Below are positions 1 to 64,000 of a DNA stretch of 64,000 bases, one piece after another. The position numbers and the translations under genes are program-made. The number at the start of each line of letters is the position of its first letter. The stretch's first letter is position 1. A model generated the notes under the pieces. The model ran no database searches. It worked only from the letters and a program-made list of their open reading frames with translations, and had not been told where the DNA came from. The DNA is from Pseudochryseolinea flava (GTDB lineage Bacteria; Bacteroidota; Bacteroidia; Cytophagales; Cyclobacteriaceae), in assembly GCF_003286915.1 (NCBI RefSeq), contig NZ_QMFY01000001.1, positions 434,001 through 498,000 of the forward strand, written 5' to 3'.

Positions 1-159
1 GCGCCTGTGAATGATGGGTGGTCGGAAATGCTTTGTTATGGAAGTCATTGTATTCAAGGCGGAACCTCCGCAAAGATGACTGAGAAGAACAAACAAATAT
101 TTTCGGAAGCGTGCGAATTCTTACAAACATTTGCCAACGGAAAAAGTAAATCAAAATAA
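1..159 (+). CDS. C-terminal end of an unidentified protein (5' end outside window)
   Basis: The first reading frame is open from base 1 to a TAA at 157-159, giving 52 codons and no start that must be used, so this is probably the tail of a gene entering the window from the left. The visible end is hydrophilic and finishes in a lysine/serine tail. I do not recognise a family from this fragment. The following regulator most naturally starts just after this stop. Confidence 0.45.
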   Translation, partial: APVNDGWSEMLCYGSHCIQGGTSAKMTEKNKQIFSEACEFLQTFANGKSKSK

Positions 160-166
160 ACGATCA

Positions 167-754
167 ATGTTCGATCTTCTCATTGAGAACATCAGGCGAC
201 GCGACGTGAAATTAACTCCGCGTCACATCGACACGATCAAATCGCTGTTCGTTCATAAAAAACTTAGAAAGCACCAATACATTCTTCAAGAAGGAGAGAT
301 CGCGACGCATGACAATTTTTTAATTAAAGGTCTTGCAAAAATGTATCGCGTTGACGAAAAGGGACAAGAACACGTTTTACGATTTACACCAGAAGAGTGG
401 TGGGCAGGAGATCTGGCTAGCTTCCTGAGTCAACAGCCTACTATTTATAATGTTGATTGCGTAGAAGACACCGAAGTTCTTCGCATTAGCGCCAAGGATC
501 TCGAAGTACTATTCAATAAAATCCCGGAGATGAACAAATACTTCAGGTTGCTTTATCAACGATCAATAATTTCTTACAGCAACAGACTCACATCCAATCT
601 CAGCAAATCCGCCAGCGAGCGCTACAGTGAATTCATTCAGCAATATCCACTAATTGAACAACGCGTGCCGAATCATTTAATAGCATCCTACTTGGGAATC
701 ACCCCACAGAGCCTAAGTCGAATACGACGTCTACAAACAAAACGAAAAGTATAA
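167..754 (+). CDS. Crp/Fnr family transcriptional regulator
   Basis: 195-residue regulator of the Bacteroidota Crp/Fnr type. The first two thirds form the cyclic-nucleotide-binding beta-barrel fold, without an obvious complete cAMP phosphate-binding cassette, so the ligand is unknown. The end carries a helix-turn-helix seen as HLIASYLGITPQSLSRIRR, the usual recognition helix of these short regulators. I chose ATG 167 over the upstream TTG at 131 because the TTG lies inside the preceding reading frame (stop at 159). It is followed after 170 bases by a DoxX gene on the same strand, a common target type for such regulators. A second regulator of the same family is at 3627-4217 on the other strand. 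Family assignment is firm; regulon is inference. Confidence 0.85.
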   Translation: MFDLLIENIRRRDVKLTPRHIDTIKSLFVHKKLRKHQYILQEGEIATHDNFLIKGLAKMYRVDEKGQEHVLRFTPEEWWAGDLASFLSQQPTIYNVDCVEDTEVLRISAKDLEVLFNKIPEMNKYFRLLYQRSIISYSNRLTSNLSKSASERYSEFIQQYPLIEQRVPNHLIASYLGITPQSLSRIRRLQTKRKV

Positions 755-927
755 TCAACAGGATATCGTTTTTTCAATCAGAAAAAACATTACCCTATGT
801 TAACGAAATTAGTTAACACACGCGCTTCAACTTCACGCTCACATTCTCGTTCATTTGTACCATCGATAGGCACTGACTAACACTTCTTTCGTGCCCATCA
901 CAAAGGTCTATTTAAAATTAAACAGAA

Positions 928-1395
928 ATGAAAACATCTAAGATTTCAGACATTAGTCTGCTGATTCTTCGCGCTTCGTTAGGAATTATTATCGCAGCAC
1001 ACGGCGCACAAAAATTACTCGGCTGGTTCGGAGGATTTGGTTTCGATGCATCGATGGCATTCTTTACTAACACAATCGGGCTACCCTATGTACTGTCGCT
1101 TCTTATTATTCTGGCCGAAAGTATTGGCATGATTGCCTTAGCACTTGGATTGTTCAGTCGTGTATTTGCTGCATCCTTGATCGCCATCATGCTTGGCGCA
1201 ATATTGACGACGCATGGTGAATATTTTTTTATGAATTGGTTTAACGCGCAGCCCAGCGAAGGCTTTGAGTTCCACATTCTAGTCATCCTCTTATCACTGG
1301 TCGTCGTATTAAATGGCGGTGGATCCTACTCCCTTGACGCGGTCATTCACGCGAAAATATCTACTAAACGAAAACTGGCGGCGCTTTTCTATTGA
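928..1395 (+). CDS. DoxX family membrane protein
   Basis: 155 residues with four predicted membrane helices. It starts with the family pattern LLILRASLGIIIAAHGAQKL and a GWFGGFGF turn typical of DoxX/DoxD-like inner-membrane proteins. These proteins are linked to quinone/thiosulfate redox or organic-hydroperoxide metabolism, but the substrate is not predictable here. An adjacent Crp/Fnr regulator and a downstream NAD(P)-dependent dehydrogenase suggest a redox-stress cluster. A second DoxX is at 55317-55721. The start ATG is clear, and the upstream 170 bases hold no gene. Confidence 0.85.
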   Translation: MKTSKISDISLLILRASLGIIIAAHGAQKLLGWFGGFGFDASMAFFTNTIGLPYVLSLLIILAESIGMIALALGLFSRVFAASLIAIMLGAILTTHGEYFFMNWFNAQPSEGFEFHILVILLSLVVVLNGGGSYSLDAVIHAKISTKRKLAALFY

Positions 1396-1509
1396 AGAAA
1401 AGCTGATCCTTTATTCCACGAGCAGAGAAAAATTATTCCCCATGGCAATAATTTTTCTCCGATTGTATGCATGATCGGTGATTATGATTTTTGATTAAAA
1501 GAAAATTTT

Positions 1510-2403
1510 ATGAACACAGAAGGTCATGCAACAAAAAAAGTAACCGTTGTTGGTTTAGGACAGATGGGATCAACACTTGCCAAACTTCTCCTACAATCGG
1601 GTTATAACGTAACCGTTTGGAATCGTACACAAACTAAAGCTGAAGCATTAATACAAGCTGGCGCGCATTATGAAGCTAATGTATCGAGTGCGATAAAACG
1701 CAGCGACGTTATTGTCGTGTGCGTTTCCGATTACGCGACAACCCATACCATTCTCGCAGGTACCGACAAGGAAGTATTTTTAGGAAAAATATTCATTCAA
1801 TTGACAACAGGAAGTCCACAAGAAGCTACCACAAGCTCCACATACTTCACCGAACGACATGCGCAATATCTTGACGGTGCCATTCAAGTTGCTCCAGACC
1901 AGATGGCAAAACCTGATACGACCATCTTCATTTCCGGTAATAGTTCAGCATTTAACCTCGTCAAGGAATTGCTCTCCGTATTCGGTGGGAACATTAAATA
2001 TCTTGGCGAAAAAGTAAGTGCCGCCTCAGCAATGGATCTTGCTTCCTTATCTTATTTATATGGAGCACTCTTGGGCTTCTTTCACGCGGTGCAAATTGCA
2101 GATGTCGAAGGATTTAATATCGAGCTATTGGGTGAAGTTGTAAAAGACGTCTCACCTGGTTATGCTGAATTCATGGCTTATGAATCAAAAGTGATACAGT
2201 CTAAAAACTTCGAGATCACGCAAAGTCCACTTGCTATTAGTGTAGACGCCACAGAAAGAATACACCAGGCTTCACTGTCCTATGGAATTAATACCGAGTT
2301 GTCGCAGCTTATGGCTAGTTTTCTAAAACGCGCGAATGATGCTGGATTAGCAAGGCAGGAGCTTGCTTCTATTGTGAAAGTTTTCAACGCTCATCGGAAT
2401 TAA
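1510..2403 (+). CDS. NAD(P)-dependent oxidoreductase, beta-hydroxyacid dehydrogenase / imine reductase-like
   Basis: 297 residues. The N-terminal Rossmann fold shows VVGLGQMG near residues 13-20, followed by VTVWNRT, the NADP-preferring signature of 3-hydroxyisobutyrate-dehydrogenase-like proteins. The C-terminal helical domain lacks the classical catalytic lysine motif (GxxGxGxxxKxxN); the corresponding stretch reads GEKVSAASAMDLASLSYL. This resembles imine-reductase-type members in which that lysine is replaced. Predicted role: NADPH-dependent reduction of a small carbonyl or imine, substrate unknown. It stands alone after DoxX and ends at a strong hairpin terminator. Confidence 0.75.
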   Translation: MNTEGHATKKVTVVGLGQMGSTLAKLLLQSGYNVTVWNRTQTKAEALIQAGAHYEANVSSAIKRSDVIVVCVSDYATTHTILAGTDKEVFLGKIFIQLTTGSPQEATTSSTYFTERHAQYLDGAIQVAPDQMAKPDTTIFISGNSSAFNLVKELLSVFGGNIKYLGEKVSAASAMDLASLSYLYGALLGFFHAVQIADVEGFNIELLGEVVKDVSPGYAEFMAYESKVIQSKNFEITQSPLAISVDATERIHQASLSYGINTELSQLMASFLKRANDAGLARQELASIVKVFNAHRN

Positions 2404-2426
2404 GAATTCAAAAAACTGATCATTCC

Positions 2427-2470
2427 AAAATACCACGCGCCGGGATCGAGGTTCCGACGCGTGGTATTTT
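2427..2470. terminator. Bidirectional hairpin terminator
   Basis: A perfect 13-bp inverted repeat (arms 2427-2439 and 2458-2470, core ACCACGCG/CGCGTGGT) with A-run on the left and T-run on the right lies between two convergent genes, so it can terminate both. Confidence 0.9.
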
Positions 2471-2472
2471 CG

Positions 2473-2847
2473 TTATCGAATAGCACGAAGCACCTTCATT
2501 GTCTCGTCTGCCTTCTTAACATGATCCTTATGCTGTATGCCCCACCGATCTAACATCGCGATAATGGGCAGAATCGTTTTGCCAAATTCCGTGAGCGAAT
2601 ATTCGACTTTTGGAGGAAGGCCAGGATAAATCTTTTTGCTCACAACGTTATAGCTCTCAAGTTCGCGAAGCTGCATATTCAATACACGCGGTGTAGCTGT
2701 TGGTATTGCACGATGAATTTCACTCGGCCGCAGACTACCACCCTTATTGATAAAATCAATCAAACATGGTTTCCATTTACCACCAAATATTTTCATAGAC
2801 ACCTCGATTCCACAATCGAGATCTTCTGGTTTCTTTTTGCTATACAT
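2473..2847 (-). CDS. HxlR family transcriptional regulator
   Basis: 124-residue winged-helix regulator. The pattern MKIFGGKWKPCLI followed by a SEIHRAIPTATPRVLNMQLRELE helix-turn-helix and a PKVEYSLTEFG wing is diagnostic for HxlR/YodB-type proteins. A cysteine at residue 12 (LDCGIEV) sits where redox-sensing members such as YodB carry their reactive Cys, so quinone or aldehyde sensing is plausible. It is divergent from the DUF2306 gene at 2980, with the shared control region in between. Confidence 0.85.
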   Translation of the reverse strand: MYSKKKPEDLDCGIEVSMKIFGGKWKPCLIDFINKGGSLRPSEIHRAIPTATPRVLNMQLRELESYNVVSKKIYPGLPPKVEYSLTEFGKTILPIIAMLDRWGIQHKDHVKKADETMKVLRAIR

Positions 2848-2979
2848 GTAACAAATGTTTCAATACAAACCGATATCTGCAACCCAGGGCATAGGGAATA
2901 ATTTTTCCCTACCGCAATAATTTATCCCTGATTGCGCAACCCAGGAGCCCTTGCCAGTTTTACAAAAACATCACAACTC

Positions 2980-3609
2980 ATGGAAAAGATCACTAATCCC
3001 CTACTGTTCAAGGGAAATCGCGTCCGCATAATTACAACGGTGGCACTACTGGCGTCAATCGTGTTTTTTATGCGACAATACCATCACCTCTTTCAGTTCA
3101 CACCTGCTGCACTTGGAAAATATTTCGACGTGAAGTGGTTGTTGTATGGCCACATCGTTCCAGGAAGTATTGCATTACTCACAGGACCATTTCAATTTAT
3201 AACGGCAATCAGGGCAAAATATGAATCGTTTCACAACTGGGTGGGACGAGTTTACATACTCGCCATCCTTGTCTCCTTTATCTGTGCTACGTCGCTAACA
3301 TTTATTACGACAGACCAAGTAAGCAAACTGTACACAGTATCGCTGTGGTTTCTACTTTTTATATGGATCACATCGACAGCCTTAGGCTATTGGACTATCC
3401 TAAAAAGAAAAATCATTGAACATGAAGAATGGATGGTACGAAGTTACCTCACGACATTTGCTTTTATAATCCAAAACTATGTATTGAAAATTCCTGGGTT
3501 ATATTCACTTGGAAGCTTCACCGACGTATCACCCCATATTTTTTGGTTCTCGTGGGCTATTCCGCTTTTCATTTACCAAGCCTACCTCACCGTGAAGAGA
3601 ACGCTTTAG
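2980..3609 (+). CDS. DUF2306-type membrane protein
   Basis: 209 residues with about six hydrophobic helices. The conserved histidine-containing stretch (GHIVPGSIALLTGPFQF, then HNWVGRVYILAI) is typical of DUF2306 predicted membrane proteins. Function is unknown; the histidines on helices resemble b-type haem or metal ligands, but that is inference. I chose ATG 2980 over a TTG at 2932 because the family starts near the first helix. Divergent from the HxlR gene, its probable regulator. Confidence 0.7.
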   Translation: MEKITNPLLFKGNRVRIITTVALLASIVFFMRQYHHLFQFTPAALGKYFDVKWLLYGHIVPGSIALLTGPFQFITAIRAKYESFHNWVGRVYILAILVSFICATSLTFITTDQVSKLYTVSLWFLLFIWITSTALGYWTILKRKIIEHEEWMVRSYLTTFAFIIQNYVLKIPGLYSLGSFTDVSPHIFWFSWAIPLFIYQAYLTVKRTL

Positions 3610-3626
3610 GTGCAACTATGAAATAG

Positions 3627-4217
3627 CTAAGACGTTGTATCATTTTTTTGATGTCGCTTTCTGAGTCTGCTCAAAAATTCGGGCGATATACCGAGATACG
3701 AAGCAATGTAATGCTGCGGAACACGCTGGCTGATGGTTGGATATCGCTTCGTAAAAGCAATGTATTTGTCCATGGCGGTATCCGACATTGTTTTGAACAA
3801 ACGGGTTTGAACTACCGTAAGATGTCTTTGGATCATCAATCGAAACATGCGCTCCAATTTCGGCACACGTCTTAGCAATTCCTCTTTTGATTTTCGTGAC
3901 AACAAAAGCATCTCACAATCTTCCAGTGTTTCAATAAACATATTGCTTGGAGATTGTGTCTCAAAGCTCGTAATGTCGCTTACCCACCAATCTTCCACGG
4001 CAAATTCCATCGTTAACTCGACGCCCTTCTTGTCGATAAAATATTCCCGAATACATCCTTGATTGATATAACCTTCGAAGTCACAAATATCACCCGCACG
4101 CAACAGCATGGTCTTTTTCGGGATAACACGACGCTCAAGGCACTGGTCCACAACACTTAATTCTTCTGAAGTGAGCTGGACAAATCTCGCGATGTAGCGG
4201 TGAATATTTTGGTGCAT
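3627..4217 (-). CDS. Crp/Fnr family transcriptional regulator
   Basis: 196 residues, a paralogue of the regulator at 167-754. It shares the MEFAVEDWWVSDITSF core and the C-terminal RVPQHYIASYLGISPEFLSRLRKRH helix-turn-helix. The start ATG at 4217 is the only sensible one. It is divergent from the GlcG-like/aldo-keto reductase pair beginning at 4317, leaving a 99-base intergenic region as the likely operator. Ligand unknown; no Fnr-type N-terminal cysteine cluster is present, so oxygen sensing through an iron-sulfur cluster is unlikely. Confidence 0.85.
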   Translation of the reverse strand: MHQNIHRYIARFVQLTSEELSVVDQCLERRVIPKKTMLLRAGDICDFEGYINQGCIREYFIDKKGVELTMEFAVEDWWVSDITSFETQSPSNMFIETLEDCEMLLLSRKSKEELLRRVPKLERMFRLMIQRHLTVVQTRLFKTMSDTAMDKYIAFTKRYPTISQRVPQHYIASYLGISPEFLSRLRKRHQKNDTTS

Positions 4218-4316
4218 AAATCTTCAATCGTGAACATTTCTTGATCTAGTTCAATGCTTTTCCTTCAGGAACATTCGAGTTTCGCGAAGAAAAACAGTTG
4301 AAATACCTGATAACCG

Positions 4317-4763
4317 ATGACAAATCAAAATACAGCTACTGCTATCAATCAAATTCTCACCACCGTCGAAACACTCATTCCAACATACATGGCGGATCCG
4401 CTCGATCGTACCATTTCAAATGGTAATCTCGCCATTTGCATTATTGATGAACAAGGATTGGTGCATGGACGAATGTATGGCGTCGATAAACCACGCTTGC
4501 GCCATTCTTATCGCGTTGCTTGGACAAAAGCAAGTCAAGTTTGGCTCACGGGAATAAAAACCGGAGAGTACGAACGCAGATTATTCAACGGTGAATTTTC
4601 CGAAAATGCAAATGGCATAGAAGCACCAGATCTCATCGGATGGGTAGGGGGGCAACCTGTTACACTTTCGAATGGAACAACACTCGCTATCGGATTCAGC
4701 GGCTTCCGCGGTACCACAGATTTAGACATTGTCGTTCGCGCTATTCAAGCTAATAACCTTTAA
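4317..4763 (+). CDS. GlcG/HbpS family protein (haem-degrading-like domain)
   Basis: 148 residues matching the GlcG/HbpS fold: an N-terminal helix (INQILTTVETLIPTYM), a beta-sheet core (LAICIIDEQGLVHGRMYG), then KASQVWLTG and a glycine-rich GWVGGQPV turn. Family members bind haem or cobalamin-like cofactors, or accompany oxidoreductases; enzymatic activity is not certain. It lies 17 bases upstream of an aldo/keto reductase on the same strand, so the two are probably co-transcribed and controlled by the divergent Crp/Fnr protein. Confidence 0.7.
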   Translation: MTNQNTATAINQILTTVETLIPTYMADPLDRTISNGNLAICIIDEQGLVHGRMYGVDKPRLRHSYRVAWTKASQVWLTGIKTGEYERRLFNGEFSENANGIEAPDLIGWVGGQPVTLSNGTTLAIGFSGFRGTTDLDIVVRAIQANNL

Positions 4764-4780
4764 CATCAATATAACTACGC

Positions 4781-5776
4781 ATGAACTACTTCGCATCTTC
4801 AAAGCGCTATCAAGACATGACATACCGTCGCTGTGGAAAAAGTGGATTACTCCTTCCAGCGTTGTCGCTGGGGCTATGGCACAACTTCGGACAGATTGAT
4901 AGTCTTGACAACGCACGAAACATTCTCCGTCTTGCATTCGACAATGGCATTACACATTTCGATTTAGCCAATAACTATGGTCCTCCTGCGGGATCAGCAG
5001 AAGAAACATTCGGAACCATCTTCAAAAGCGATTTCAAAAACTATCGCGACGAACTCATCATCTCGACAAAAGCCGGATGGAAAATGTGGGATGGACCTTA
5101 CGGTGATTGGGGATCAAAAAAATATCTCGTAGCAAGTTTAGATCAAAGTTTACAACGCATGGGGTTAGACTACGTGGACATTTATTATCATCATCGTCCT
5201 GATCCCAATACACCGTTGGAAGAAACAATGTCTGCTCTTGATCTCATTGTCCGTCAAGGAAAGGCACTATATGTCGGCATATCAAGTTATAGCCCATCAG
5301 AAACATCGCATGCTGCCGATCTCCTCAAGCAATTAGGAACACCTTGTGTAATTCATCAACCAAAATATTCAATGTTTGATCGATGGATTGAAGGGGGGCT
5401 ACTTGATGTTTTAGAACAGAAAGGTATAGGCTGCATTCCGTTCTCGCCACTGGCGCAAGGACTCCTTTCCAATAAATATCTCAATGGTATCCCTAAAAAT
5501 TCACGCGCCGCAAGTCATCGTGGTAATGGTGCGCTCGAAGAAGATCAAATTTCAGAAGAGAAAATACAGAAAGTTAAACGCCTCAATGAAATCGCGATGA
5601 AACGCGGTCAAAATTTGGCACAGATGGCACTCGCATGGATTCTCAAAGATCAACGTATCACCTCAGTATTGCTCGGCGTAAGTAGGCCTGAACAATTAAC
5701 GGATTCATTAAAAAGTCTAGCGAACATTTCATTTACAAAAGACGAACTGGAATCCATCAATACAATTTTGAAATAA
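4781..5776 (+). CDS. Aldo/keto reductase, YghZ/AKR14-like (L-glyceraldehyde-3-phosphate reductase type)
   Basis: 331 residues with the full AKR barrel. The NNYGPPAGSAEETFG loop carries the catalytic Tyr and is the signature of the AKR14/Kv-beta-like group; the catalytic Asp (FDLANNYG), Lys (STKAGWKMWDG) and His (YYHHRPDP) are all visible. NADPH-dependent reduction of small aldehydes in the cytoplasm is the family role. It follows the GlcG-like gene in one operon and ends at a GC-rich hairpin. Confidence 0.85.
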   Translation: MNYFASSKRYQDMTYRRCGKSGLLLPALSLGLWHNFGQIDSLDNARNILRLAFDNGITHFDLANNYGPPAGSAEETFGTIFKSDFKNYRDELIISTKAGWKMWDGPYGDWGSKKYLVASLDQSLQRMGLDYVDIYYHHRPDPNTPLEETMSALDLIVRQGKALYVGISSYSPSETSHAADLLKQLGTPCVIHQPKYSMFDRWIEGGLLDVLEQKGIGCIPFSPLAQGLLSNKYLNGIPKNSRAASHRGNGALEEDQISEEKIQKVKRLNEIAMKRGQNLAQMALAWILKDQRITSVLLGVSRPEQLTDSLKSLANISFTKDELESINTILK

Positions 5777-5785
5777 AAATTAAAA

Positions 5786-5814
5786 CAGAGCACGTGATAG
5801 TTACGCGTGCTCTG
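5786..5814 (+). terminator. Hairpin after the aldo/keto reductase
   Basis: A 9-bp inverted repeat (CAGAGCACG at 5786-5794, CGTGCTCTG at 5806-5814) lies directly after the stop at 5776. It lacks a good T-run, so terminator function is probable rather than certain. Bases 5815-6091 contain no gene I can support. Confidence 0.5.
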
Positions 5815-6091
5815 CCATCACAAAATTTACAGATGGTGATTGGAAAAACTTTTCTTTCAAAGCATATCGATTGGCCTCATCACTAGACGAATGAATTCGG
5901 CATAAATAAGACCGCTTGACCTGCTACTTACAACCTAACAAGCAGCCATTAGAACAAAGTTATTTTTCTAGATTTTGCTTCATTCGCTTAAAACATAAAG
6001 CAGTTATGGTTAAATAATTCATCGTCGTTGATCAAGCAGATCAACTTTCGTAAATTCATCGATCTAATTCCGTTAACCAAACTCGACTGCT

Positions 6092-6493
6092 ATGAAAAAA
6101 TATTCATTCCTAAAGATTCTCATTGTTGAAGATGATGAAACCAATCAGTTGATTGTTCAAAAGAAATTAGACTCTGTGGGCATTCGTCATGAAACAGTGA
6201 ATAACGGGGTCGAAGCAATCAAAGCGCTCAAAACACACGACTTCGATTTCGTGTTAATGGACATCAACATGCCTGAGACCGATGGACTAGATGCTGCACG
6301 ATGGATTCGTGAAGAACAAGACGAATACTCTCGTACTGTTCCAATTTTCGCATTGACGTCGTATGATACAAAAGCTCACACAGTAGAAATCAAAGAGGCT
6401 GGTATGAATGAGCATTTACCGAAGCCGCTGGATCTTTTCGAACTTGGAAAACTAATCGAAAAGTATTTTTGGAATAAAGTTGAAAACAAATAG
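6092..6493 (+). CDS. Single-domain response regulator (CheY-like receiver)
   Basis: 133 residues forming only a receiver domain: acidic pocket EDD at residues 13-15, phospho-acceptor Asp57 in LMDINMP, switch Thr in FALTSYD and Lys in LPKPLDL. No output domain. It faces convergently the large PAS kinase at 6533, so partnership with that kinase is likely but not proven. Typical of hybrid phosphorelay modules in Bacteroidota. Confidence 0.85.
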   Translation: MKKYSFLKILIVEDDETNQLIVQKKLDSVGIRHETVNNGVEAIKALKTHDFDFVLMDINMPETDGLDAARWIREEQDEYSRTVPIFALTSYDTKAHTVEIKEAGMNEHLPKPLDLFELGKLIEKYFWNKVENK

Positions 6494-6532
6494 TAATAAA
6501 AGCACGCATCACATCCTTGAAGCGAAAATGAA

Positions 6533-8950
6533 TCATTCAGGGAGGTAAATATTGAAAGTAGCACCCTCACCCAACATACTTTCCGCTTCAATAAATCCAT
6601 TATGATTTTCGACAATCTTCTTTACGATAGCGAGTCCAACGCCAGTTCCTGAATATTCATGGCGACCATGAAGTCGTTGGAAAACTTCAAAGATTTTGTC
6701 TTTGTATTTATTATCGAATCCGATGCCGTTGTCGGCTACGATGATATGCGTGTAAAAATGATCCGGTGCTAAAAATTTATCCTTTAATAAAGCGCCTGGA
6801 ATATGTGGCGTAGCCGTAATTGCAATTTTTGAAGTCCTGTCTTTTTTCGAAAACTTGATCCCATTGCTTATCAAGTTGTACATCACTTGTCTGAATTGAA
6901 GCGGAATTATTCTCACCACTGGCAAATGTCCAAATTCTATAATGATGTTGTTTTCAACGAGCGATTCTTGAAAATCATTACGCACTTCTTCGACGATCAA
7001 ACTGAGTGACACTTCTTCAAATTCGGGTTCGACTTTACTCGTTCGAGAATACGCCAATAGATCTTGAATCAAATTCTTCATTCTATTTGCCGCATCTTGC
7101 ATGCGATTAAAATAATCTTGCCCTCTCTCTGAGAGATTTTCTTTCTCTTTAATTCGCGAAGCAAATGTCTGTATTTTCCGAAGTGGTTCCTGTAAATCGT
7201 GACTTGAAACATAGGCGAATGACTGCAGCTCAGCATTCATTTTCTCAAGATCTCTATTCTTAAATTCAAGCTCACGCGTGCGCTCAAACACTTGCCGTTC
7301 TAATTCCGCGGTAAAACTTTTTTGAATTGCTTCTTGCTGCTTTTGCTCAGTAATATCGCGCAATGTACCCACCATGCGAATTGGAGCGTGTTGATCATCA
7401 AAAAATACCTTCCCCTTGCCTTCCATCCAATGCGTAGTACCGTCATTCCAAATTAAGCGTGCCTCGTAGTGTAGGATACCCGTTGCAAGTGCTCTTTTAT
7501 ATGCCGCTTCTCTTACGGGCATGTCATCGGGATGAATATGTTTGAGAATCTCCGCGTGCGTTAGTGATACCCTTTCTTGGTAGCCTAAGATCTGCAAGTA
7601 TCGATCCGAATAGCTAATTTCTTGATTTACGAAATTTACCTCCCAAATACCTAACTCACTTGCATCAATCACAATGTTTAATCGTTGTTGACTCTCCTCA
7701 ATACGTTTCCTGGCTTCTACTTTTTCTGTTACATCATTCACCGTAATCATGATTCCCCAAACGTTACCTGACACATCATGCAACGGTGTATATTCGAAAT
7801 CAAGATAAAACATTTTGATACCATCATCTCCATGTACCAACGCTGGAGCCTCTTTCTCATTATGAATGATTCCCGTTGTATAAACTCGTCTTAGCAGGGC
7901 TGGATATTTCTGATCATTCAGTTCCGGAAAGACTTCAAGTATTTTCTTACCAACAACATCGTCAGGATTCTTTCGCCAAATTTTTTCGAACATTACTTTG
8001 TTGGCAACCTCTACAACAAAGTCCTCACCTTTGAAAATAGTCATGGGGATCGGCGACATCATCACCAGATCTTTAAACTTCTTTTCGCTTTCTTGAATTT
8101 TGAATTTATCAGCAATCTGATCCGTGACTTCCGAAGCCACCGCGATTACACCCGATATCGCACCGTTGTGCTCCCGTAGTGGGTGGTAAACAAAATTAAA
8201 ATATCGCTCTTCAATGATGCCACGACGAAGCAAATTCACTTTAAACTCTTTTCCGTAGTAGGGAACTCCACTTTCCATCACCTGCATCAGCAATGGTCCT
8301 ATGGTTGATTCTATTTCCGGAAGTATTTCGAAGAAAGGTTTATTGAGTACAGTTTCCTCGTGCTTATCGATTAGTTCAAGATACGTTTCGTTGGCCATCT
8401 CAACAATGAACTTCGGGCCACGAAAAATAACAATACCGATTGGCGCTTGATATACGATGTCGCGAAACTTGTTCTCGCTTTTCTCAAGTCTCTGTGTGTT
8501 CAATACCTTCTCAGTAGTCTCATGACAGATCACGAGAACACCGCAGACTTTTCGATCTACATCTGGAATGGGACTGTAGCTAAACGTCCAATAAATATCT
8601 TCGATTCTTCCGTTGCGATAGAAAGGTACGAGCAAATCTTCACGCCATATCGCTTCGCCACTTAAAGCCTGATCAATCAGGGGCTTGATGATCTCCCATA
8701 TTTCTGACCATCCTTCACTACCACGACTTCCCAAAATAGAAGGATGTTTACCATTTACACCCAGGCTTGGTTTGAATGCGTCGTTGTAAAAACAAGTAAG
8801 TTCAGAGCCCCAAAACAAAAACATCGGAAATTTTGAATGCAGCATCAATTCCACCATTGTGGTAAGCATGGGTGGCCAGTGCTCACGCGCGCCAACAGGT
8901 GTGCTAGACCAGTCTTTACTGTAAATAAGATCTTGCATTTTCTGATTCAT
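6533..8950 (-). CDS. Multi-PAS sensor histidine kinase
   Basis: 805 residues, no transmembrane helix, so a cytoplasmic sensor. Order: an N-terminal PAS-like region (1-130, with FLFWGSELTCFYND), then three PAS/PAC modules (about 145-260, 275-405 and 410-535), a short coiled coil, HisKA with the phospho-His in SSHDLQEPLRK, and HATPase with N-box NLISNGIKF, G1 DNGIGF and G2 GTGVGLAIVKK. Closest family type is the phytochrome-like or light/redox PAS kinases common in Cytophagales; ligand unknown. It is preceded by a receiver gene 14 bases upstream on the same strand, indicating one operon. Confidence 0.88.
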   Translation of the reverse strand: MNQKMQDLIYSKDWSSTPVGAREHWPPMLTTMVELMLHSKFPMFLFWGSELTCFYNDAFKPSLGVNGKHPSILGSRGSEGWSEIWEIIKPLIDQALSGEAIWREDLLVPFYRNGRIEDIYWTFSYSPIPDVDRKVCGVLVICHETTEKVLNTQRLEKSENKFRDIVYQAPIGIVIFRGPKFIVEMANETYLELIDKHEETVLNKPFFEILPEIESTIGPLLMQVMESGVPYYGKEFKVNLLRRGIIEERYFNFVYHPLREHNGAISGVIAVASEVTDQIADKFKIQESEKKFKDLVMMSPIPMTIFKGEDFVVEVANKVMFEKIWRKNPDDVVGKKILEVFPELNDQKYPALLRRVYTTGIIHNEKEAPALVHGDDGIKMFYLDFEYTPLHDVSGNVWGIMITVNDVTEKVEARKRIEESQQRLNIVIDASELGIWEVNFVNQEISYSDRYLQILGYQERVSLTHAEILKHIHPDDMPVREAAYKRALATGILHYEARLIWNDGTTHWMEGKGKVFFDDQHAPIRMVGTLRDITEQKQQEAIQKSFTAELERQVFERTRELEFKNRDLEKMNAELQSFAYVSSHDLQEPLRKIQTFASRIKEKENLSERGQDYFNRMQDAANRMKNLIQDLLAYSRTSKVEPEFEEVSLSLIVEEVRNDFQESLVENNIIIEFGHLPVVRIIPLQFRQVMYNLISNGIKFSKKDRTSKIAITATPHIPGALLKDKFLAPDHFYTHIIVADNGIGFDNKYKDKIFEVFQRLHGRHEYSGTGVGLAIVKKIVENHNGFIEAESMLGEGATFNIYLPE

Positions 8951-8964
8951 CGCCGAAGGTCACG

Positions 8965-9402
8965 TTAAGGTCTGATCACAAATTTATCCAATGCTACGCT
9001 TCCGTCGTTCTTAAAATCGTGATCAAGGACTTTACTGATTACTTTCTTAAGGTTGGTGAAATCGTCGGGCTTGCGAACGTACAAGTGAGCGCCCTTACTG
9101 TGAAGAAGTTTGACAACATCAAGATCAAAAGAGGTCGAAAAGATGACGACGGGCAATTCGTCGATGCGCGAATCTTTCTTGATCTCCTTGAGACAGTCGA
9201 AGCCGTTCTTCCGTGGCATATTTAAATCTAAAAAGAGAATGTCGGGTAGTGACGATGTCTTGGCAAGAAAGCTCAATAATTGTTCGCCATCATGAACGAG
9301 CGACAATTTCGACTGAAAAGGAAGTTCGGCTAATGCATCTTCAAACAGAAGGCAATCGTCCCGATCATCATCGGCAAGAAGTACATTTATTGGATTGCTC
9401 AT
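8965..9402 (-). CDS. Single-domain response regulator, Rcp1-like
   Basis: 145 residues from ATG 9402; the longer frame begins at a TTG (9483) and adds no conserved sequence. The acidic DDD triad is at residues 11-13, phospho-acceptor Asp59 in FLDLNMP and Lys in YVRKPDD. The longer loops (RKNGFDCLKEIK) resemble the Rcp1/phytochrome-associated receivers. It lies 14 bases upstream of the multi-PAS kinase, its probable partner. Confidence 0.85.
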   Translation of the reverse strand: MSNPINVLLADDDRDDCLLFEDALAELPFQSKLSLVHDGEQLLSFLAKTSSLPDILFLDLNMPRKNGFDCLKEIKKDSRIDELPVVIFSTSFDLDVVKLLHSKGAHLYVRKPDDFTNLKKVISKVLDHDFKNDGSVALDKFVIRP

Positions 9403-9592
9403 CGGAAGATTTGCAGCAAAAAGATTTATGTCATCACCCTCGGGCACAACTAGCGAAGGCGCCACGTGATAACAGTGGGCCAAGGTAGTTATTTAGCTGC
9501 ACTTCACAAATGAATGAACTACTGGTTTTTCATAGGCAGATCAGCTTTTACGATGCTTTTGAATTCAGTAATTTTTCGGCTCAATATTTCAA

Positions 9593-9991
9593 ATGAATAC
9601 AAAAATCCTCCTCTCTTCCAGTGCAATCGTTGTTGGCGTATTAGGACTCATCTGCAGTTTTGCACCACAGGAACTTCTTGCCAGCTTTGGTCAGCAAAGT
9701 GTTGACCTATTACCAACCATGATCCAGCTTCTCGGCGCCGCATATCTTTCGCTTGCCATCTTAAATTGGATGTCTAAAGGAATCATCATTGGAGGTATCT
9801 ATGCAAGACCATTAGCACTCGCAAATTTTCTTCACTTCACCGTCGGTGGACTTGCACTCGCAAAATCATTGACCTACATCAGAACGGACGGATACGTGAT
9901 CTACATACTCACCGCACTCTATTGCGTTTACGCGTTATGGTTTGCACGCGTACTTTTTACCCATCCGCTTAAAGCCGAATCAAAAACTTAA
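9593..9991 (+). CDS. Small membrane protein, unknown function
   Basis: 132 residues with four predicted membrane helices and a short basic C-terminus. The glycine/alanine-rich helices (GLICSFAPQELLASF, LLGAAYLSLAILNW) are seen in conserved small membrane proteins of Bacteroidota, but I cannot name a family. It stands alone, convergent with rtcB across a terminator. Confidence 0.6.
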   Translation: MNTKILLSSSAIVVGVLGLICSFAPQELLASFGQQSVDLLPTMIQLLGAAYLSLAILNWMSKGIIIGGIYARPLALANFLHFTVGGLALAKSLTYIRTDGYVIYILTALYCVYALWFARVLFTHPLKAESKT

Positions 9992-10002
9992 CAATAAAAA
10001 AA

Positions 10003-10030
10003 CAGGACCGAAACTTCTGTCCCGGTCCTG
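10003..10030 (-). terminator. Terminator downstream of rtcB
   Basis: An 8-bp stem (CAGGACCG at 10003-10010, CGGTCCTG at 10023-10030) preceded on the plus strand by A6; read on the minus strand this is a hairpin followed by T6. It ends the slipin-rtcB transcript and could also act weakly on the convergent small membrane gene. Confidence 0.85.
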
Positions 10031-10037
10031 CTCCTTA

Positions 10038-11444
10038 CTAATCTACTTCTTGAAATCGTTTATCGCCACACATTCTAACAATTTTCGGCATAAATGACCC
10101 CAGCACTTCGACAAGATCTTTTTGATGATCCATCACCTGATGAATATCCTTATACGCCATCGGGGCTTCATCTAGCCCGGCGCCAATTAGTTCAACACCC
10201 GCTGCTTTCAAAAACTTGTTCACCGTACCCTGCAAAATTGTTTGCTTTGCCTTGGTACGCGACATTGTTCTTCCTGCGCCATGCGATGCAGAATTGATTG
10301 ATGCAGCAAGTCCTTTACCACGTACAATAAATCCAGGGGTCGCCATCGATCCAGGAATAATTCCGAGAACGCCTTTACCCGCAGGTGTTGCTCCCTTACG
10401 ATGCACGATCAATTCATCACCCTGCGCATCTTTTTCCTTCCAAGCAAAGTTGTGATGGTTCTCGATCATCGCTAGCGGCGTAGTTCTAAGTCCTATCGCA
10501 ATTCGTTCATGAATTTGATGATGGCAAGCCGAAGCATAATCACCAGCAAGATTCATCGCTAACCAATATTCTTGTCCCGCTTCGCTATCAAGATCTAACC
10601 AAGCTAAATGCTTTGCTACCTGTGGAAGCTTGCAAGTATTCATCGCTATTTGCGTGTAGTGCCGCGCGATATTTGCACCTAAACCTCTCGATCCCGAGTG
10701 CGATAACAAGGCAAGATAAATCCCTGGTGAAAGGTTAAATTCATTTATGGCATTCGTGATTTCCACTACCCCAAATTCAACGAAGTGATTACCACCACCT
10801 GAAGATCCGATTTGTTGCCACGCACGATCCTTTAAAGAACGAACAATCTCCAATTCAGAAAACTCTTTTCTCTCGAAGATCGCATGATCTTTAGGTCTCT
10901 TGAAAGTGGCTACACCAAATTGCGTATTGTTCAACAATATCTTTTTGAATTCATCTACGCGTGTTTCTAGTTGCGATGGTGGAATATCATAAATCGTCAT
11001 GCACATTCTGCATCCGATATCAACGCCTACGCCGTAAGGTATCACCGCATTCCGCGTAGCCAGCACACCACCAATCGGCAATCCATAACCTTGATGTGCA
11101 TCTGGCATCAACGCACCGGCTACCGTCACGGGAAGTCGCATCGCCGTTTCCATTTGGTCTAACGCACCTTGCTCAATAGCTTCAGCGCCATAAATCTGAT
11201 AAGGCATTGCCGAGGCATGGAGTTCTTTCACATCAATGGCCGGCTTTTGCAACGCAACGGCTACTGGGCCAAATGTTTCGTCATCAATGAAAGCCTCCGT
11301 ATTGGCAACGATCTTTTTCAGTATCTGGATTTTCTCCACTAATGGCGCAGTCGAATATTTTTCTTCTATCAACGTCAACGCTAACCCCAACGCATTCCCT
11401 TCCGGAAAACCTATTGCCAGCAAGTCATGTCCTGTCAATTTCAT
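10038..11444 (-). CDS. rtcB: RtcB family RNA ligase
   Basis: 468 residues, full length. RtcB joins RNA ends bearing 2',3'-cyclic phosphate or 3'-phosphate to 5'-OH ends, using GTP and Mn2+. Visible signatures: GVDIGCRM (metal-binding Asp/Cys), GGGNHFVEFG (metal His), SHSGSRGLG, NHHNFAWKE and SASHGAGRTMSR, whose His is the guanylylated nucleophile in the family. No frameshift or missing catalytic residue. It is the second gene after an SPFH/slipin protein, and the leader of that operon contains tRNA-like elements at 12918-13100. In other bacteria RtcB genes belong to RNA-repair operons induced by damaged tRNA; the same use is inferred here. Confidence 0.95.
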   Translation of the reverse strand: MKLTGHDLLAIGFPEGNALGLALTLIEEKYSTAPLVEKIQILKKIVANTEAFIDDETFGPVAVALQKPAIDVKELHASAMPYQIYGAEAIEQGALDQMETAMRLPVTVAGALMPDAHQGYGLPIGGVLATRNAVIPYGVGVDIGCRMCMTIYDIPPSQLETRVDEFKKILLNNTQFGVATFKRPKDHAIFERKEFSELEIVRSLKDRAWQQIGSSGGGNHFVEFGVVEITNAINEFNLSPGIYLALLSHSGSRGLGANIARHYTQIAMNTCKLPQVAKHLAWLDLDSEAGQEYWLAMNLAGDYASACHHQIHERIAIGLRTTPLAMIENHHNFAWKEKDAQGDELIVHRKGATPAGKGVLGIIPGSMATPGFIVRGKGLAASINSASHGAGRTMSRTKAKQTILQGTVNKFLKAAGVELIGAGLDEAPMAYKDIHQVMDHQKDLVEVLGSFMPKIVRMCGDKRFQEVD

Positions 11445-11460
11445 TTTGTAATATTTTTGT

Positions 11461-11490
11461 AGGCACCCAGCAAATTTACGCTAGGTGCCT
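11461..11490 (-). other. Hairpin between slipin and rtcB
   Basis: A 7-bp inverted repeat (AGGCACC at 11461-11467, GGTGCCT at 11484-11490) occupies the 55-base intergenic gap. There is no T-run on the minus strand, so it is more likely an RNA processing or stability element than a terminator. Confidence 0.55.
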
Positions 11491-11499
11491 GATGTAAAA

Positions 11500-12600
11500 T
11501 TATTTTCTAGGGATAAAGATCTCTTTTAATTGGTCAACAATTTGCGTACCGCCAGACAAAGAGATCGTGTTGATTTTGTCGGCAATCTTTTCCACGTATT
11601 CCATTTCTTTCAATTTAAATAACATGGCGTTGTCCTCCATCAACTTCGCGGTATTCAGCAAGCTTCGCGTAGACGCTGTTTCTTCACGACGCATAATCAC
11701 GTTGGCTTCCGCTTTTTTCTGCGCGACCAACACTTGATTCATGATCTCTTTCACCTCGCCTGGCAAGATAATATCACGCACGCCGCAATCTCGAATTTGT
11801 ACGCCTAGGCGATTCGTCTTGTTCTTCAAGGTTTCGATCACGTAACCAGCGATAGCATCTTTTTTCTCAAGCAGATCATCCAGCGTATGCGTGCCCACAA
11901 TTTCTCGCAGTGCAAGTTGCATCAAGATATAAAGCTGCTTCTCGTAGTCTTTGTTATCTACAAGTGCTTTCTCAATGTCAACAACTTGATACTGCGCAAA
12001 AAAGTTAATCCGCAAAGCCGCCTTGTCCTTCGTAAGCATTTCTTGCCCAGAAATCTCGAGCTGCAATTGCCGTAGGTCAATCTTCACCACCGTAATCACT
12101 ATGGCATTATTCCAGAAGTAATACAGCCCGGTGTCGAGTACTTTAATCAACTTACCATCAACCATTAAAATTCCTTTCTGGAATGATTCGACTGTAAATA
12201 CACGGACAAATGGCGCAAACTCTTTTCGTGGCAACGTCGCCACATCGATCGCTTCATTAATATCGACTTTGGTTAAATCCGCTTTCACAAAATCATACTT
12301 CGTAACACCCTTCCAGAATGCGTATCGTCCTGCTGTTAACACCGTTTTAAAATTTCCGTTCTCATGCTGCAACACAATTTCATTATCGCGAACCTCAACA
12401 ACGATCAGCAACTCGGCTAATGCCGCGTCACGCAAAAGTATATTTAAATCAATCGGCGATTGAAAAGGTTTTGTAAGATCGTATTGGTATACCGTCTCAT
12501 TCAGCATCAACCAATGAGCACCTTCCGATAACACGCGTTTATAGTTTTCGTTTTTGAATACTAAACCTACTCTGCCAGTTGTAATCCTGATCCTTTTCAT
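11500..12600 (-). CDS. SPFH/band-7 (slipin-like) protein
   Basis: 366 residues. The SPFH core spans about 120-275: a FVRVFTVESFQKGILMVDG strand region, LDTGLYYFWN, then DKAALRINFFAQYQVVD and a coiled-coil segment rich in Ala/Glu (MNQVLVAQKKAEANVIMRRE). The first 110 residues are a second beta-rich half repeating the GLVFKN/GRYAFWKG pattern, so the N-terminus looks duplicated relative to classic slipins. No clear transmembrane helix is present, unlike stomatin-type members. It lies 55 bases upstream of rtcB; SPFH proteins are known companions of RtcB in bacterial RNA-repair operons, perhaps as a scaffold. Confidence 0.85.
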   Translation of the reverse strand: MKRIRITTGRVGLVFKNENYKRVLSEGAHWLMLNETVYQYDLTKPFQSPIDLNILLRDAALAELLIVVEVRDNEIVLQHENGNFKTVLTAGRYAFWKGVTKYDFVKADLTKVDINEAIDVATLPRKEFAPFVRVFTVESFQKGILMVDGKLIKVLDTGLYYFWNNAIVITVVKIDLRQLQLEISGQEMLTKDKAALRINFFAQYQVVDIEKALVDNKDYEKQLYILMQLALREIVGTHTLDDLLEKKDAIAGYVIETLKNKTNRLGVQIRDCGVRDIILPGEVKEIMNQVLVAQKKAEANVIMRREETASTRSLLNTAKLMEDNAMLFKLKEMEYVEKIADKINTISLSGGTQIVDQLKEIFIPRK

Positions 12601-12768
12601 TTTTTTAACATTTTACTTTATCTATCTCATTATCGTTTAGACGACTATGATTCTGTTTTAAAAAAAGGTAATCCGGTGTATGTCATCAAATGAATACGGA
12701 ACGCTGATTTAGAAAGGTTTGTCTGAAAAAGTTTCATCACCGTATCATCACGTAAACAAGTGTCTTAC

Positions 12769-12936
12769 GCAGAAGGCGACGTCGATAAAAGTTTTCCGCG
12801 TCACCTTTCGGTATCCTCACCGATCTAGTTTTCAAATGATTGATGGTGTATTTCCGCAGGCGGCATGAGATACATACATCAAACACACTCCGAACTACCT
12901 TCAAGAGTGACCATTTTAGAAGGGGTCGCCTTCTGC
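12769..12936 (-). repeat. 12-bp long-range inverted repeat in the leader
   Basis: GCAGAAGGCGAC at 12769-12780 is exactly reverse-complementary to GTCGCCTTCTGC at 12925-12936. Each arm also takes part in a local hairpin: 12918-12934 (AGAAGG/CCTTCT, 6 bp) and 12775-12805 (GGCGACG with CGTCACC, 7 bp with one G-U in the minus-strand RNA). The local and long-range pairings are mutually exclusive. Confidence 0.7.
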
Positions 12937-13005
12937 TGGGTGGATAAAAGTCCACTGCTCTACCGTTGAGCTACCACTGTTCAGGTGGGTAGGATTCGAA
13001 CCTAC
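12918..13005 (-). ncRNA. tRNA-like unit B: T-arm and acceptor placed before D-arm and anticodon arm
   Basis: Read on the minus strand: T-arm GTAGG-TTCGAAT-CCTAC (13005-12989), acceptor-like CCACCTG (12988-12982), two bases, ACAGTGG (12980-12974), TA, D-arm GCTC-AACGGTA-GAGC (12971-12957), A, then an anticodon-like arm GTGGA-CTTTTA-TCCAC (12955-12940), CCAGC and a hairpin of T-arm size (12934-12918) with a non-T loop. CCACCTG pairs with CAGTGG if one C bulges. The anticodon loop has six rather than seven bases. The order matches the better-preserved unit A, but this copy looks eroded or modified, so it is probably not a functional translational tRNA. Confidence 0.55.
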
Positions 13006-13013
13006 AACGTCAA

Positions 13014-13081
13014 CCTACTGCTCTACCAAATGAGCTATCTCACTTAAAGCGAGAGAAGGATTCGAACCTCCTGCACGTAGA
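13014..13081 (-). tRNA. Candidate circularly permuted tRNA (unit A)
   Basis: Read on the minus strand: anticodon 3' strand TCTAC (13081-13077), variable GTGCA, T-arm GGAGG-TTCGAAT-CCTTC (13071-13055), acceptor 3' strand TCTCGCT (13054-13048), linker TTA, acceptor 5' strand AGTGAGA (13044-13038), TA, D-arm GCTC-ATTTGGTA-GAGC (13035-13020), A, anticodon 5' strand GTAGG (13018-13014). Rejoined this gives 7/7 acceptor pairs (one G-U), 5/5 anticodon-stem pairs (one G-U), U8, A14, G18G19, A21 and A58. The linear alternative (AGTGAGA with CCACCTG after the next T-arm) hardly pairs and leaves only 13 bases where 22 are needed. The anticodon cannot be fixed; one join gives TTGACCA (GAC). CCA is not encoded. 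Confidence 0.6.
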
Positions 13082-13186
13082 TGGTTGAAACAACATCGCA
13101 CTAAGCAGCATATTGAGAAGCATTGCCGTCAATACTATGGCGCAAAAAAAAACGCACATCAGGTCTTAGTGTCCTGTCTTTCTTCG

Positions 13187-13214
13187 CTTTCACGTTCCTT
13201 TTGAATCGTGAAAG
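13187..13214. other. Perfect 8-bp hairpin in the leader
   Basis: CTTTCACG (13187-13194) and CGTGAAAG (13207-13214) form an 8-bp stem with a 12-base loop. Plus-strand reading gives a T-run afterwards, but no plus-strand gene precedes it; on the minus strand it lies between unit D and unit A and may separate them. Confidence 0.5.
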
Positions 13215-13242
13215 ATTTTTCGCCGGCATTATTTGCACGACG

Positions 13243-13325
13243 TTGTGACTCTACCTGGATTCGAACCAGAATTCCCTCTCGGGCAACAAGGCTATAAATG
13301 CGCTTCCTTACTTTGTTTCTCCGAG
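13243..13325 (-). ncRNA. Isolated T-arm/acceptor-3' element with upstream hairpin (unit D)
   Basis: On the minus strand a T-arm TCTGG-TTCGAAT-CCAGG (13270-13252) is followed by an acceptor-like TAGAGTC. Upstream is a long imperfect hairpin (CTCGG at 13325-13321 with CCGAG at 13282-13278, inner AAGG 13309-13306 with CCTT 13291-13288). I find no D-arm and no GACTCTA partner nearby, so only the 3' part of a tRNA is recognisable. It is either a tRNA relic or a deliberate T-arm mimic. Confidence 0.4.
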
Positions 13326-13394
13326 CGACATTTCAGTGCATCTGCAAACGCTAGCCACTACTACGCGAAGTTGTAGCGGCGTATTACCTGTACA

Positions 13395-13418
13395 CTATGG
13401 AACGTACTTTTACCATAG
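13395..13418. other. Perfect 6-bp hairpin near the leader start
   Basis: CTATGG (13395-13400) and CCATAG (13413-13418) are perfectly complementary with a 12-base loop. It may be a structured start of the leader RNA or an operator for the divergent WYL protein. Confidence 0.4.
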
Positions 13419-13548
13419 ACTTTTCCTTTTAAGCTATAGAGCCATTTACAATACCATTCCGTTTGAATGATGACTCAAAGGTGAACCCCTTCTACGCAGT
13501 CTTTTTGCGCAGTGAATATTTTTTAGTTTTTTTATCAAAATTCTTTTT

Positions 13549-15267
13549 ATGCCCGTCAATAGGAACGCCCTGATTCGTTATCGAACCATAGACAACTGCC
13601 TGAGAAACAGACAACGCCGTTGGACGCTAGAAGACTTGATAGAAGCGTGCTCTGAAGCACTTTACGAATATGAAGGTATTGACAAAGGCCTAAGCAAAAG
13701 ATCTGTCCAGATGGATATTCAAATGATGCGCAGCGACAAACTCGGATACAATGCGCCCATCATCGTGCTTGAAAAGAAATACTATACTTACGACGATCCC
13801 GACTATTCGATCACCAACATTCCTTTAACAGATCAAGATCTCAATAAGCTTACTGAAGTGGTTGAGATTTTACGGCAGTTTAAAGGATTCAGTCATTTCC
13901 AAGAACTGAGTGGAATGGTGCAACGACTTGAAAACAAAATTCATTCCGCCAAAACGAAGCAAGAACCCATAATTGATTTTGAAAAAAATGAAAACTTGAA
14001 GGGCCTTGAGTACATCGAAACATTATATCAGTCCATCATTAATAAGTGCGCAATTGAAATTGTATATCAATCATTCAAGGCACGAAGCGCCAATACTTTT
14101 AACTTCCACCCTCACTACCTGAAAGAATATCGGAACCGATGGTTTGTTGTGGGCGTAAAAAAGAAGAACACACCGATCATGGTTCTTGCATTGGATAGAA
14201 TCATTTCCGTTTCACCTTGCGCGCTTAAGTATGTTTCAAACCAAGTTAGTTTGCCAGAATATTTTAATGACGCACTCGGTGTAACGATAAATGTTAACGC
14301 AAGAGTTGAAAACGTTGTGCTGCTAGCAGACCATGAAACAGCGCCCTACATCGCAACGAAGCCGATCCATCACTCACAAGAAAAAATATCCAGCGATGCG
14401 AGTGGCGTAGTGTTCGCATTAAAAGTGCAAATTAACCCCGAACTTGAAAGGGAAATACTCGGTTTTGGCTCACGTGTTAGAATATTGGCTCCCGAGAAAC
14501 TAAAAAAGCGCATCACTGGAATTTTCGCCGATGCCTTAGAATCGTACATGCACGAGTTCAGTCCGATAGCGCTCACTAACGCCGCGCAAAAATTAATTCA
14601 TCGAGGATCCTCTATCATCAATCATGTATTCAACCGTAAAGAGGTGAACTACATGCGCACTGCCATCTACGAGTATTTTAAGAAAGCAGCGCTTCCAACC
14701 GACACCCATGCCGTTAGAAATCTATTTCAAGAAATTCCTGCATTAAATTTTTTGCTGCAGCACACCAATATCAAAACCATTTTAGACGCTGTAGCACCCA
14801 ATCTTCGTTTAACGAAAGCCATCTACTTTGACAAAACACCCACTAGCAACTGGTACGTAACTTGGCACCAAGACATCATCATCAATGTGTCAGAAAAAAT
14901 TGAAACGGAAGGGTTCACGGGTTGGACAAAAAAATCCGGCGTCCATGGTGTGTGCCCTCCTGATGAAGTTCTTAAAAATACCCTTACGATCAGAATACAC
15001 CTTGATGACACAGATGAAAATAATGGTGCACTGAAAGTACTACCCGGATCACATCATAAACGATTTACAGACGAAGAGATTTCAACGATCACGAAGAACA
15101 GTATACCCAACGTTTGTGAAGTGAGAGCTGGTGGCGTTCATTTAATGCGTCCGTTGATTTTACACGCGTCGTCGAAAGCCACCTCCCAAAATCGGAGACG
15201 CGTTCTTCATCTCGAGTTTAATACAATGACGCTACCAAATGGCTTACAGTGGGCAGAACAAGAATAA
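13549..15267 (+). CDS. WYL-domain regulator fused to a phytanoyl-CoA-dioxygenase-like (PhyH) domain
   Basis: 572 residues in one uninterrupted frame. Residues 1-110 form the winged-helix N-terminus seen in WYL regulators (RYRTIDNCLR, RSVQMDIQMMR). Residues 150-225 are the WYL core (IEIVYQSF, HPHYLKEYRNRWFVVG, ALDRI), and 240-345 a WCX-like C-terminal extension. From Met369 follows about 204 residues of a PhyH-type Fe(II)/2-oxoglutarate dioxygenase with the HxD motif in TWHQDIII, GALKVLPGSHHKR, and distal His and Arg in LHASSKATSQNRRRVLHLEF. The two halves are families normally found apart. Divergent from the tRNA-like leader and slipin-rtcB, so it is the best candidate for their regulator; what the oxygenase modifies is unknown. 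Confidence 0.85.
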   Translation: MPVNRNALIRYRTIDNCLRNRQRRWTLEDLIEACSEALYEYEGIDKGLSKRSVQMDIQMMRSDKLGYNAPIIVLEKKYYTYDDPDYSITNIPLTDQDLNKLTEVVEILRQFKGFSHFQELSGMVQRLENKIHSAKTKQEPIIDFEKNENLKGLEYIETLYQSIINKCAIEIVYQSFKARSANTFNFHPHYLKEYRNRWFVVGVKKKNTPIMVLALDRIISVSPCALKYVSNQVSLPEYFNDALGVTINVNARVENVVLLADHETAPYIATKPIHHSQEKISSDASGVVFALKVQINPELEREILGFGSRVRILAPEKLKKRITGIFADALESYMHEFSPIALTNAAQKLIHRGSSIINHVFNRKEVNYMRTAIYEYFKKAALPTDTHAVRNLFQEIPALNFLLQHTNIKTILDAVAPNLRLTKAIYFDKTPTSNWYVTWHQDIIINVSEKIETEGFTGWTKKSGVHGVCPPDEVLKNTLTIRIHLDDTDENNGALKVLPGSHHKRFTDEEISTITKNSIPNVCEVRAGGVHLMRPLILHASSKATSQNRRRVLHLEFNTMTLPNGLQWAEQE

Positions 15268-15269
15268 TC

Positions 15270-15782
15270 CTAAAAAAGTGAACGACGTCGGATGCCTTGA
15301 TAGATGAACAACCCAAATGTTCCCCACACGAGGACATGACCGATAATCATTACAATTAACACATCGGTATCGCTATGAATCACAAAATCTTCGAGAAGCG
15401 GCTTCATCACGAATAGGAAAAACATCATGCAAGCTTTTAAATAGTCAAGTGTATTCTTTTCTGATTTAGAGAAGAAATAGATCGTATAGACAACGCCGAC
15501 AGAAAATAGTGATATCACCAAGATCTGGTCTGCACCTGTGAGATGAAGTATCTTAAACAGTACGCCAATGATGAGTGCCGTAAAACAGAGCTGCATATAT
15601 CTAAAGAACTTGGACTTACGAAGCGCGCTGTTTTTTAACATCATGACAAAAGCAAGAAACTGCGCTAGCGATAACGCATCAAATGAAGCGGGCCTATCGT
15701 CATTCGTAGGCAACAAAAATGTATCTACCAAACCGAATATCGCAAGTAATACTATTAATACAAATAGAAACTTATTCATCAT
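15270..15782 (-). CDS. Small membrane protein downstream of higBA
   Basis: 170 residues with about five hydrophobic helices (FLFVLIVLLAIFGLVDTFLL, YMQLCFTALIIGVLF and others). No family recognised. Its start overlaps the end of the antitoxin gene by 11 bases, so it is translated from the same minus-strand transcript. Its stop is two bases from the stop of the convergent WYL-PhyH gene, leaving no room for a separate terminator. Confidence 0.65.
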   Translation of the reverse strand: MMNKFLFVLIVLLAIFGLVDTFLLPTNDDRPASFDALSLAQFLAFVMMLKNSALRKSKFFRYMQLCFTALIIGVLFKILHLTGADQILVISLFSVGVVYTIYFFSKSEKNTLDYLKACMMFFLFVMKPLLEDFVIHSDTDVLIVMIIGHVLVWGTFGLFIYQGIRRRSLF

Positions 15783-16068
15783 CTTTTATCAATCGTTTCA
15801 CCTTTATGTTCTTCGATTCTTTATACCCTCTTGCCAAATCGAAATTCAGTTGTGCTTGTAACCAAAACTCCGGCGTTGTATCAAATGCTTTGCTAAGCTT
15901 AAAAGCCATCTCGACAGAAATCGAATACTCTCCTTTAATAACGGCGTAAAGATTTTTCCGCGCCACACCCAATGCCTCGGCCACCTCGGTTATCGTTAAA
16001 TGATGAGGCTTGATATAAAGCTCATCGAGAATTTGACCGGGGTGGCTTGGACTGTGTATACTGGGCAT
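15772..16068 (-). CDS. higA: HigA-type antitoxin (XRE family)
   Basis: 98 residues. The opening HPGQILDELYIKP followed by ITEVAEALGVARKNLYAVIKG is the HigA addiction-module signature, and the later TPEFWLQAQLNFDL is also conserved. It neutralises the upstream toxin and normally binds the operon promoter through its helix-turn-helix. Gene order (toxin first, antitoxin second) is the HigBA order. The gene is 6 bases downstream of the toxin stop. Confidence 0.88.
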   Translation of the reverse strand: MPSIHSPSHPGQILDELYIKPHHLTITEVAEALGVARKNLYAVIKGEYSISVEMAFKLSKAFDTTPEFWLQAQLNFDLARGYKESKNIKVKRLIKDDE

Positions 16069-16074
16069 AAATGC

Positions 16075-16350
16075 TTATTTAAGGTCCTGTCTATAATTGA
16101 GGCGGCGTATCTCTCCGTCTACAAATTGAAATGAAAAAGTGCCCAGACCTTGAACGTAGAGACGATAACTCTCTCCGTCTTCTTCAAGGGTGCTCACTTT
16201 TGAAATGGTAACGTCACCAAGATCTTTTGCCGCATGCATGATGGAAAGCCATAGTAATAAAGATTTTTTCAACGTAGCCGAAAGACCGCGCGATGTACCT
16301 TTATCGAAAAGGTTCTTCAATTCACTATGTTTAATGGATGCGATCATCAC
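16075..16350 (-). CDS. higB: HigB/RelE-like toxin
   Basis: 91 residues. The order IKHSELKNLFDKGTSRGL, a central helix, a short beta-sheet (YRLYVQGLGTFSFQFVDGEIRRLNYRQDL) matches the HigB/RelE ribonuclease fold, although the usual WSI/WR sheet motif is altered to YRLYV/FSFQF, so activity may be weakened. HigB toxins cut mRNA at the ribosome. The gene opens a three-gene operon higB-higA-membrane protein. Note its position next to an RNA-repair locus. Confidence 0.78.
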   Translation of the reverse strand: MMIASIKHSELKNLFDKGTSRGLSATLKKSLLLWLSIMHAAKDLGDVTISKVSTLEEDGESYRLYVQGLGTFSFQFVDGEIRRLNYRQDLK

Positions 16351-16365
16351 GCAACTTTATACTTT

Positions 16366-16382
16366 GTTGACAACCCGTCAAC
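16366..16382. promoter_or_regulatory. Palindromic operator in the higBA leader
   Basis: GTTGAC-AACCC-GTCAAC is a perfect 6-bp inverted repeat 16 bases upstream of the higB start, the usual place for an antitoxin operator. Confidence 0.55.
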
Positions 16383-16402
16383 GGATTTTTACGTTAGGGT
16401 CA

Positions 16403-16410
16403 CAAAAGTA
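16403..16410 (-). promoter_or_regulatory. Bacteroidota-type -7 box for higBA
   Basis: TACTTTTG on the minus strand fits TAnnTTTG. It lies upstream of the palindrome at 16366-16382, which would place that palindrome in the early transcript. Confidence 0.4.
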
Positions 16411-16423
16411 AAAAATAAATATT

Positions 16424-16440
16424 GTTACCCGTTAGGTAAC
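16424..16440. promoter_or_regulatory. Second palindrome between divergent promoters
   Basis: GTTACC-CGTTA-GGTAAC, a perfect 6-bp inverted repeat with a 5-base centre, lies between the higBA -7 box and the plus-strand -7 box. Its sequence differs from the first palindrome, so a second DNA-binding protein is possible. Confidence 0.45.
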
Positions 16441-16456
16441 AAATAAAAAACTTCAC

Positions 16457-16464
16457 TACGTTTG
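16457..16464 (+). promoter_or_regulatory. Bacteroidota-type -7 box for the short leader ORF
   Basis: TACGTTTG matches TAnnTTTG, 20 bases before the ATG of the 33-codon ORF. I see no clear TTTG -33 element at the expected distance. Confidence 0.5.
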
Positions 16465-16483
16465 TATCGTTAAAATAAAAAAC

Positions 16484-16585
16484 ATGACACCGAATACTAC
16501 CATTCAAAATTCCCCCAGACACGAAGCGATTCGCTTTACTGTCATAGGTGGTTATTGGACGTATTTTCCGGGGCTAATGTATTAG
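16484..16585 (+). CDS. 33-residue ORF, possible leader peptide
   Basis: ATG 16484 to TAG 16583-16585. The last third is aromatic-rich (GGYWTYFPGLMY: Tyr, Trp, Tyr, Phe, Tyr within a dozen codons). It has a promoter-like box just upstream and a strong terminator 24 bases downstream. The codons for Pro-Gly-Leu (CGGGGCT, 16569-16575) are complementary to the 5' arm of that terminator (16609-16615), which is the layout of a translation-controlled attenuator. It could instead be a small structural peptide or part of a short RNA. No biosynthetic operon follows; the next genes are tRNA and tRNA-like. Confidence 0.5.
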   Translation: MTPNTTIQNSPRHEAIRFTVIGGYWTYFPGLMY

Positions 16586-16608
16586 ACTAGATTCACTTGT
16601 ATCTATAG

Positions 16609-16636
16609 AGCCCCGAGATTTCTTGGGGCTTTTTTA
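16609..16636 (+). terminator. Rho-independent terminator after the leader ORF
   Basis: A 9-bp stem including one G-U (AGCCCCGAG at 16609-16617 with CTTGGGGCT at 16622-16630) followed by a T7 run. The 5' arm can pair alternatively with 16569-16575. Confidence 0.9.
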
Positions 16637-16799
16637 TTGACCAAGCTTTTCCATCCCTACTCTTCATTATTTGATGAGGTGGAATTGCTTTGCCAAAAGA
16701 ATAACGTACAAATGATGATGACCAATAATGCGTCAATCACAAATTGAAACGAAACTTTTTTGAATGAAATAACATGAAACAAACTTCATAAAATTTTAG

Positions 16800-16872
16800 C
16801 ACCCGAATGTTCCTTGGTGGCGAATGTCAATTTTCATTGACGTTGAGGCAGGTTCAATTCCAGCCGGGTGGG
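16800..16872 (+). ncRNA. Degenerate tRNA or tRNA-like element
   Basis: Plus-strand folding: acceptor CACCCG (16800-16805) with CGGGTG (16865-16870), 6 bp; D-stem TTC/GAA (16810-16812, 16822-16824) with GG in the loop; anticodon-like stem GTCAA/TTGAC (16826-16841) with a 6-base loop TTTTCA; T-arm GCAGG-TTCAATT-CCAGC (16848-16864) with one A-A mismatch. The short anticodon loop and six-pair acceptor make it unlikely to serve in translation. It lies 20 bases before tRNA-Pro. If decoded it would most resemble Glu(TTC). Confidence 0.45.
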
Positions 16873-16891
16873 TTCTTAAATATTCTTCTTA

Positions 16892-16966
16892 CAGGGTGTG
16901 GCGTAGTTGGTCGAGCGCGCTTGCATTGGAAGCAAGAGATCGGAGGTTCGAATCCTTCCACCCTGA
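16892..16966 (+). tRNA. tRNA-Pro(TGG)
   Basis: Complete cloverleaf: acceptor CAGGGTG/CACCCTG (7 bp, C1-G72 as in bacterial tRNA-Pro), D-stem GCGT/GCGC with GG in the loop, anticodon stem CTTGC/GCAAG, loop ATTGGAA giving anticodon TGG, variable AGATC, T-arm GGAGG-TTCGAAT-CCTTC and discriminator A. CCA is not encoded. Confidence 0.92.
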
Positions 16967-16994
16967 CAAATATTTGTATTGCTCGATAAAGTTC

Positions 16995-17078
16995 CGGAGA
17001 GTAGCCCGTAAGTGGAAGCGGACCGGTCTGTAAAACCGATGCTTTTAAGCCTTGGGTGTTCGATTCACCCCTCTCCGA
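16995..17078 (+). tRNA. tRNA-Tyr(GTA)
   Basis: Class II tRNA: acceptor CGGAGAG/CTCTCCG (7 bp), D-stem CCG/CGG, anticodon loop CTGTAAA (anticodon GTA), long variable arm with stem GCTT/AAGC, T-arm GGGTG-TTCGATT-CACCC, discriminator A. The long variable arm plus GTA identify Tyr. The first pair is C1-G72, whereas bacterial tRNA-Tyr normally has G1-C72; the 27-43 pair is also a mismatch. CCA not encoded. Confidence 0.85.
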
Positions 17079-17150
17079 CACAACCACGACTCACGTTCTG
17101 ATTGGATTTGATGCTCATCACGAATTCCAGAATGCCGTTGTGCATTAGTC

Positions 17151-17180
17151 AGGCTTCCGAAGAAATTCGTGAAGCCTTTT
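17151..17180 (+). terminator. Terminator after the tRNA pair
   Basis: A 7-bp stem (AGGCTTC at 17151-17157 with GAAGCCT at 17171-17177) followed by a short T-run, 72 bases after tRNA-Tyr. Confidence 0.7.
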
Positions 17181-17215
17181 GGCATGTTATTTTGGCTTCA
17201 CCTCTAAAAGACAAC

Positions 17216-17398
17216 ATGAAAAAAGAAAAGAACAAGCAACCATCTTTGGACAAAAAGACAACTGCACTTAACAAGATGCCTGATCCAGATATCAATCCAG
17301 GTGAAGGAAAAAAAATCTCTGACACGCTTCGTCAGTACCCAAAGAAAATCGGAAAACATGGAATAGACGACGAGCGTACGTTGAATCCTGAAGAATAA
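17216..17398 (+). CDS. Small hydrophilic protein, unknown function
   Basis: 60 residues from ATG 17216, rich in Lys, Asp and Pro, with no hydrophobic core; probably largely disordered. A TTG at 17102 would extend it into the tRNA terminator and is rejected. Its end abuts the stop of the convergent transducer gene. It resembles the equally hydrophilic 64-residue protein at 17779-17973 in composition only. Confidence 0.45.
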   Translation: MKKEKNKQPSLDKKTTALNKMPDPDINPGEGKKISDTLRQYPKKIGKHGIDDERTLNPEE

Positions 17399-17782
17399 TT
17401 AATCCATCGGGAATGCCATCGTACTCATCAATGCATTCTCCGCTTGGCGTGAATCCAATCGTGTGTGCTGTACAACGATAGGCCTATCCGCCGTAATGAC
17501 CGACGCATAATCCGTATCCGTGGGTATAGGTTGAGGATCGTACAAGTCATTAAATCGAACATGCTTCGTCCGGCGTCCTTCTACTTTTACTTTGTATGGA
17601 CCGACTGGATCTTTATCAGCGAAATAAATTGTGATTTCGACATGAACAGCTTCTTCGTTTGTGTTGAGTATGCATGCCGTTTCATGACTCGTCATTTGTG
17701 GTGATGGACCGTTACTCCTCGATGGAATGTATCCTTCCGGAATAGCCCAAACTTTATGTCCAATAGCTGTTTTCATAGTCAC
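17399..17782 (-). CDS. Sensory rhodopsin transducer (ASRT) family protein, copy 1
   Basis: 127 residues covering the whole ASRT beta-sandwich: HKVWAIPEGYIPSRSNGP, SHETACILNTNEEAVHVEITIYF, RTKHVRFNDL and PIVVQHTRLDSRQAENALMST, nearly identical in pattern to the Anabaena transducer. The family forms soluble tetramers; outside Anabaena most members have no rhodopsin partner and have been proposed to bind small sugars. No rhodopsin gene is in this window. It is the last gene of a five-gene minus-strand operon, starting 4 bases inside the preceding ORF. Confidence 0.9.
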   Translation of the reverse strand: MTMKTAIGHKVWAIPEGYIPSRSNGPSPQMTSHETACILNTNEEAVHVEITIYFADKDPVGPYKVKVEGRRTKHVRFNDLYDPQPIPTDTDYASVITADRPIVVQHTRLDSRQAENALMSTMAFPMD

Positions 17783-17973
17783 TTACGTTCATCGTTTCTA
17801 TCCGTAGATTTTTTTGCAGGCGGTGCTCCGGCCTTTACCCCTTCATATCCACCCATTTGCGGAAGCTCATTCAGGTAACTCAAATCTTTCCCCGTTGACG
17901 AATCCTGGAGATCCTTTCGAATTTCTACGGCCTCTTTCTTCGGTAAACTCGTATTGCTTTTACTTTTTTTCAT
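17779..17973 (-). CDS. Small hydrophilic protein, unknown function
   Basis: 64 residues, very polar, with a basic N-terminus and a Gly/Pro-rich middle (LPQMGGYEGVKAGAPP). It overlaps the next gene by 4 bases (ATGA), a translational-coupling arrangement. No known family. Confidence 0.5.
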   Translation of the reverse strand: MKKSKSNTSLPKKEAVEIRKDLQDSSTGKDLSYLNELPQMGGYEGVKAGAPPAKKSTDRNDERK

Positions 17974-18000
17974 ACGCTATACATCAAAAAAGAAATGCCA

Positions 18001-18543
18001 TCACATCTTTAACCACGCTCGCCAGTTTCTTCGAACAGATTTTTTCATCAACTCCGGGGCATGATTCTTACTTGATTCAATCACATAATCTACCTCGTCA
18101 GTGATCGCACTATAGGTAAGCCTGGACTCAACAATTAACACCGCCGCACTAAAGAAAAGAAATACAGATCCGATCAGCCCAAGTGCTGTAGGAATCCAGG
18201 TAAATCGAATATGTGTTATCGACACGATTCCGATTGCTAAACTCGTAGAAATAAAAATACCCAGACTCAAATAAAGGGTAGTCATCGCCCTCGTAAGCAA
18301 CTTACTGCGTCTTGCACTTTTGCGAAGGAGCGTGTACAGAATTCTTCTTTTCCGTTCGTTATCAGATTCCTTATCACTGCTCTTTTCGATCTTCATGAAT
18401 TCTTCGGAGATTTTACGCACGCGCTCAATCACGCGACTCAATCTTTGAGATGTTGTCATGATGAGCGAACCACTTGCCAAAATCAACACGGCCGGCGTAA
18501 TCATACTCGACAAAATTCCAAGCATTGGTGTAGCGTCATTCAT
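18001..18543 (-). CDS. DUF2721 membrane protein
   Basis: 180 residues from ATG 18543. It matches the DUF2721 pattern: an N-terminal membrane helix (LSSMITPAVLILASGSLIM), the polar TTSQRLSRVIERVRKI segment, then two more helices. Function unknown. The start lies inside the end of the upstream transducer gene (8-base overlap), so it is in the same operon. Confidence 0.75.
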   Translation of the reverse strand: MNDATPMLGILSSMITPAVLILASGSLIMTTSQRLSRVIERVRKISEEFMKIEKSSDKESDNERKRRILYTLLRKSARRSKLLTRAMTTLYLSLGIFISTSLAIGIVSITHIRFTWIPTALGLIGSVFLFFSAAVLIVESRLTYSAITDEVDYVIESSKNHAPELMKKSVRRNWRAWLKM

Positions 18544-18913
18544 GGGGATGATAATAAGGTGTGACAACGATTCCAGCCAATTCGCGTTGTGCCGTAATGA
18601 CACGACTAAATTGTACGATCACTGGAACACTTGATACAAGCACAAACGAAAACGGGGTATCCAACGGAATGGGTAGCGGATTGATTAGATCGTTAAATCT
18701 GATCTTCCTGAGCCTCTCCGATTTTACAACTATGCTCTTTACATCCATTTCACGATCATCCTCATAAAAAATGCTGATCGCTATATCGGCATCGCGATTC
18801 GTCATATTGAGAATGGAAATTTTATCATGACTTGTAAACATGGGCTCAGGTCCATGAGAATTTAGCGGAATACGTCCTGCCGAAAAACTCCATATCGTTT
18901 TACCGTGCATCAT
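18536..18913 (-). CDS. Sensory rhodopsin transducer (ASRT) family protein, copy 2
   Basis: 125 residues, a divergent paralogue of the protein at 17399-17782: HGKTIWSFSAGRIPLNSHGPEP, DIAISIFYEDDRE, RKIRFNDL and PVIVQFSRV are shared, but the C-terminal HTRLDSRQAENAL motif has changed to FSRVITAQRELAG. Two such paralogues in one operon suggest a heteromeric complex or two ligands. It overlaps the lactone oxidase gene by 4 bases. Confidence 0.82.
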   Translation of the reverse strand: MMHGKTIWSFSAGRIPLNSHGPEPMFTSHDKISILNMTNRDADIAISIFYEDDREMDVKSIVVKSERLRKIRFNDLINPLPIPLDTPFSFVLVSSVPVIVQFSRVITAQRELAGIVVTPYYHPHE

Positions 18914-20094
18914 TTCTCAAAGACTTCTTTTAAGTGGTTGTTCATGTAAAAACCATTGGGATCGATCTTTTTTCGCAACGCATGAAATTCATTCCATCGT
19001 GGATAAAGTTTTTGCAACTGTGTTGATCGCATGTTATGCTTCTTAGCCCAATGCGGCCGCCCTCCGTACGCAATAAAGATCGGTTCGATATCATTGAAAT
19101 ACGCTTCGTATGGTAAACCCGCATTATGATGCAACGAAATAGAAATACTATCACGCCCTTGATGCGGACTTAGATAATTTTCATCCGCTGCGATTGACCT
19201 CACTAAAATCCTCCACGCAACATTTTTACGATGTCGTGCTTTCACACGCTTTCGAACTTCTTCGAAACACGATAACCCTGCCTCCCAAGGCAAAGCATAT
19301 TCCATCTCATCAAATTTTAAAGTTCGCTTCTTCGGTAAAATCTCGCCTACATTTCCCGCTTCATCTTTTCGACAGTAGTACGAAAAATGAAATTGGTCTG
19401 TACCTTTTCCTGGTTCATTCAAAATTCGAATCTTCGTTTCGTCACTCCTCGGGTACCAGTAGAAATCAACATTTCTATTTACATTCGCGAGTTGTTCAAA
19501 GTTTTCAACGCACGTATTTGTATCCGTGAACATTTCAGTGCGATGTAGTTGGAACAATGGCACAACTGCCACGGTAATTTCCGTAAAAATTCCAAAAGCT
19601 CCCAACGACACACGCATCGCTTTCATCACATCAGCATTTTTGTCGTCATTAAAATCATGAACGTCGCCTTTATAGTCGATCATTCTTACACCTTTCAATA
19701 CCGCAGCAAGGTTTTGCAACCTCCTTCCGCTTCCATGTGTTCCTGTCGAAATTGCGCCCGCTAATGTTTGCACGTCGACATCTCCCGTGTTAAAAAGTGC
19801 CAGATTATGCTGCTGTAGTAACATATTCGATTCATGTACCGTTGTGCCTGCATAAAGCGTAGCCGTTCCATTATGATGAATATTTTTAATTCCCTTCATT
19901 TGATTTAGATGGACTAATAATCCATCGGTTTCTACCAAAGGAGAGGATGAATGCCCTGCCGCTGCAAGCTTTATTTTTCCGCCCTTCGCAGATTGTCGCG
20001 CCACAATGTCTCTCAAATATTCCTCATGATCGGGTGTCACAAATTGTGCAGGCGAAAATTTCAGTGAACCACTCCAGTTTTCCCATTCCATCAT
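18910..20094 (-). CDS. FAD-linked sugar-1,4-lactone oxidase family protein
   Basis: 394 residues from ATG 20094. An N-terminal FAD-binding PCMH domain has the AAAGHSSSP motif whose His is the covalent flavin attachment site in aldonolactone oxidases, then DVQTLAGAISTGTHGSG. The C-terminal ALO domain ends in GRPHWAKKHN and KKIDPNGFYMNNHL, diagnostic for D-arabinono/L-gulono-lactone oxidases. It oxidises aldonolactones or alditols with O2 or another acceptor. First gene of the five-gene operon; divergent from the GH13 gene 89 bases away. Confidence 0.85.
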   Translation of the reverse strand: MMEWENWSGSLKFSPAQFVTPDHEEYLRDIVARQSAKGGKIKLAAAGHSSSPLVETDGLLVHLNQMKGIKNIHHNGTATLYAGTTVHESNMLLQQHNLALFNTGDVDVQTLAGAISTGTHGSGRRLQNLAAVLKGVRMIDYKGDVHDFNDDKNADVMKAMRVSLGAFGIFTEITVAVVPLFQLHRTEMFTDTNTCVENFEQLANVNRNVDFYWYPRSDETKIRILNEPGKGTDQFHFSYYCRKDEAGNVGEILPKKRTLKFDEMEYALPWEAGLSCFEEVRKRVKARHRKNVAWRILVRSIAADENYLSPHQGRDSISISLHHNAGLPYEAYFNDIEPIFIAYGGRPHWAKKHNMRSTQLQKLYPRWNEFHALRKKIDPNGFYMNNHLKEVFEK

Positions 20095-20183
20095 GTCGTA
20101 TACTCTTAAAATTGAATGCCTAATCAGGAAAACCAACTGGCGACAATAATGACTCATTTGGTACAAGTTTATTAGGATCTCAA

Positions 20184-21809
20184 ATGATGACACGATGGTT
20201 TAAAAATGCGATTGTCTATTCGTTAGACGTAGAAACTTATCTCGATTCCAACGGTGATGGTGTGGGCGACTTTCAAGGACTTATTTCCAAGCTCGACTAC
20301 CTTTCCGGTCTGGGCATCACATGCATTTGGCTGTTGCCATTCTTCCCATCGCCCAATCGAGACAATGGCTACGACGTGAAAGATTATTACAGCGTTGACA
20401 GTCGCCTTGGTGATCTTGGCGATTTCGTTCAGTTCATGTCCAAATGCCACGACCTCGGCATTCGCGTGATCATCGATCTTGTTATCAATCACACATCGAT
20501 AGAGCATCCTTGGTTTTTAGACGCAAGAAAAAGTAAAGATTCCCCTTATAGAAGTTTTTACATTTGGTCAGATCGTCCGCTGCCGTTTAAGAAAAAAGAA
20601 ATCGTATTCCCAGGAGAAGAAGACCAGGTGTGGACGTACGATGATGCTGCGCAACAATATTACTTCCATCGTTTCTATGCAGAACAACCAGATCTAAACA
20701 TTGCCTGTGAACAACTGCGCAAAGAAATTCTGCGCATTGTTGAGTTCTGGCTCTACTTGCGGGTAGACGGATTTCGAATTGATGCCGCAGAACGCGTCAT
20801 AGAGCTCGACGGTGCAAGTGGCAATCAACGAAAAATGCTAGATGATTTTTTTGAAACGCTACGGTCATTCGTCGCTTCCAAAAATCCAGATGCTGTATTG
20901 CTTGCGGAAGCAAACGTCGCTCCGAAAGATATCGGCTTATATCTGCGAAGAAACCAACGCATGCATATGTTGTTTAACTTCTACATCAACCAACATATAT
21001 TTCTGTCGCTGGCAAAAGGCGATGCGAAAAGTTTACGCGCTGCATTTGAAAAATTACCGTTGTGCGATGATCAACAGCAATGGTTAAATTTTTTGCGTCA
21101 CCACGATGAACTGACATTGACATTGCTTTCAGACGAACAAAGAGCGCTCGTGTTTTCCCAGTATGCACCACAAAAAACAATGCGCATATACAATAGAGGT
21201 ATCCGACGACGTCTCGCGCCTATGGTGGCAAATGATCCGCGTCTATTGCATTTATGTTACAGTATCCTATTTGCATTGCCGGGCGCAGTGTTACTCCGTT
21301 ATGGAGATGAGATCGGTATGGGCGATAATCTCAACTTGGATGGACGCGTCTCCGTGAGAACGCCTATGCAATGGTCGTCTTCTCATAATGCAGGATTCTC
21401 GACAGCAAACGCGCGAAAAATTGTCCATCCTATCATCAAGGAAGGCGAATATTCCTTTACCAGGATCAATGTACTTGCACAACAACGCGACCCCAATGCC
21501 TTGTTGAATTTCATTGAAAGAATGATCACCACGCGAAAACAGACTCCTGAAATTGGAATAGGAAAATACAGCTTCTCTAAAAATACGCCATCAGGGATAC
21601 TCGCACATACATGTGAACATGACAATGTGAAGATGTTTTTCTGTCACAATTTCAAAGACGAAGTTACAACGTTAGCGCTATCCGACTTTATACCAGAGCA
21701 TAGCGCAGTATTCGAAATACTTTGCGACGGTGAAAGCGCGGTTCACGACGGGTTGATCATCCTCGACGGCTTTGGGTTTATATGGCTTCGTGTTGAAAAC
21801 AAAATTTAA
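20184..21809 (+). CDS. GH13 alpha-amylase family enzyme, trehalose-synthase-like
   Basis: 541 residues forming a GH13 barrel: DSNGDGVGDFQGL calcium loop, GYDVKDY, VIIDLVINHTS, nucleophile Asp in GFRIDAAERVIE, acid/base Glu in LLAEANV, and RHHDELTL. The length and HDELTL block fit the TreS-like maltose glucosyltransferase branch, but substrate loops cannot be judged by eye, so trehalose synthase versus another alpha-glucan enzyme remains open. The downstream LLM oxidoreductase overlaps its end closely, indicating an operon. Confidence 0.8.
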   Translation: MMTRWFKNAIVYSLDVETYLDSNGDGVGDFQGLISKLDYLSGLGITCIWLLPFFPSPNRDNGYDVKDYYSVDSRLGDLGDFVQFMSKCHDLGIRVIIDLVINHTSIEHPWFLDARKSKDSPYRSFYIWSDRPLPFKKKEIVFPGEEDQVWTYDDAAQQYYFHRFYAEQPDLNIACEQLRKEILRIVEFWLYLRVDGFRIDAAERVIELDGASGNQRKMLDDFFETLRSFVASKNPDAVLLAEANVAPKDIGLYLRRNQRMHMLFNFYINQHIFLSLAKGDAKSLRAAFEKLPLCDDQQQWLNFLRHHDELTLTLLSDEQRALVFSQYAPQKTMRIYNRGIRRRLAPMVANDPRLLHLCYSILFALPGAVLLRYGDEIGMGDNLNLDGRVSVRTPMQWSSSHNAGFSTANARKIVHPIIKEGEYSFTRINVLAQQRDPNALLNFIERMITTRKQTPEIGIGKYSFSKNTPSGILAHTCEHDNVKMFFCHNFKDEVTTLALSDFIPEHSAVFEILCDGESAVHDGLIILDGFGFIWLRVENKI

Positions 21810-21813
21810 ACAT

Positions 21814-22791
21814 ATGGCATCAATTGGATACCACGCCTCGCATGAACAGTTCAAACCAAGTGAATTGTTACGTTATGCGTCACTTGCTGCACAACATGGA
21901 TTTACATTCATAAACTCTTCTGACCACTTTCACCCATGGAGTAAGCGACAAGGGCAAAGCGGTTTTTCTTTCGCGTGGCTCGGTGCCGCCATGTATGCCG
22001 TTCCACTTCCGTTTGGCGTAGTGTGTTCGCCTGGCCAACGATACCACCCCGCAATCGTTGCACAAGCTGCAGCAACAATAGCGGAGATGTTCCCCGATCG
22101 TTTCTGGATTTCTGTAGGTAGCGGAGAAGCACTAAATGAAAGAATCACAGGCGAAAAGTGGCCCGCAAAAGCAGAGCGAAATGAACGCCTCAAAACAAGC
22201 GTTGATATAATCCGAAGTTTATTTCGCGGAGAGACGGTAACGCATCATGGCGTCGTAAACATTGAGGAAGCAAAACTATACACGCTCCCGCTTAGTCCGC
22301 CGCCTATTATAGGTGCTGCCGTTACCGCCGAAACTGCCGAGTGGATGGGCAACTGGGCCGATGGACTCATTACAGTAAGCGCGCCGTTACCAGATCTCCA
22401 AAAAGTTGTCGACGCCTTTTATCGTGGTGGCGGAAAAAACAAACCGATGTATTTGAAAGTACAGTTGTCGTACGATAAAACAGAAGAAGGTGCTATGCGC
22501 GGCGCCTATGATCAATGGCGAACCAATATTTTCGCTGGTACTGTACTCGCTGACCTCTGGAAGGTAGAACAATTTGACGCGCTCGGCGAGATGGTACAAC
22601 CCCATGAACTCACCAAGATGATTAACATCTCACCTGATTTAGATGTACATGCCAATCATATCAAAAACTATATCGACATGGGCTTTGAAAAGATTGTGCT
22701 TCACAACGTAAATCGAGAACAAGAACTTTTTATAGAAGATTTCGGCAGATATATCTTACCAAAACTCAACGCATCGCAAAATAAAATGTAG
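21814..22791 (+). CDS. LLM-class (TIGR03885-type) flavin-dependent oxidoreductase
   Basis: 325 residues from ATG 21814, 4 bases after the amylase stop. Luciferase-like barrel with SSDHFHPW, the FPDRFWISVGSGEALNE signature of the F420-dependent glucose-6-phosphate-dehydrogenase-like branch, and WADGLITVS. The pairing of this subfamily with GH13 trehalose-synthase-like enzymes is recurrent. It probably oxidises a sugar derivative; FMN or F420 use is undecided, and F420 is unlikely in this phylum. Confidence 0.8.
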   Translation: MASIGYHASHEQFKPSELLRYASLAAQHGFTFINSSDHFHPWSKRQGQSGFSFAWLGAAMYAVPLPFGVVCSPGQRYHPAIVAQAAATIAEMFPDRFWISVGSGEALNERITGEKWPAKAERNERLKTSVDIIRSLFRGETVTHHGVVNIEEAKLYTLPLSPPPIIGAAVTAETAEWMGNWADGLITVSAPLPDLQKVVDAFYRGGGKNKPMYLKVQLSYDKTEEGAMRGAYDQWRTNIFAGTVLADLWKVEQFDALGEMVQPHELTKMINISPDLDVHANHIKNYIDMGFEKIVLHNVNREQELFIEDFGRYILPKLNASQNKM

Positions 22792-22821
22792 TGATTTACG
22801 TCGATAAGAAAAAATATCGAA

Positions 22822-23679
22822 ATGATCACTGACGTTATTTCTCTTGGAGCATATACTGTTTTAGTCGAGCAGTCCAATGCAAAAAAACCAAAGTTGGTAA
22901 CATGTAACTTTCGTAGTGATGCCATTGGATTTGCTTTCTATGGTTCCGCCAATGTCCAACTCAAAGTGACGGCTGGGGATGCCAAGTACAGTTTCGAAAA
23001 TACAACTGGAAAGGCAATTTCTTTCTTTGCAAATTCAAAGGTATCGTTCACTCACGCCATTGCGAGTGACAGACGGCTCCAGTGTATTACTATTTTTATT
23101 GAACGAAAGGACATCGCATTCTTACACGCCCATGAGCGCAATGTTTTTCATGATTTGCTTTTGAACTTAGTTGAAACAGAGAGCGACTTTCTAGGAGGCC
23201 CTCAATTGAGGATGCCGCCTACAATGCAGCAAGCTGTTCAAAAGATTTTAAGTTCAACATACCAAGGCGATATGCGTGTTATGTTCATCAAGAGTCAGAT
23301 CACCGAACTTCTTGCACATTATTTTTACATGCTCTCGACGTCTACGCAAGAAAAAATCAACCACCGGAATAACGATAAGGTTTTACAGGCAAGGAATATC
23401 ATGATCGACCACATAGACGCACCGCCCTCATTGGCTGAGCTCGCGAAACTGGTCGGCATTAATCAACAAAAGCTCAAGACAGATTTTAAAGCTTTTTATG
23501 GCGTTCCTATCTTCAAATACCTTCAGCATGAACGACTGGACAAAGCTTTCTCGCTCATTCAAAACAATCATGTCAACGTTCAGGAGGCCGCATCCGCTGT
23601 GGGATACGAAAGTTTAAGCTCATTCTCGAATGCATTTACCAAGAAGTTTGGCATGAGGCCAAGCGCTGTAAGACAGTAG
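22822..23679 (+). CDS. AraC family transcriptional regulator
   Basis: 285 residues. The N-terminal 170 residues are a weakly conserved cupin-like sensor; the C-terminal 100 hold both AraC helix-turn-helix units (LAELAKLVGINQQKLKTDFK and VQEAASAVGYESLSSFSNAF followed by KKFGMRPSAVR). It lies 30 bases after the LLM gene on the same strand, perhaps regulating this operon. Confidence 0.85.
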   Translation: MITDVISLGAYTVLVEQSNAKKPKLVTCNFRSDAIGFAFYGSANVQLKVTAGDAKYSFENTTGKAISFFANSKVSFTHAIASDRRLQCITIFIERKDIAFLHAHERNVFHDLLLNLVETESDFLGGPQLRMPPTMQQAVQKILSSTYQGDMRVMFIKSQITELLAHYFYMLSTSTQEKINHRNNDKVLQARNIMIDHIDAPPSLAELAKLVGINQQKLKTDFKAFYGVPIFKYLQHERLDKAFSLIQNNHVNVQEAASAVGYESLSSFSNAFTKKFGMRPSAVRQ

Positions 23680-23762
23680 TTTCTTCTCGAACAAATCATC
23701 CTTCTTTTCAAACAAGGTTCAGGCAGAAGAACATTTTCATTTTTGAAGAAAATTCAAACAAG

Positions 23763-24152
23763 ATGAAAATCCTAAAAGCCATCGCGGCCGGTGCATTTAT
23801 TTGGATGCTTGCCGTCACGTCTTTCACGATTCTAGAAAATATTCCCGGCTTTCGTGAATCTACGACTCGCCAAGGAATCGCAGTTCTTCTTGCAATGCCA
23901 TGTTACGCGTGGCTTGTTGCCTCGCGATATTATCGGCACGTTGCGCAACCCAATGGTTTATTTGTGGGTTTGATTGCCAGCGCGACTGCGCTTTGTTTGG
24001 ATGCTCTCATCACCGTTCCGTTTATAGAAATACCGAGAGGTCGCAGCTACGATCAATTCTTTACCGACCCAATACTCTGGATACTCGTGGCCGAAAACCT
24101 GACTACGATATTTCTCTATTGGAAATTCTCTGTGCAAAAAAAGCGTTTGTAA
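23763..24152 (+). CDS. DUF5367-like membrane protein
   Basis: 129 residues with four predicted helices and an early ITVPFIEIPRG-type loop. It looks like the DUF5367 family of small membrane proteins; function unknown. 83 bases after the AraC gene, convergent with the symporter. Confidence 0.55.
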   Translation: MKILKAIAAGAFIWMLAVTSFTILENIPGFRESTTRQGIAVLLAMPCYAWLVASRYYRHVAQPNGLFVGLIASATALCLDALITVPFIEIPRGRSYDQFFTDPILWILVAENLTTIFLYWKFSVQKKRL

Positions 24153-24198
24153 AGTCTAGGTAAGTCAATCGCTCACGGTAGTTATTTCTTGCGCACAA

Positions 24199-25473
24199 CT
24201 ACTCAACAACATTACGGTAAACAGTCATATCAATTTCATTTTCACTACGTGCAATCACAACGGTGGCCACGGTGTTGCCAATTAAATTTGTAATGCTCCT
24301 AGCCTCACTCATAAAACGATCGATTCCGATAAGCAGCGCAAGTCCACTCATCGGAATTGACGGCCAAATTGCCAACGTCGATGCCAGTACGATAAATCCT
24401 CCACCAGTAACCGCAGCAGCGCCTTTACTTGTGAGCATCAAGATTGCAATGATTGTAAGCTGATCTACCAACGAAAGTGGCACTTCAAACACTTGCGCCA
24501 AAAATATAAAAGCCATGCTCAGGTAAATGGCGGTACCATCTAAATTGAACGAATATCCGGTCGGAATGATTAACCCGACAACATTTTTCCGAATTCCGGC
24601 AGACTCAAGTTTTTCCATGATCGATGGAAGAGCGCTTTCACTCGATGACGTACCCAACACCAAGAGTAATTCGTCTTTGACGTACACCAATAATTTCCAT
24701 AAACTAAGTTTGTAATAGGCGAGAATTGCGTTAAGAATAACAAACACAAATAGCGCCATTGTCGCATAAACACACAACATCAATTTACCCAGTGGCACGA
24801 GCGCCGCGAATCCAAATTTTCCGATCGTATAGGCCATGCCTGCGAACGCACCAATGGGCGCGACTTTCATAATCATTGCCATCATCTTAAAAAGGACAAT
24901 GGAAATTTTTTCCACGCCTAGTTGCACCTTCCTACCCACGTCGCCCAGTTGCGTTAGTGCCGCGCCGAATAGAATGCTGAAAAAGAGAACTTGAAGAATA
25001 TCCCCTTCAGCAAAAGCTTTGAAAATATTTGATGGAATGATGTGCGCAAAAAACTCGCCCCAATTTAATTGCTTCGCCGACTTTGCGTACCCCTCCACTG
25101 CAGACGTGTCTAAGTTATCGTGCGCTATGCCTGCACCGGGCCTCATCAAGTTTGCAACAAACAAACCAATCACCAACGCAATTGTCGATACGATTTCGAA
25201 ATACAAAATACCTTTGCCACCTATCCTCCCAACTTTCTTCATGTCTCCCACACCAGCAATGCCCAGCGTGACCGTTGCGAAAATGATTGGTGCAATGATC
25301 ATCTTGATCAAATTGATGAACGTATCGCTAAGGAGTTTAGCAGTGGGTGTAAACGCCGGGAATAAAAATCCAACGAGAATACCAACAGCAATGGCAACAA
25401 TTACTTGGATGTAGGGGATCTTAATGTATTTCACAAACAATGGTTCTGGTACGGGCGTAGCAATCTCCGCCAC
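24199..25473 (-). CDS. Dicarboxylate/amino acid:cation symporter (DAACS family)
   Basis: 424 residues, about eight membrane helices plus two re-entrant loops. The signature GTSSSESALPSIM and GYSFNLDGTAIYLSMAF motifs place it in the GltP/DctA family, which imports glutamate, aspartate or C4-dicarboxylates with Na+ or H+. The start codon is GTG; no nearer ATG keeps the first helix intact. A single-gene unit. Confidence 0.88.
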   Translation of the reverse strand: MAEIATPVPEPLFVKYIKIPYIQVIVAIAVGILVGFLFPAFTPTAKLLSDTFINLIKMIIAPIIFATVTLGIAGVGDMKKVGRIGGKGILYFEIVSTIALVIGLFVANLMRPGAGIAHDNLDTSAVEGYAKSAKQLNWGEFFAHIIPSNIFKAFAEGDILQVLFFSILFGAALTQLGDVGRKVQLGVEKISIVLFKMMAMIMKVAPIGAFAGMAYTIGKFGFAALVPLGKLMLCVYATMALFVFVILNAILAYYKLSLWKLLVYVKDELLLVLGTSSSESALPSIMEKLESAGIRKNVVGLIIPTGYSFNLDGTAIYLSMAFIFLAQVFEVPLSLVDQLTIIAILMLTSKGAAAVTGGGFIVLASTLAIWPSIPMSGLALLIGIDRFMSEARSITNLIGNTVATVVIARSENEIDMTVYRNVVE

Positions 25474-25571
25474 AATCGTTAACCGAAGCTACAGCGTGTG
25501 TAGGCGTAAACCAACTTGACAAGAAGTTTCTTCGGCATCACTTTTATAGCTTTTAGAAAAAATAATCAATC

Positions 25572-25691
25572 ATGAATAATCTTTTACGCGGACTCATTGC
25601 AGGATATGGAGCCAAAAAGCTAGGCGGTGGCTGCCTCGGTACAGTGATTGTGTTTATACTGATATGGGTTGCGCTCGGTCAGTGCAGCTAA
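25572..25691 (+). CDS. 39-residue single-span membrane peptide
   Basis: ATG 25572 to TAA 25691. It has an amphipathic start (LLRGLIAGYGAKKLGGG) and one hydrophobic span (TVIVFILIWVALG). Coding is supported by its position between a divergent promoter region and a terminator. Similar short peptides occur in Bacteroidota, but I cannot assign a role. Confidence 0.5.
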   Translation: MNNLLRGLIAGYGAKKLGGGCLGTVIVFILIWVALGQCS

Positions 25692-25716
25692 AAAAACCGG
25701 GGACCAAAATCCCCGG
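25691..25716 (-). terminator. Terminator of the M14 peptidase gene (bidirectional)
   Basis: Stem CCGGGG (25697-25702) / CCCCGG (25711-25716) with A6 on its left, i.e. T6 following on the minus strand. Downstream of the peptidase stop at 25763 and of the small peptide at 25691. Confidence 0.88.
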
Positions 25717-25762
25717 CCTGTTACGCCACCTTCATGCGTGTTTCGTCTAGCATGGGCTAACG

Positions 25763-27541
25763 CTATAGTTCAATACCCACTGGATAGAGCAAGTACCGCC
25801 CGTCAACAAAAGGTGACCTTTCGTAAAACCACGTGTAGACCGCCCGTTGATCATCCAAAAATTTGGGATCTTGTTGTTTCTTAAGCGCAAACTCTTTTCT
25901 CAAATTTTCATCTTTAGCCAGCATCATTCTCGCTAATGGTTCAATCGCATACTCTTCGATGTATTCCGTTTGCGTGAAGATTTCCGGAAAAAATCCCCAG
26001 GAGAAAAAGCTGTCCGGAGAAATGGGCTCAAGTAAATGAATAGCCAAATCCCCCAATGGTTGGTCTGTCGAAACACGAACCGATCCATGATAAAATACCT
26101 CGGTGTGTGACTCTCGCTTTGTACCTGTTGCCGTTACTGAGAAATGTCCCTCAAAAGGAACATTGGAAAATTTATGCCCGTCAATACGATACAGATCAAC
26201 TTTTACGGTTGTCGGCGTGGTAATCTTTTCTACTTGAACACCATGCATTATTAATCGTGATATTACTTCCTGGTGAGTCGCCGGAATCCAATATGCTTTT
26301 GGTCTAGCGACAGATTGCCCAGGCTTCGAATAACGGATGTACGGGATCTTCTGCGTTAACGTCTTACCTGTCCAACGAACAAAATCACCATTCGTAACTT
26401 GTGATTTCTCGATGCGTGATTCGATCGCGGCAAGCATCATCGTATCAGGTTTGTCGGTGGCTGTCCACGTGAGCACGACCGATTCGTTTCGCACATTTCT
26501 ATCTTTTTCAATTGCCATTTTCATTGACGCGTATTCTTTTCCAATGGCCTGCAAAAGCGCTTCTAAAAAAATATATGTTCCAAGTACGCGTTGCTTAAAA
26601 GGTTTTAAAGAATGGTTCTCCACAAGTATGGATGGAATTCTACGCAGATCACCATAGTTGTTCGAGAACCGTGGACCGAAAGGCATATCTAAATTACCCT
26701 GTGAAAAGTCACGATCGTTCGTAGCAAACATGAGCGGACCTGGTATATGACCATAGTCTTTCAAATTTTTATCAAGCACTGGTTTTATCGCTGTATTCAA
26801 AAATGCGTTGATCGATTTTGAATAACCCGTATAGCCATAGGTGATGTCATACTGATAGTCGGCGCCATCGGTAACGTGCAGATCAACGTAAAACGCTGTG
26901 TTGTAATCATTCATTACCGTTGTTACAGTGCGAATTTCCTCAGTGTCCAACTTCATGTAGTCGCGATTGAGATTGAGATTACGTGCATTGGTGCGCCAAC
27001 CCATGTTAGATGGGCCACGTTGATTAACGCGGTTGAATGGTGATTTACGCTCATGACCGTCTACGTTTAGGATAGGAATAAACAAGAAGTTTACATTCTT
27101 CAACAGATCACGTTTCTTTCCAAAGGCGATATCGCGCAAGAGCATCATACCTGCATCTTTTCCGTCGATTTCACCAGCATGAATACCGGCCTGCACAAAA
27201 ACGTTTGGCTTTGATGAAGTCTTCACCGATGTAGGATCGGTAGAAGCGATAACGAGAACGATCTTTCTCCCATTTGCGCTATGCCCTACCGTTGTGAGAT
27301 CCAGCACCTCAGAGGCAGCACACAGTTTTTCAAGCCAAGCGATGGTCTCCTCATGTGAAGGCGTGTTTTGAAAATTGCTTGTCTCAGTGGGTGTAATCCA
27401 AGCATCGTTTGCTTTTGCGACGAGTGATAAACTTTTACCTTTCCAGGGTTGTGTTGGCGGAAGAATTTCTTCTTGCTGAGCATGCGCCACAGTGATCATC
27501 GCACAGATAAGGCACGACAAAAAAAGTAGGGTTCTAATCAT
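25763..27541 (-). CDS. Secreted M14 family zinc carboxypeptidase
   Basis: 592 residues. Signal peptide at 1-22 (LLFLSCLICAMITVAHA, cleavage before QQ). The catalytic domain shows HxxE in GIHAGEIDGKD, substrate Arg/Asn block NARNLNLNRDYMKL, third zinc ligand His in VDLHVTDG and a general-base Glu in LVENHSLKPF. The last 200 residues are a beta-rich domain of unknown role. It likely trims exported peptides in the periplasm. Single gene with its own terminator. Confidence 0.87.
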   Translation of the reverse strand: MIRTLLFLSCLICAMITVAHAQQEEILPPTQPWKGKSLSLVAKANDAWITPTETSNFQNTPSHEETIAWLEKLCAASEVLDLTTVGHSANGRKIVLVIASTDPTSVKTSSKPNVFVQAGIHAGEIDGKDAGMMLLRDIAFGKKRDLLKNVNFLFIPILNVDGHERKSPFNRVNQRGPSNMGWRTNARNLNLNRDYMKLDTEEIRTVTTVMNDYNTAFYVDLHVTDGADYQYDITYGYTGYSKSINAFLNTAIKPVLDKNLKDYGHIPGPLMFATNDRDFSQGNLDMPFGPRFSNNYGDLRRIPSILVENHSLKPFKQRVLGTYIFLEALLQAIGKEYASMKMAIEKDRNVRNESVVLTWTATDKPDTMMLAAIESRIEKSQVTNGDFVRWTGKTLTQKIPYIRYSKPGQSVARPKAYWIPATHQEVISRLIMHGVQVEKITTPTTVKVDLYRIDGHKFSNVPFEGHFSVTATGTKRESHTEVFYHGSVRVSTDQPLGDLAIHLLEPISPDSFFSWGFFPEIFTQTEYIEEYAIEPLARMMLAKDENLRKEFALKKQQDPKFLDDQRAVYTWFYERSPFVDGRYLLYPVGIEL

Positions 27542-27738
27542 GATGGTTAATGAATTATGGAAGGCGAATATCGGAAATTTACCTCCACGACCAATTGATA
27601 AACCTCAAATGCCATGCAGCAGACGACGAAATGCGCGAATACACCCGTTTGCAGAAGAATCTTTATTACATCATTATTACAATCATCACTTTGCTGTGAT
27701 AATTACTTTTATATTGTCACAAACCCATTTTTTACCCC

Positions 27739-28569
27739 ATGAAACAATTTTTAATCCTTGCGCTACTTTTTATATCCTTTTCTACGCATGCTCAAAAATA
27801 TCAAGGCGATAGTTGGGCAAAGGTAAAGGCATCAGGGAAGGGCACACTTACTATCGTATACTACGAACAACCCGGCTTGATCTATCTTGAAAACGGAAAA
27901 ATGAAAGGGATGTGCGTTGACATTATCAGCGACTTCGCTGAATTTGTCGAAAAGACATACGGCAAGAAGGTTGAAATCAAATACGCGGGCGAAGAAACCG
28001 TGTTTACCGACTTCCTCAAGATTGTACAAAATACCAAAGACATTTTAGGTGTAACAAATGTCACCATCACGGAAGAAAGAAAAAAGATCTTCAAGTTTAC
28101 ACCTCCTTTCCTATCGAACCCACTCGTGTTGCTCACCCATAAAAACGCACCCAATATCGAGTCGTATGGCGACATCAATACGCAACTGAAGGGCTATACG
28201 GCGGAGATCATCGCTGGAAGTACACACGTAAAACGCATCGAACAAATCAAGAAGCAACATGCACCTGCGCTCAAAGTTGAATATGTCGAAAACGGCCCCG
28301 GCATTTTAAAGGACATCAGCGCCAATCCGAAGATCTTTACCATCTTAGATTTCACCGAATATGTTGACGCTGTAAGAAAAAGTCTTCCGGTTAAAAAACA
28401 AAAATTAGACTTAGGTGACGCCGAAAACCTGGCGTACGTCATGAGCAAACAATCTGACTGGGAAGAACCTTGGAATGCCTTCCTTACAGACGCATATCGC
28501 AAGAGTTCACGCTACCGTAAAATAATCGTTGATAACCTCGGTGCAACATTTTTGGGAATCGTAAAGTAA
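27739..28569 (+). CDS. Periplasmic solute-binding-like protein (SBP_bac_3)
   Basis: 276 residues with a signal peptide (FLILALLFISFSTHA). The amino-acid-binding-protein family 3 fold is visible: GKGTLTIVYYEQPGLIYLENGKMKGMCVDIISDF, then FTPPFLSNPLVLLTHK. No ABC permease or ATPase neighbours, so it may act as a stand-alone sensor or binding protein rather than in transport. Confidence 0.8.
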   Translation: MKQFLILALLFISFSTHAQKYQGDSWAKVKASGKGTLTIVYYEQPGLIYLENGKMKGMCVDIISDFAEFVEKTYGKKVEIKYAGEETVFTDFLKIVQNTKDILGVTNVTITEERKKIFKFTPPFLSNPLVLLTHKNAPNIESYGDINTQLKGYTAEIIAGSTHVKRIEQIKKQHAPALKVEYVENGPGILKDISANPKIFTILDFTEYVDAVRKSLPVKKQKLDLGDAENLAYVMSKQSDWEEPWNAFLTDAYRKSSRYRKIIVDNLGATFLGIVK

Positions 28570-28595
28570 CGCAGCGCACACAGCTTATAAATAAA

Positions 28596-28627
28596 GAAAC
28601 CCGAGCACTTCATTCGGGTTTCTTTTT
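28596..28627 (+). terminator. Rho-independent terminator
   Basis: Perfect 9-bp stem GAAACCCGA (28596-28604) / TCGGGTTTC (28614-28622) followed by T5, just after the binding-protein stop. Confidence 0.92.
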
Positions 28628-28648
28628 AGTTCATTATCAAGACTCATC

Positions 28649-30943
28649 TTATTTCGACCCACTCATCGAGAATGGTCGCGCAGATTCTGAAATTCCTCTA
28701 TTTGTATTAGCAACAGAGTCCATGTCAAGCGAAAGCGTTCCACCCTTCATGATCACGTCATGATCAAGCCAATTCGCATCAAGCGCAGCACCGTTAAGTG
28801 ACGCATTTTTGATATAGATGTTACTTGCATTGTTCGCGGTTGCATCAATCACGAATTGTTTACCGTTCTCAAGGGTTAATGTCACCTTGTTGAATAGCGG
28901 AGAACCGATTACATATTGATTTGATCCCGGGCATACCGGATAAAATCCCATCGCACTAAATACGTACCAAGCCGAAGTTTGTCCGTTATCTTCGTCGCCA
29001 CAATATCCATCCGGACCTGAGTGATATAATTTCTTCATGATATTACGTACATGCAATTGTGTTTTCCAAGGTTGGCCTGCATAATTATAGAGGTAAACCA
29101 TGTGCTGTATCGGTTGATTGCCGTGCGCATATTGTCCCATGCCCATCACTTGCATTTCACGTATCTCATGAATCACAATACCATAATACGATTCGTCAAA
29201 CACCGGAGGCATCGTAAAAACGGCATCAAGTTTATCAACAAACGCTTCGTCACCACCCATCAATTCCACTAGTCCTTTTATGTCTTGAAATACTGACCAT
29301 GTATAATGCCAACTGTTTCCCTCCGTAAAAGCATCGCCCCACTTAAATGGATTGAAGGGTGTTTGAAATTTTCCATCTTGATTTTTGCCACGCATAAGTT
29401 TTGTTTCCGGATCAAACAGATTCTTATAATTCATAGCTTGCTTCTGGAAGCGTGTTACATCTTCTGTTTTGTTCAATGCTTTAGCAACTTGCATCACCGA
29501 AAAATCATCGTAGGCGTATTCAAGTGTCCTTGCTGCACTTTCGTTAATGCCTACATCGTATGGTACATAGCCAAGCTTGTTATACTGATCAGCACCGAGT
29601 CGCCCAACGGAGCTCATCGGGCCCGCATGGTTTGCGTTCTTCAGCATCGCCTCATAGAGCACGTTAATATCGTACCCACGAATTCCTTTCATGTATGCAT
29701 CGGCGATAAGTGATGCGGAGTTTGATCCGATCATACAATCGCGATGCCCTGGACTCGCCCACTCCGGTAGCCAGCCACTTTCTTTATAAGCATTCACCAA
29801 GCCTTCCATAATTTTCGCGTCAAGGTCGCGATACATCACGGTAAAAAATGGAAATACCGCGCGGAACGTATCCCAGAAACCATTATCGGTAAACATATAT
29901 CCCGGAAGCACTTGCCCGTTATACGGACTATAGTGAACAACTTTATTATTGACGTCGTACTCATAGAAACTGCGCGGGAAAAGTAAGATTCTATAGAGGC
30001 ACGAATAAAATGTCTGTCTCTCTTGTACTGTTCCTCCTTCAACACGAATGCGGCTAAGCTCTTTTTCCCAACGTCCTTCAGCCTTTACTTTTGTCGCATC
30101 AAATGAATCGCTAGCCAACTCGCGGTCTAAATTTAACTGAGCTTGTTCAGCGCTTATAAACGACGAAGCAACACGTACATTAACCTGCTCTCCTTTTTTC
30201 GTGATGAATTTTACTACGCCACCAACATGCTCACCACTAAGCTCAAGTTGATCTAATGATATTTTCTTTGGATCCCAAGTTCCAGCAGCAACAAAGTCGT
30301 GATCAAACTGCATCACAAAATAGTTATGAAAATTTTGCGGCACACCACCATGGTGATTTCTACTGTAACCAATAATCTTGCGTTCAGCAGGAATAATTTT
30401 CACATAAGACCCTTTATTGTACGCGTCAACAATAATGTAAGCAGAATCCGTTGAAGGAAACGTAAAGCGAAACTGCGCCGCACGATCCGTTGGTGTAACC
30501 TCAGCCTTCACGTCATAATCCGACAAGTAAACACTGTAGTAGTATGGCGTAGCGGTCTCTGCTTTGTGGGAAAACCACGATGCGCGTTTCTCTTCATCAA
30601 CAACGAGTTTTCCGGTGATGGGCATCAATGAAAAAGCACCATAGTCATTTATCCAAGGGCTCGGTTGATGGGTTTGCTTCAAGCCACGAAGCTTCATTGC
30701 ATTATAGTTGTACTGCCAGCCATCGCCCATCTTCGCGGTTTGTGGCGTCCAGAAATTCATTCCCCAAGGCGTAGCGATTGCCGGATAGGTATTACCATTT
30801 GAAAAACTAAACTCCGACGCCGTACCCATCAATGGATTGATGTAGTCAACAAGTTTTTCTTTTGATGAACTGACGGTTTGTTTTTCAGAATTGCAGGCCA
30901 CCATCAACAACGCCATTGCAATCGCAAATAAAATTTTCTTCAT
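28649..30943 (-). CDS. GH92 family alpha-mannosidase, lipoprotein
   Basis: 764 residues from ATG 30943, chosen because it gives a proper lipoprotein signal (FAIAMALLMVAC, lipobox LMVAC). GH92 hallmarks: NPLMGT near the start, GNTYPAIATPWGMNFWTPQT, the DNGFWDTFRA block, WASPGHRDCMIG, and GDEDNGQTSAWYVFSAMGFYP with the catalytic acidic residues. It removes alpha-linked mannose from glycans outside the cell. No SusC/D pair adjoins it. Confidence 0.93.
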   Translation of the reverse strand: MKKILFAIAMALLMVACNSEKQTVSSSKEKLVDYINPLMGTASEFSFSNGNTYPAIATPWGMNFWTPQTAKMGDGWQYNYNAMKLRGLKQTHQPSPWINDYGAFSLMPITGKLVVDEEKRASWFSHKAETATPYYYSVYLSDYDVKAEVTPTDRAAQFRFTFPSTDSAYIIVDAYNKGSYVKIIPAERKIIGYSRNHHGGVPQNFHNYFVMQFDHDFVAAGTWDPKKISLDQLELSGEHVGGVVKFITKKGEQVNVRVASSFISAEQAQLNLDRELASDSFDATKVKAEGRWEKELSRIRVEGGTVQERQTFYSCLYRILLFPRSFYEYDVNNKVVHYSPYNGQVLPGYMFTDNGFWDTFRAVFPFFTVMYRDLDAKIMEGLVNAYKESGWLPEWASPGHRDCMIGSNSASLIADAYMKGIRGYDINVLYEAMLKNANHAGPMSSVGRLGADQYNKLGYVPYDVGINESAARTLEYAYDDFSVMQVAKALNKTEDVTRFQKQAMNYKNLFDPETKLMRGKNQDGKFQTPFNPFKWGDAFTEGNSWHYTWSVFQDIKGLVELMGGDEAFVDKLDAVFTMPPVFDESYYGIVIHEIREMQVMGMGQYAHGNQPIQHMVYLYNYAGQPWKTQLHVRNIMKKLYHSGPDGYCGDEDNGQTSAWYVFSAMGFYPVCPGSNQYVIGSPLFNKVTLTLENGKQFVIDATANNASNIYIKNASLNGAALDANWLDHDVIMKGGTLSLDMDSVANTNRGISESARPFSMSGSK

Positions 30944-31225
30944 AACAGATAAAGGTGATAAGTAAGAATCCATTACATCATAAGACGATGTGCAATATGG
31001 AAATACTAAACTGATTTAGCCGAAATGCCATATTTTTTTGTGTCGTGCGGCAAAATCAACCCCTGAGATCGATTGTATTTGAATGCAAACTTGAATAACC
31101 TTCATGTTCTATTTCGCGCGTGACTAAGAACACAGCACACGCTGAGAAACGCGGTGGAATCTTAATATGAAAAATATTGTTGAACTTTGACGAGGTAATA
31201 ATGCAACACCAAACAACCACGCGAC

Positions 31226-31573
31226 ATGGATTCACGATTTTATAGCACACCTACGCTGCAGGTATATGCATCGTTATGGAATAAATATCGCCCTGTTGTC
31301 ATCCAATTGATGATGGGAACTGAGGCCGGAGCACAATCATATAAGTTGTCGGCTCACGAATTCCGCGCGCTTAATCCAAAAGAAAAATCTTATTCTTTCA
31401 GCCTGCAGGCATTTCAGGGAAAGGCAGTCAACGCTGTTAAAGGGTCTGCAGTAGCACAAGATCTTTTGAGCGTACTCAATGCGTCAAAAAAGGCAACCGA
31501 ATTAATGGACGCCAATACCTTTGAGTTCACACTCAACAAAAATTTTATATTAGAAGTAACGCGCATTTCATAA
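31226..31573 (+). CDS. Conserved hypothetical protein
   Basis: 115 residues, mixed alpha/beta, no signal peptide. The stretch YKLSAHEFRALNPKEKSYSF followed by short helices is typical of small uncharacterised Cytophagales proteins. No family recognised. Monocistronic and convergent with the cold-shock gene across a terminator. Confidence 0.55.
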   Translation: MDSRFYSTPTLQVYASLWNKYRPVVIQLMMGTEAGAQSYKLSAHEFRALNPKEKSYSFSLQAFQGKAVNAVKGSAVAQDLLSVLNASKKATELMDANTFEFTLNKNFILEVTRIS

Positions 31574-31681
31574 ATGCTGCGATTTGGGTGTCGGCGAAAT
31601 TAAGCCACCGCCAAGGTTATCAACCAAAGCTGCGTGCCTCATGGTAGCTTCGCGACTAAATGCAAGCACGATTAAAAATAG

Positions 31682-31717
31682 AAAAGCCACGCCTGGAAAG
31701 ACGTGGCTTTTTTTTGG
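31682..31717. terminator. Strong bidirectional terminator
   Basis: Perfect 10-bp stem AAAAGCCACG (31682-31691) / CGTGGCTTTT (31702-31711), T-run on the right and A-run on the left, between convergent genes. Confidence 0.93.
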
Positions 31718-31730
31718 CGCTATGCCAATA

Positions 31731-32177
31731 TTATAATTTTTTAACGCGAACGGCGTTCAATCCCTTAGGGCCACGCTCACTTTCAAACGTAACGATGTCA
31801 TTCTCTTGAATCGGCGACAACAGACTGTTCACGTGTACAAACAAATCTTCACCCGTTTGCGAGTCTTTGATAAAGCCGAAACCTTTTGAAGTATTAAAAA
31901 ATGTAACACGACCTTTTTTTACAGGATCTTCTCCCGTAGAAGACTGTACGTTTCGGGAACCGATTACAATGTCCTCAGTTTTAACTTCCTTCTTCTTTGT
32001 TGGATCCGGAGGTGTAGAGGTAATGTTGCCATTTTCATCCATGTAGGCAATCATATCTTCAAACGAAGTCTTCTTTTGGTTTGACTTCCGTTCCTCTTTC
32101 TTTTGCTCTTTTTCTTTTTTCTTCTGAAGACGTCTTTTTTCTAAGTCCCCTTTGTTAAAGTCTAGCGGTCGCGCCAT
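31731..32177 (-). CDS. Cold-shock-domain protein with basic N-terminal extension
   Basis: 148 residues. The last 65 form a CspA-type domain with RNP1 KGFGFIKD and RNP2 DLFVHVN. The first 75 are a lysine/glutamate-rich extension (KKKEKEQKKEERKSNQKK) that should be disordered and bind nucleic acid. This architecture is typical for Bacteroidota. RNA chaperone role in the cytoplasm. Confidence 0.88.
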   Translation of the reverse strand: MARPLDFNKGDLEKRRLQKKKEKEQKKEERKSNQKKTSFEDMIAYMDENGNITSTPPDPTKKKEVKTEDIVIGSRNVQSSTGEDPVKKGRVTFFNTSKGFGFIKDSQTGEDLFVHVNSLLSPIQENDIVTFESERGPKGLNAVRVKKL

Positions 32178-32420
32178 AATTTTGTTAAGTAATCAAATCT
32201 GTAAATCAAATTTAATAAATTTTTCTTTTCGATTTATCTACAAATGTCAGGAACTGTTTTCAGGCCACAGCCCATTTCCGGTCGCTACTGTCACCAAGGC
32301 ATCCGGCCGTTTTTTCTGGGACGTATTTCTTGACTTTAATCACCACGATCAGCGGATATTTTTAAGATATTTCGGCAACTGAAATATTCACTGAACATTA
32401 CTTTTTAAGCCTGCGCACTT

Positions 32421-32870
32421 ATGACTACCGAAATCATCCTTCGTTATCTCCATTTCATCAGCATCTTTACAATCGTTGGAACGCTCACAGCAGAGCATTT
32501 GCTCCTCAAAAAGTCGCTCACACGCGCTGAAATCAATAAGCTTTCGCGAATCGATGCGATATACGGTGTAGCAGCCCTTACGCTACTCGGCGTCGGACTT
32601 ACGCTCTGGCTTGGCGGATTTGGGAAACCGTCTATTTATTATACTAAAAATTGGATCTTTCACACCAAATTAACCTGTTTCGCCCTGGTTGGATTTCTCT
32701 CCATCTACCCAACCGTCTTCTTTATAAAAAATAGAAAGGGTGACCCGACGGAAGTTGTCGCTATTCCGAAAGCTATTGTTATGATGTTGCGCCTCGAACT
32801 ATTACTACTCGTAATCATTCCATTGCTCGCAGGTCTGATGGCCCACGGAAAAGGTTATTTCGGCAAGTAG
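32421..32870 (+). CDS. DUF2214 family membrane protein
   Basis: 149 residues, four helices. Pattern RYLHFISIFTIVGTLTAEHLLL with a following RIDAIYG matches the DUF2214 family. Function unknown. Convergent with the YjbQ gene, separated by 2 bases. Confidence 0.7.
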   Translation: MTTEIILRYLHFISIFTIVGTLTAEHLLLKKSLTRAEINKLSRIDAIYGVAALTLLGVGLTLWLGGFGKPSIYYTKNWIFHTKLTCFALVGFLSIYPTVFFIKNRKGDPTEVVAIPKAIVMMLRLELLLLVIIPLLAGLMAHGKGYFGK

Positions 32871-32872
32871 TC

Positions 32873-33295
32873 TTAGATCCCAAACGCCGTAATCACAATG
32901 TCGCGATTGCCGCCGTGATCACGATGTTCGCATAAGTAGATCCCCTGCCACGTTCCTAAATTAAGCTCACCGTTCGTAATGGGAATTGTGACCGAACTTC
33001 CCAACAACGATGCCTTGATGTGGGCGGGCATGTCATCAGATCCTTCCATGGTGTGTTTGTAATAGGAAGCATTCTCGGGAACCATCACATTAAAATGTCT
33101 TTCAAAGTCGCCACGGACTGTGGGATCTGCATTCTCATTGATCGTTAAGCCCGCCGATGTATGCTTGATGAACACATGGAGCTGTCCCGCTTTGATTTGG
33201 TTTATACCCTTCAACGCTCCGACTATACGCGGCGTAATTAAATGGAAGCCTCGCGGATAGGCAGGTAGTGTAAGCGCTGTTTGAAGAACAATCAT
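32873..33295 (-). CDS. YjbQ/UPF0047 family protein
   Basis: 140 residues, full length. Conserved motifs HTSAGLTINENADPTVR, MPAHIKASLLG, GTWQGIYLCEH and DHGGNR identify UPF0047/YjbQ, members of which show weak thiamine-phosphate-synthase activity. The metal-binding histidines are retained. Cytoplasmic trimer in known members. Confidence 0.9.
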   Translation of the reverse strand: MIVLQTALTLPAYPRGFHLITPRIVGALKGINQIKAGQLHVFIKHTSAGLTINENADPTVRGDFERHFNVMVPENASYYKHTMEGSDDMPAHIKASLLGSSVTIPITNGELNLGTWQGIYLCEHRDHGGNRDIVITAFGI

Positions 33296-33449
33296 ATTGT
33301 TAAGAATAATGGAATCGTCATACCCGTTACAACAACGCTTACTGCATGTCGCATTTTACCCGCACAAAAGTCGCTTTCGACCATTCGCCCGATTCGTACA
33401 CCGCCGTAAGTTTGTATCATTAAACAAAGAAATAAAAACAACAACCAAT

Positions 33450-33875
33450 ATGGAAACAACAGCAAAAACATCAATCACGGTAGACGCAACTGTAAATGCA
33501 CCCGTAGAAAAAGTTTGGGCTTACTGGAATGAGCCTGCACACATTACCAAATGGTGCGCCGCGAGCGATGATTGGCATGCGCCTTACGCCGACAACGATG
33601 TGCGCGTTGGTGGTACTTTCAAAACTACCATGGCAGCAAAAGATGGCAGCTTCAGTTTCGATTTCGGTGGAGAATACACCAACGTAGAAGACAAAAAATT
33701 AATAGCCTATAAGATGAGCGACGGCCGTGGAGTGACAATCAAATTTGAAGCAAATGGCAATCAAACAAAAGTTACGGAAACATTCGACGCCGAAAACACA
33801 CACAGCATTGAACAACAACGCGCTGGATGGCAAGCTATCCTCGATAACTTTAGAAAGTATACTGAATCCAACTAA
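33450..33875 (+). CDS. SRPBCC/AHSA1-type protein
   Basis: 141 residues from ATG 33450; the upstream frame from 33297 has no conserved content. The start-domain fold is visible: ITVDATVNAPVEKVWAYWNEPAHITKWCAASDDWHAP, then FDFGGEYTNVEDKKLIAYKM and QQRAGWQAILDNFRKY. Ligand or chaperone partner unknown. It overlaps the next gene by one base (TAATG). Confidence 0.82.
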   Translation: METTAKTSITVDATVNAPVEKVWAYWNEPAHITKWCAASDDWHAPYADNDVRVGGTFKTTMAAKDGSFSFDFGGEYTNVEDKKLIAYKMSDGRGVTIKFEANGNQTKVTETFDAENTHSIEQQRAGWQAILDNFRKYTESN

Positions 33876-34171
33876 TGCCGAAGGGTAATTTAAGAATCTG
33901 CAAAGAGGGCCATCGCTTTTACAAAAGTAGCGATTGCCCTAATTGTCCGATATGTGAGCGCGCGAGAAAACCAAACACAGGATTTCTCGCATTGCTTTCA
34001 GCTCCCGCACAACGCGCGTTAATTGGTGCTGGCATCAAAACATTAAAGTCATTGGCGCGTCATTCGGAGACACACATTGCTAGTCTTCACGGCATGGGGC
34101 CAACAGGGATAAAGATTTTACGTGAAGCACTGCGAAAGGAAGGGCTGAGTTTTCGGACAGAAAAAAAGTGA
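33875..34171 (+). CDS. RNAP alpha-CTD-like helix-hairpin-helix protein with zinc ribbon
   Basis: 98 residues. Residues 1-35 hold a Cys/His cluster (CKEGH, CPNCPIC) fitting a zinc ribbon. Residues 40-95 resemble the C-terminal domain of RNA polymerase alpha (APAQRALIGAGIKTLKSLAR, LHGMGPTGIKILREALR), a DNA-binding HhH fold. Translationally coupled to the SRPBCC gene. It may bind DNA or RNA; target unknown. Confidence 0.72.
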   Translation: MPKGNLRICKEGHRFYKSSDCPNCPICERARKPNTGFLALLSAPAQRALIGAGIKTLKSLARHSETHIASLHGMGPTGIKILREALRKEGLSFRTEKK

Positions 34172-34186
34172 TCGTCGACCCGTTGA

Positions 34187-34846
34187 TTACTTTACCATCG
34201 TAGCTGCTGCCGAAGAAGAAATGCCAAGACCGAGTAGAATATTCTTAACCACGTTATTCGCATTGTGGAAACTCCAGATCAGCATCCCGATCTGTGGTTC
34301 CAGTTTCGTGAGCACATAACTGCTCATCACAAACAAAAACAAGTTGAAGCTGAAGTAATACAGGATTCCACTGTTGATCCAAAAGGAGGCATGGTTTTGC
34401 ATCACGGTGCCTGCCGAAAACAAGTACACGACATAGGACGAGCTGAACAGTATCATGATCATGCCCGAGATTGTCCAAAGAAATGTTTGGTATTCTAGAA
34501 ACGATTGCAGGTACACAGACACCAACACGAAGGCAACCGCATAAATAAATAATCCCCCGAGTACGGTTGTTCTGCTCTTTTTGGTTTTGGCCAGTTCAAA
34601 GTAAAACCAAGTCAGCAAGAAAAATTGAACAACATAAAAGCTATTGAATAGTACAACAGTTGACCTACCCTGCGAAAAGTAAATCCCACCCACCAGATCG
34701 GAAAGTGCAGACGCAAGCGTAAGCATGCCGATCAAGTGAATGGGCTTTGAGGCATACCTGAATTTTATCAGGTACGATACTAGCGGAAAAGCGACCGAAA
34801 CAATGGACGCTATCCGAAGTATATCAGAAATACTTTCCGACCTCAT
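34187..34846 (-). CDS. Seven-helix membrane protein, sensor-like
   Basis: 219 residues with about seven hydrophobic helices. The end motif WSFHNANNVVKNILLGLGI is the HNxxNxxKN pattern seen at the base of the membrane sensor of many Bacteroidota histidine kinases, but no kinase follows. It may be a detached sensor or a truncated kinase. 24 bases downstream of the lipoprotein gene on the same strand. Confidence 0.55.
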   Translation of the reverse strand: MRSESISDILRIASIVSVAFPLVSYLIKFRYASKPIHLIGMLTLASALSDLVGGIYFSQGRSTVVLFNSFYVVQFFLLTWFYFELAKTKKSRTTVLGGLFIYAVAFVLVSVYLQSFLEYQTFLWTISGMIMILFSSSYVVYLFSAGTVMQNHASFWINSGILYYFSFNLFLFVMSSYVLTKLEPQIGMLIWSFHNANNVVKNILLGLGISSSAAATMVK

Positions 34847-34870
34847 TGATTATATAATGTGGTTGAAACT

Positions 34871-35539
34871 TTAGTTCACTGGACAAGGAGGACAAGGACT
34901 TGACGCATCATATACAATACCCGCGTCGGCAGTTCTGCTAAGAATTCCCAAAGGATTATTTAGAATTATCAAAAGCAGCTGAGGAGACAAGTCCAAATCA
35001 TTTAATGCTGGTACAATATTCACATCATCAAGGTAGGGAATTTCGGAAATCTCTTCAAATACGTTGCTCCCGAAGAAGTGGAACCAAATCTCGTTCGGGT
35101 TAGCCTCCTTATATCTGGCAGTCCATTCTGATGCCTCAGATACAGCAATTTCCGCATCAGTGTTCGCGTCGATAAATACTTTACCCTCTGCATCAGACCA
35201 AACTTGTAAATCCTCACCCACAGCGCTTAAAATAAAATGATGCGCACCTTGATCGTCGATCGCATGATGAAAAGCTATTCCGACTAAGCCTTCTAGTGAT
35301 CGAAGCTTGGCCAAACTATTCGCAGAAGCGCCATAGGCCGATAGCGGCAAGCGTGCTCCGTTGTTTTTCTCGTTATACTTATCAATCCACCGCATTCCTG
35401 TCTCATTAGAAATTTGATGACCGATTTGTTTGTACGCTGCCAACGTCTGACGATCGTACTTAGCTTCGTCTTTAGAGTCCTGGCACGCCAACACCGAAAG
35501 TGTTACAGCGATAATGGAAAGTGTAAGTAGTTTCTTCAT
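34871..35539 (-). CDS. Lipoprotein, unknown function
   Basis: 222 residues with a lipoprotein signal (LLTLSIIAVTLSVLAC, lipobox SVLAC). The mature part is mixed alpha/beta with no recognised domain and ends in a cysteine/proline tail (SSPCPPCPVN). Probably periplasmic or outer-membrane anchored; co-transcribed with the seven-helix protein. Confidence 0.6.
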   Translation of the reverse strand: MKKLLTLSIIAVTLSVLACQDSKDEAKYDRQTLAAYKQIGHQISNETGMRWIDKYNEKNNGARLPLSAYGASANSLAKLRSLEGLVGIAFHHAIDDQGAHHFILSAVGEDLQVWSDAEGKVFIDANTDAEIAVSEASEWTARYKEANPNEIWFHFFGSNVFEEISEIPYLDDVNIVPALNDLDLSPQLLLIILNNPLGILSRTADAGIVYDASSPCPPCPVN

Positions 35540-35642
35540 AGATTAATTTTTATAGACAGGTTTTGGATGAGCCGACGGGTGATGTCTATTTGACTTTATG
35601 GTCGATAGTGCACGGGTTGTAACCTGCCTCTCGACCAACCTT

Positions 35643-35783
35643 CTAATCACAGACAAGGAGCCGTAGGAATACCATTATCGATAAAAATATGATGCCACGA
35701 GTTATCAACATTTCCACATCGGTTGTCGACAATTCACAAATTTGTACTTCATGACGAAGAAAGCGTTTTGGCAGCATTGACAT
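35643..35783 (-). CDS. Possible 46-residue single-span membrane peptide
   Basis: ATG 35783 follows an AAGGAAA Shine-Dalgarno-like stretch. The peptide is polar at first and ends in a hydrophobic span (IIFLSIMVFLRLLV). No homology recognised. The rest of 35540-35861 holds nothing else I can support. Confidence 0.3.
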   Translation of the reverse strand: MSMLPKRFLRHEVQICELSTTDVEMLITRGIIFLSIMVFLRLLVCD

Positions 35784-35861
35784 ATGATTTTCCTTAGTGT
35801 ATTTTTCGAGCCGAACGACGATCAAATCTCTTTTGTAGATAATTCTACCCTTACAGACCTA

Positions 35862-36290
35862 ATGAGCATCGAGAAAATAATTTTGCTGGCTGACGACGAC
35901 GCGGATGATGCTGAAATGTTTGCATCGGTTTTCTCAGAAGTAGATCCGACTATAGGAGTGACAACTTTCACAAGCGGCCTCGGCATTCTTGAATACCTAA
36001 CACAAGCCGCTGGACCTCGACCACTCATTATTTTTTTAGATATCAATATGCCTGAAATGACGGGTTGGCAATGTCTTACGGCGTTAAAATCAAACGCCTC
36101 ACTCAAAGACATACCCGTAATCATGTATTCCACATCCTCACATCATCGCGATAAACAACTGGCCACCGAGCTCGGTGCAGCGGCGTTCATTACTAAACCC
36201 TCTGATTTAAAAACCCTCCGCAATATCCTTACAACTGTTTCAGAAAATTTGCGTAACGACGGTTACCGCAGCATTCATAAACTTCGTTGA
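35862..36290 (+). CDS. Single-domain response regulator
   Basis: 142 residues from ATG 35862; the longer frame to 35784 adds unconserved sequence. Receiver with DDD at 11-13, phospho-acceptor Asp60 in FLDINMP and Lys in FITKPSDL. It precedes the CHASE3 kinase by 79 bases and is its likely partner. Close in type to the receiver at 8965-9402. Confidence 0.85.
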   Translation: MSIEKIILLADDDADDAEMFASVFSEVDPTIGVTTFTSGLGILEYLTQAAGPRPLIIFLDINMPEMTGWQCLTALKSNASLKDIPVIMYSTSSHHRDKQLATELGAAAFITKPSDLKTLRNILTTVSENLRNDGYRSIHKLR

Positions 36291-36369
36291 AAGTCACCCT
36301 CCGAAGTTTTCATCCAACAATTAAAATCTATTATATTGGCTTCCCGCTCTTAGCAAGATCGGCCTGTCG

Positions 36370-37845
36370 ATGGAGTCTTCAAGACGTATCATTTATTCGC
36401 GAATTATTTTCATAACAGGAATTATCCTGCTTACGTCTTTGTCAATTCTATTCCTTTACGAAACATTTGAAGAAAGCTCCTCTTCCGATGTCGTGCACAA
36501 TACAAACCTCACACGTCAATCACTCGACAAGATCTATGCAATCCTAAAAGATCACGAATCTGCGCTCCGCGGATATGCACTAACGCACGATACAACCTAC
36601 CTACTCAAACAAACCGCTGTAAAGGAAATCCATCAACACATCGCACTCATTGATTCTCTGCTCCAAGACAATCAAACGCTAAAACGAGACCTCGCGCAGC
36701 TTGAGTCGATGATTCAAATTGAAATCGCACACGACGCCTTTGTGATTCAGCGACTGCAAGAACACGCATATCGCCAAAACACGTTGCTTTACGACGATTT
36801 GAAAAAATCAGAGATCGGCATGGACAGCATTCAAGCGTTGATGAACAACATGCAGCGTGTAGCCTCCAAGTTGTCGGCAGATCGCGCGCTTGATGCTAAG
36901 AAACATACCGTGCTCGCCACCATGGTTAGCGTTGCCGTAAGTATGTTCTCCATTCTTATCTTCATCATCGCGTTCTATTTTGTAGACCAAGAACTAAAAC
37001 GTTCTCATAGACACATTCAAGAAAAAGAAAGCTTGTACACCCAAATCGCCGCGTTTAACACAGCACTGGAATCAGCAAACAAATCTCTCCAACAGCTCAA
37101 CTCAGAGCTCGAAGGGAAAAATTTCCAACTCGAAAAATATGCTGCCGAACTCAGCTCGTTCACGCACATTACGAGCCACGACATGCAAGAGCCGTTGCGC
37201 AAAATCGAGTTCTTCATTTCCATCGTAGAGGAACGCGACGAAAAAAATCTCTCCGACAATGGAAAAAAATACCTCGATAAAATTCGAGAAAATGTAGGTC
37301 GCATGCGTCAACTCTTCTTAAGCATGTTAGATTTTTCGTTGGCGAACACCATCGACAAAAACATCGAAGATGTAGACCTCAACGACGTACTGGAGCAAAC
37401 TATGGCATCACTCAAAATCTACCTCAAAGATACCCATGCCATGATTGATAGCGACACACTCCCCATAGTGAGCGGGATCCGCTATCAATTCCTCCAGCTG
37501 TTTGAAAACATCATTAGCAACGCGATTAAATTCCGTCGCAATGATGTCGTTCCCGAAATTCAAATTTCATGGGAGTACATCCGTCCAAGCGAACATAATT
37601 TGAAAGGATTAAAAAATAACGTCGCCTACTATCGCATCAACTTTAAAGACAACGGCATTGGCTTCGATCCGCTGAACGCAGAAAAAATATTCGGAATTTT
37701 CCAACGCTTAAAACACGATTCGTACGGCGTCGGAATTGGCTTAGCGATATGCAGAAAAATTGCAGAGAACCACGGCGGCATCGTCGTTGCTGAATCGAAA
37801 CCTCAAGAAGGCGCGACGTTCTCTCTCTATCTACCAAAAAAATAA
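36370..37845 (+). CDS. CHASE3-domain sensor histidine kinase
   Basis: 491 residues. TM1 about 11-30, periplasmic CHASE3 domain (30-190, with HESALRGYALTHDTTYL), TM2 about 195-215, coiled coil, HisKA with phospho-His in HITSHDMQEPLRKIE, HATPase with NIISNAIKF, DNGIGFDPLNAE and GVGIGLAICRK. Extracellular signal unknown. Its terminal hairpin follows at once. Confidence 0.88.
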   Translation: MESSRRIIYSRIIFITGIILLTSLSILFLYETFEESSSSDVVHNTNLTRQSLDKIYAILKDHESALRGYALTHDTTYLLKQTAVKEIHQHIALIDSLLQDNQTLKRDLAQLESMIQIEIAHDAFVIQRLQEHAYRQNTLLYDDLKKSEIGMDSIQALMNNMQRVASKLSADRALDAKKHTVLATMVSVAVSMFSILIFIIAFYFVDQELKRSHRHIQEKESLYTQIAAFNTALESANKSLQQLNSELEGKNFQLEKYAAELSSFTHITSHDMQEPLRKIEFFISIVEERDEKNLSDNGKKYLDKIRENVGRMRQLFLSMLDFSLANTIDKNIEDVDLNDVLEQTMASLKIYLKDTHAMIDSDTLPIVSGIRYQFLQLFENIISNAIKFRRNDVVPEIQISWEYIRPSEHNLKGLKNNVAYYRINFKDNGIGFDPLNAEKIFGIFQRLKHDSYGVGIGLAICRKIAENHGGIVVAESKPQEGATFSLYLPKK

Positions 37846-37869
37846 TCGTCAAGAATCCCCGACGATTAT
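37842..37869 (+). terminator. Hairpin terminator after the CHASE3 kinase
   Basis: Perfect 9-bp stem ATAATCGTC (37842-37850) / GACGATTAT (37861-37869), overlapping the stop codon region; weak T-run, convergent with the DinB gene. Confidence 0.65.
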
Positions 37870-37890
37870 AATATCAACAAAGCATAACGA

Positions 37891-38424
37891 CTACGCTACT
37901 TTCAATTCGTTTTTGAAAGCCAGTTTATCCACTGCCATGTTGAAAAAATTATAGTCCGTCATCGGCGCATCTTCAAGGCCCGCATGTCGTCCTATCGTAA
38001 CAACTTGCCCACGATGATAGGTGCTATGCGTAAAAACATGTTGTATAAACTCGTATTGTGGCAACTCGCCCTTCACCCAAGGCGTATCGAGAAAACGAAG
38101 GTCCGCTAATTCTTCTTCTGATAATGAATTAACATATTCCTCAATCTCGATGGATTGCGCGACCAAAGCATCCATGGCTTCAATAGGCGTCCCTGTGTAT
38201 TCCACAAACCTAAAAGAGGGTGGCGGCGGAATTTGCTTCAGTACACAGTTCCAAAATCTCTCGGTATCCCAGATGTGAACGATCGTTTTTGTAATCGATG
38301 AAAAACTTGATGCAACTTCTTTGTCCCAGCTCGTCGCAGGTTTTGTTTTTAACCATGTTACTAAAGTGGTGTTCGCCCATACATTGTAACTAGCGAAGTT
38401 AGAGATCAGTTTTTTCAAACTCAT
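37891..38424 (-). CDS. DinB-like four-helix-bundle protein
   Basis: 177 residues from ATG 38424. DinB/YfiT signature: FASYNVWANTTLVTWL, the metal His in VHIWDTERFW, and HVFTHSTYHRGQVVTIGR with two further metal histidines. Family members are metal-dependent thiol-S-transferases or of unknown role. Confidence 0.85.
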   Translation of the reverse strand: MSLKKLISNFASYNVWANTTLVTWLKTKPATSWDKEVASSFSSITKTIVHIWDTERFWNCVLKQIPPPPSFRFVEYTGTPIEAMDALVAQSIEIEEYVNSLSEEELADLRFLDTPWVKGELPQYEFIQHVFTHSTYHRGQVVTIGRHAGLEDAPMTDYNFFNMAVDKLAFKNELKVA

Positions 38425-38582
38425 AACGATATTGTTTTGTTTTATAAACAAAGATCAAAGGTGATTGCGACAGCTGTATGTCAGCAGGAATGTGAGGCTA
38501 AAGATTTTTTTTCACTTTTTTCTTAAAACCCTAAAAACACTTGAAAACAGCGCTGAAAATGTCGTAAACACCCTCCGGATAT

Positions 38583-38648
38583 GTCAGAATTACACCCGCT
38601 TTTCATGATTCTGACACAGTAGGTTTGTAGTGTACAAAACACTTTTGT
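38583..38648 (+). promoter_or_regulatory. Two inverted repeats before the adenylate cyclase gene
   Basis: GTCAGAAT (38583-38590) / ATTCTGAC (38608-38615), 8 bp, and ACAAAA-CAC-TTTTGT (38634-38648), 6 bp, the second ending 2 bases before the ATG and so covering the ribosome-binding region. Operator or translational-control element. Confidence 0.5.
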
Positions 38649-38650
38649 GT

Positions 38651-39736
38651 ATGAGTAACCGCAAACAAATTCAATTCAAGCAGCTGACGGTCATCGCCGG
38701 AACATGGATTGTCGCAGGTGTGCTAATAGCTTTATATGACCACCTCGTGCTGATGACCGCAAGTCCAAAAGGCGCAGCAGCTTCATACTCTTTGCTATTC
38801 TCAATTTGCTTTAGCGCCGGATCTGGATTGCTGGGCGCATTACTCGGTGGAAGCTTCCTGATTTTTTATATCAATGTTAAATACCAAGACAAACCTTATG
38901 GCTACACCATTCTGTCTGTCATCAGCTCATTCCTGTTGATTGTCCTATTGGTTAGCCTTATCCGTGGAGCCATCACACTTCCGAACATTTCTGGAAAACC
39001 TCTCCTTCATGCCGATACTTTGTCACTACTTCCAAGTTTCCTTTTAGATGCTACACGCGCCAAAAATATTCTGGTGTGGTTAAGCATTGTCTCCATCACA
39101 CAATTACTGCTTCAATTCAGCAACAAGTTTGGACAAGGCGCATTCGCGCATATCATTCGCGGAAAGTACAACACGCCACAGCGTGAGGAAAAAATATTTC
39201 TATTCTTGGATCTCAACTCATCCACCCAAATCGCCGAGCAGCTAGGCGACGAAAAATATCACGCGTTGTTGAAAGATTTTTTTGCCGATATCACCAATCC
39301 CATTCTCGATAACAAAGGTGAGATCTATCAATATGTCGGCGACGAAGTTGTTATCTCGTGGGATTATCAAGTCGGTATCTTCGACAACCGCTGCATTCGT
39401 ACCTTTTTCGATATCAAAAAATGTATCCACGACAATCAAGACAAATACTTGAAACGTTATGGCCTTGTTCCCGATTTCAAAGGTGGCGTACATTCCGGCA
39501 AAGTGATCGCTGGTGAAGTAGGTACGATCAAGAGAGAAGTGACTTATTCCGGTGACGTCCTCAACACCACATCAAGGATTCTCAGCATGTGTCGTCAACT
39601 TGGCGCCGAAATTCTTACCTCGGCAAGTCTTAGCAATGCATTGACGCTCGACAAACAATATGTAGCACATTCGTTAGGTGCTATTAAACTGAAAGGAAAA
39701 GAAAAAGAGATTGTATTAAATGCAATCTCTGCTTAG
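38651..39736 (+). CDS. Membrane adenylate/guanylate cyclase (class III)
   Basis: 361 residues from ATG 38651. Four N-terminal membrane helices (about 15-150), then a class III cyclase domain: FLDLNSSTQIAEQLG with metal-binding Asp, YQYVGDEVVISW with the second metal Asp, and GVHSGKVIAGEVG. The substrate-specifying residues cannot be read reliably. It could supply cAMP for the Crp/Fnr proteins of this genome, but those here lack a clear cAMP pocket. Confidence 0.85.
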   Translation: MSNRKQIQFKQLTVIAGTWIVAGVLIALYDHLVLMTASPKGAAASYSLLFSICFSAGSGLLGALLGGSFLIFYINVKYQDKPYGYTILSVISSFLLIVLLVSLIRGAITLPNISGKPLLHADTLSLLPSFLLDATRAKNILVWLSIVSITQLLLQFSNKFGQGAFAHIIRGKYNTPQREEKIFLFLDLNSSTQIAEQLGDEKYHALLKDFFADITNPILDNKGEIYQYVGDEVVISWDYQVGIFDNRCIRTFFDIKKCIHDNQDKYLKRYGLVPDFKGGVHSGKVIAGEVGTIKREVTYSGDVLNTTSRILSMCRQLGAEILTSASLSNALTLDKQYVAHSLGAIKLKGKEKEIVLNAISA

Positions 39737-39778
39737 CGAAATTCTCAGGCGTAGTTAATTCCAACTTACAATTGACAT

Positions 39779-39843
39779 GCTGCAACGCGAACACGATCCG
39801 ACTTCTCCTCATCTAACCGTTACTATATGATAATCGTTGCAGC
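39779..39843. repeat. 9-bp inverted repeat between convergent genes
   Basis: GCTGCAACG (39779-39787) and CGTTGCAGC (39835-39843) are exact reverse complements, 47 bases apart, between the cyclase and SDR stops. Possible long-looped terminator. Confidence 0.45.
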
Positions 39844-39846
39844 GAA

Positions 39847-40650
39847 TCAAAAAGGGATTTGAGCCGCCGTATAATTCAGTGCACTTGTTGTTCCCGACGT
39901 TACATCGATCGTAACGCCTGTAATTTTCCCTGCTTTATCGGACGCAAGAAACGCAGCGACATTTGCGATGTCTTTAATCATGGGAAGTGTTTTCAACATC
40001 GTGTCGTCTTCCAGTTTATGAATGAAATCCAATGCAACCTCGCCCATATTGGCAATCGCCTCCGTAAACGGTCTTGAGTCGGGAGAGCCTGCAGAGCGGA
40101 TGTTAATAACACGAACACCCATCGGCCCAACTTCAGAGGCAAAGTTTCTTACTAGTCCTTCGATGGCGCAACATGCTGGACCAAAACCTCCAACTTTCGG
40201 ATAACCGATCCCACCGGGTGTTGCCGTCACGGAAAGAATAACACCAGATCCTTGTTTCGACATCACACGCGCAGCCGCCGTACCCGTAATAAATTGTGTT
40301 CGCATGGCAATCTCTATAGGCCGATAAAAATCTTCAAGCGACATATGCACCAACGGAATATCTTGTTTATCCTGAAGACCAATCGCATTAAAGGAAACAT
40401 CCAAATGGCCATACTCCTCAACGGCAAATCCAATGAACGTTCGCACAGCCTTTTCGCTGAGCGCATCAAGTTCAAATACGTCTGCTTTTCCGCCCACCTG
40501 TTTAATCTGCGAGGCAACCTTTTCTAGTGACTTCGAGCGTATACCCGTAAGCAGAACATGAGCACCTTCCGCGGCGAATGCTTTCGACACCGCGCTTCCC
40601 AGCGAACCCCCAGCGCCATATACAATGGCAACCTTATTTTTTAGTATCAT
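39847..40650 (-). CDS. SDR-family protein lacking the classical YxxxK
   Basis: 267 residues with the cofactor loop GAGGSLGSAVSKAF and the structural FNAIG motif. Where classical short-chain dehydrogenases have YxxxK, this one reads FGPAC (GGFGPACCAIEGLV), so the catalytic Tyr and Lys are both replaced. A clade with this substitution exists, so it may use another mechanism or only bind NAD(P). Monocistronic. Confidence 0.75.
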   Translation of the reverse strand: MILKNKVAIVYGAGGSLGSAVSKAFAAEGAHVLLTGIRSKSLEKVASQIKQVGGKADVFELDALSEKAVRTFIGFAVEEYGHLDVSFNAIGLQDKQDIPLVHMSLEDFYRPIEIAMRTQFITGTAAARVMSKQGSGVILSVTATPGGIGYPKVGGFGPACCAIEGLVRNFASEVGPMGVRVINIRSAGSPDSRPFTEAIANMGEVALDFIHKLEDDTMLKTLPMIKDIANVAAFLASDKAGKITGVTIDVTSGTTSALNYTAAQIPF

Positions 40651-40974
40651 AGTGTGTTGTGATTAATTCGTAGATAGTATTCTTTCACCTTACAAAATTA
40701 GTCCGCGACAACCCGCTGGTTTAAGTGCGATCACGACAATTACCAGGTCATTTGCGACAGCAATTCAATACATCCAGCATGTCCACGATACAGAAGGATA
40801 TACTGACAGTATAGCTACCGTTTAGCTAAAGTCAGGTTCCTTTAAGGTGTGCGTCATTTTGTCAGCGCAGGATTGCGCTCTGAAAGTCGCATTTTACAGC
40901 GCGTGATGAATTAAAAAGAAGGCTGAATCACTTCGTCAACGCTTGGGAGCTACTTCAACTTTTAAAACACAGTA
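40651..40974. other. Gene-free intergenic stretch
   Basis: 324 bases without a credible ORF. The only structure I see is the small palindrome TATACT-GAC-AGTATA at 40799-40813, perhaps an operator for the SDR gene, which starts at 40650. Confidence 0.4.
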
Positions 40975-41397
40975 TCATTTCTGCGGGTATTTTTTCTTCA
41001 AGCTATCGACAGAAAATGCAATCAATTCCGCTAACGCCGTAGCATCTACATCCGACAGCTTTTTGATATACAAACAACCTTTCCCCGCCTTAAACTTTCC
41101 AAGCGTTTCAAGCAACTTTGCATGTTCTGCAAATCCAGGCATCACATACAAACTGATGTTTTGTTTTCGCGGTGAGAATCCTGTTAAACATGAATATCCT
41201 TCATGACCACTTTCGTACTGATAATGGTAGGTACCGAAGCCAACGATATTACCGCTCCATAATTTCGGCGAATCGCCCGTTACTTTTTTCATTATCTTAA
41301 TCAACGATCGACAGTCGTCGCGTACAGTTTCGTCTGCCAAACCATCGATAAATTCAGTTACCGACAATGCCGTGGGTTTTGTTTTCTGATCTGCCAT
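40975..41397 (-). CDS. DUF1801 domain protein
   Basis: 140 residues. Motifs VTEFIDGL, RDDCRSLIKIMKKVTGDSPKLWSGNIVGFGTYHY and FSPRKQNISLYVMPG are diagnostic for DUF1801 (YdhG-like fold). It may bind metals or small molecules; function unknown. Confidence 0.85.
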   Translation of the reverse strand: MADQKTKPTALSVTEFIDGLADETVRDDCRSLIKIMKKVTGDSPKLWSGNIVGFGTYHYQYESGHEGYSCLTGFSPRKQNISLYVMPGFAEHAKLLETLGKFKAGKGCLYIKKLSDVDATALAELIAFSVDSLKKKYPQK

Positions 41398-41488
41398 ACG
41401 ACTTGCTTTTACTTACAATTTATCACTATTTTTTCAAGCCGATTTCACACCCGTTGAGATCGAAGATTAAATTGTACTTTTGAGGTTG

Positions 41489-42298
41489 ATGAATTTACAG
41501 AATGAGATAACCGACTCAACGTTGTTGTTGCGAAATGTTAATGTAACCCGATACGTCACGCCGCTTCGGGAAGGTGGGTCACTTCCTGCGATCGTAGAAG
41601 CTGATGATCAATTTTTATACGTATTGAAATTTCGCGGCGCCGGACAAGGCACTAAAGCGCTTATCGCTGAATTAGTAGGCGGAGAGATTGCCAGACGACT
41701 CGGCTTTCGTATTCCTGAAATTGTATTCGCCAACCTTGATAGCGCCTTTGGAAAAATTGAAGGCGACGAAGAAATTCAAGACCTCCTAAAAGCCAGTACA
41801 GGACTAAATCTCGGCTTACACTATCTCTCCGGCGCGATTACTTTCGATCCGTTGGCAACACCAATCGACCCTCTACTCGCGTCAAAAATTGTATGGCTCG
41901 ATGCATTACTCCTCAACGTCGATCGCACTGCAAGAAACACAAACTTGTTATGGTGGCACAAAGAACTCTGGCTTATCGATCATGGCGCTTCACTCTATTT
42001 TCATCATTCTTGGAATGACTGGGAAAATCCTAAACGACTTTTTCCCAATGTAAAAGATCACGTGATGTTACCTAAAGCATCTATGATTGATGCTGTCAAT
42101 GAAGAAATGTCGAGCGTATTAACACCTTCACTCATCGAAACTATTGTGGGAACGATCCCAGACGAATGGCTTAATGATCCATTCTTCGAATCACCAGCAT
42201 TAACACGGAAAGCCTATGTGCAATTTCTTCAAACAAGAATTGCCAACAGCATTTTTTTTGTAAACGAAGCGAACCATGCAAGAAAGTCACTTATTTGA
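41489..42298 (+). CDS. HipA-like kinase (HipA_2 family)
   Basis: 269 residues from ATG 41489. The fold resembles HipA kinases: EADDQFLYVLKFRGAGQGTKALIAELVGGEIARRLG for ATP binding, then LDALLLNVDRTARNTNLLWW (catalytic Asp and Asn) and LWLIDHGASLYFHH in place of the DFG-type metal loop. It lacks the HipB antitoxin neighbour; instead the DUF3037 gene overlaps its end by 23 bases, the recurrent partner of this subfamily. Confidence 0.8.
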   Translation: MNLQNEITDSTLLLRNVNVTRYVTPLREGGSLPAIVEADDQFLYVLKFRGAGQGTKALIAELVGGEIARRLGFRIPEIVFANLDSAFGKIEGDEEIQDLLKASTGLNLGLHYLSGAITFDPLATPIDPLLASKIVWLDALLLNVDRTARNTNLLWWHKELWLIDHGASLYFHHSWNDWENPKRLFPNVKDHVMLPKASMIDAVNEEMSSVLTPSLIETIVGTIPDEWLNDPFFESPALTRKAYVQFLQTRIANSIFFVNEANHARKSLI

Positions 42299-42659
42299 AT
42301 ACGCCGTTATTCGCGTAGTGCCACGTGTGGAGCGCGAAGAATTCCTAAACATCGGCGTGATTTTACTTTGCGCTAAACAAAAATTCCTGCGCTGTAGAAT
42401 TACGTTGCAACCCAATCGCCTCAACGTATTGTGCGCGACAATGGACTGTGACGAACTTCATGGATACATCGCCGCATTCGAGAAAATTTGCGCGGGCGGA
42501 AAAGAAGGCGGCACGATCGGCGCGCTCTCTATCGCCGAACGATTTCGTTGGCTAACCGCTACGCGAAGCACGATCGTCCAAACTTCTAAAGTGCATCCTG
42601 GGCTCTGCCACGATCCACAAGAAATGCTCGACAGATTATTTGAAGAAATGGTCGCGTGA
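42276..42659 (+). CDS. DUF3037 protein
   Basis: 127 residues. The start motif FEYAVIRVVPRVEREEFLNIGVILLC is diagnostic for DUF3037, and the central FRWLTATRSTIVQTSKVHPG is also conserved. Overlaps the HipA-like gene, so the two are translated together and may form a toxin-antitoxin-like or signalling pair. Function unknown. Confidence 0.82.
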   Translation: MQESHLFEYAVIRVVPRVEREEFLNIGVILLCAKQKFLRCRITLQPNRLNVLCATMDCDELHGYIAAFEKICAGGKEGGTIGALSIAERFRWLTATRSTIVQTSKVHPGLCHDPQEMLDRLFEEMVA

Positions 42660-42862
42660 CATAAAACTAAATCACGGCGCACACTTAATACAAATTTAGC
42701 GACATCACCATTCATCAGGTTTCTACGCCGTATCTTTCGGATCAACATACGACGTGGTGTTAGGTTGTAAATTTTTTCTTTCAGAATTTTTCCAACGAAC
42801 ATGAAAGGCAACTACCTTTACTTGGAGTCATAATGACTATAATATCGAACCAATTTATAAGA

Positions 42863-45800
42863 ATGAAATATTATGTTACACTGTTGTGCTTCTTGCTTCT
42901 GCTCGCAGGCTGCGCAAAGAAAAGATCCGGAAATCCGCGCGTGCTTGTATTCAGTAAAACAGCAGGCTATCACCATGAATCCATTCCACAGGGCGTTGCC
43001 GCCATTCAAAAGCTTGCCGCACAAAACAGCTTTGATGTCGACACCACAACAAACGCCAATTGGTTTCATGAAGACAGTTTAAAGAAATATTCCGCCATCA
43101 TTTTTCTGTCAACGACGGGCGATGTGTTCAATCAGTATCAAGAAAGAGCCTTCGAGCGGTACATACAAGCTGGTGGCGGCTTCGTCGGAATTCACGCGGC
43201 CACTGACACCGAATATGATTGGGGATGGTATACCAAACTCGTAGGAGGACAATTTGCTGATCACCCACAAATACAAGACGCAGACTTACACATCGTCGAC
43301 AAAGATCATCCTGCAACGAAACACCTTCCCGAAACATGGACACGAAAGGACGAATGGTACAGCTTCAAGAAAGTTAATACCGACACAAAAGTGTTAATGA
43401 AGATTGATGAGAAAAGCTACCAAGGCGGATCAGACATGGGTGAACATCCAATGTCATGGTACCACAACTACGACGGCGGAAGAGCGTTCTATACGGCGCT
43501 CGGCCATACAAATGAATCGTATCAAGAAGAAGCATTCTTGAAACATTTACTGGGCGGTATTCAATATGCCATCGGCGATAATCACGAATTGAATTATAAC
43601 AAAGTCACAACGGTACTGATACCCGAAGAAGACCGTTTCACAAAAACGACGTTGGTAGCGGGAGAATTCTTCGAACCGGTGGAAATGACTATCCTTCCTA
43701 ATCTTGATATCCTTGTCGCACAACGTCGCGGCGAAATTCTATTGTATAAAAATGGAAGTAATGCCGTCAAGCAAGTTGCCTTTTTGAATTCCTACAACAA
43801 AGCAACGCGACCAGATGTTAACGCAGAAGAAGGTGTACTCGGAATTCAAGCGGATCCTAACTTCAGCAAAAATCATTACGTGTATGTATTCTATAGTCCT
43901 TCCGACACATCGGTGAATAGGCTTTCAAGATTCAAATTCGAGAATGACATTTTTGATCTTAAATCCGAAAAGATCGTACTTCAGTTTTACTCGCAAAGAA
44001 ACATTTGCTGCCACACCGGCGGGTCTATCGCGTTCGACAAAGATGGTTTGCTTTTCGTTTCCACCGGCGACAACTCCACACCATTCGACGAATCTAATCA
44101 ACGTTATGTAAGCCATGGCTATGCACCGCTCGATGATCGAAAGGGACACGAACAATATGATGCGCGTCGCACATCGGGTAATGCAAATGATCTACGAGGT
44201 AAAATTCTCCGCATCAAACTAAACGAAGATGGATCTTACACTATTCCAGAAGGGAATTTGTATCCGGAAGGTACCGCGAACACACGCCCTGAAATTTATG
44301 TACAAGGAAATAGAAATCCCTATCGCATTTCTGTCGATAAGAAAAATGGGTTTCTGTATTGGGGAGAAGTTGGTCCCGACGCCAATGTAGATAGTCTTGA
44401 AACACGTGGTCCTCGGGGTTACGATGAAGTTAATCAAGCACGCAAAGCTGGCTTCTTTGGCTGGCCACTGTTTATCGCAAACAACATTCCTTACCACGCA
44501 TTCGATTATGAAACGGGTAAAACAGGTCCGCTCTTCGATCCACAGAAACCTGTAAACACATCCTTAAATAACACCGGTATCAAAGAACTACCACCAGCAC
44601 AACCCGCTTTCATTTGGTACCCTTACGGTCCATCATCTGATTTCCCACAGGTAAAAGCGGGAGGACGAAATGCGATGGCCGGCCCCGCTTACTACACTGA
44701 CATGTTTCCAGAAGCAACACGTCTTCCTGAATATTTCAATGAGAAAGTATTTATCTATGATTGGGTTCGCGGTTGGGTAAAAGTAGTAACGCTCGAATCA
44801 AATGGCGACTTCTCTAAGATGGAACCGTTTATGGAAAACACGAAACTAAACGCACTCATCGACATGGAAGTTGGCCCCGACGGAAAACTGTACTATCTCG
44901 AATATGGCAACGGATGGTTTAGCAAAAATAAAGACGCGGCAATCTCACGCATCGACTACAACGCGGGAAATCTTGCCCCGAAAATATCGTCATTCAAAAT
45001 CGACAAGACTTCTGGAGCGCTGCCCTTCACCATTGAACTCAACGCTGTAGCGACAGACCTCGAGAGCAAAACGCTTACGTACCGTTGGAATCTTGGCAAC
45101 GGCGAACAGAAGGAGACGCAAGAACCAAGGTATACGTATACCTATAACAAACCCGGTGAATTCAAAGTGTCGTTAACAGTGATCGACAGCGAAAAACAAA
45201 CCGCATCAAGTGACGGTGTTACTATTTTCGCCGGCAACGAAATGCCAGAAGTAGCGATCGACATCGCGGGGAACAAATCATTTTATTTCCCGGGCAAAAA
45301 AATTAAGTATACCGTAACCGTGAAAGACAAAGACGATCCGGCTGCGGATAAAAATACGGCCGGGCTATACGTAGCTGCTGATTATCTCGAAAGTAGCGAT
45401 CGCGTAAGCGCTTCTATCGGTCATCAAGGTGTCTCCGAAACGATGATTGGAAAAAATCTCACACAGTCTTTGGATTGCAAAGCGTGTCACAAAGAAGCAG
45501 AGAAATCAATCGGACCATCCTATGCCGATGTTGCTGCGCGCTATCAAAAAGATCCAGACGTATTCAATAAGCTCTCACAGAAAATAATAAAAGGTGGTAG
45601 CGGCGTGTGGGGAGAAACAAACATGCCGGCTCATGCCGACTTGAAAGAAACAGAAGCGAAACAAATTGTAACATGGATTATGTCGCTGGTAAAAAGTGAA
45701 AGTAAGAAATCACTACCGGCATCTGGCGTTGTGAACGCTACCGTTGACAAACCAATTTTAGACCAAGGTATATTATTGCTTTCTGCGAGCTACACCGATA

Positions 45801-46252
45801 TAGGAGGTAAAAACATCACACCCCTTACAGCATCTACGGAAGTAACACTGCGCAACAACAAAGTGTTTATGAACGACACGAAAAATCGTAAAGACTTCCG
45901 CTCTTATTATGTCAACGGTGTTCGTATGCTAATCACACCACAGGTAACGGGTTCTTTTGCGATCGAGAAGGTTGATTTGACCGGAATCAAAACACTTGAC
46001 CTTAGTACGTTTTGGGACATCGCTCCGGAAAATGATTACACCTACGAAGTGCGTTTAGATAGTCCCGACGGAACCAAGGTCGGGTCGGGCATATTAAAGT
46101 CCCCGAAAAAGGACAACGCAACGCAAACGCTTGTCATTCCTATCACGACCGTAACCGACGGAAAATTCCACAGTGTCTTCATTGTGAGTCACTCGTCGGG
46201 TACACTAGACAAAGGATCCTTCAAGCTGAAGACATTAACCTTTAAAGACTAG
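42863..46252 (+). CDS. ThuA / PQQ-type sugar dehydrogenase / PKD / cytochrome c / CBM fusion lipoprotein
   Basis: 1129 residues from ATG 42863, lipoprotein signal (LLCFLLLLAGC). Order: ThuA-like domain (about 25-240, with YHHESIPQG and GFVGIHAATDTEYDW), glucose/sorbosone dehydrogenase beta-propeller (about 255-705, with NICCHTGGSIAFDKDG and GNRNPYRISVD), PKD domain (720-805), a single cytochrome c domain with CKACH haem site (about 860-950), and a C-terminal CBM6-like sandwich. Probably an extracytoplasmic sugar dehydrogenase passing electrons to its own haem. Widespread in Bacteroidota as part of sugar-oxidation systems. Confidence 0.88.
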   Translation: MKYYVTLLCFLLLLAGCAKKRSGNPRVLVFSKTAGYHHESIPQGVAAIQKLAAQNSFDVDTTTNANWFHEDSLKKYSAIIFLSTTGDVFNQYQERAFERYIQAGGGFVGIHAATDTEYDWGWYTKLVGGQFADHPQIQDADLHIVDKDHPATKHLPETWTRKDEWYSFKKVNTDTKVLMKIDEKSYQGGSDMGEHPMSWYHNYDGGRAFYTALGHTNESYQEEAFLKHLLGGIQYAIGDNHELNYNKVTTVLIPEEDRFTKTTLVAGEFFEPVEMTILPNLDILVAQRRGEILLYKNGSNAVKQVAFLNSYNKATRPDVNAEEGVLGIQADPNFSKNHYVYVFYSPSDTSVNRLSRFKFENDIFDLKSEKIVLQFYSQRNICCHTGGSIAFDKDGLLFVSTGDNSTPFDESNQRYVSHGYAPLDDRKGHEQYDARRTSGNANDLRGKILRIKLNEDGSYTIPEGNLYPEGTANTRPEIYVQGNRNPYRISVDKKNGFLYWGEVGPDANVDSLETRGPRGYDEVNQARKAGFFGWPLFIANNIPYHAFDYETGKTGPLFDPQKPVNTSLNNTGIKELPPAQPAFIWYPYGPSSDFPQVKAGGRNAMAGPAYYTDMFPEATRLPEYFNEKVFIYDWVRGWVKVVTLESNGDFSKMEPFMENTKLNALIDMEVGPDGKLYYLEYGNGWFSKNKDAAISRIDYNAGNLAPKISSFKIDKTSGALPFTIELNAVATDLESKTLTYRWNLGNGEQKETQEPRYTYTYNKPGEFKVSLTVIDSEKQTASSDGVTIFAGNEMPEVAIDIAGNKSFYFPGKKIKYTVTVKDKDDPAADKNTAGLYVAADYLESSDRVSASIGHQGVSETMIGKNLTQSLDCKACHKEAEKSIGPSYADVAARYQKDPDVFNKLSQKIIKGGSGVWGETNMPAHADLKETEAKQIVTWIMSLVKSESKKSLPASGVVNATVDKPILDQGILLLSASYTDIGGKNITPLTASTEVTLRNNKVFMNDTKNRKDFRSYYVNGVRMLITPQVTGSFAIEKVDLTGIKTLDLSTFWDIAPENDYTYEVRLDSPDGTKVGSGILKSPKKDNATQTLVIPITTVTDGKFHSVFIVSHSSGTLDKGSFKLKTLTFKD

Positions 46253-46325
46253 CCACAGGAGAAACCCGGTAATATGTAGGCGTGGTTGTAAAAGTGTAAG
46301 CGCTTCCCTACTTTTAATTGCAGAG

Positions 46326-46377
46326 CCCATCTGTTTGTTGTTGCGAAAGCAACGGCGGAGAGATGGGTTTTCCTTTT
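46326..46377 (+). terminator. Large hairpin upstream of the dipeptidase gene
   Basis: Outer stem CCCATCT (46326-46332) / AGATGGG (46361-46367) and inner GTTGC-GAAA-GCAAC (46340-46353), followed by a T-rich stretch; a terminator for the upstream fusion gene. Confidence 0.7.
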
Positions 46378-46397
46378 TCAACAGAACCGTACACCTC

Positions 46398-48014
46398 ATG
46401 AAATACTTTGACCTGCACCTCCATCCTTCATTGAAGAGCTCGCTTTGCATTAACAAGTCTGCTTGGGACACTGTAAAAATTAATGATGACGCACCGGAGT
46501 GGTTACGAGGGTTTCGAAATGTAATCGACTCCCAAGCTAACTTATCCCAAACGGTTGGCAAGTATGAATTGATTGTTGCGCCCATGGTAAGTTTGGAACG
46601 CGCATTCGCAAAGAACCTACTCATCAAAAATATTCTACCAAAACACAGTGCACTTAACCACGAATTGATCAAAGATATTCAGCATAACAAAGTATCGTAT
46701 TTGTCAAGCCTAGAGCGCGATCGCGATACACTTGTCAACAGTATTGCACAGCAACCACAAAACGTTGTGTTGGTAAACAAGATTTCCGACTACGATCCAA
46801 ATAAATTAAATGTACTTCTTGCCGTAGAAGGCGCACACAGTTTCAAACACGGCACAACAGATCCCGTCGAGAACTTTAAGAAGTTCAAAGACAAGCATCG
46901 CGTGTTCTATTTAGCGATTACGCACCTTAGCCGAGAAGAAGCCAGCACACATGCCTACGGTGTGAAAGTAAAAGTCGGCATCACCGGAAAAAATACCGAT
47001 GAAGAATTCGATGACCTTGAGATAACAGCACTGGGCAGTAGCCTCAACTTTACACCAGAAGGAAAAGGATTAACGCCGCTGGGTGCGCGATTTATTGAAG
47101 CTTGTCTCAATCAACCCAAAGACAAGATTACGTTGGTAGATATCAAACACATGAGTTTTTATGCGCGTCAATATTTTTATCAAATGCGCATAGCCCGCCA
47201 GTGGACAAAAATTCCAATCATCGCGTCTCACACAGGTTTCACAGGCACGTCGCTGAATGGCGAAACATTCGTGAGAAGGATGCCGCCGTCAACAGGACAC
47301 GAAATTACACGTCTCAAGTTCTGGCGAAAAAAAGGACTCGGAAACACGATGTTTAATCCATGGTCAATTAATCTCTACAAAGAAGACATCTTGACCATTC
47401 TTGATTCCAAGGGTTTGATCGGTCTCAGCTTTGATCAACGCATCGTGGGCGCCGGAAAAATATATCCAGAAGTGTTCAGCGCGAAAGAGCTACTGAAGAA
47501 AGATCCGCTGTCGCTGTGCTACTACATCAGTAAATCGTCCAGAAATCCAGACAAGAATCGCTACGAATGTTGGAACGAAGTTGAAGTTGGAAGCGACAAC
47601 GAAGAATCCTTCAAAGACTATCTACAAGACATTTTAGAGGGGGAAGGCGATCTTCCTGAAGTGTCGAGCATTACATCATTTATTAATAATCTGTTGTACG
47701 TCATCAAAGTCGGTTTACTGCATGGCTACAACGGTACAAATGGAAAAGTTCACGTCTGGGACCATATCTGTATTGGATCGGATCTCGATGGCTTGATTGA
47801 TTCGCTCGATTTTGCTCACGATAAATACAACTGCGTGAACGCACTAACGATCGACCTGTTAGTAGAGAAATTACGCGTCGACATTCGCATCATGGCCAAA
47901 TATGATCCAACGTTCGACTATCAAATACAAGACATTGACAACAAACTCGAAAAGCTCTTCTACGCAAATGGTGTCAACTTCACTAAAAAGTTTCTTGACG
48001 GAACGCTTTTTTAA
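46398..48014 (+). CDS. Membrane-dipeptidase-like (M19) amidohydrolase
   Basis: 538 residues from ATG 46398. The HxH of FDLHLHPSL, AVEGAHSF, DIKHMSFYARQYF, PIIASHTGFTG and CIGSDLDGLID give all expected zinc ligands of the M19 amidohydrolase barrel. Larger than classical dipeptidases (about 400 residues) because of insertions. Cytoplasmic, no signal peptide. Confidence 0.78.
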   Translation: MKYFDLHLHPSLKSSLCINKSAWDTVKINDDAPEWLRGFRNVIDSQANLSQTVGKYELIVAPMVSLERAFAKNLLIKNILPKHSALNHELIKDIQHNKVSYLSSLERDRDTLVNSIAQQPQNVVLVNKISDYDPNKLNVLLAVEGAHSFKHGTTDPVENFKKFKDKHRVFYLAITHLSREEASTHAYGVKVKVGITGKNTDEEFDDLEITALGSSLNFTPEGKGLTPLGARFIEACLNQPKDKITLVDIKHMSFYARQYFYQMRIARQWTKIPIIASHTGFTGTSLNGETFVRRMPPSTGHEITRLKFWRKKGLGNTMFNPWSINLYKEDILTILDSKGLIGLSFDQRIVGAGKIYPEVFSAKELLKKDPLSLCYYISKSSRNPDKNRYECWNEVEVGSDNEESFKDYLQDILEGEGDLPEVSSITSFINNLLYVIKVGLLHGYNGTNGKVHVWDHICIGSDLDGLIDSLDFAHDKYNCVNALTIDLLVEKLRVDIRIMAKYDPTFDYQIQDIDNKLEKLFYANGVNFTKKFLDGTLF

Positions 48015-48093
48015 ACTGAGCATTCGTTAGCATAAATAGAGTTTAATTTTCGACAACCTTTTGTATTCGTTATTCGTGTGATATTTTCACGCG

Positions 48094-48978
48094 ATGCAAA
48101 CAGAGAACGAAAGCAATCGAAAACTTTTTCTTTTAGGGATGATCCTTAGCATGACGTGCTGGGGTTTTAGCTGGACTGCTGGGAAGTATCTTTCTTTCTA
48201 CGGGAATCCAATCACCATATCTTTCCTAAGGTTTATCACCACGTTCGTGTCGTTATATTTTTTGTTGCTATTTCTGAAGACACCACTCACCATTCAGAAA
48301 AAAGGTTTTCTAGACCTTTTCATAGCAGCCGTTCTCATCTCGGTATACACCTACTTATTCTTTAAAGGTATAACGCTCGGTCAACCCGGTGCTGGTGGCG
48401 TATTGGTCACCGTGTTAAATCCAATCATTTCGTATGGCATCATGCTCGTCATGGCGAAACGAAGACCGACAAGAAACGAAACCATCGGACTAATATTGGG
48501 CCTCCTTGCAGGTGTTGTATTGTTGAAGCTTACAACGGAAGCCGAAAACATTTTCAAAGCTGGCAACATTTATTTTCTACTCGCATCATTTAGCTGGGCG
48601 TTGCTGAGTTTATTTACAGCCAAAGCCTCGCGATATGGCTCACCTTTTACATTTAGCTTCCTGATGTATGGCCTGAGTACCGTTCTTCTGACACTCGTTT
48701 CTAACTTCGATGATGTACGCTCAACCCTTGCGAAAGGTGATTTGGTTTTCTGGTTCAACCTGATATTCAGCGCCACCATTACCACCTCGCTGGCCACAAC
48801 TTTTTACTTTTATGCAACCGCGCGTATCGGTGCAAGTCGCGCCAGTAGTTTCATTTTTATGGTGCCGTTGTCTGCCGCACTCGGCTCGTGGATCTTTCTT
48901 GACGAGGTCGTGCAATTGCATACCATCATTGGTGGTCTACTCGGCATTGCCGCAGTTTATATACTGAACAAAAAATGA
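48094..48978 (+). CDS. EamA/DMT family transporter
   Basis: 294 residues, ten predicted helices in two EamA repeats. MTCWGFSWTAGKYLSFYGNPITISFLRF and a second repeat starting SFSWALLSLFTAKASRYGSPF are typical. Drug or metabolite exporter; substrate unknown. Confidence 0.87.
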   Translation: MQTENESNRKLFLLGMILSMTCWGFSWTAGKYLSFYGNPITISFLRFITTFVSLYFLLLFLKTPLTIQKKGFLDLFIAAVLISVYTYLFFKGITLGQPGAGGVLVTVLNPIISYGIMLVMAKRRPTRNETIGLILGLLAGVVLLKLTTEAENIFKAGNIYFLLASFSWALLSLFTAKASRYGSPFTFSFLMYGLSTVLLTLVSNFDDVRSTLAKGDLVFWFNLIFSATITTSLATTFYFYATARIGASRASSFIFMVPLSAALGSWIFLDEVVQLHTIIGGLLGIAAVYILNKK

Positions 48979-49052
48979 TATAGTTGCCAGGTGCATTCAT
49001 CATTTTCGTTTCGACATTCTCTTTTATTACTTTTGATTCACATTATACGCCT

Positions 49053-49349
49053 ATGTTTGTAACCATTGTACACGTTTATGTTAAGCGGGAATTTGTTCAA
49101 GATTTTATCGCTGCAACCAAGATCAATCACGAGCAGTCTGTCAAGGAAAATGGCAACCTTCGATTTGATATTCTTCAAGATGCGCAAGACTCAAACAAGT
49201 TTGTGTTGTATGAAGCATATGCCTCGGAGGCATCCGTAGCTGCCCATAAAGAAACATCACATTATTTGCAATGGCGCGACACCGTTGCGCCTTGGATGGA
49301 GAAACCACGAGAGGGCGTAAAACATAAAATGTTGTTTCCTGCATCATGA
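49053..49349 (+). CDS. Antibiotic biosynthesis monooxygenase (ABM)/LsrG-like protein
   Basis: 98 residues from ATG 49053. Ferredoxin-like ABM fold: HVYVKREFVQDFIAATKINHEQSVKENGNLRFDIL, then FVLYEAYASEASVAAHKETSHY. It overlaps the next gene by 4 bases, hence translational coupling. Confidence 0.82.
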   Translation: MFVTIVHVYVKREFVQDFIAATKINHEQSVKENGNLRFDILQDAQDSNKFVLYEAYASEASVAAHKETSHYLQWRDTVAPWMEKPREGVKHKMLFPAS

Positions 49350-50515
49350 TCAAAGGATTCAATTTCGCCGCTACGCCAGATGTCCACTTTGGGATAGACA
49401 AACGCAACCTCATCCCATCGATCGTGAAGGGATATGGAAATCGTGTGTTGCTTGTTACAGGCGCATCTGCATTTACGTCTTCACCTCATGCACAAGAAAT
49501 GCATGACGCATTTTCAGCGAACCAACTCCAAGTGACGCATGTGGTCATAGACCGCGAACCATCTCCTGCAATGATTGATGAGGCTGTTTCAAAATGCGTC
49601 GATATACCAAATGTTGTACTCGCCGTTGGCGGTGGTAGCGTGCTCGATGCGGGCAAAGCTGTTTCCGCCATGCTTCGATTACGTGAGCCTGTAAAACATT
49701 ATCTCGAAGGCGTCGGCACAAAATCGCATCCAGGCATCAAAGTTCCTTTCGTCGCTGTGTCGACCACGTCAGGAACAGGTAGTGAGGCTACAAAAAATGC
49801 TGTGCTCTCGGAAACAGGCCGCGATGGATTTAAGAAATCGTTACGGCACAATAATTTCGTTCCTGACGTAGCCATTCTTGATCCTGAGTTAACGTTGAGC
49901 TGTCCTCCACATATCACGGCCTCCAGTGGCATGGATGCATTTACACAGCTACTCGAATCGTATGTATCCACTGCAGCAAACCCCATCACCGACGCACTTG
50001 CCTTAGAGGGACTAAAAAGAATTTCTACTTCGCTACGACTTGCCTATCGCGACGGTAGCAATATCGACACGCGAAGTGATATGGCCATGGCTTCTTATTT
50101 CTCCGGTGTAACCCTTGCCAATGCGGGCCTTGGATTGGTGCATGGATTTGCCTCAGCCCTTGGTGGATATTTTGATATTGCGCATGGTGTAATATGCAGC
50201 TCGTTGATGAGTGCAGCCAACAGAAGAACCGTTGAGAAACTACGTGTTGAAAAAACAAACCCAGAAGCGCTTAGAAAATTTGCTGTTGTCGGAAAAATAT
50301 TTTCGAAAGAAAATCACAAAACAAAAGCATACTATGTCGATTTTCTTCTTGAAGAAATCGCTTCCTTAAAAAATGATCTGAAAATTCCAACACTTTCAGC
50401 ATGTGGTGTTGAAGAAAAACATTTCGAAAAAATATTAAGCGCTTCTGATAATAAAAATAATCCTATAAAACTGTCATTAGATGAAATGAGAGCGGTTTTA
50501 AAAGAATCGCTATAA
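49346..50515 (+). CDS. Iron-containing alcohol dehydrogenase
   Basis: 389 residues. NAD-binding VGGGSVLDAGKAVSAML, TTSGTGSEATKNAV, the iron-binding Asp/His residues in GMDAFTQLLESYVS and ANAGLGLVHGFASALGGYFDIAHGVI. Type III Fe-ADH; could oxidise an alcohol whose aldehyde is handled by the ABM protein, which precedes it. Confidence 0.9.
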   Translation: MIKGFNFAATPDVHFGIDKRNLIPSIVKGYGNRVLLVTGASAFTSSPHAQEMHDAFSANQLQVTHVVIDREPSPAMIDEAVSKCVDIPNVVLAVGGGSVLDAGKAVSAMLRLREPVKHYLEGVGTKSHPGIKVPFVAVSTTSGTGSEATKNAVLSETGRDGFKKSLRHNNFVPDVAILDPELTLSCPPHITASSGMDAFTQLLESYVSTAANPITDALALEGLKRISTSLRLAYRDGSNIDTRSDMAMASYFSGVTLANAGLGLVHGFASALGGYFDIAHGVICSSLMSAANRRTVEKLRVEKTNPEALRKFAVVGKIFSKENHKTKAYYVDFLLEEIASLKNDLKIPTLSACGVEEKHFEKILSASDNKNNPIKLSLDEMRAVLKESL

Positions 50516-50595
50516 TAAAGTTCAATTTGCCGACGCAACAAGAAGGTTACATCCGCGTTAAAAACGGCATATAAAATTGAACTAACCCCAACATT

Positions 50596-51006
50596 GTGAA
50601 AAGAACAATTACGCATTCTTTGACACTTTTTACACTGCTCGTTTCTCTTTCATCTTTTAACATTACCACGGAACCCGAAATCGTCGGTATGTGGGTTCGC
50701 AAAAGCGACAATCTTCGAATCAAAATATCCGCACATAACGAGCACATTCTCGAATCTTTTATCATTGAAGAGGGCAAAGAAAAATTTCCCTGCGAAGTAT
50801 CGCAAATGCCGATTTACAAAAACATCATCAAGGCCGGTCGCAATTTGTGGTATTGTGATTTTCTAGTTGTCACAATCGGAAATTGTGCTACTAACTATGA
50901 GTCTGGAATTATTCAACTCATGAAAAATGGTGATCTCGAAATTACCTGCCCTGGGTTTGAAAAAAAGATCTACGCGAAAGCTAAGCCTAGATTAGAAAAG
51001 CAATAG
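50596..51006 (+). CDS. Secreted hypothetical protein
   Basis: 136 residues with a signal-like start (ITHSLTLFTLLVSLSSF). The mature part begins EPEIVGMWVRKSDNLRIKIS, a pattern reminiscent of DUF2147/lipocalin-like small beta-barrels, but I cannot confirm it. Confidence 0.55.
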   Translation: MKRTITHSLTLFTLLVSLSSFNITTEPEIVGMWVRKSDNLRIKISAHNEHILESFIIEEGKEKFPCEVSQMPIYKNIIKAGRNLWYCDFLVVTIGNCATNYESGIIQLMKNGDLEITCPGFEKKIYAKAKPRLEKQ

Positions 51007-51122
51007 CCACCCGAATGCTCATTCAATATCAAGAATCTCTTCTACTTTTTTTCTGATCGTTTAAACCTTAGACTAACTACATAGTCTAAAGTCATGGTAT
51101 ATCATTTGTAATCCATTATATC

Positions 51123-52001
51123 ATGAAAAAATCAGCCTTTATCGTATACGCTCTACTCATCGCTGCAGCCTCGACGGCGCATGGGCAAAACAAGAATGAT
51201 TCAACCGGTCTTCCTGGCGACAATTTCAGTTTAAATGGTGCGCTAGAATTATTCAAGCAGTCAGAATCGCCGGAAGAATTTGAAAAGAAACTAAACGCCG
51301 AAGACAGCAAAGTAAACAACCTAGATTTAAATGGTGACGGGGAGATCGACTACATCAAAGTAATCGACAAAGCCGACGGTGATGCGCATGCATTTGTTTT
51401 ACAAGCTGCCGTGTCGGAAAATGAAAGTCAAGACATCGCCGTGATTGAAGTTGAAAAAGAAAGCGACGAAAAAGCAACACTTCAAATTATTGGTGACGAA
51501 GACTTATATGGCGAAGAAACAATTGTTGAACCTACCGAAAAAGTAAAAACAAACGCTGGTACAACGTCGTCGAATGTTACGGTGAACGTCTACACATGGC
51601 CATCTGTAAGATATGTCTATCGACCAGGTTATCGTGTCTGGGTTTCTCCTTGGGGATGGCATGCACGACCGGTTTGGTGGAGACCTTGGAGACCAGTGCA
51701 CTATCATGTGTTTCATCCTTATCATGCGCATTATCGCCATCGCTATGCTGTGGTACATACCCACCGCACAGTTGTCGCACACCGCGTTTACCGCCCTACA
51801 AGAACAACATCGGTAATCGTAAGAACAAGACATCAAGAACCTGTGAATCGATATCGAACGCAACGCGTTGATCGGACAACAGTGATTCGACACAATGATA
51901 ATCGCGCTGTACGAAAGTCAACAACGACCCGTCGCGACAATGGCGCGCGAAAAGGTACGACAACGAAAACGGTGAAACGAAAGTCACGATCTCGCGACTA
52001 A
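51123..52001 (+). CDS. Secreted protein with His/Arg/Tyr-rich C-terminus
   Basis: 292 residues: signal peptide (FIVYALLIAAASTAHG), an acidic region with an EF-hand-like LDLNGDGEIDYIKV segment and a second acidic strand, then a low-complexity region rich in W, H, R and Y (WVSPWGWHARPVWWRPWRP) and a basic tail. The Asp loop could bind calcium. Function unknown; periplasmic or surface. Confidence 0.65.
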   Translation: MKKSAFIVYALLIAAASTAHGQNKNDSTGLPGDNFSLNGALELFKQSESPEEFEKKLNAEDSKVNNLDLNGDGEIDYIKVIDKADGDAHAFVLQAAVSENESQDIAVIEVEKESDEKATLQIIGDEDLYGEETIVEPTEKVKTNAGTTSSNVTVNVYTWPSVRYVYRPGYRVWVSPWGWHARPVWWRPWRPVHYHVFHPYHAHYRHRYAVVHTHRTVVAHRVYRPTRTTSVIVRTRHQEPVNRYRTQRVDRTTVIRHNDNRAVRKSTTTRRDNGARKGTTTKTVKRKSRSRD

Positions 52002-52009
52002 TTAAAAGA

Positions 52010-52034
52010 AACGCCTGCTCCCAATGCAGGCGTT
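52010..52034 (+). terminator. Hairpin terminator
   Basis: Perfect 9-bp stem AACGCCTGC (52010-52018) / GCAGGCGTT (52026-52034) between convergent genes, no strong T-run. Confidence 0.65.
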
Positions 52035-52058
52035 CTGATTAACGGACAACAAAGCAAC

Positions 52059-54716
52059 TTATTCTGAGCGCAAATTCTCAGCTGGCCTCATCAGTGATGC
52101 ATGAATCGCTTGATAACTTATTGTACCAAGCGCAATAACAAGTGCGATTAGCCCTGAGTAGATATAAACGTCTGCGCCGATCGCTGCCTGTTGCTTAAAC
52201 TGCAATACCCATGATTTCATGATGTACCATCCCAACGGTGCTGCAATCAAAAATGATATCACGATTAAGATTACAAAGTTCTGTGTGAGCAATCGAAAAA
52301 CGCTTTGCACGGATGCGCCCAACACAAGTCTGATGCTAATTTCTTTTTTCCGTTGCTCAACCATAAATGATGAGAGTCCATATAATCCAAGACACGCTAC
52401 GATGATCGCCAGTACGGCGAAGGTTGTAAAAATCTGCCCCATGCGCAGCACGTCTTCATACATCATTCCAAAACTGTCATCCAAAAAGGTATAGCGAATG
52501 GGTTGATCGGGGGCAAACTTATTCCATGTTTCCGTTATGCGATCCATCGCGCCGTGCAAATCTGAAGTCTTCATTTTGACCGCCATAATGGAAGGACTAT
52601 ATCCTAGCGTCATACTAAGTGGACGGATATCTTGTTTGAGCGATTCATAATGAAAGTCTTCAACAACCCCGATCACCGTCCAGACACTTCGGTTTTGGAT
52701 ACGTTTTCCTAAAGGCTCCGGTCCTAAATTTAATTCCTTAACCATCGCCTGATTGATGATGATTCCACTAGAATCAGAAGCGATGTCGGCAGAAAAATTT
52801 CTCCCAGCAACTACCTTCAAACCGAGTGTAGGAATATAATCGTGATCGACGCGCCAAAATTGTGCGCCAATAGCATGATCTACATTTCGTTTTCCTTCAT
52901 TCCAAAATCCATTGCCGTCGCGTTTCGTGCCCTCAACTGGAAGAAAGTCGCTAATCGTTACGTGTTGAATTTCACGATCCGATTTTAACGCATCCTTAAA
53001 TGTTCGCACCTGATTGCCCAACTGATCCGCGCCTTGCACCAACAACACTTGTTCCTTATCAAATCCGATTTTGGTTGTCAGGATATGCTGCATTTGTCGG
53101 TAGATGATGAATGTGCCGATGAGTAACACGATGGAAGTCGCGAATTGAAAAACAACAAGTGTACTTCGCAAGGCAGAATTTTTTGTTCCGCTTGTAACGT
53201 TTCGCTTCAAGACTTGCGCCGGTCTGAATGATGAAAGGTAGAATGCCGGATATATCCCCGCGATCACACCAACAATGAGGGCGCCGCCAACAAGCGACGG
53301 AATTAACCACCATTCATGCCAAGGAAAAACAAGATTCTTACCTACTAACCAATTAAAATATCCGAAGAACAGTCGCGCAAGAACGAGCCCTAATGCAAAC
53401 GATAAGAACGCAAACATCACTGACTCCGCTAAAAATTGATTGATAATGTTCGCGCGTTGTGATCCAACAACTTTTCGTAGGCCAACCTCTTTCGCACGGT
53501 TTGAAGATTTCGCAGTCGAAAGGTTTACAAAATTGATACAGGCAATGAGTAGGATAAAAACTGCAATCGCGCCTGCAAGTTTAATGAACCGCATATCACC
53601 GTGACTGATACCCTCTGGATACACCCCCATTTCATTCAGGTAAATATCTTCTAAGGGCTGCAACTTGTGTGAAAGATGTGATAACGCTTCCTCCACGTCG
53701 GCCATACCAGATTCTTTGAGCGGTTTGAGAAAGTGTCGCTCCTTTAGCATCAGCAATTTTTTCTCAAACGCATGAACATCCACACCTTCACGAAGAAGAA
53801 CATAAGTATGATAGTTACTGGCACGCCAATTCGTTTGTTCTCCCGGATAGAACTCACGTCCAGAAAGCGTCACAAAAAAATCAAACTTCAGATGGGTATT
53901 TTCCGGAAAATCTTCGACAACACCACCGATTGTCAATGCACGTTCCTTATCGTTATTCACGATCATCACCTTACCGATTGGATTTTCACCTGGAAAATAT
54001 TTATCGGCTTTCTTTCGCGTGATCACCAACGATAGCGGCTTGGATAATGCGGCCTTTGCATTTCCATAAACAAATGGCGTGTTCATCATCTGGAGTAGCT
54101 CCGGATCTGCGTACACGAATCCGCCTTCGTATGTATTTTCTACGCGATCCTCAGGACGAATATTATTATGTCCGGCACCAAACAATTCTACTGGATTGAT
54201 ACGTGCCACCATTTCGATTTCAGGATAGTCTGGTCCGAGAACAGTTCCAAATGGCGCGGGCATATGTACATCGCGATCGACGGTCTCAGGGCCCTCGTAA
54301 ATTTCAACTACGCGAAAAATTCTGTCTTTGTTCGGAACATGCGCTTCAAAACTCAACTCCTCACGAATGAAGAGCGCGATCAAAAGACACGCTGCAACAC
54401 CTAATGCAAATCCTCCGATCTTAATAGCAGAGTAGGTTTTTTGACGCGACATACCACGCCAACTGATCTTGAAATAATTGTTCAGCATTGTCATATGATT
54501 AAAGTGGTGACGCGCGCGGCGAATAGCAAAAGGTCGCAGGTAATGAAACACCTCATACCAATCGTTCAGCTTCGCGCGAAAACTAGATTTATCGCTTACG
54601 ACTTGATAAAATTTTTCATCCAAATCGCCTTCAACTTCTTCGGCTAATTCTGCGCGCAAAAACCAGCGCAATAACCGTCGTGAGAGACGAGGAGGTTCAA
54701 CATTTGATGCCTTCAT
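52059..54716 (-). CDS. MacB/FtsX-type ABC transporter permease with N-terminal PadR-linked extension
   Basis: 885 residues. The first 80 residues are the cytoplasmic extension typical of Cytophagales permeases paired with PadR (RLLRWFLRAELAEEVEGDLDEKF). Then MacB_PCD/FtsX repeats: TM1 around 100, a large periplasmic domain, four-helix core near 385-530, a second MacB_PCD and a final trio of helices. The GLRKVVGSQRANIINQFLAES coupling helix is visible. No ATPase in the window; these permeases are thought to use a shared ATPase. Probably exports peptides or lipids. Confidence 0.87.
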   Translation of the reverse strand: MKASNVEPPRLSRRLLRWFLRAELAEEVEGDLDEKFYQVVSDKSSFRAKLNDWYEVFHYLRPFAIRRARHHFNHMTMLNNYFKISWRGMSRQKTYSAIKIGGFALGVAACLLIALFIREELSFEAHVPNKDRIFRVVEIYEGPETVDRDVHMPAPFGTVLGPDYPEIEMVARINPVELFGAGHNNIRPEDRVENTYEGGFVYADPELLQMMNTPFVYGNAKAALSKPLSLVITRKKADKYFPGENPIGKVMIVNNDKERALTIGGVVEDFPENTHLKFDFFVTLSGREFYPGEQTNWRASNYHTYVLLREGVDVHAFEKKLLMLKERHFLKPLKESGMADVEEALSHLSHKLQPLEDIYLNEMGVYPEGISHGDMRFIKLAGAIAVFILLIACINFVNLSTAKSSNRAKEVGLRKVVGSQRANIINQFLAESVMFAFLSFALGLVLARLFFGYFNWLVGKNLVFPWHEWWLIPSLVGGALIVGVIAGIYPAFYLSSFRPAQVLKRNVTSGTKNSALRSTLVVFQFATSIVLLIGTFIIYRQMQHILTTKIGFDKEQVLLVQGADQLGNQVRTFKDALKSDREIQHVTISDFLPVEGTKRDGNGFWNEGKRNVDHAIGAQFWRVDHDYIPTLGLKVVAGRNFSADIASDSSGIIINQAMVKELNLGPEPLGKRIQNRSVWTVIGVVEDFHYESLKQDIRPLSMTLGYSPSIMAVKMKTSDLHGAMDRITETWNKFAPDQPIRYTFLDDSFGMMYEDVLRMGQIFTTFAVLAIIVACLGLYGLSSFMVEQRKKEISIRLVLGASVQSVFRLLTQNFVILIVISFLIAAPLGWYIMKSWVLQFKQQAAIGADVYIYSGLIALVIALGTISYQAIHASLMRPAENLRSE

Positions 54717-54731
54717 CTTATTGACGATTAC

Positions 54732-55076
54732 TCACAGATCGAATTTGAGTTTACCTGTCGCAAAGTCAGGAAACTGTTCCCATAGCGACACCTTGAAATC
54801 ACGCGACTCCTTTAATACTCTTTTACCATAAGCCGTGATGACATAAATACGTTTTCGACGACCACCACGCTCGGAGGTCGCGTTACCCATTTCGGATTTA
54901 AGAAAACCTTTCTCTTCAAGTCTGTTCAACGTTGAGTGCACGGCGCCGATAGAAATAGCGCGCCCAGTTTGTGACTCAAACTCCTCTGCCATTTTAAAAG
55001 CATAAGCCTCTTCACCCAATATGCCAACAAGCAATAGAATGGTTTCTTCGAAGTCCCCGATCTTCGTTTCTTTCAT
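54732..55076 (-). CDS. PadR family transcriptional regulator
   Basis: 114 residues with the PadR winged helix: ILLLVGILGEEAYAFKMAEEFE, GAVHSTLNRLEEKGFL, RGGRRKRIYVITAYGKRVL. 15 bases upstream of the permease gene it most likely represses. A perfect inverted repeat overlaps its start. Confidence 0.92.
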   Translation of the reverse strand: MKETKIGDFEETILLLVGILGEEAYAFKMAEEFESQTGRAISIGAVHSTLNRLEEKGFLKSEMGNATSERGGRRKRIYVITAYGKRVLKESRDFKVSLWEQFPDFATGKLKFDL

Positions 55077-55077
55077 T

Positions 55078-55140
55078 TGATACTAAATTGTAGAACTAAT
55101 ATACGCGTGTTGACTTTATTTGTTATACATTTTAGTATCA
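55078..55140. promoter_or_regulatory. 10-bp inverted repeat at the padR promoter, probable operator
   Basis: TGATACTAAA (55078-55087) and TTTAGTATCA (55131-55140) are exact reverse complements, 43 bases apart, directly upstream of the padR start. Two PadR dimers or a loop are possible. Confidence 0.6.
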
Positions 55141-55316
55141 AATCATAAAAAATATTTTCAAAAATACATTTCCAACTTGTTTTCGACATTTCTGTGGCGA
55201 CCGCGGAATCGCTCCAGTAGGATAAAACAATCTTTACACCCTGCAGACAACAACAAGCGTTTTCTAGAGAATCCTTGAAGTAGTATATTGTAGTTTAATC
55301 AACATCAATCCCTCAC

Positions 55317-55721
55317 ATGAAAAAGTTACTTCAATCAGCATCACTGGATACCGACGCCGCCACGCTTCTCTTGCGTTTGTTGTTTGGTATTTTGTTTGTG
55401 CGCTACGGCTACAACAAATTAATCGCGTACGATATGTACGTTGCAAATTTCCCCGACCTTATCGGCATTGGTGGAAAGCTTTCTTTTCATTTGGTAATTT
55501 TTGCTGAACTTGTTTGTGGACTGCTCGTCACGATTGGTCTGCTTACACGCTTCGCGGTGATTCCGATATTAATCACCATGATTGTAGCGTTCTTCCTGGC
55601 ACATGCAAAAGATCCATTCGACGCCAAAGCAATATCGTTTGTTTTCTTAGGACTGAGCGTTGTCATCTTCCTATTGGGAAGCGGAAAATATTCCGTTGAC
55701 AAACTGGTTCTCAAAAAATAA
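55317..55721 (+). CDS. DoxX family membrane protein
   Basis: 134 residues, four helices, the family start LLLRLLFGILFVRYGYNKL. Same family as the gene at 928-1395 but only distantly similar. Monocistronic with its own terminator. Confidence 0.85.
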   Translation: MKKLLQSASLDTDAATLLLRLLFGILFVRYGYNKLIAYDMYVANFPDLIGIGGKLSFHLVIFAELVCGLLVTIGLLTRFAVIPILITMIVAFFLAHAKDPFDAKAISFVFLGLSVVIFLLGSGKYSVDKLVLKK

Positions 55722-55730
55722 TTTACCAAG

Positions 55731-55754
55731 AAGGCCTGCACTGCGGGCCTTTTT
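55731..55754 (+). terminator. Rho-independent terminator
   Basis: AAGGCC (55731-55736) / GGCCTT (55746-55751) followed by T-run, 9 bases after the DoxX stop. Confidence 0.85.
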
Positions 55755-55842
55755 CATACCCCATATTTAATCACAGAACTTTTGTATATTCAATGCGCTC
55801 AACAGCGACAACGGCGTATAGAGGCACCGTTGTATTCCACAC

Positions 55843-56397
55843 ATGACAACGACAATCCTTTTTATCCACAGCGCAGGTACGCAAGCGCCAAATCAAGGAA
55901 GCTACGATTTGGTTGGCTGGCTCAGAAAAGTCCTTGACCCGTCCTACCGGATTGTTTTTCCACTGATGCATGACCCTGAAACGCCGGAATACAGCGCTTG
56001 GCGAGACCAAATTGAACGGGAGCTAGCACTCATTGACGAGACCGTCATCATGATTGGTCATTCCCTTGGCGGATCTGTCGCATTAAAATATCTATCTGAA
56101 GAACGTATTCAGAATAACATCGCCGCACTATTTCTTATCGCGGCTCCATTCTGGGGATTCGATGAGGAGTGGAATGTCGGAGATTTTCTTTTAGAAAAAG
56201 GATTTGAAGAAAAGATCGGAAACGTGAAAACGACAATCTATCACAGCGTCGACGACCCATGGGTACCATCAGAACATGCCACATTCTATGGAGAGCGATT
56301 GCATCACGCACGTGTGAAGCTAATCGAAGGAGATGATCACGAATTTAGGAATGGCCTACAACAACTTGCCAATGATATTTTGAAGACGCAAAGCTAG
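55843..56397 (+). CDS. RBBP9/YdeN-like alpha/beta hydrolase
   Basis: 184 residues. Nucleophile Ser in MIGHSLGGSVALKYL, Asp in HSVDDPWVP and His in EGDDHEF form the triad; FIHSAGTQAPNQG begins the oxyanion strand. Serine hydrolase of unknown substrate, cytoplasmic. Confidence 0.85.
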   Translation: MTTTILFIHSAGTQAPNQGSYDLVGWLRKVLDPSYRIVFPLMHDPETPEYSAWRDQIERELALIDETVIMIGHSLGGSVALKYLSEERIQNNIAALFLIAAPFWGFDEEWNVGDFLLEKGFEEKIGNVKTTIYHSVDDPWVPSEHATFYGERLHHARVKLIEGDDHEFRNGLQQLANDILKTQS

Positions 56398-56419
56398 TCT
56401 ATTTACACTCTGGAATTTT

Positions 56420-57343
56420 TTACAATTGCGCCAAGCTCTTGTTCTCCATCAAATATTCGATTGCTTTTGCCAGGAAGCGCGCACAGCTCACGATGTTAAC
56501 TTTACCATCATCGATTTCATCTTTCACCGTGTCTGAAATACAGATGCTTTGAATATTTGACTTGCGAATCGTTTCGAGTGCGCTACCACTAAGTACACCG
56601 TGCGTACAATATGCTTGAACACTCGCGGCGCCATGTTCCATTAGAAGATCTGCAGCCTTACACAACGTGCCTGCCGTATCAACGAGGTCATCAATGATAA
56701 TGACGTTCTTACCGTTCACGTCGCCGATGATCTCCATGTGTGCAATTTGATTCGGCTTTAGGCGTTCTTTATTAATGACAGCGATGTCTGCTTCAAGATA
56801 CTTTTTATAGAGTTTCAAACGTTTTATTCCACCAAAGTCGGGGCTGCACAAACACAGGTGATCGATTTTTTTTGCCTGAATGGACTCGATGAACAGCTTA
56901 TGCGAAGAAAGTGGATCAAGCGGAATTTTATAGAATCCCTCAATTGCGTTCGTATGAAGATCCAATGTAATAATTCTATCGGCTCCCATCTGCTGAATCA
57001 TATCGGCGATGATTCGTGACGAGATTGCAGTACGCTGACCATCGCGACGCTCCTGACGACTGTGAGGTAGATACGGAATCACCAACACTACCTCCTTCGC
57101 TGAAGATCGCTTGGCGGCATCTACTGTCACCAAAAGCTCAAAGAGGTTTTCGTAAGGCATGTGTACTTTCGCGATGATGAACAACACCTGACCACGTACG
57201 CTTTCATTAAATCGAACGAACAATTCTCCGTCGGAAAACTTCTCAGAGTGAATCTTGTAAAGCGGCTGACCTAAGTGAGAGGCTATCTGCTCCCCTAATT
57301 TGCAAGCAGTAGATGTGGCGTAGAGCCTAATATTGGATTCCAT
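56420..57343 (-). CDS. Ribose-phosphate pyrophosphokinase-like protein, divergent
   Basis: 307 residues with the PRPP-synthetase fold: FSDGELFVRFNESVRG, LDLHT, SPDFGGIKRLKLYKKYL and the PRPP loop VIIIDDLVDTAGTLCKAA. Differences from the housekeeping enzyme: the catalytic flexible loop reads YLPHSRQERRDGQRTAIS instead of the usual YYGYARQDRK...PRxPI, and the SPDxGG site has Phe. Fourth gene of the RNA ligase/HD-Pnk/NMNAT-Nudix operon on the minus strand, 114 bases after the NMNAT gene. It could make PRPP for NAD salvage or a related pyrophosphate; a housekeeping copy should exist elsewhere. Confidence 0.8.
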   Translation of the reverse strand: MESNIRLYATSTACKLGEQIASHLGQPLYKIHSEKFSDGELFVRFNESVRGQVLFIIAKVHMPYENLFELLVTVDAAKRSSAKEVVLVIPYLPHSRQERRDGQRTAISSRIIADMIQQMGADRIITLDLHTNAIEGFYKIPLDPLSSHKLFIESIQAKKIDHLCLCSPDFGGIKRLKLYKKYLEADIAVINKERLKPNQIAHMEIIGDVNGKNVIIIDDLVDTAGTLCKAADLLMEHGAASVQAYCTHGVLSGSALETIRKSNIQSICISDTVKDEIDDGKVNIVSCARFLAKAIEYLMENKSLAQL

Positions 57344-57457
57344 GAATGACGTACCAGTTTGTAGATCTTCAGTCTATAACGACTAAACATCAAAGGTAAT
57401 TTTGTTTTGGGATTTCCCTTTGCGAAATCAGTTTCAAAAGCAAAAAAAATATCTTCG

Positions 57458-58360
57458 CTAGTGTAGGTATCGCGTCAACAGCAGCTCAAAATGAGGTGTA
57501 TGCTCCTTCGCTAATTTACCTTGCACCATCATCTTATGGACGGTGTGCATTTCAAACCATTGTACTTCCGCGATATCATCGTTTCCAACCGGATCGCCAG
57601 AAACGTGGTCTGCAGAGAAAAGTGTCGTGATAATTTTATCGCGTTCGTTCTTATATCGCCAGTCTTTTACCCTAAACGAACCTTCGTAACGTAGGGGCGA
57701 TACGATCATCTTTCCACATTCCTCCTCAAGCTCACGCAGAGCTGCCGCTTCAAAACTTTCGTCGGTAGGATCAGAAAAACCACCGGGAAGTCGCCAAACT
57801 TGATCAATGGTCTTCATCCCTAACAATATCTCGGTTTGATTCTTTCTAAAGATCGCCACGTCTACGGTCGGGTGAACCTTCGGATAGGGCTGCGCATATC
57901 CATAAAGCATTCCGGCCTGAAAATGTGGATTGTTGACGCCATCTCGCAACATGGCTTTAATCTGATCGGCATCGTTTTCATGATGCAACGGTAGGTCTAC
58001 TGTACCATACTTTCCAGTGTAAAAGCTACTGAAGCGGTCACTGCTTCCATAGAGTAAAAAATCTTGACCAGGATATTTCTGCTGCAAGACCGCATCCAGG
58101 TTGAGCGACCATTGTGTATCCAGTGGATGATCCGACAGCGACAACACTTCCAGTGAGGGGTATTCCTGCTTTATCATTTTTTCGCGCTGGCTAAAATCAA
58201 ATGGGTTGAATACACTTCCTTTTACCGGAGTCGTACCCAACACCAACACAATTTTATCATGTTTCTCCTGTACGCGTTTGATTAATGTATGATGCCCATC
58301 TGCTAAGCGAAGCACTTGAAAACGAGCAATAATTACGCCTAAAGTGGAAAGCTTTTGCAT
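57458..58360 (-). CDS. Bifunctional NMN adenylyltransferase/Nudix hydrolase (NadM-Nudix type)
   Basis: 300 residues from ATG 58360. N-terminal nucleotidyltransferase (VIIARFQVLRLADGHHTLI, the HxGH-like ATP site altered to DGHH; SSDRFSSFYTGKYG) and C-terminal Nudix domain with box GGFSDPTDESFEAAALRELEEECG, matching the GX5EX7REUXEE pattern. Known members make NAD from NMN and cleave ADP-ribose. It ties the RNA-repair operon to NAD/ADP-ribose metabolism. Confidence 0.85.
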   Translation of the reverse strand: MQKLSTLGVIIARFQVLRLADGHHTLIKRVQEKHDKIVLVLGTTPVKGSVFNPFDFSQREKMIKQEYPSLEVLSLSDHPLDTQWSLNLDAVLQQKYPGQDFLLYGSSDRFSSFYTGKYGTVDLPLHHENDADQIKAMLRDGVNNPHFQAGMLYGYAQPYPKVHPTVDVAIFRKNQTEILLGMKTIDQVWRLPGGFSDPTDESFEAAALRELEEECGKMIVSPLRYEGSFRVKDWRYKNERDKIITTLFSADHVSGDPVGNDDIAEVQWFEMHTVHKMMVQGKLAKEHTPHFELLLTRYLH

Positions 58361-58427
58361 GTGATTTTTGTTTACCAAATATATGTCGAAGGGTCCTAAA
58401 AGCAATAACTCCAAATAACGGTAGAAG

Positions 58428-58454
58428 GCTTGCAAGCGTTAACTGCCTGCAAGC
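58428..58454 (-). other. Hairpin between HD-Pnk and NMNAT-Nudix genes
   Basis: GCTTGCA (58428-58434) / TGCAAGC (58448-58454), perfect 7 bp, in the 99-base gap; no T-run, so perhaps an attenuating or processing site within the operon. Confidence 0.45.
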
Positions 58455-58459
58455 TGTTA

Positions 58460-59563
58460 TTAAAAAATCCATTCTACTGTTTGAGCTTCATAGGAGAGCG
58501 GCACCTCCAGCTTCTGCAACATGCGTTGGATTACTTTTTCAGGCACTGGATGATCGCGATCACGATTTTGTTGCAACCATTGCTGATAGGGAACTTCCAT
58601 ATACAACAATTTTACGCGTGCTTTATAAGTGGTAAATAAATCAATCCAAATCGAGCGCATCTGTTTTGTGATGTTTGTCGCATTGAAAATAAAAGGTTCG
58701 CTTCTGCGAAGCAGAATCCTTGCATGTTCTTTTGCTTGTTGAATCACCCAACCATTACCCGCTGCATCATCCGGTTTAATTTTATTCTTGCGACGGATTT
58801 CGTCTAAACTAATCACTGTCATGCCTGGATAGTTCCGCGTGATGAAAAAGTCTTTTCCCATCCCAGGAAGTCCACTCAACATAATGACATCATTTTTGTA
58901 ATCATCAAAAGGAATATAATCGACACTACTATCGTCCTTTCGAAAGTAATCGAACCGTGCTAGGCCAGTCTCAAAATATCGCGGTGTAAACCAACATTGC
59001 TGTTCTCGACATAATGCCTCGAAAAAATCAATACGTTCCAGGAGATCCTGTTGATCATTGCAAGTGCGCCCAAGCACATCCGCTTTCGCCAACAGCGCCA
59101 ACTGGGTGGATCCACCCCGAAGCGACGATTCAATCACCGCTTTCTGCGGATCCCGTTTCTCCATCACCCAAAGTGGTAAACCATGGTGTCTTACAAGAGC
59201 AGCAATTTGCTCTCGCATTTGAACCGGCGCGCCAAGCTCATATAAAATTTGGCGCGTCGTATATTCACCTTTCTTAGCATGTCCTTTCGATGTGATTGAT
59301 CCATCAAATTCCAACACCGTTGTTGAACGTTTTTCCACGTCATGCAATAACGCAGCGGTCCATAAGATCTCTTTTGCGCTTTCTGACAGTGCTTCGAACT
59401 CAACGCTATTTTGCAGCGCGTCCAACACCATTTGCGTATGGACGGCCACATCTCCCTCCGCATGATGTCGCGGATCCTGACGTACGCCAGACATATCGGC
59501 AACCCACTCAAAATTTCTTTCGAGTGATTGCCAAGATTTATCTTTTATTAATACCCAATTCAT
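58460..59563 (-). CDS. HD-Pnk: HD phosphoesterase fused to polynucleotide kinase
   Basis: 367 residues from ATG 59563. N-terminal HD domain: DVAVHTQMVLDAL, ALLHDVEKRST (HD pair) and VRHHGLPLW. C-terminal P-loop kinase: IMLSGLPGMGKDFFITRN (Walker A), SLDEIRRKNK, FIFNATNITKQMR and a lid RDRDHPVPEKVIQRML. This is the architecture of Runella HD-Pnk, which removes 2',3'-cyclic phosphate and adds 5'-phosphate to RNA. It heals ends for the ligase encoded 26 bases upstream. Confidence 0.9.
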   Translation of the reverse strand: MNWVLIKDKSWQSLERNFEWVADMSGVRQDPRHHAEGDVAVHTQMVLDALQNSVEFEALSESAKEILWTAALLHDVEKRSTTVLEFDGSITSKGHAKKGEYTTRQILYELGAPVQMREQIAALVRHHGLPLWVMEKRDPQKAVIESSLRGGSTQLALLAKADVLGRTCNDQQDLLERIDFFEALCREQQCWFTPRYFETGLARFDYFRKDDSSVDYIPFDDYKNDVIMLSGLPGMGKDFFITRNYPGMTVISLDEIRRKNKIKPDDAAGNGWVIQQAKEHARILLRRSEPFIFNATNITKQMRSIWIDLFTTYKARVKLLYMEVPYQQWLQQNRDRDHPVPEKVIQRMLQKLEVPLSYEAQTVEWIF

Positions 59564-59589
59564 GATTCTGTCTTTTAAGTTAACATTCG

Positions 59590-60276
59590 TTACGCACGTT
59601 CCCAATTCAACTTTGCACGACGCCAGTGACGTGTCCAGTGCTCATCAGTTTTTACGTGACCTTTTCTAACATACTTGAATACGTTCGCAGCAAAAGTATC
59701 GACATGAAATTCATCACCACTCCTACTGACGATGCCTTCACGCGAACATGCTTTTCCTGTTGCAATGTCCACTGATTCAAATTCACTTTCTTCTGAAGCG
59801 AATTGCAACACATCGGCCTTTATCAGTTCCACTTCGGCCGACTTTGTAATTTTTATTTCCGGCACCACAGGAAATTCGAAAGCTGTCGCGTAGAACTTTA
59901 CTTCTTCCCAACTTAACCAACGATCACCTTCGCGAATTGCAAAGACATGAAAATGCTGATCGATGTTTAGGTACTCGATGGAGTGAATCGCATAGAGATT
60001 CTCCCCAAAGATTTCTAAGTCTCCCAGATCGTTCTTCAACAAAGCCCATCGCTCCCTGATCGCTTTCGTCCAGGGTGATACGGTTGGTGCTGCATGCGAT
60101 CTTGCAAAAACACCATAACGATTAAGGCAATTGTTCTCGCCATCTAATTTTTCGGTATGAACTATCGTTCGCCATTTCGAAACATGTTGCGCGTAGTCGT
60201 GTGCAATGCGATCATCGCTTGTCGTTCCTGGTGAAAAAGGAAAATGATATGTCCTCCCATATTTTCTTGAGTTCAT
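59590..60276 (-). CDS. ATP-dependent RNA ligase
   Basis: 228 residues from ATG 60276. Covalent nucleotidyltransferase motifs: I KLDGENN (AMP-lysine), Ia-like ARSHA, III IFGENLYAIHSI, IV EGIVSR and V FKYVRKGH. It lacks a large C-terminal domain, so it is a minimal RNA ligase of the Rnl type. It seals 5'-phosphate/3'-OH RNA ends produced by HD-Pnk. First gene of a four-gene operon. Confidence 0.9.
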   Translation of the reverse strand: MNSRKYGRTYHFPFSPGTTSDDRIAHDYAQHVSKWRTIVHTEKLDGENNCLNRYGVFARSHAAPTVSPWTKAIRERWALLKNDLGDLEIFGENLYAIHSIEYLNIDQHFHVFAIREGDRWLSWEEVKFYATAFEFPVVPEIKITKSAEVELIKADVLQFASEESEFESVDIATGKACSREGIVSRSGDEFHVDTFAANVFKYVRKGHVKTDEHWTRHWRRAKLNWERA

Positions 60277-60782
60277 CGTAAATACATTAAGTAATAAATA
60301 AAGAATTAGAGCGTGAATGCCGTACGGCCTCACCTTAGCGACCACGTATTCAGTGATCAACACGAATAGTCATGAGCACGCGGACCATAAATTATCTAAC
60401 AGTCAATGCCTGCGCTGTGACTTTGTCTTAATTTTACCAATGAAGAATGGCATCCGGTGTGGATGAGAATGTGATCGCGAATGTCGATTAAAAGATGAGC
60501 ATCTTTGATAATCCCTGTTTATGCGTTAAACATTGGAAGCGCGAAGATATTGAAATTTCAATTCATCAACTAAAAATTTCGACACAACCCAACTTCGTGG
60601 ACTTTCGTATAAGTGTCAAATACAATTAAACGGTAACCATACCCATGAAAAATTTTTACTATCAGTATTGATAGTTCAATTGAATCTCTCGAATTCCATT
60701 TGTTTTATCTTCTGATACTTTCAAAATGTTTTTACGTGGTAAAAAGCGCATCAGTGTTTTTTGTCACTAACCATAAACAATT
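60277..60782. promoter_or_regulatory. Divergent control region of the RNA ligase operon
   Basis: 506 bases without a credible gene. It contains the perfect palindrome ACTATCA-GTAT-TGATAGT at 60658-60675 and AT-rich stretches; promoters for the ligase operon (minus) and the YiaA-like gene (plus) should be here, but I cannot place either firmly. Confidence 0.4.
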
Positions 60783-61205
60783 ATGACTATGTATCAAAAA
60801 CCATCGAATGCATTTATTGGAGCATCATGGCTCACGCTCGGAACAGGCATGACCGGTTTCATTATTGGGCTGTGGCGCTCAACGATGCAGTTAAATGAAA
60901 AGGGCTATTACTTCACCGTATTAATGTATGGTCTCTTTTCCGTGATCTCGTTACAAAAAAGTGTACGCGATAAACTCGACAACCTGCCCGTAACAGACAT
61001 CTACTATGGACTCAGCTGGTTCTCAACCATTCTCGCGGTGGTGTTACTAACCGTGGGATTGTGGAATGCTGAGTTGATGCCAAGTGAAAAAGGATTTTAT
61101 GCATTCGCTTTTCTGATGTCACTGTTTGCTGCCGTTGCCGTTCAAAAAAACACGCGCGACATACAAGCCGCCAATAAACAGGAACAGCTGGAGCAACATC
61201 CTTAA
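60783..61205 (+). CDS. YiaA/YiaB-like inner membrane protein
   Basis: 140 residues with two repeats of a two-helix unit (GASWLTLGTGMTGFIIGLW, then LSWFSTILAVVLLTVGLW), each followed by EKGYYF/EKGFYA and a VQKxxRD motif, the YiaA/B signature. Function unknown. Confidence 0.85.
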   Translation: MTMYQKPSNAFIGASWLTLGTGMTGFIIGLWRSTMQLNEKGYYFTVLMYGLFSVISLQKSVRDKLDNLPVTDIYYGLSWFSTILAVVLLTVGLWNAELMPSEKGFYAFAFLMSLFAAVAVQKNTRDIQAANKQEQLEQHP

Positions 61206-61250
61206 AAAAAGAATGGACACTTTCACTACGCATAGTAGTAGAAAGTGTCC
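61204..61250 (-). terminator. Terminator of the PBP1A gene (bidirectional)
   Basis: 10-bp stem GGACACTTTC (61215-61224) / GAAAGTGTCC (61241-61250) with inner CTAC/GTAG, preceded by A7 on the plus strand, i.e. T7 after the hairpin on the minus strand. Confidence 0.9.
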
Positions 61251-61256
61251 CTATCA

Positions 61257-63545
61257 TTAACGGCCCGTTGAATAATCCGCGGCAGAATCGTCGCTAGCAC
61301 CATCGCAATCGAAGCTTCGCGTAAACTGTTTTGGCTGTTTAAAATATCCCTTGCGATACCCTATCTCCGGGTGCGCATAAATTTTCGACATGAAGCGATC
61401 CCAAATTGGCAATGCCGACCGTGTTGACGCTCCTTCACCCCAGGAAGGAAAACGAATCGATCTTTCATCGCCACCAACCCACACGCCGGTAACAAGGTTA
61501 TGAGTAATTCCAATGTACCATGCATCGGACGCGTCATCGGTTGTGCCGGTTTTTCCGCCAACTTCATTTCCAAGCGTAACCGCTGTACTTAAGCTGGCCG
61601 ATGTACCGCCCTCTTCTTCAACACCACCTTTTAACATGTATACCATTGTGTACGCCGTATTCTCGTCGAGCACTTGCTCTGTTTGTGGAACAAAGTTTTG
61701 TAGCACATTTCCATTTTTGTCTTCGATACGCGTGATGTAAAATGGTTTCGTGCGAATACCTAAATTCGCGAATGTGCAATAGGCGCCAACCATTTCAAAC
61801 AAAGAAACATCGCTTGTGCCGAGCGCTAAAGAGTAAACTGGATCAAGCTTCGCGGTGATACCCAATCGCACGGCGAAGTCAACAACATTTTTAGGTTGCA
61901 TCTTCTCCATCAACTGCATGGTAATGGTGTTTAATGATTTTGCTAACCCATGTCGCAAAGTATATTTCGTTCCATCACCATAGGTACCATTCGCATTTTT
62001 TACGCGATACACGGTGCCCGACACTTTCAATGTTGGTGAAATATCCAACAACTCCGTACAAGGAGAATATCCGTCCTCCATCGCCTTTCCATATACAAAC
62101 GGCTTAAAGGTAGATCCCGCTTGGCGCATACCCTGGCGCACATGATCGTATTTAAAATAACGATGACTCAATCCACCTACCCATGCTTTTACTTCTCCAG
62201 TCTGCGGATTCATCGCCATCAAGCCCGTTTGCAAAAATCTATTGTAGTAACGCAACGAGTCATAAAAACTAAAATCGACAAACTTATCGCCACCCCAGGC
62301 AAATACTTTCATTCGCTTCTTTTTCTTCAAAACAATCTCGATAGAATCTGCACCGGCACCGTAGCGTTTCTCAAGTGTTTTATAAATATCCGTGCGTTTT
62401 ATTTTCTTCTGAAGGAAGTCCGTGATCTCTTCACCACCTGCGCCCTCCCAAGGGTTTCTACTACCCAGTGCAGTTTCAAAATCGCGTTGCACCTTGCTCA
62501 TGTGTTCTGCAACAGCTTGCTCCGCCAACATTTGCATCCTACTATCAATGGTGGTATAAATTTTTAATCCAGATTCAAGCAAATCTATATCTCGCTCTTT
62601 ACACCACTTATCTAGATCTTGACGAAGCACTGTTCTGAAATAAGTTGCTAAACCTTCATTGTGGTTTTGTACCGAAAAATTGAGATCAAGTGGAAGCTGC
62701 TTTAATGAATCGTAAGCTTTTTCTGTCTTGATGTAACCATGATCCAGCAGTTTGTGAAGGACTTGATTACGTTTATTCAATGCACGCTCCGGATGTTCCC
62801 GAGGGTTGAAACGCACAGTACCTTGCAACATTCCCACGAGCAAAGCAGCTTCGTGCAAGTCAAGTTTCGCAGGACTCTTACCAAAATATGTTTCCGACGC
62901 TACTTTGATTCCGTAAGCGTTATTGTTGAAAGGAACGGTATTTAGGTAGAGGCAAATAATCTCCTCTTTCGTAAAGTTCTTTTCAAGTTGAACAGCAATA
63001 ATCCATTCCTTCGTTTTGCTAATCAACATATCCAACGGACTGGCTAGATAACCAAAATGACCGCGCAATTCTTCACTTCGGGTATGAAAGAGATTCTTTG
63101 CGGTTTGTTGTGTTAGTGTGCTTCCTCCGCCTTGACCACCTCCCAACACCACACCTTTCACTACACGAAAGTAAGATTGCAAGTCCATTCCTGCATGATC
63201 ATAAAATCGATGGTCTTCTGAAATGATCAACGTCTTCACCAACAGGGGTGGCAACTGATCGTATGTTACAGCGCTTCTGTTGAAGCGAAAATATCGTCCG
63301 AGTGACGCGCCATCGGCAGAGATAACTTCCGAAGAAAGATCGTTTTGTGGATTTTCCACCATCCGAAAGCTAGGCATCTCACCAAAAAGGTTGAAGGGAT
63401 TCCAGATGACAGAATAGATATACAGGGGCACGCCAACGAGCACGACCAAGAAAGCTATCCACGTGAACTTGACAACTTTATTAAACCAAGAGGTTTTAAA
63501 GAGAAGGATTTTTGAGAACATCGAGCTTGATGAAGCTTTGGCCAT
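61257..63545 (-). CDS. Penicillin-binding protein 1A (bifunctional glycosyltransferase/transpeptidase)
   Basis: 762 residues. One N-terminal membrane helix (WIAFLVVLVGVPLYIYSVI), GT51 domain with catalytic Glu in ISEDHRFYDHAGMD and GGSTLTQQTAKNLF, then a transpeptidase domain with SxxK (GSTFKPFVYGKA), SxN (KSLNTITMQL) and KTG (GGKTGTTDDASDAWYIG). Polymerises and crosslinks peptidoglycan in the periplasm. Complete, single gene. Confidence 0.94.
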   Translation of the reverse strand: MAKASSSSMFSKILLFKTSWFNKVVKFTWIAFLVVLVGVPLYIYSVIWNPFNLFGEMPSFRMVENPQNDLSSEVISADGASLGRYFRFNRSAVTYDQLPPLLVKTLIISEDHRFYDHAGMDLQSYFRVVKGVVLGGGQGGGSTLTQQTAKNLFHTRSEELRGHFGYLASPLDMLISKTKEWIIAVQLEKNFTKEEIICLYLNTVPFNNNAYGIKVASETYFGKSPAKLDLHEAALLVGMLQGTVRFNPREHPERALNKRNQVLHKLLDHGYIKTEKAYDSLKQLPLDLNFSVQNHNEGLATYFRTVLRQDLDKWCKERDIDLLESGLKIYTTIDSRMQMLAEQAVAEHMSKVQRDFETALGSRNPWEGAGGEEITDFLQKKIKRTDIYKTLEKRYGAGADSIEIVLKKKKRMKVFAWGGDKFVDFSFYDSLRYYNRFLQTGLMAMNPQTGEVKAWVGGLSHRYFKYDHVRQGMRQAGSTFKPFVYGKAMEDGYSPCTELLDISPTLKVSGTVYRVKNANGTYGDGTKYTLRHGLAKSLNTITMQLMEKMQPKNVVDFAVRLGITAKLDPVYSLALGTSDVSLFEMVGAYCTFANLGIRTKPFYITRIEDKNGNVLQNFVPQTEQVLDENTAYTMVYMLKGGVEEEGGTSASLSTAVTLGNEVGGKTGTTDDASDAWYIGITHNLVTGVWVGGDERSIRFPSWGEGASTRSALPIWDRFMSKIYAHPEIGYRKGYFKQPKQFTRSFDCDGASDDSAADYSTGR

Positions 63546-63724
63546 AGGAAACTATTTGTAGCGAAGATAATTCAAATAACAAATCTAGATGGAAACCTTG
63601 AATCATTCTCAAAGAAACGGTCGGATAAAATGGAATCTGTTGGATAGATCTCCAAACCTGTCGTAATGATAGTGAATGATGTTGAAGGGCGGTCCTGCGA
63701 TCGTCAACGCAGCCGATTATCCAT

Positions 63725-64000
63725 TCATTCCAAAGACCTTTTGTGCCTGAAAAACAACTGCGAAATCGGGATAAGCATAAATGCAGCCAGCGCAAACGTG
63801 ATAAAGGCCAGTTTCAAATTTAAGGCTTCAGAAATGTAGCCAATCAAAGGAGGCCCGATAAGCATCCCCACGATACTGTATGTTGCCAAGAGCGAAACGG
63901 CCATTCCTGTGGAATACTTTCGTGAGCCACCCGCTAATAGAAATGTCATCGGGATAACCGGTCCGGTGCCAAAACCCACTAGCGAAAAACCAATCAATGT
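63725..64000 (-). CDS. Major facilitator superfamily transporter, C-terminal part only
   Basis: The frame is open to the window edge; 91 residues visible, three membrane helices ending in FFRHKRSLE. The pattern GFGTGPVIPMTFLLAGG and GMLIGPPLIGYISEALNLK is typical of the last helices of MFS exporters. Its 5' end lies beyond base 64000. Confidence 0.75.
   Translation of the reverse strand, partial: TLIGFSLVGFGTGPVIPMTFLLAGGSRKYSTGMAVSLLATYSIVGMLIGPPLIGYISEALNLKLAFITFALAAFMLIPISQLFFRHKRSLE

Follow-up and report, generated by a model that had tools for sequence, protein, structure and literature searches.

The window analysed here is a 64,000-nt stretch of the Pseudochryseolinea flava genome. 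Between a divergent WYL-PhyH gene and the slipin and rtcB genes, its minus strand encodes a predicted RNA with two tRNA-mimicking units, each assembled from tRNA parts in circularly permuted order. The rtcB gene is on the same strand, which gives the mimic RNA a placement beside rtcB as in YrlA operons. The features referred to below are listed by position, with the evidence for each assignment in parentheses.

10038-11444, minus strand: rtcB, RNA 3'-phosphate ligase (Pfam PF01139, E = 4.2e-82)
11500-12600, minus strand: slipin, an SPFH/Band-7 domain protein (Pfam PF01145, E = 3.6e-31)
12909-12933, minus strand: H-type pseudoknot with stem 1 GAAGG/CCTTC, stem 2 GACC/GGTC and the A-rich loop TAAAAT
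12940-12955, minus strand: anticodon-type stem-loop GTGGA-CTTTTA-TCCAC with a 6-nt loop, 3' of D arm 2
12957-13005, minus strand: unit 2, second permuted tRNA mimic (YrlA 33.0 bits; covariance model R1, defined below, 43.5 bits; minimum-energy fold)
12957-12971, minus strand: unit 2 D arm
12985-12988 with 12974-12977, minus strand: unit 2 short acceptor hairpin
12989-13005, minus strand: unit 2 T arm
13014-13081, minus strand: unit 1, permuted tRNA mimic (Rfam YrlA match, pairing tests, covariation, R1)
13014-13018, minus strand: unit 1 anticodon stem, 5' strand
13020-13035, minus strand: unit 1 D arm
13048-13054 with 13038-13044, minus strand: unit 1 acceptor
13055-13071, minus strand: unit 1 T arm
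13072-13076, minus strand: unit 1 variable region
13077-13081, minus strand: unit 1 anticodon stem, 3' strand
13247-13443, minus strand: separate conserved RNA with a linear tRNA-like frame and an insert, in the same intergenic stretch
13549-15267, plus strand: divergent WYL-domain regulator fused to a PhyH-like domain (Pfam)

Read along the minus strand, positions 13014-13081 comprise TCTAC, GTGCA, GGAGG-TTCGAAT-CCTTC, TCTCGCT, TTA, AGTGAGA, TA, GCTC-ATTTGGTA-GAGC, A and GTAGG. The first-pass annotation had recognised here a tRNA whose parts are circularly permuted, and re-reading of the sequence agrees with it: the acceptor pairs at seven of seven positions and the anticodon stem at five of five, with one G-U pair each, and U15 faces A48. 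If the positions of the T and D arms and the register are taken as given, the probability that all 12 pairs arise by chance is ~2e-5 at the local base composition. ARAGORN, which was applied to the window, to 35 of 80 related slipin loci and to 9 of 10 loci from a genome survey, found no tRNA at the mimic site of the window. The Rfam tRNA model scores 24.6 bits across the D arm of unit 1 and the T arm of unit 2 (D1-T2), and 27.2-29.4 bits in three relatives (L004, L041 and L055). The energy of the minimum-energy fold of the window RNA is not unusually low (z -0.93). In that fold both units have their T arm, acceptor and D arm, and the unit 2 anticodon arm and the first pseudoknot stem form as well. 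Unit 1 is closed in it by the helix UCAACC/GGUUGA, which takes the place of the 5-bp anticodon stem, so that the two helices compete in the window sequence.

Unit 2, which is absent from the earlier description, follows unit 1 at once (YrlA match at 12957-13008), and the two units lie within ~125 nt. Its acceptor hairpin has only 4 bp in the window. The anticodon-type arm that follows D arm 2 is of the UUU type; with its 6-nt loop, it falls outside the count of arms given below.

Conservation was assessed with 80 slipin homologues and their flanks, the best 80 of at least 566 relatives, which together with the window make 81 loci. The homologues are labelled as Bacteroidota except for L031 (a Chlorobiota MAG), L032 (bacterium) and L038 (a Thalassobius-labelled MAG). 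D arms downstream of T arms were picked by the D-arm motif alone, blind to the acceptor. Of 138 T arms with a good D arm in the 81 loci, 102 pair in the permuted order at 6 or 7 of the 7 acceptor positions, compared with 7.3% when partners were shuffled between loci. Tandem architecture, that is, unit 1 and then a second T arm, could be parsed in 62 of the 81 loci; a minimum of four acceptor pairs out of seven was required for their selection, and the unselected figure is the 102 of 138. Alignment A1 comprises 52 of the 62 tandem loci, the 10 with acceptor linkers of 18-22 nt having been left out. Over these 52 unit-1 sequences the permuted structure is kept in 93.1% of cells (shuffled, 72.4%; slid, at most 52.4%), and 245 cells show double changes in the permuted order (shuffled, 72; slid, at most 52). 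Changes on both sides occur in 20 of the 22 permuted pairs, including all seven acceptor pairs, all five anticodon-stem pairs and the 15-48 tertiary pair. The latter is Watson-Crick in 61 of the 62 loci, as G-C in 54, A-U in five and U-A in two, one of which is the window; none of 10000 shuffles equalled this. The anticodon stem is the weakest helix, with 83.9% of cells kept and the outermost pair missing in 20 of 51 loci. Compensatory changes in the permuted acceptor and anticodon stems, which the first-pass annotation had named as the check on its proposal, thus support the permuted order strongly.

A linear tRNA was also considered for the window. The unit 1 acceptor pairs with the T2 side at a mean of 3.7 of 7 positions, against 3.5 when shuffled, which is chance. 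The linear reading was rejected on this result and on the permuted covariation.

The association of the permuted fold with slipin and rtcB likewise holds. Covariance model R1 was built from 52 slipin-locus unit-1 sequences only. An R1 match of at least 42 bits lies upstream of slipin in 15 of the 19 loci in which no tandem could be parsed. In the remaining four of the 81 loci (L009, L012, L013 and L015) no mimic unit was found upstream of slipin, and RtcB and WYL matches are absent from them as well; L009 has only 226 nt of sequence upstream of slipin. The slipin homologues of L012, L013 and L015 have 69-70% identity and are preceded by a tRNA-like T arm ~55 nt before the gene. Of the 74 loci whose sequence extends far enough downstream of slipin to include RtcB, 44 have it. 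A divergent WYL relative is present in 28 of the 80 slipin relatives and a PhyH match in 13; in 11 of these the PhyH match lies 1038-1044 nt from the start of the WYL match. Since this spacing agrees with that of the fused gene in the window (~1035 nt), the WYL/WCX-PhyH fusion looks conserved. A second RtcB match (G000:C11:431927-432973) lies on the same contig just outside the window, ~11 kb from the window rtcB.

Ordinary tRNA genes were found by ARAGORN in 23 of the 35 slipin loci scanned, up to 19 in one. They raise the question of whether the mimic is the remnant of a decaying tRNA array in which deletions left a T arm and a D arm from adjacent tRNA genes side by side, the more so as tandem tRNA genes can imitate the permuted model. 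The permuted pairs, however, covary, 20 of the 22 having changed on both strands, and this refutes the decay of an array, which we regard as the least probable of all explanations. In addition, linear acceptor pairing stands at chance, and the D1-T2 gap is shorter than the 23 nt needed for an anticodon arm and a variable loop in 60 of the 62 tandem loci.

Across the tandem loci the T arm of unit 2 starts 7-30 nt after the D arm of unit 1. Anticodon arms with a 5-bp stem, a 7-nt loop and Y32, U33 and R37 are present at least once in 44 of the 62 loci, where shuffles gave a mean of 2.0 and a maximum of 5; in 17 loci there is more than one. Among the 63 arms 21 different loop triplets occur, the commonest being UUU (12), CAA (11), GUU (7) and GAA (6). 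A few arms, some singletons among them, are doubtful owing to overlaps in L044 and L073 and to one stop-codon triplet. The anticodon in the arm after D arm 2 varies between species. Because this half of the RNA keeps the linear order, the Rfam tRNA model matches the segment from D arm 2 through the anticodon arm to the pseudoknot stem, with 33.5-40.2 bits in five loci (L003, L039, L004, L041 and L019).

The pseudoknot was first recognised by a pattern that occurs in 13 of the 81 loci, and a wider pattern is found in 55, against 7-15 in shuffles. When the search was anchored on stem 1, stem 2 could form in 45 of 51 loci (1000 shuffles: mean 21, maximum 30); the anchor is missing in 30 of the 81 loci, and some of the 4-mers counted do not stand in the register expected. 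Stem-2 sequences are diverse and include GACC/GGTC, CACC/GGTG, GCCA/TGGC and GATC/GATC. Alignment A2 (MAFFT) holds 23 of 24 chosen loci, L035 having been dropped for want of an anchor. The second strand is misaligned in A2, which was therefore replaced by the anchored test for the pseudoknot counts.

The first-pass annotation knew of no permuted tRNA beside a bacterial rtcB. Permuted tRNA mimics beside rtcB are, in fact, already known: YrlA, described from the rsr-yrlBA-rtcBA operons of Salmonella, is one (PMC7790460). A solved Y RNA structure (PDB 6CU1) is reported to superpose on tRNAs with a circular permutation (PMC11472068). In Ro60 systems, as described in PMC8394870, a Y RNA ties Rsr, bound through its stem, to PNPase, bound through its tRNA-like end. 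YrlA (RF02553) is the best Rfam match of both window units, with 34.8 bits for unit 1 (13010-13088) and 33.0 bits for unit 2, and shares with them the permuted mimicry of T arm, closed acceptor and D arm as well as the place beside rtcB. Both scores are below the YrlA gathering score of 69 bits, as are those of the Ro60-linked RNAs of L096 (34.9 and 36.3 bits). The YrlA model matches at least one unit in nine of nine slipin relatives scanned (25.9-47.7 bits). At E up to 1 it yields two matches in the 6.5-Mb genome of the window, which are the two window units. At the same threshold it also matches weakly in 13 of 14 control genomes, in none above the cut-off, so that a weak YrlA score lacks specificity.

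R1 was run on 296 Bacteroidota genomes and matches somewhere in 291 of them. As a census tool by itself R1 was rejected, since tandem ordinary tRNA genes match it too, and position next to slipin or Ro60 was used instead. Among the matches listed, 16 reach at least 60 bits: 10 at slipin loci, three at Ro60 loci and three elsewhere, the last (84-116 nt) being probably tandem tRNA genes. Slipin is present in 14 of the 296 genomes, and 12 of these have an R1 match 324-606 nt upstream of it among the matches listed; the other two are G002, with a weaker match of 39.1 bits, and G249, with a T-arm match only (12.7 bits). Ro60 is present in 23 genomes, of which 18 have a same-strand R1 match within 2.5 kb, as compared by hand among the matches listed; in the other five (G034, G077, G191, G272 and G283) the matches listed include none near Ro60. 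In G231 the gene order RtcR, Ro60, four R1 matches, RtcB is that of a classical repair operon. Thus R1 finds both the slipin RNA and candidate Ro60-linked RNAs, and the two share one fold and one genomic company. Their common descent is likely on these comparisons, the alternative being convergence from tRNA. No Ro60/TROVE match was found in the genome of the window, which is 99.3% complete, and Ro60 is missing in 13 of the 14 slipin genomes as it is in 273 of the 296 overall. One genome has both slipin and Ro60 where 1.1 would be expected, which is no evidence for or against mutual exclusion.

The original interpretation of this order was a tRNA gene in permuted form that matures into a functional tRNA once its ends have been joined, for example by RtcB. 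Such joining is conceivable for unit 1 alone, because unit 2 already has an intact anticodon arm. The complete tRNA core with its tertiary signature and the RtcB encoded next door speak for joining, as do unit 1 acceptor strands that lie 18-22 nt apart in 10 of the 62 tandem loci and a CCA within the first five linker bases in 12 of the 102 well-paired units; two of these 12 (L032 -1090 and L043 -923) lie among tRNA genes. The acceptor linker, however, has 3 nt and no CCA in the window, and is at most 5 nt long in 49 of the 62 unit 1 copies and in 74 of the 102 units overall, which is too short to free both acceptor ends. Furthermore, both Rfam and R1 place the RNA with Y RNAs, and the flanking joining helix is not clearly conserved over the 62 loci. 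End joining is in any case not needed, since the 'open' anticodon is where the domain meets the rest of the transcript. The proposed joining is therefore not supported, and we consider a joined, functional tRNA very improbable. Some units with a long linker or a CCA could be processed. In unit 2 of five loci (L039, L058, L076, L077 and L081) the acceptor linker starts with CCA or ACCA, possibly a trace of real tRNA 3' ends. The permuted tRNA genes of archaea and algae, as presented in PMC3978253, share with the window RNA the rotated order of tRNA parts; the window RNA differs from them in having neither processable acceptor ends nor CCA and no clearly conserved joining helix.

The helix across the open anticodon that had been proposed along with joining, as reminiscent of a bulge-helix-bulge, does form in the window fold as UCAACC/GGUUGA, which is also present in the Rfam YrlA alignment of the window. 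It forms at the expense of the anticodon stem, and no clear excess of such helices was seen over the 62 loci. Outer helices of at least six pairs that reach into the anticodon strand occur in 28 of the 62 loci, against 34% in shuffles. Further out, the median complement is 7 in the observed and 7 in the shuffled sequences of the 62 loci, a comparison of low power given that eight Ro60-linked matches gave values of 6-10. An outward stem test without bulges was uninformative and was replaced by these tests. Since T2 starts so soon after D1, there is little room for a Ro-binding stem.

Comparison of the sequences establishes the predicted fold, its conservation, its link with slipin and its structural likeness to the Ro60-linked Y RNAs. 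The reading we favour, with a probability of roughly 0.68, is that the RNA is a YrlA-type mimic with Y-RNA architecture and the RNA part of a Ro-less slipin-RtcB tRNA-repair system. It would consist of two permuted domains, each with a T arm, a closed acceptor hairpin and a D arm, the second running into an anticodon-type arm and then an H-type pseudoknot. The RNA would be transcribed with or ahead of slipin-rtcB, and slipin, as an SPFH protein, would take the scaffold place of Ro60. Proteins that bind tRNA would bind the mimic, anticodon nucleases would be drawn to the anticodon arm as a surrogate substrate or bait, and RtcB would reseal the cut tRNAs. On the simplest joint reading, the RNA would gather or mislead tRNA-acting enzymes beside the slipin scaffold, and the mimic itself would not be joined into a working tRNA. 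The scaffold or bait function in slipin-RtcB tRNA repair is what we infer from this arrangement.

Compared with YrlA, the window RNA differs in several respects. Its genome is without Ro60, and there is no clear sign of a Ro-binding stem by the weak tests described above. Its two units lie within ~125 nt, and unit 2 is followed by an anticodon arm and a pseudoknot. In place of Rsr and RtcR, the locus has slipin and WYL genes.

In 2016, Burroughs and Aravind reportedly noted a novel tRNA-like molecule that goes with SPFH/Band-7 scaffold modules of RNA-repair systems. The window RNA is likewise tRNA-like and adjoins Band-7 and RtcB genes, and their molecule is very probably the slipin-rtcB mimic RNA. 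What may be new here is the tandem, the varying anticodon arms, the pseudoknot and the absence of Ro60 from this genome. A literature search over titles and abstract openings, which did not extend to the key Y RNA papers or the 2016 paper, returned nothing on a permuted slipin-rtcB RNA.

The main rival, as ranked in our analysis, is a cis-acting leader, in which the mimic and the pseudoknot would control slipin-rtcB, with cleavage of the arm by a tRNA nuclease or the binding of a protein as the switch. Compact H-type pseudoknots with an A-rich loop, like the one in the window, are common in regulatory leaders. A leader would also account for the steady place of the RNA upstream of slipin on the same strand (324-606 nt in 12 of the 14 sampled genomes, among the matches listed), and a scan of the minus strand, itself a weak test, showed no terminator-like site between the RNA and slipin. 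Promoter and terminator scans yielded nothing firm overall. Against control in cis, the start codon of slipin is ~300 nt away from the pseudoknot, and Y RNAs of the same fold are described as acting in trans (PMC8394870). We consider the leader unlikely, although it is the alternative to be taken most seriously.

A bolder version of the favoured Y-RNA reading may be put forward tentatively, and we hold it slightly less probable than the leader. The slipin RNAs would form a Ro-independent Y-RNA lineage that acts as an anticodon bait, with arms swapped between species to match the anticodon nucleases that they encounter, slipin as a membrane scaffold, and RtcB together with spare tRNAs restoring the tRNA pool. 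If so, the permuted double domain would be permanently unchargeable. The triplets of the anticodon arms include UUU, CAA, GUU, GAA, GUA, GUC, GUG and CAU, and there are often two arms per RNA. In the Salmonella study, competitive inhibition of an anticodon nuclease is put forward as a possible YrlA role only (PMC7790460). What is at stake is the reason why Y RNAs that mimic tRNAs are encoded next to RtcB. At the slipin loci the permuted mimic keeps its link with rtcB, the anticodon arms are naturally swapped and tRNA genes lie nearby in many species, which makes the bait idea directly testable.

The tRNA genes, often in arrays, are located 5' of the mimic RNA or 3' of slipin in L006, L007, L019, L039, L041, L047, L070, L077 and L079. 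Ordinary tRNA genes at slipin loci may be spare tRNAs for the repair system. In the trn operon system of Anabaena, TrcR is described as the repressor of rtcB, of a slipin gene and of a tRNA array that is induced by stress (PMC10272220). The co-regulation of a tRNA array, rtcB and a slipin gene resembles the grouping seen here; the Anabaena genes are, however, scattered under TrcR, as opposed to a single locus beside a WYL regulator, and the excerpted text of that study mentions no permuted RNA.

The separate RNA at 13247-13443 is located upstream of the mimic and is 197 nt long in the window and ~180-212 nt in relatives. It has a linear tRNA-like frame, with a D-like arm, a T arm and a 7-bp acceptor, and a structured insert of ~130 nt in place of the anticodon arm. 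All 18 parsed loci have six or seven of the seven acceptor pairs. The motif occurs in 19 of the 81 slipin loci, and the RNA is single-copy in the genome of the window. Rfam searches at E up to 1 gave no credible family over 13247-13443, with one family overlapping its edge and FsrA and others elsewhere, and no family was seen over its counterpart in four relatives. The energy of the single-sequence fold is ordinary (z -0.64). Alignment A3 comprises 18 of the 19 motif loci, L074 having been left out because no T arm was found in it. The consensus fold of these 18 sequences has 48 pairs, 34 of which are altered at both positions in one or more sequences, and this RNA may merit separate study.
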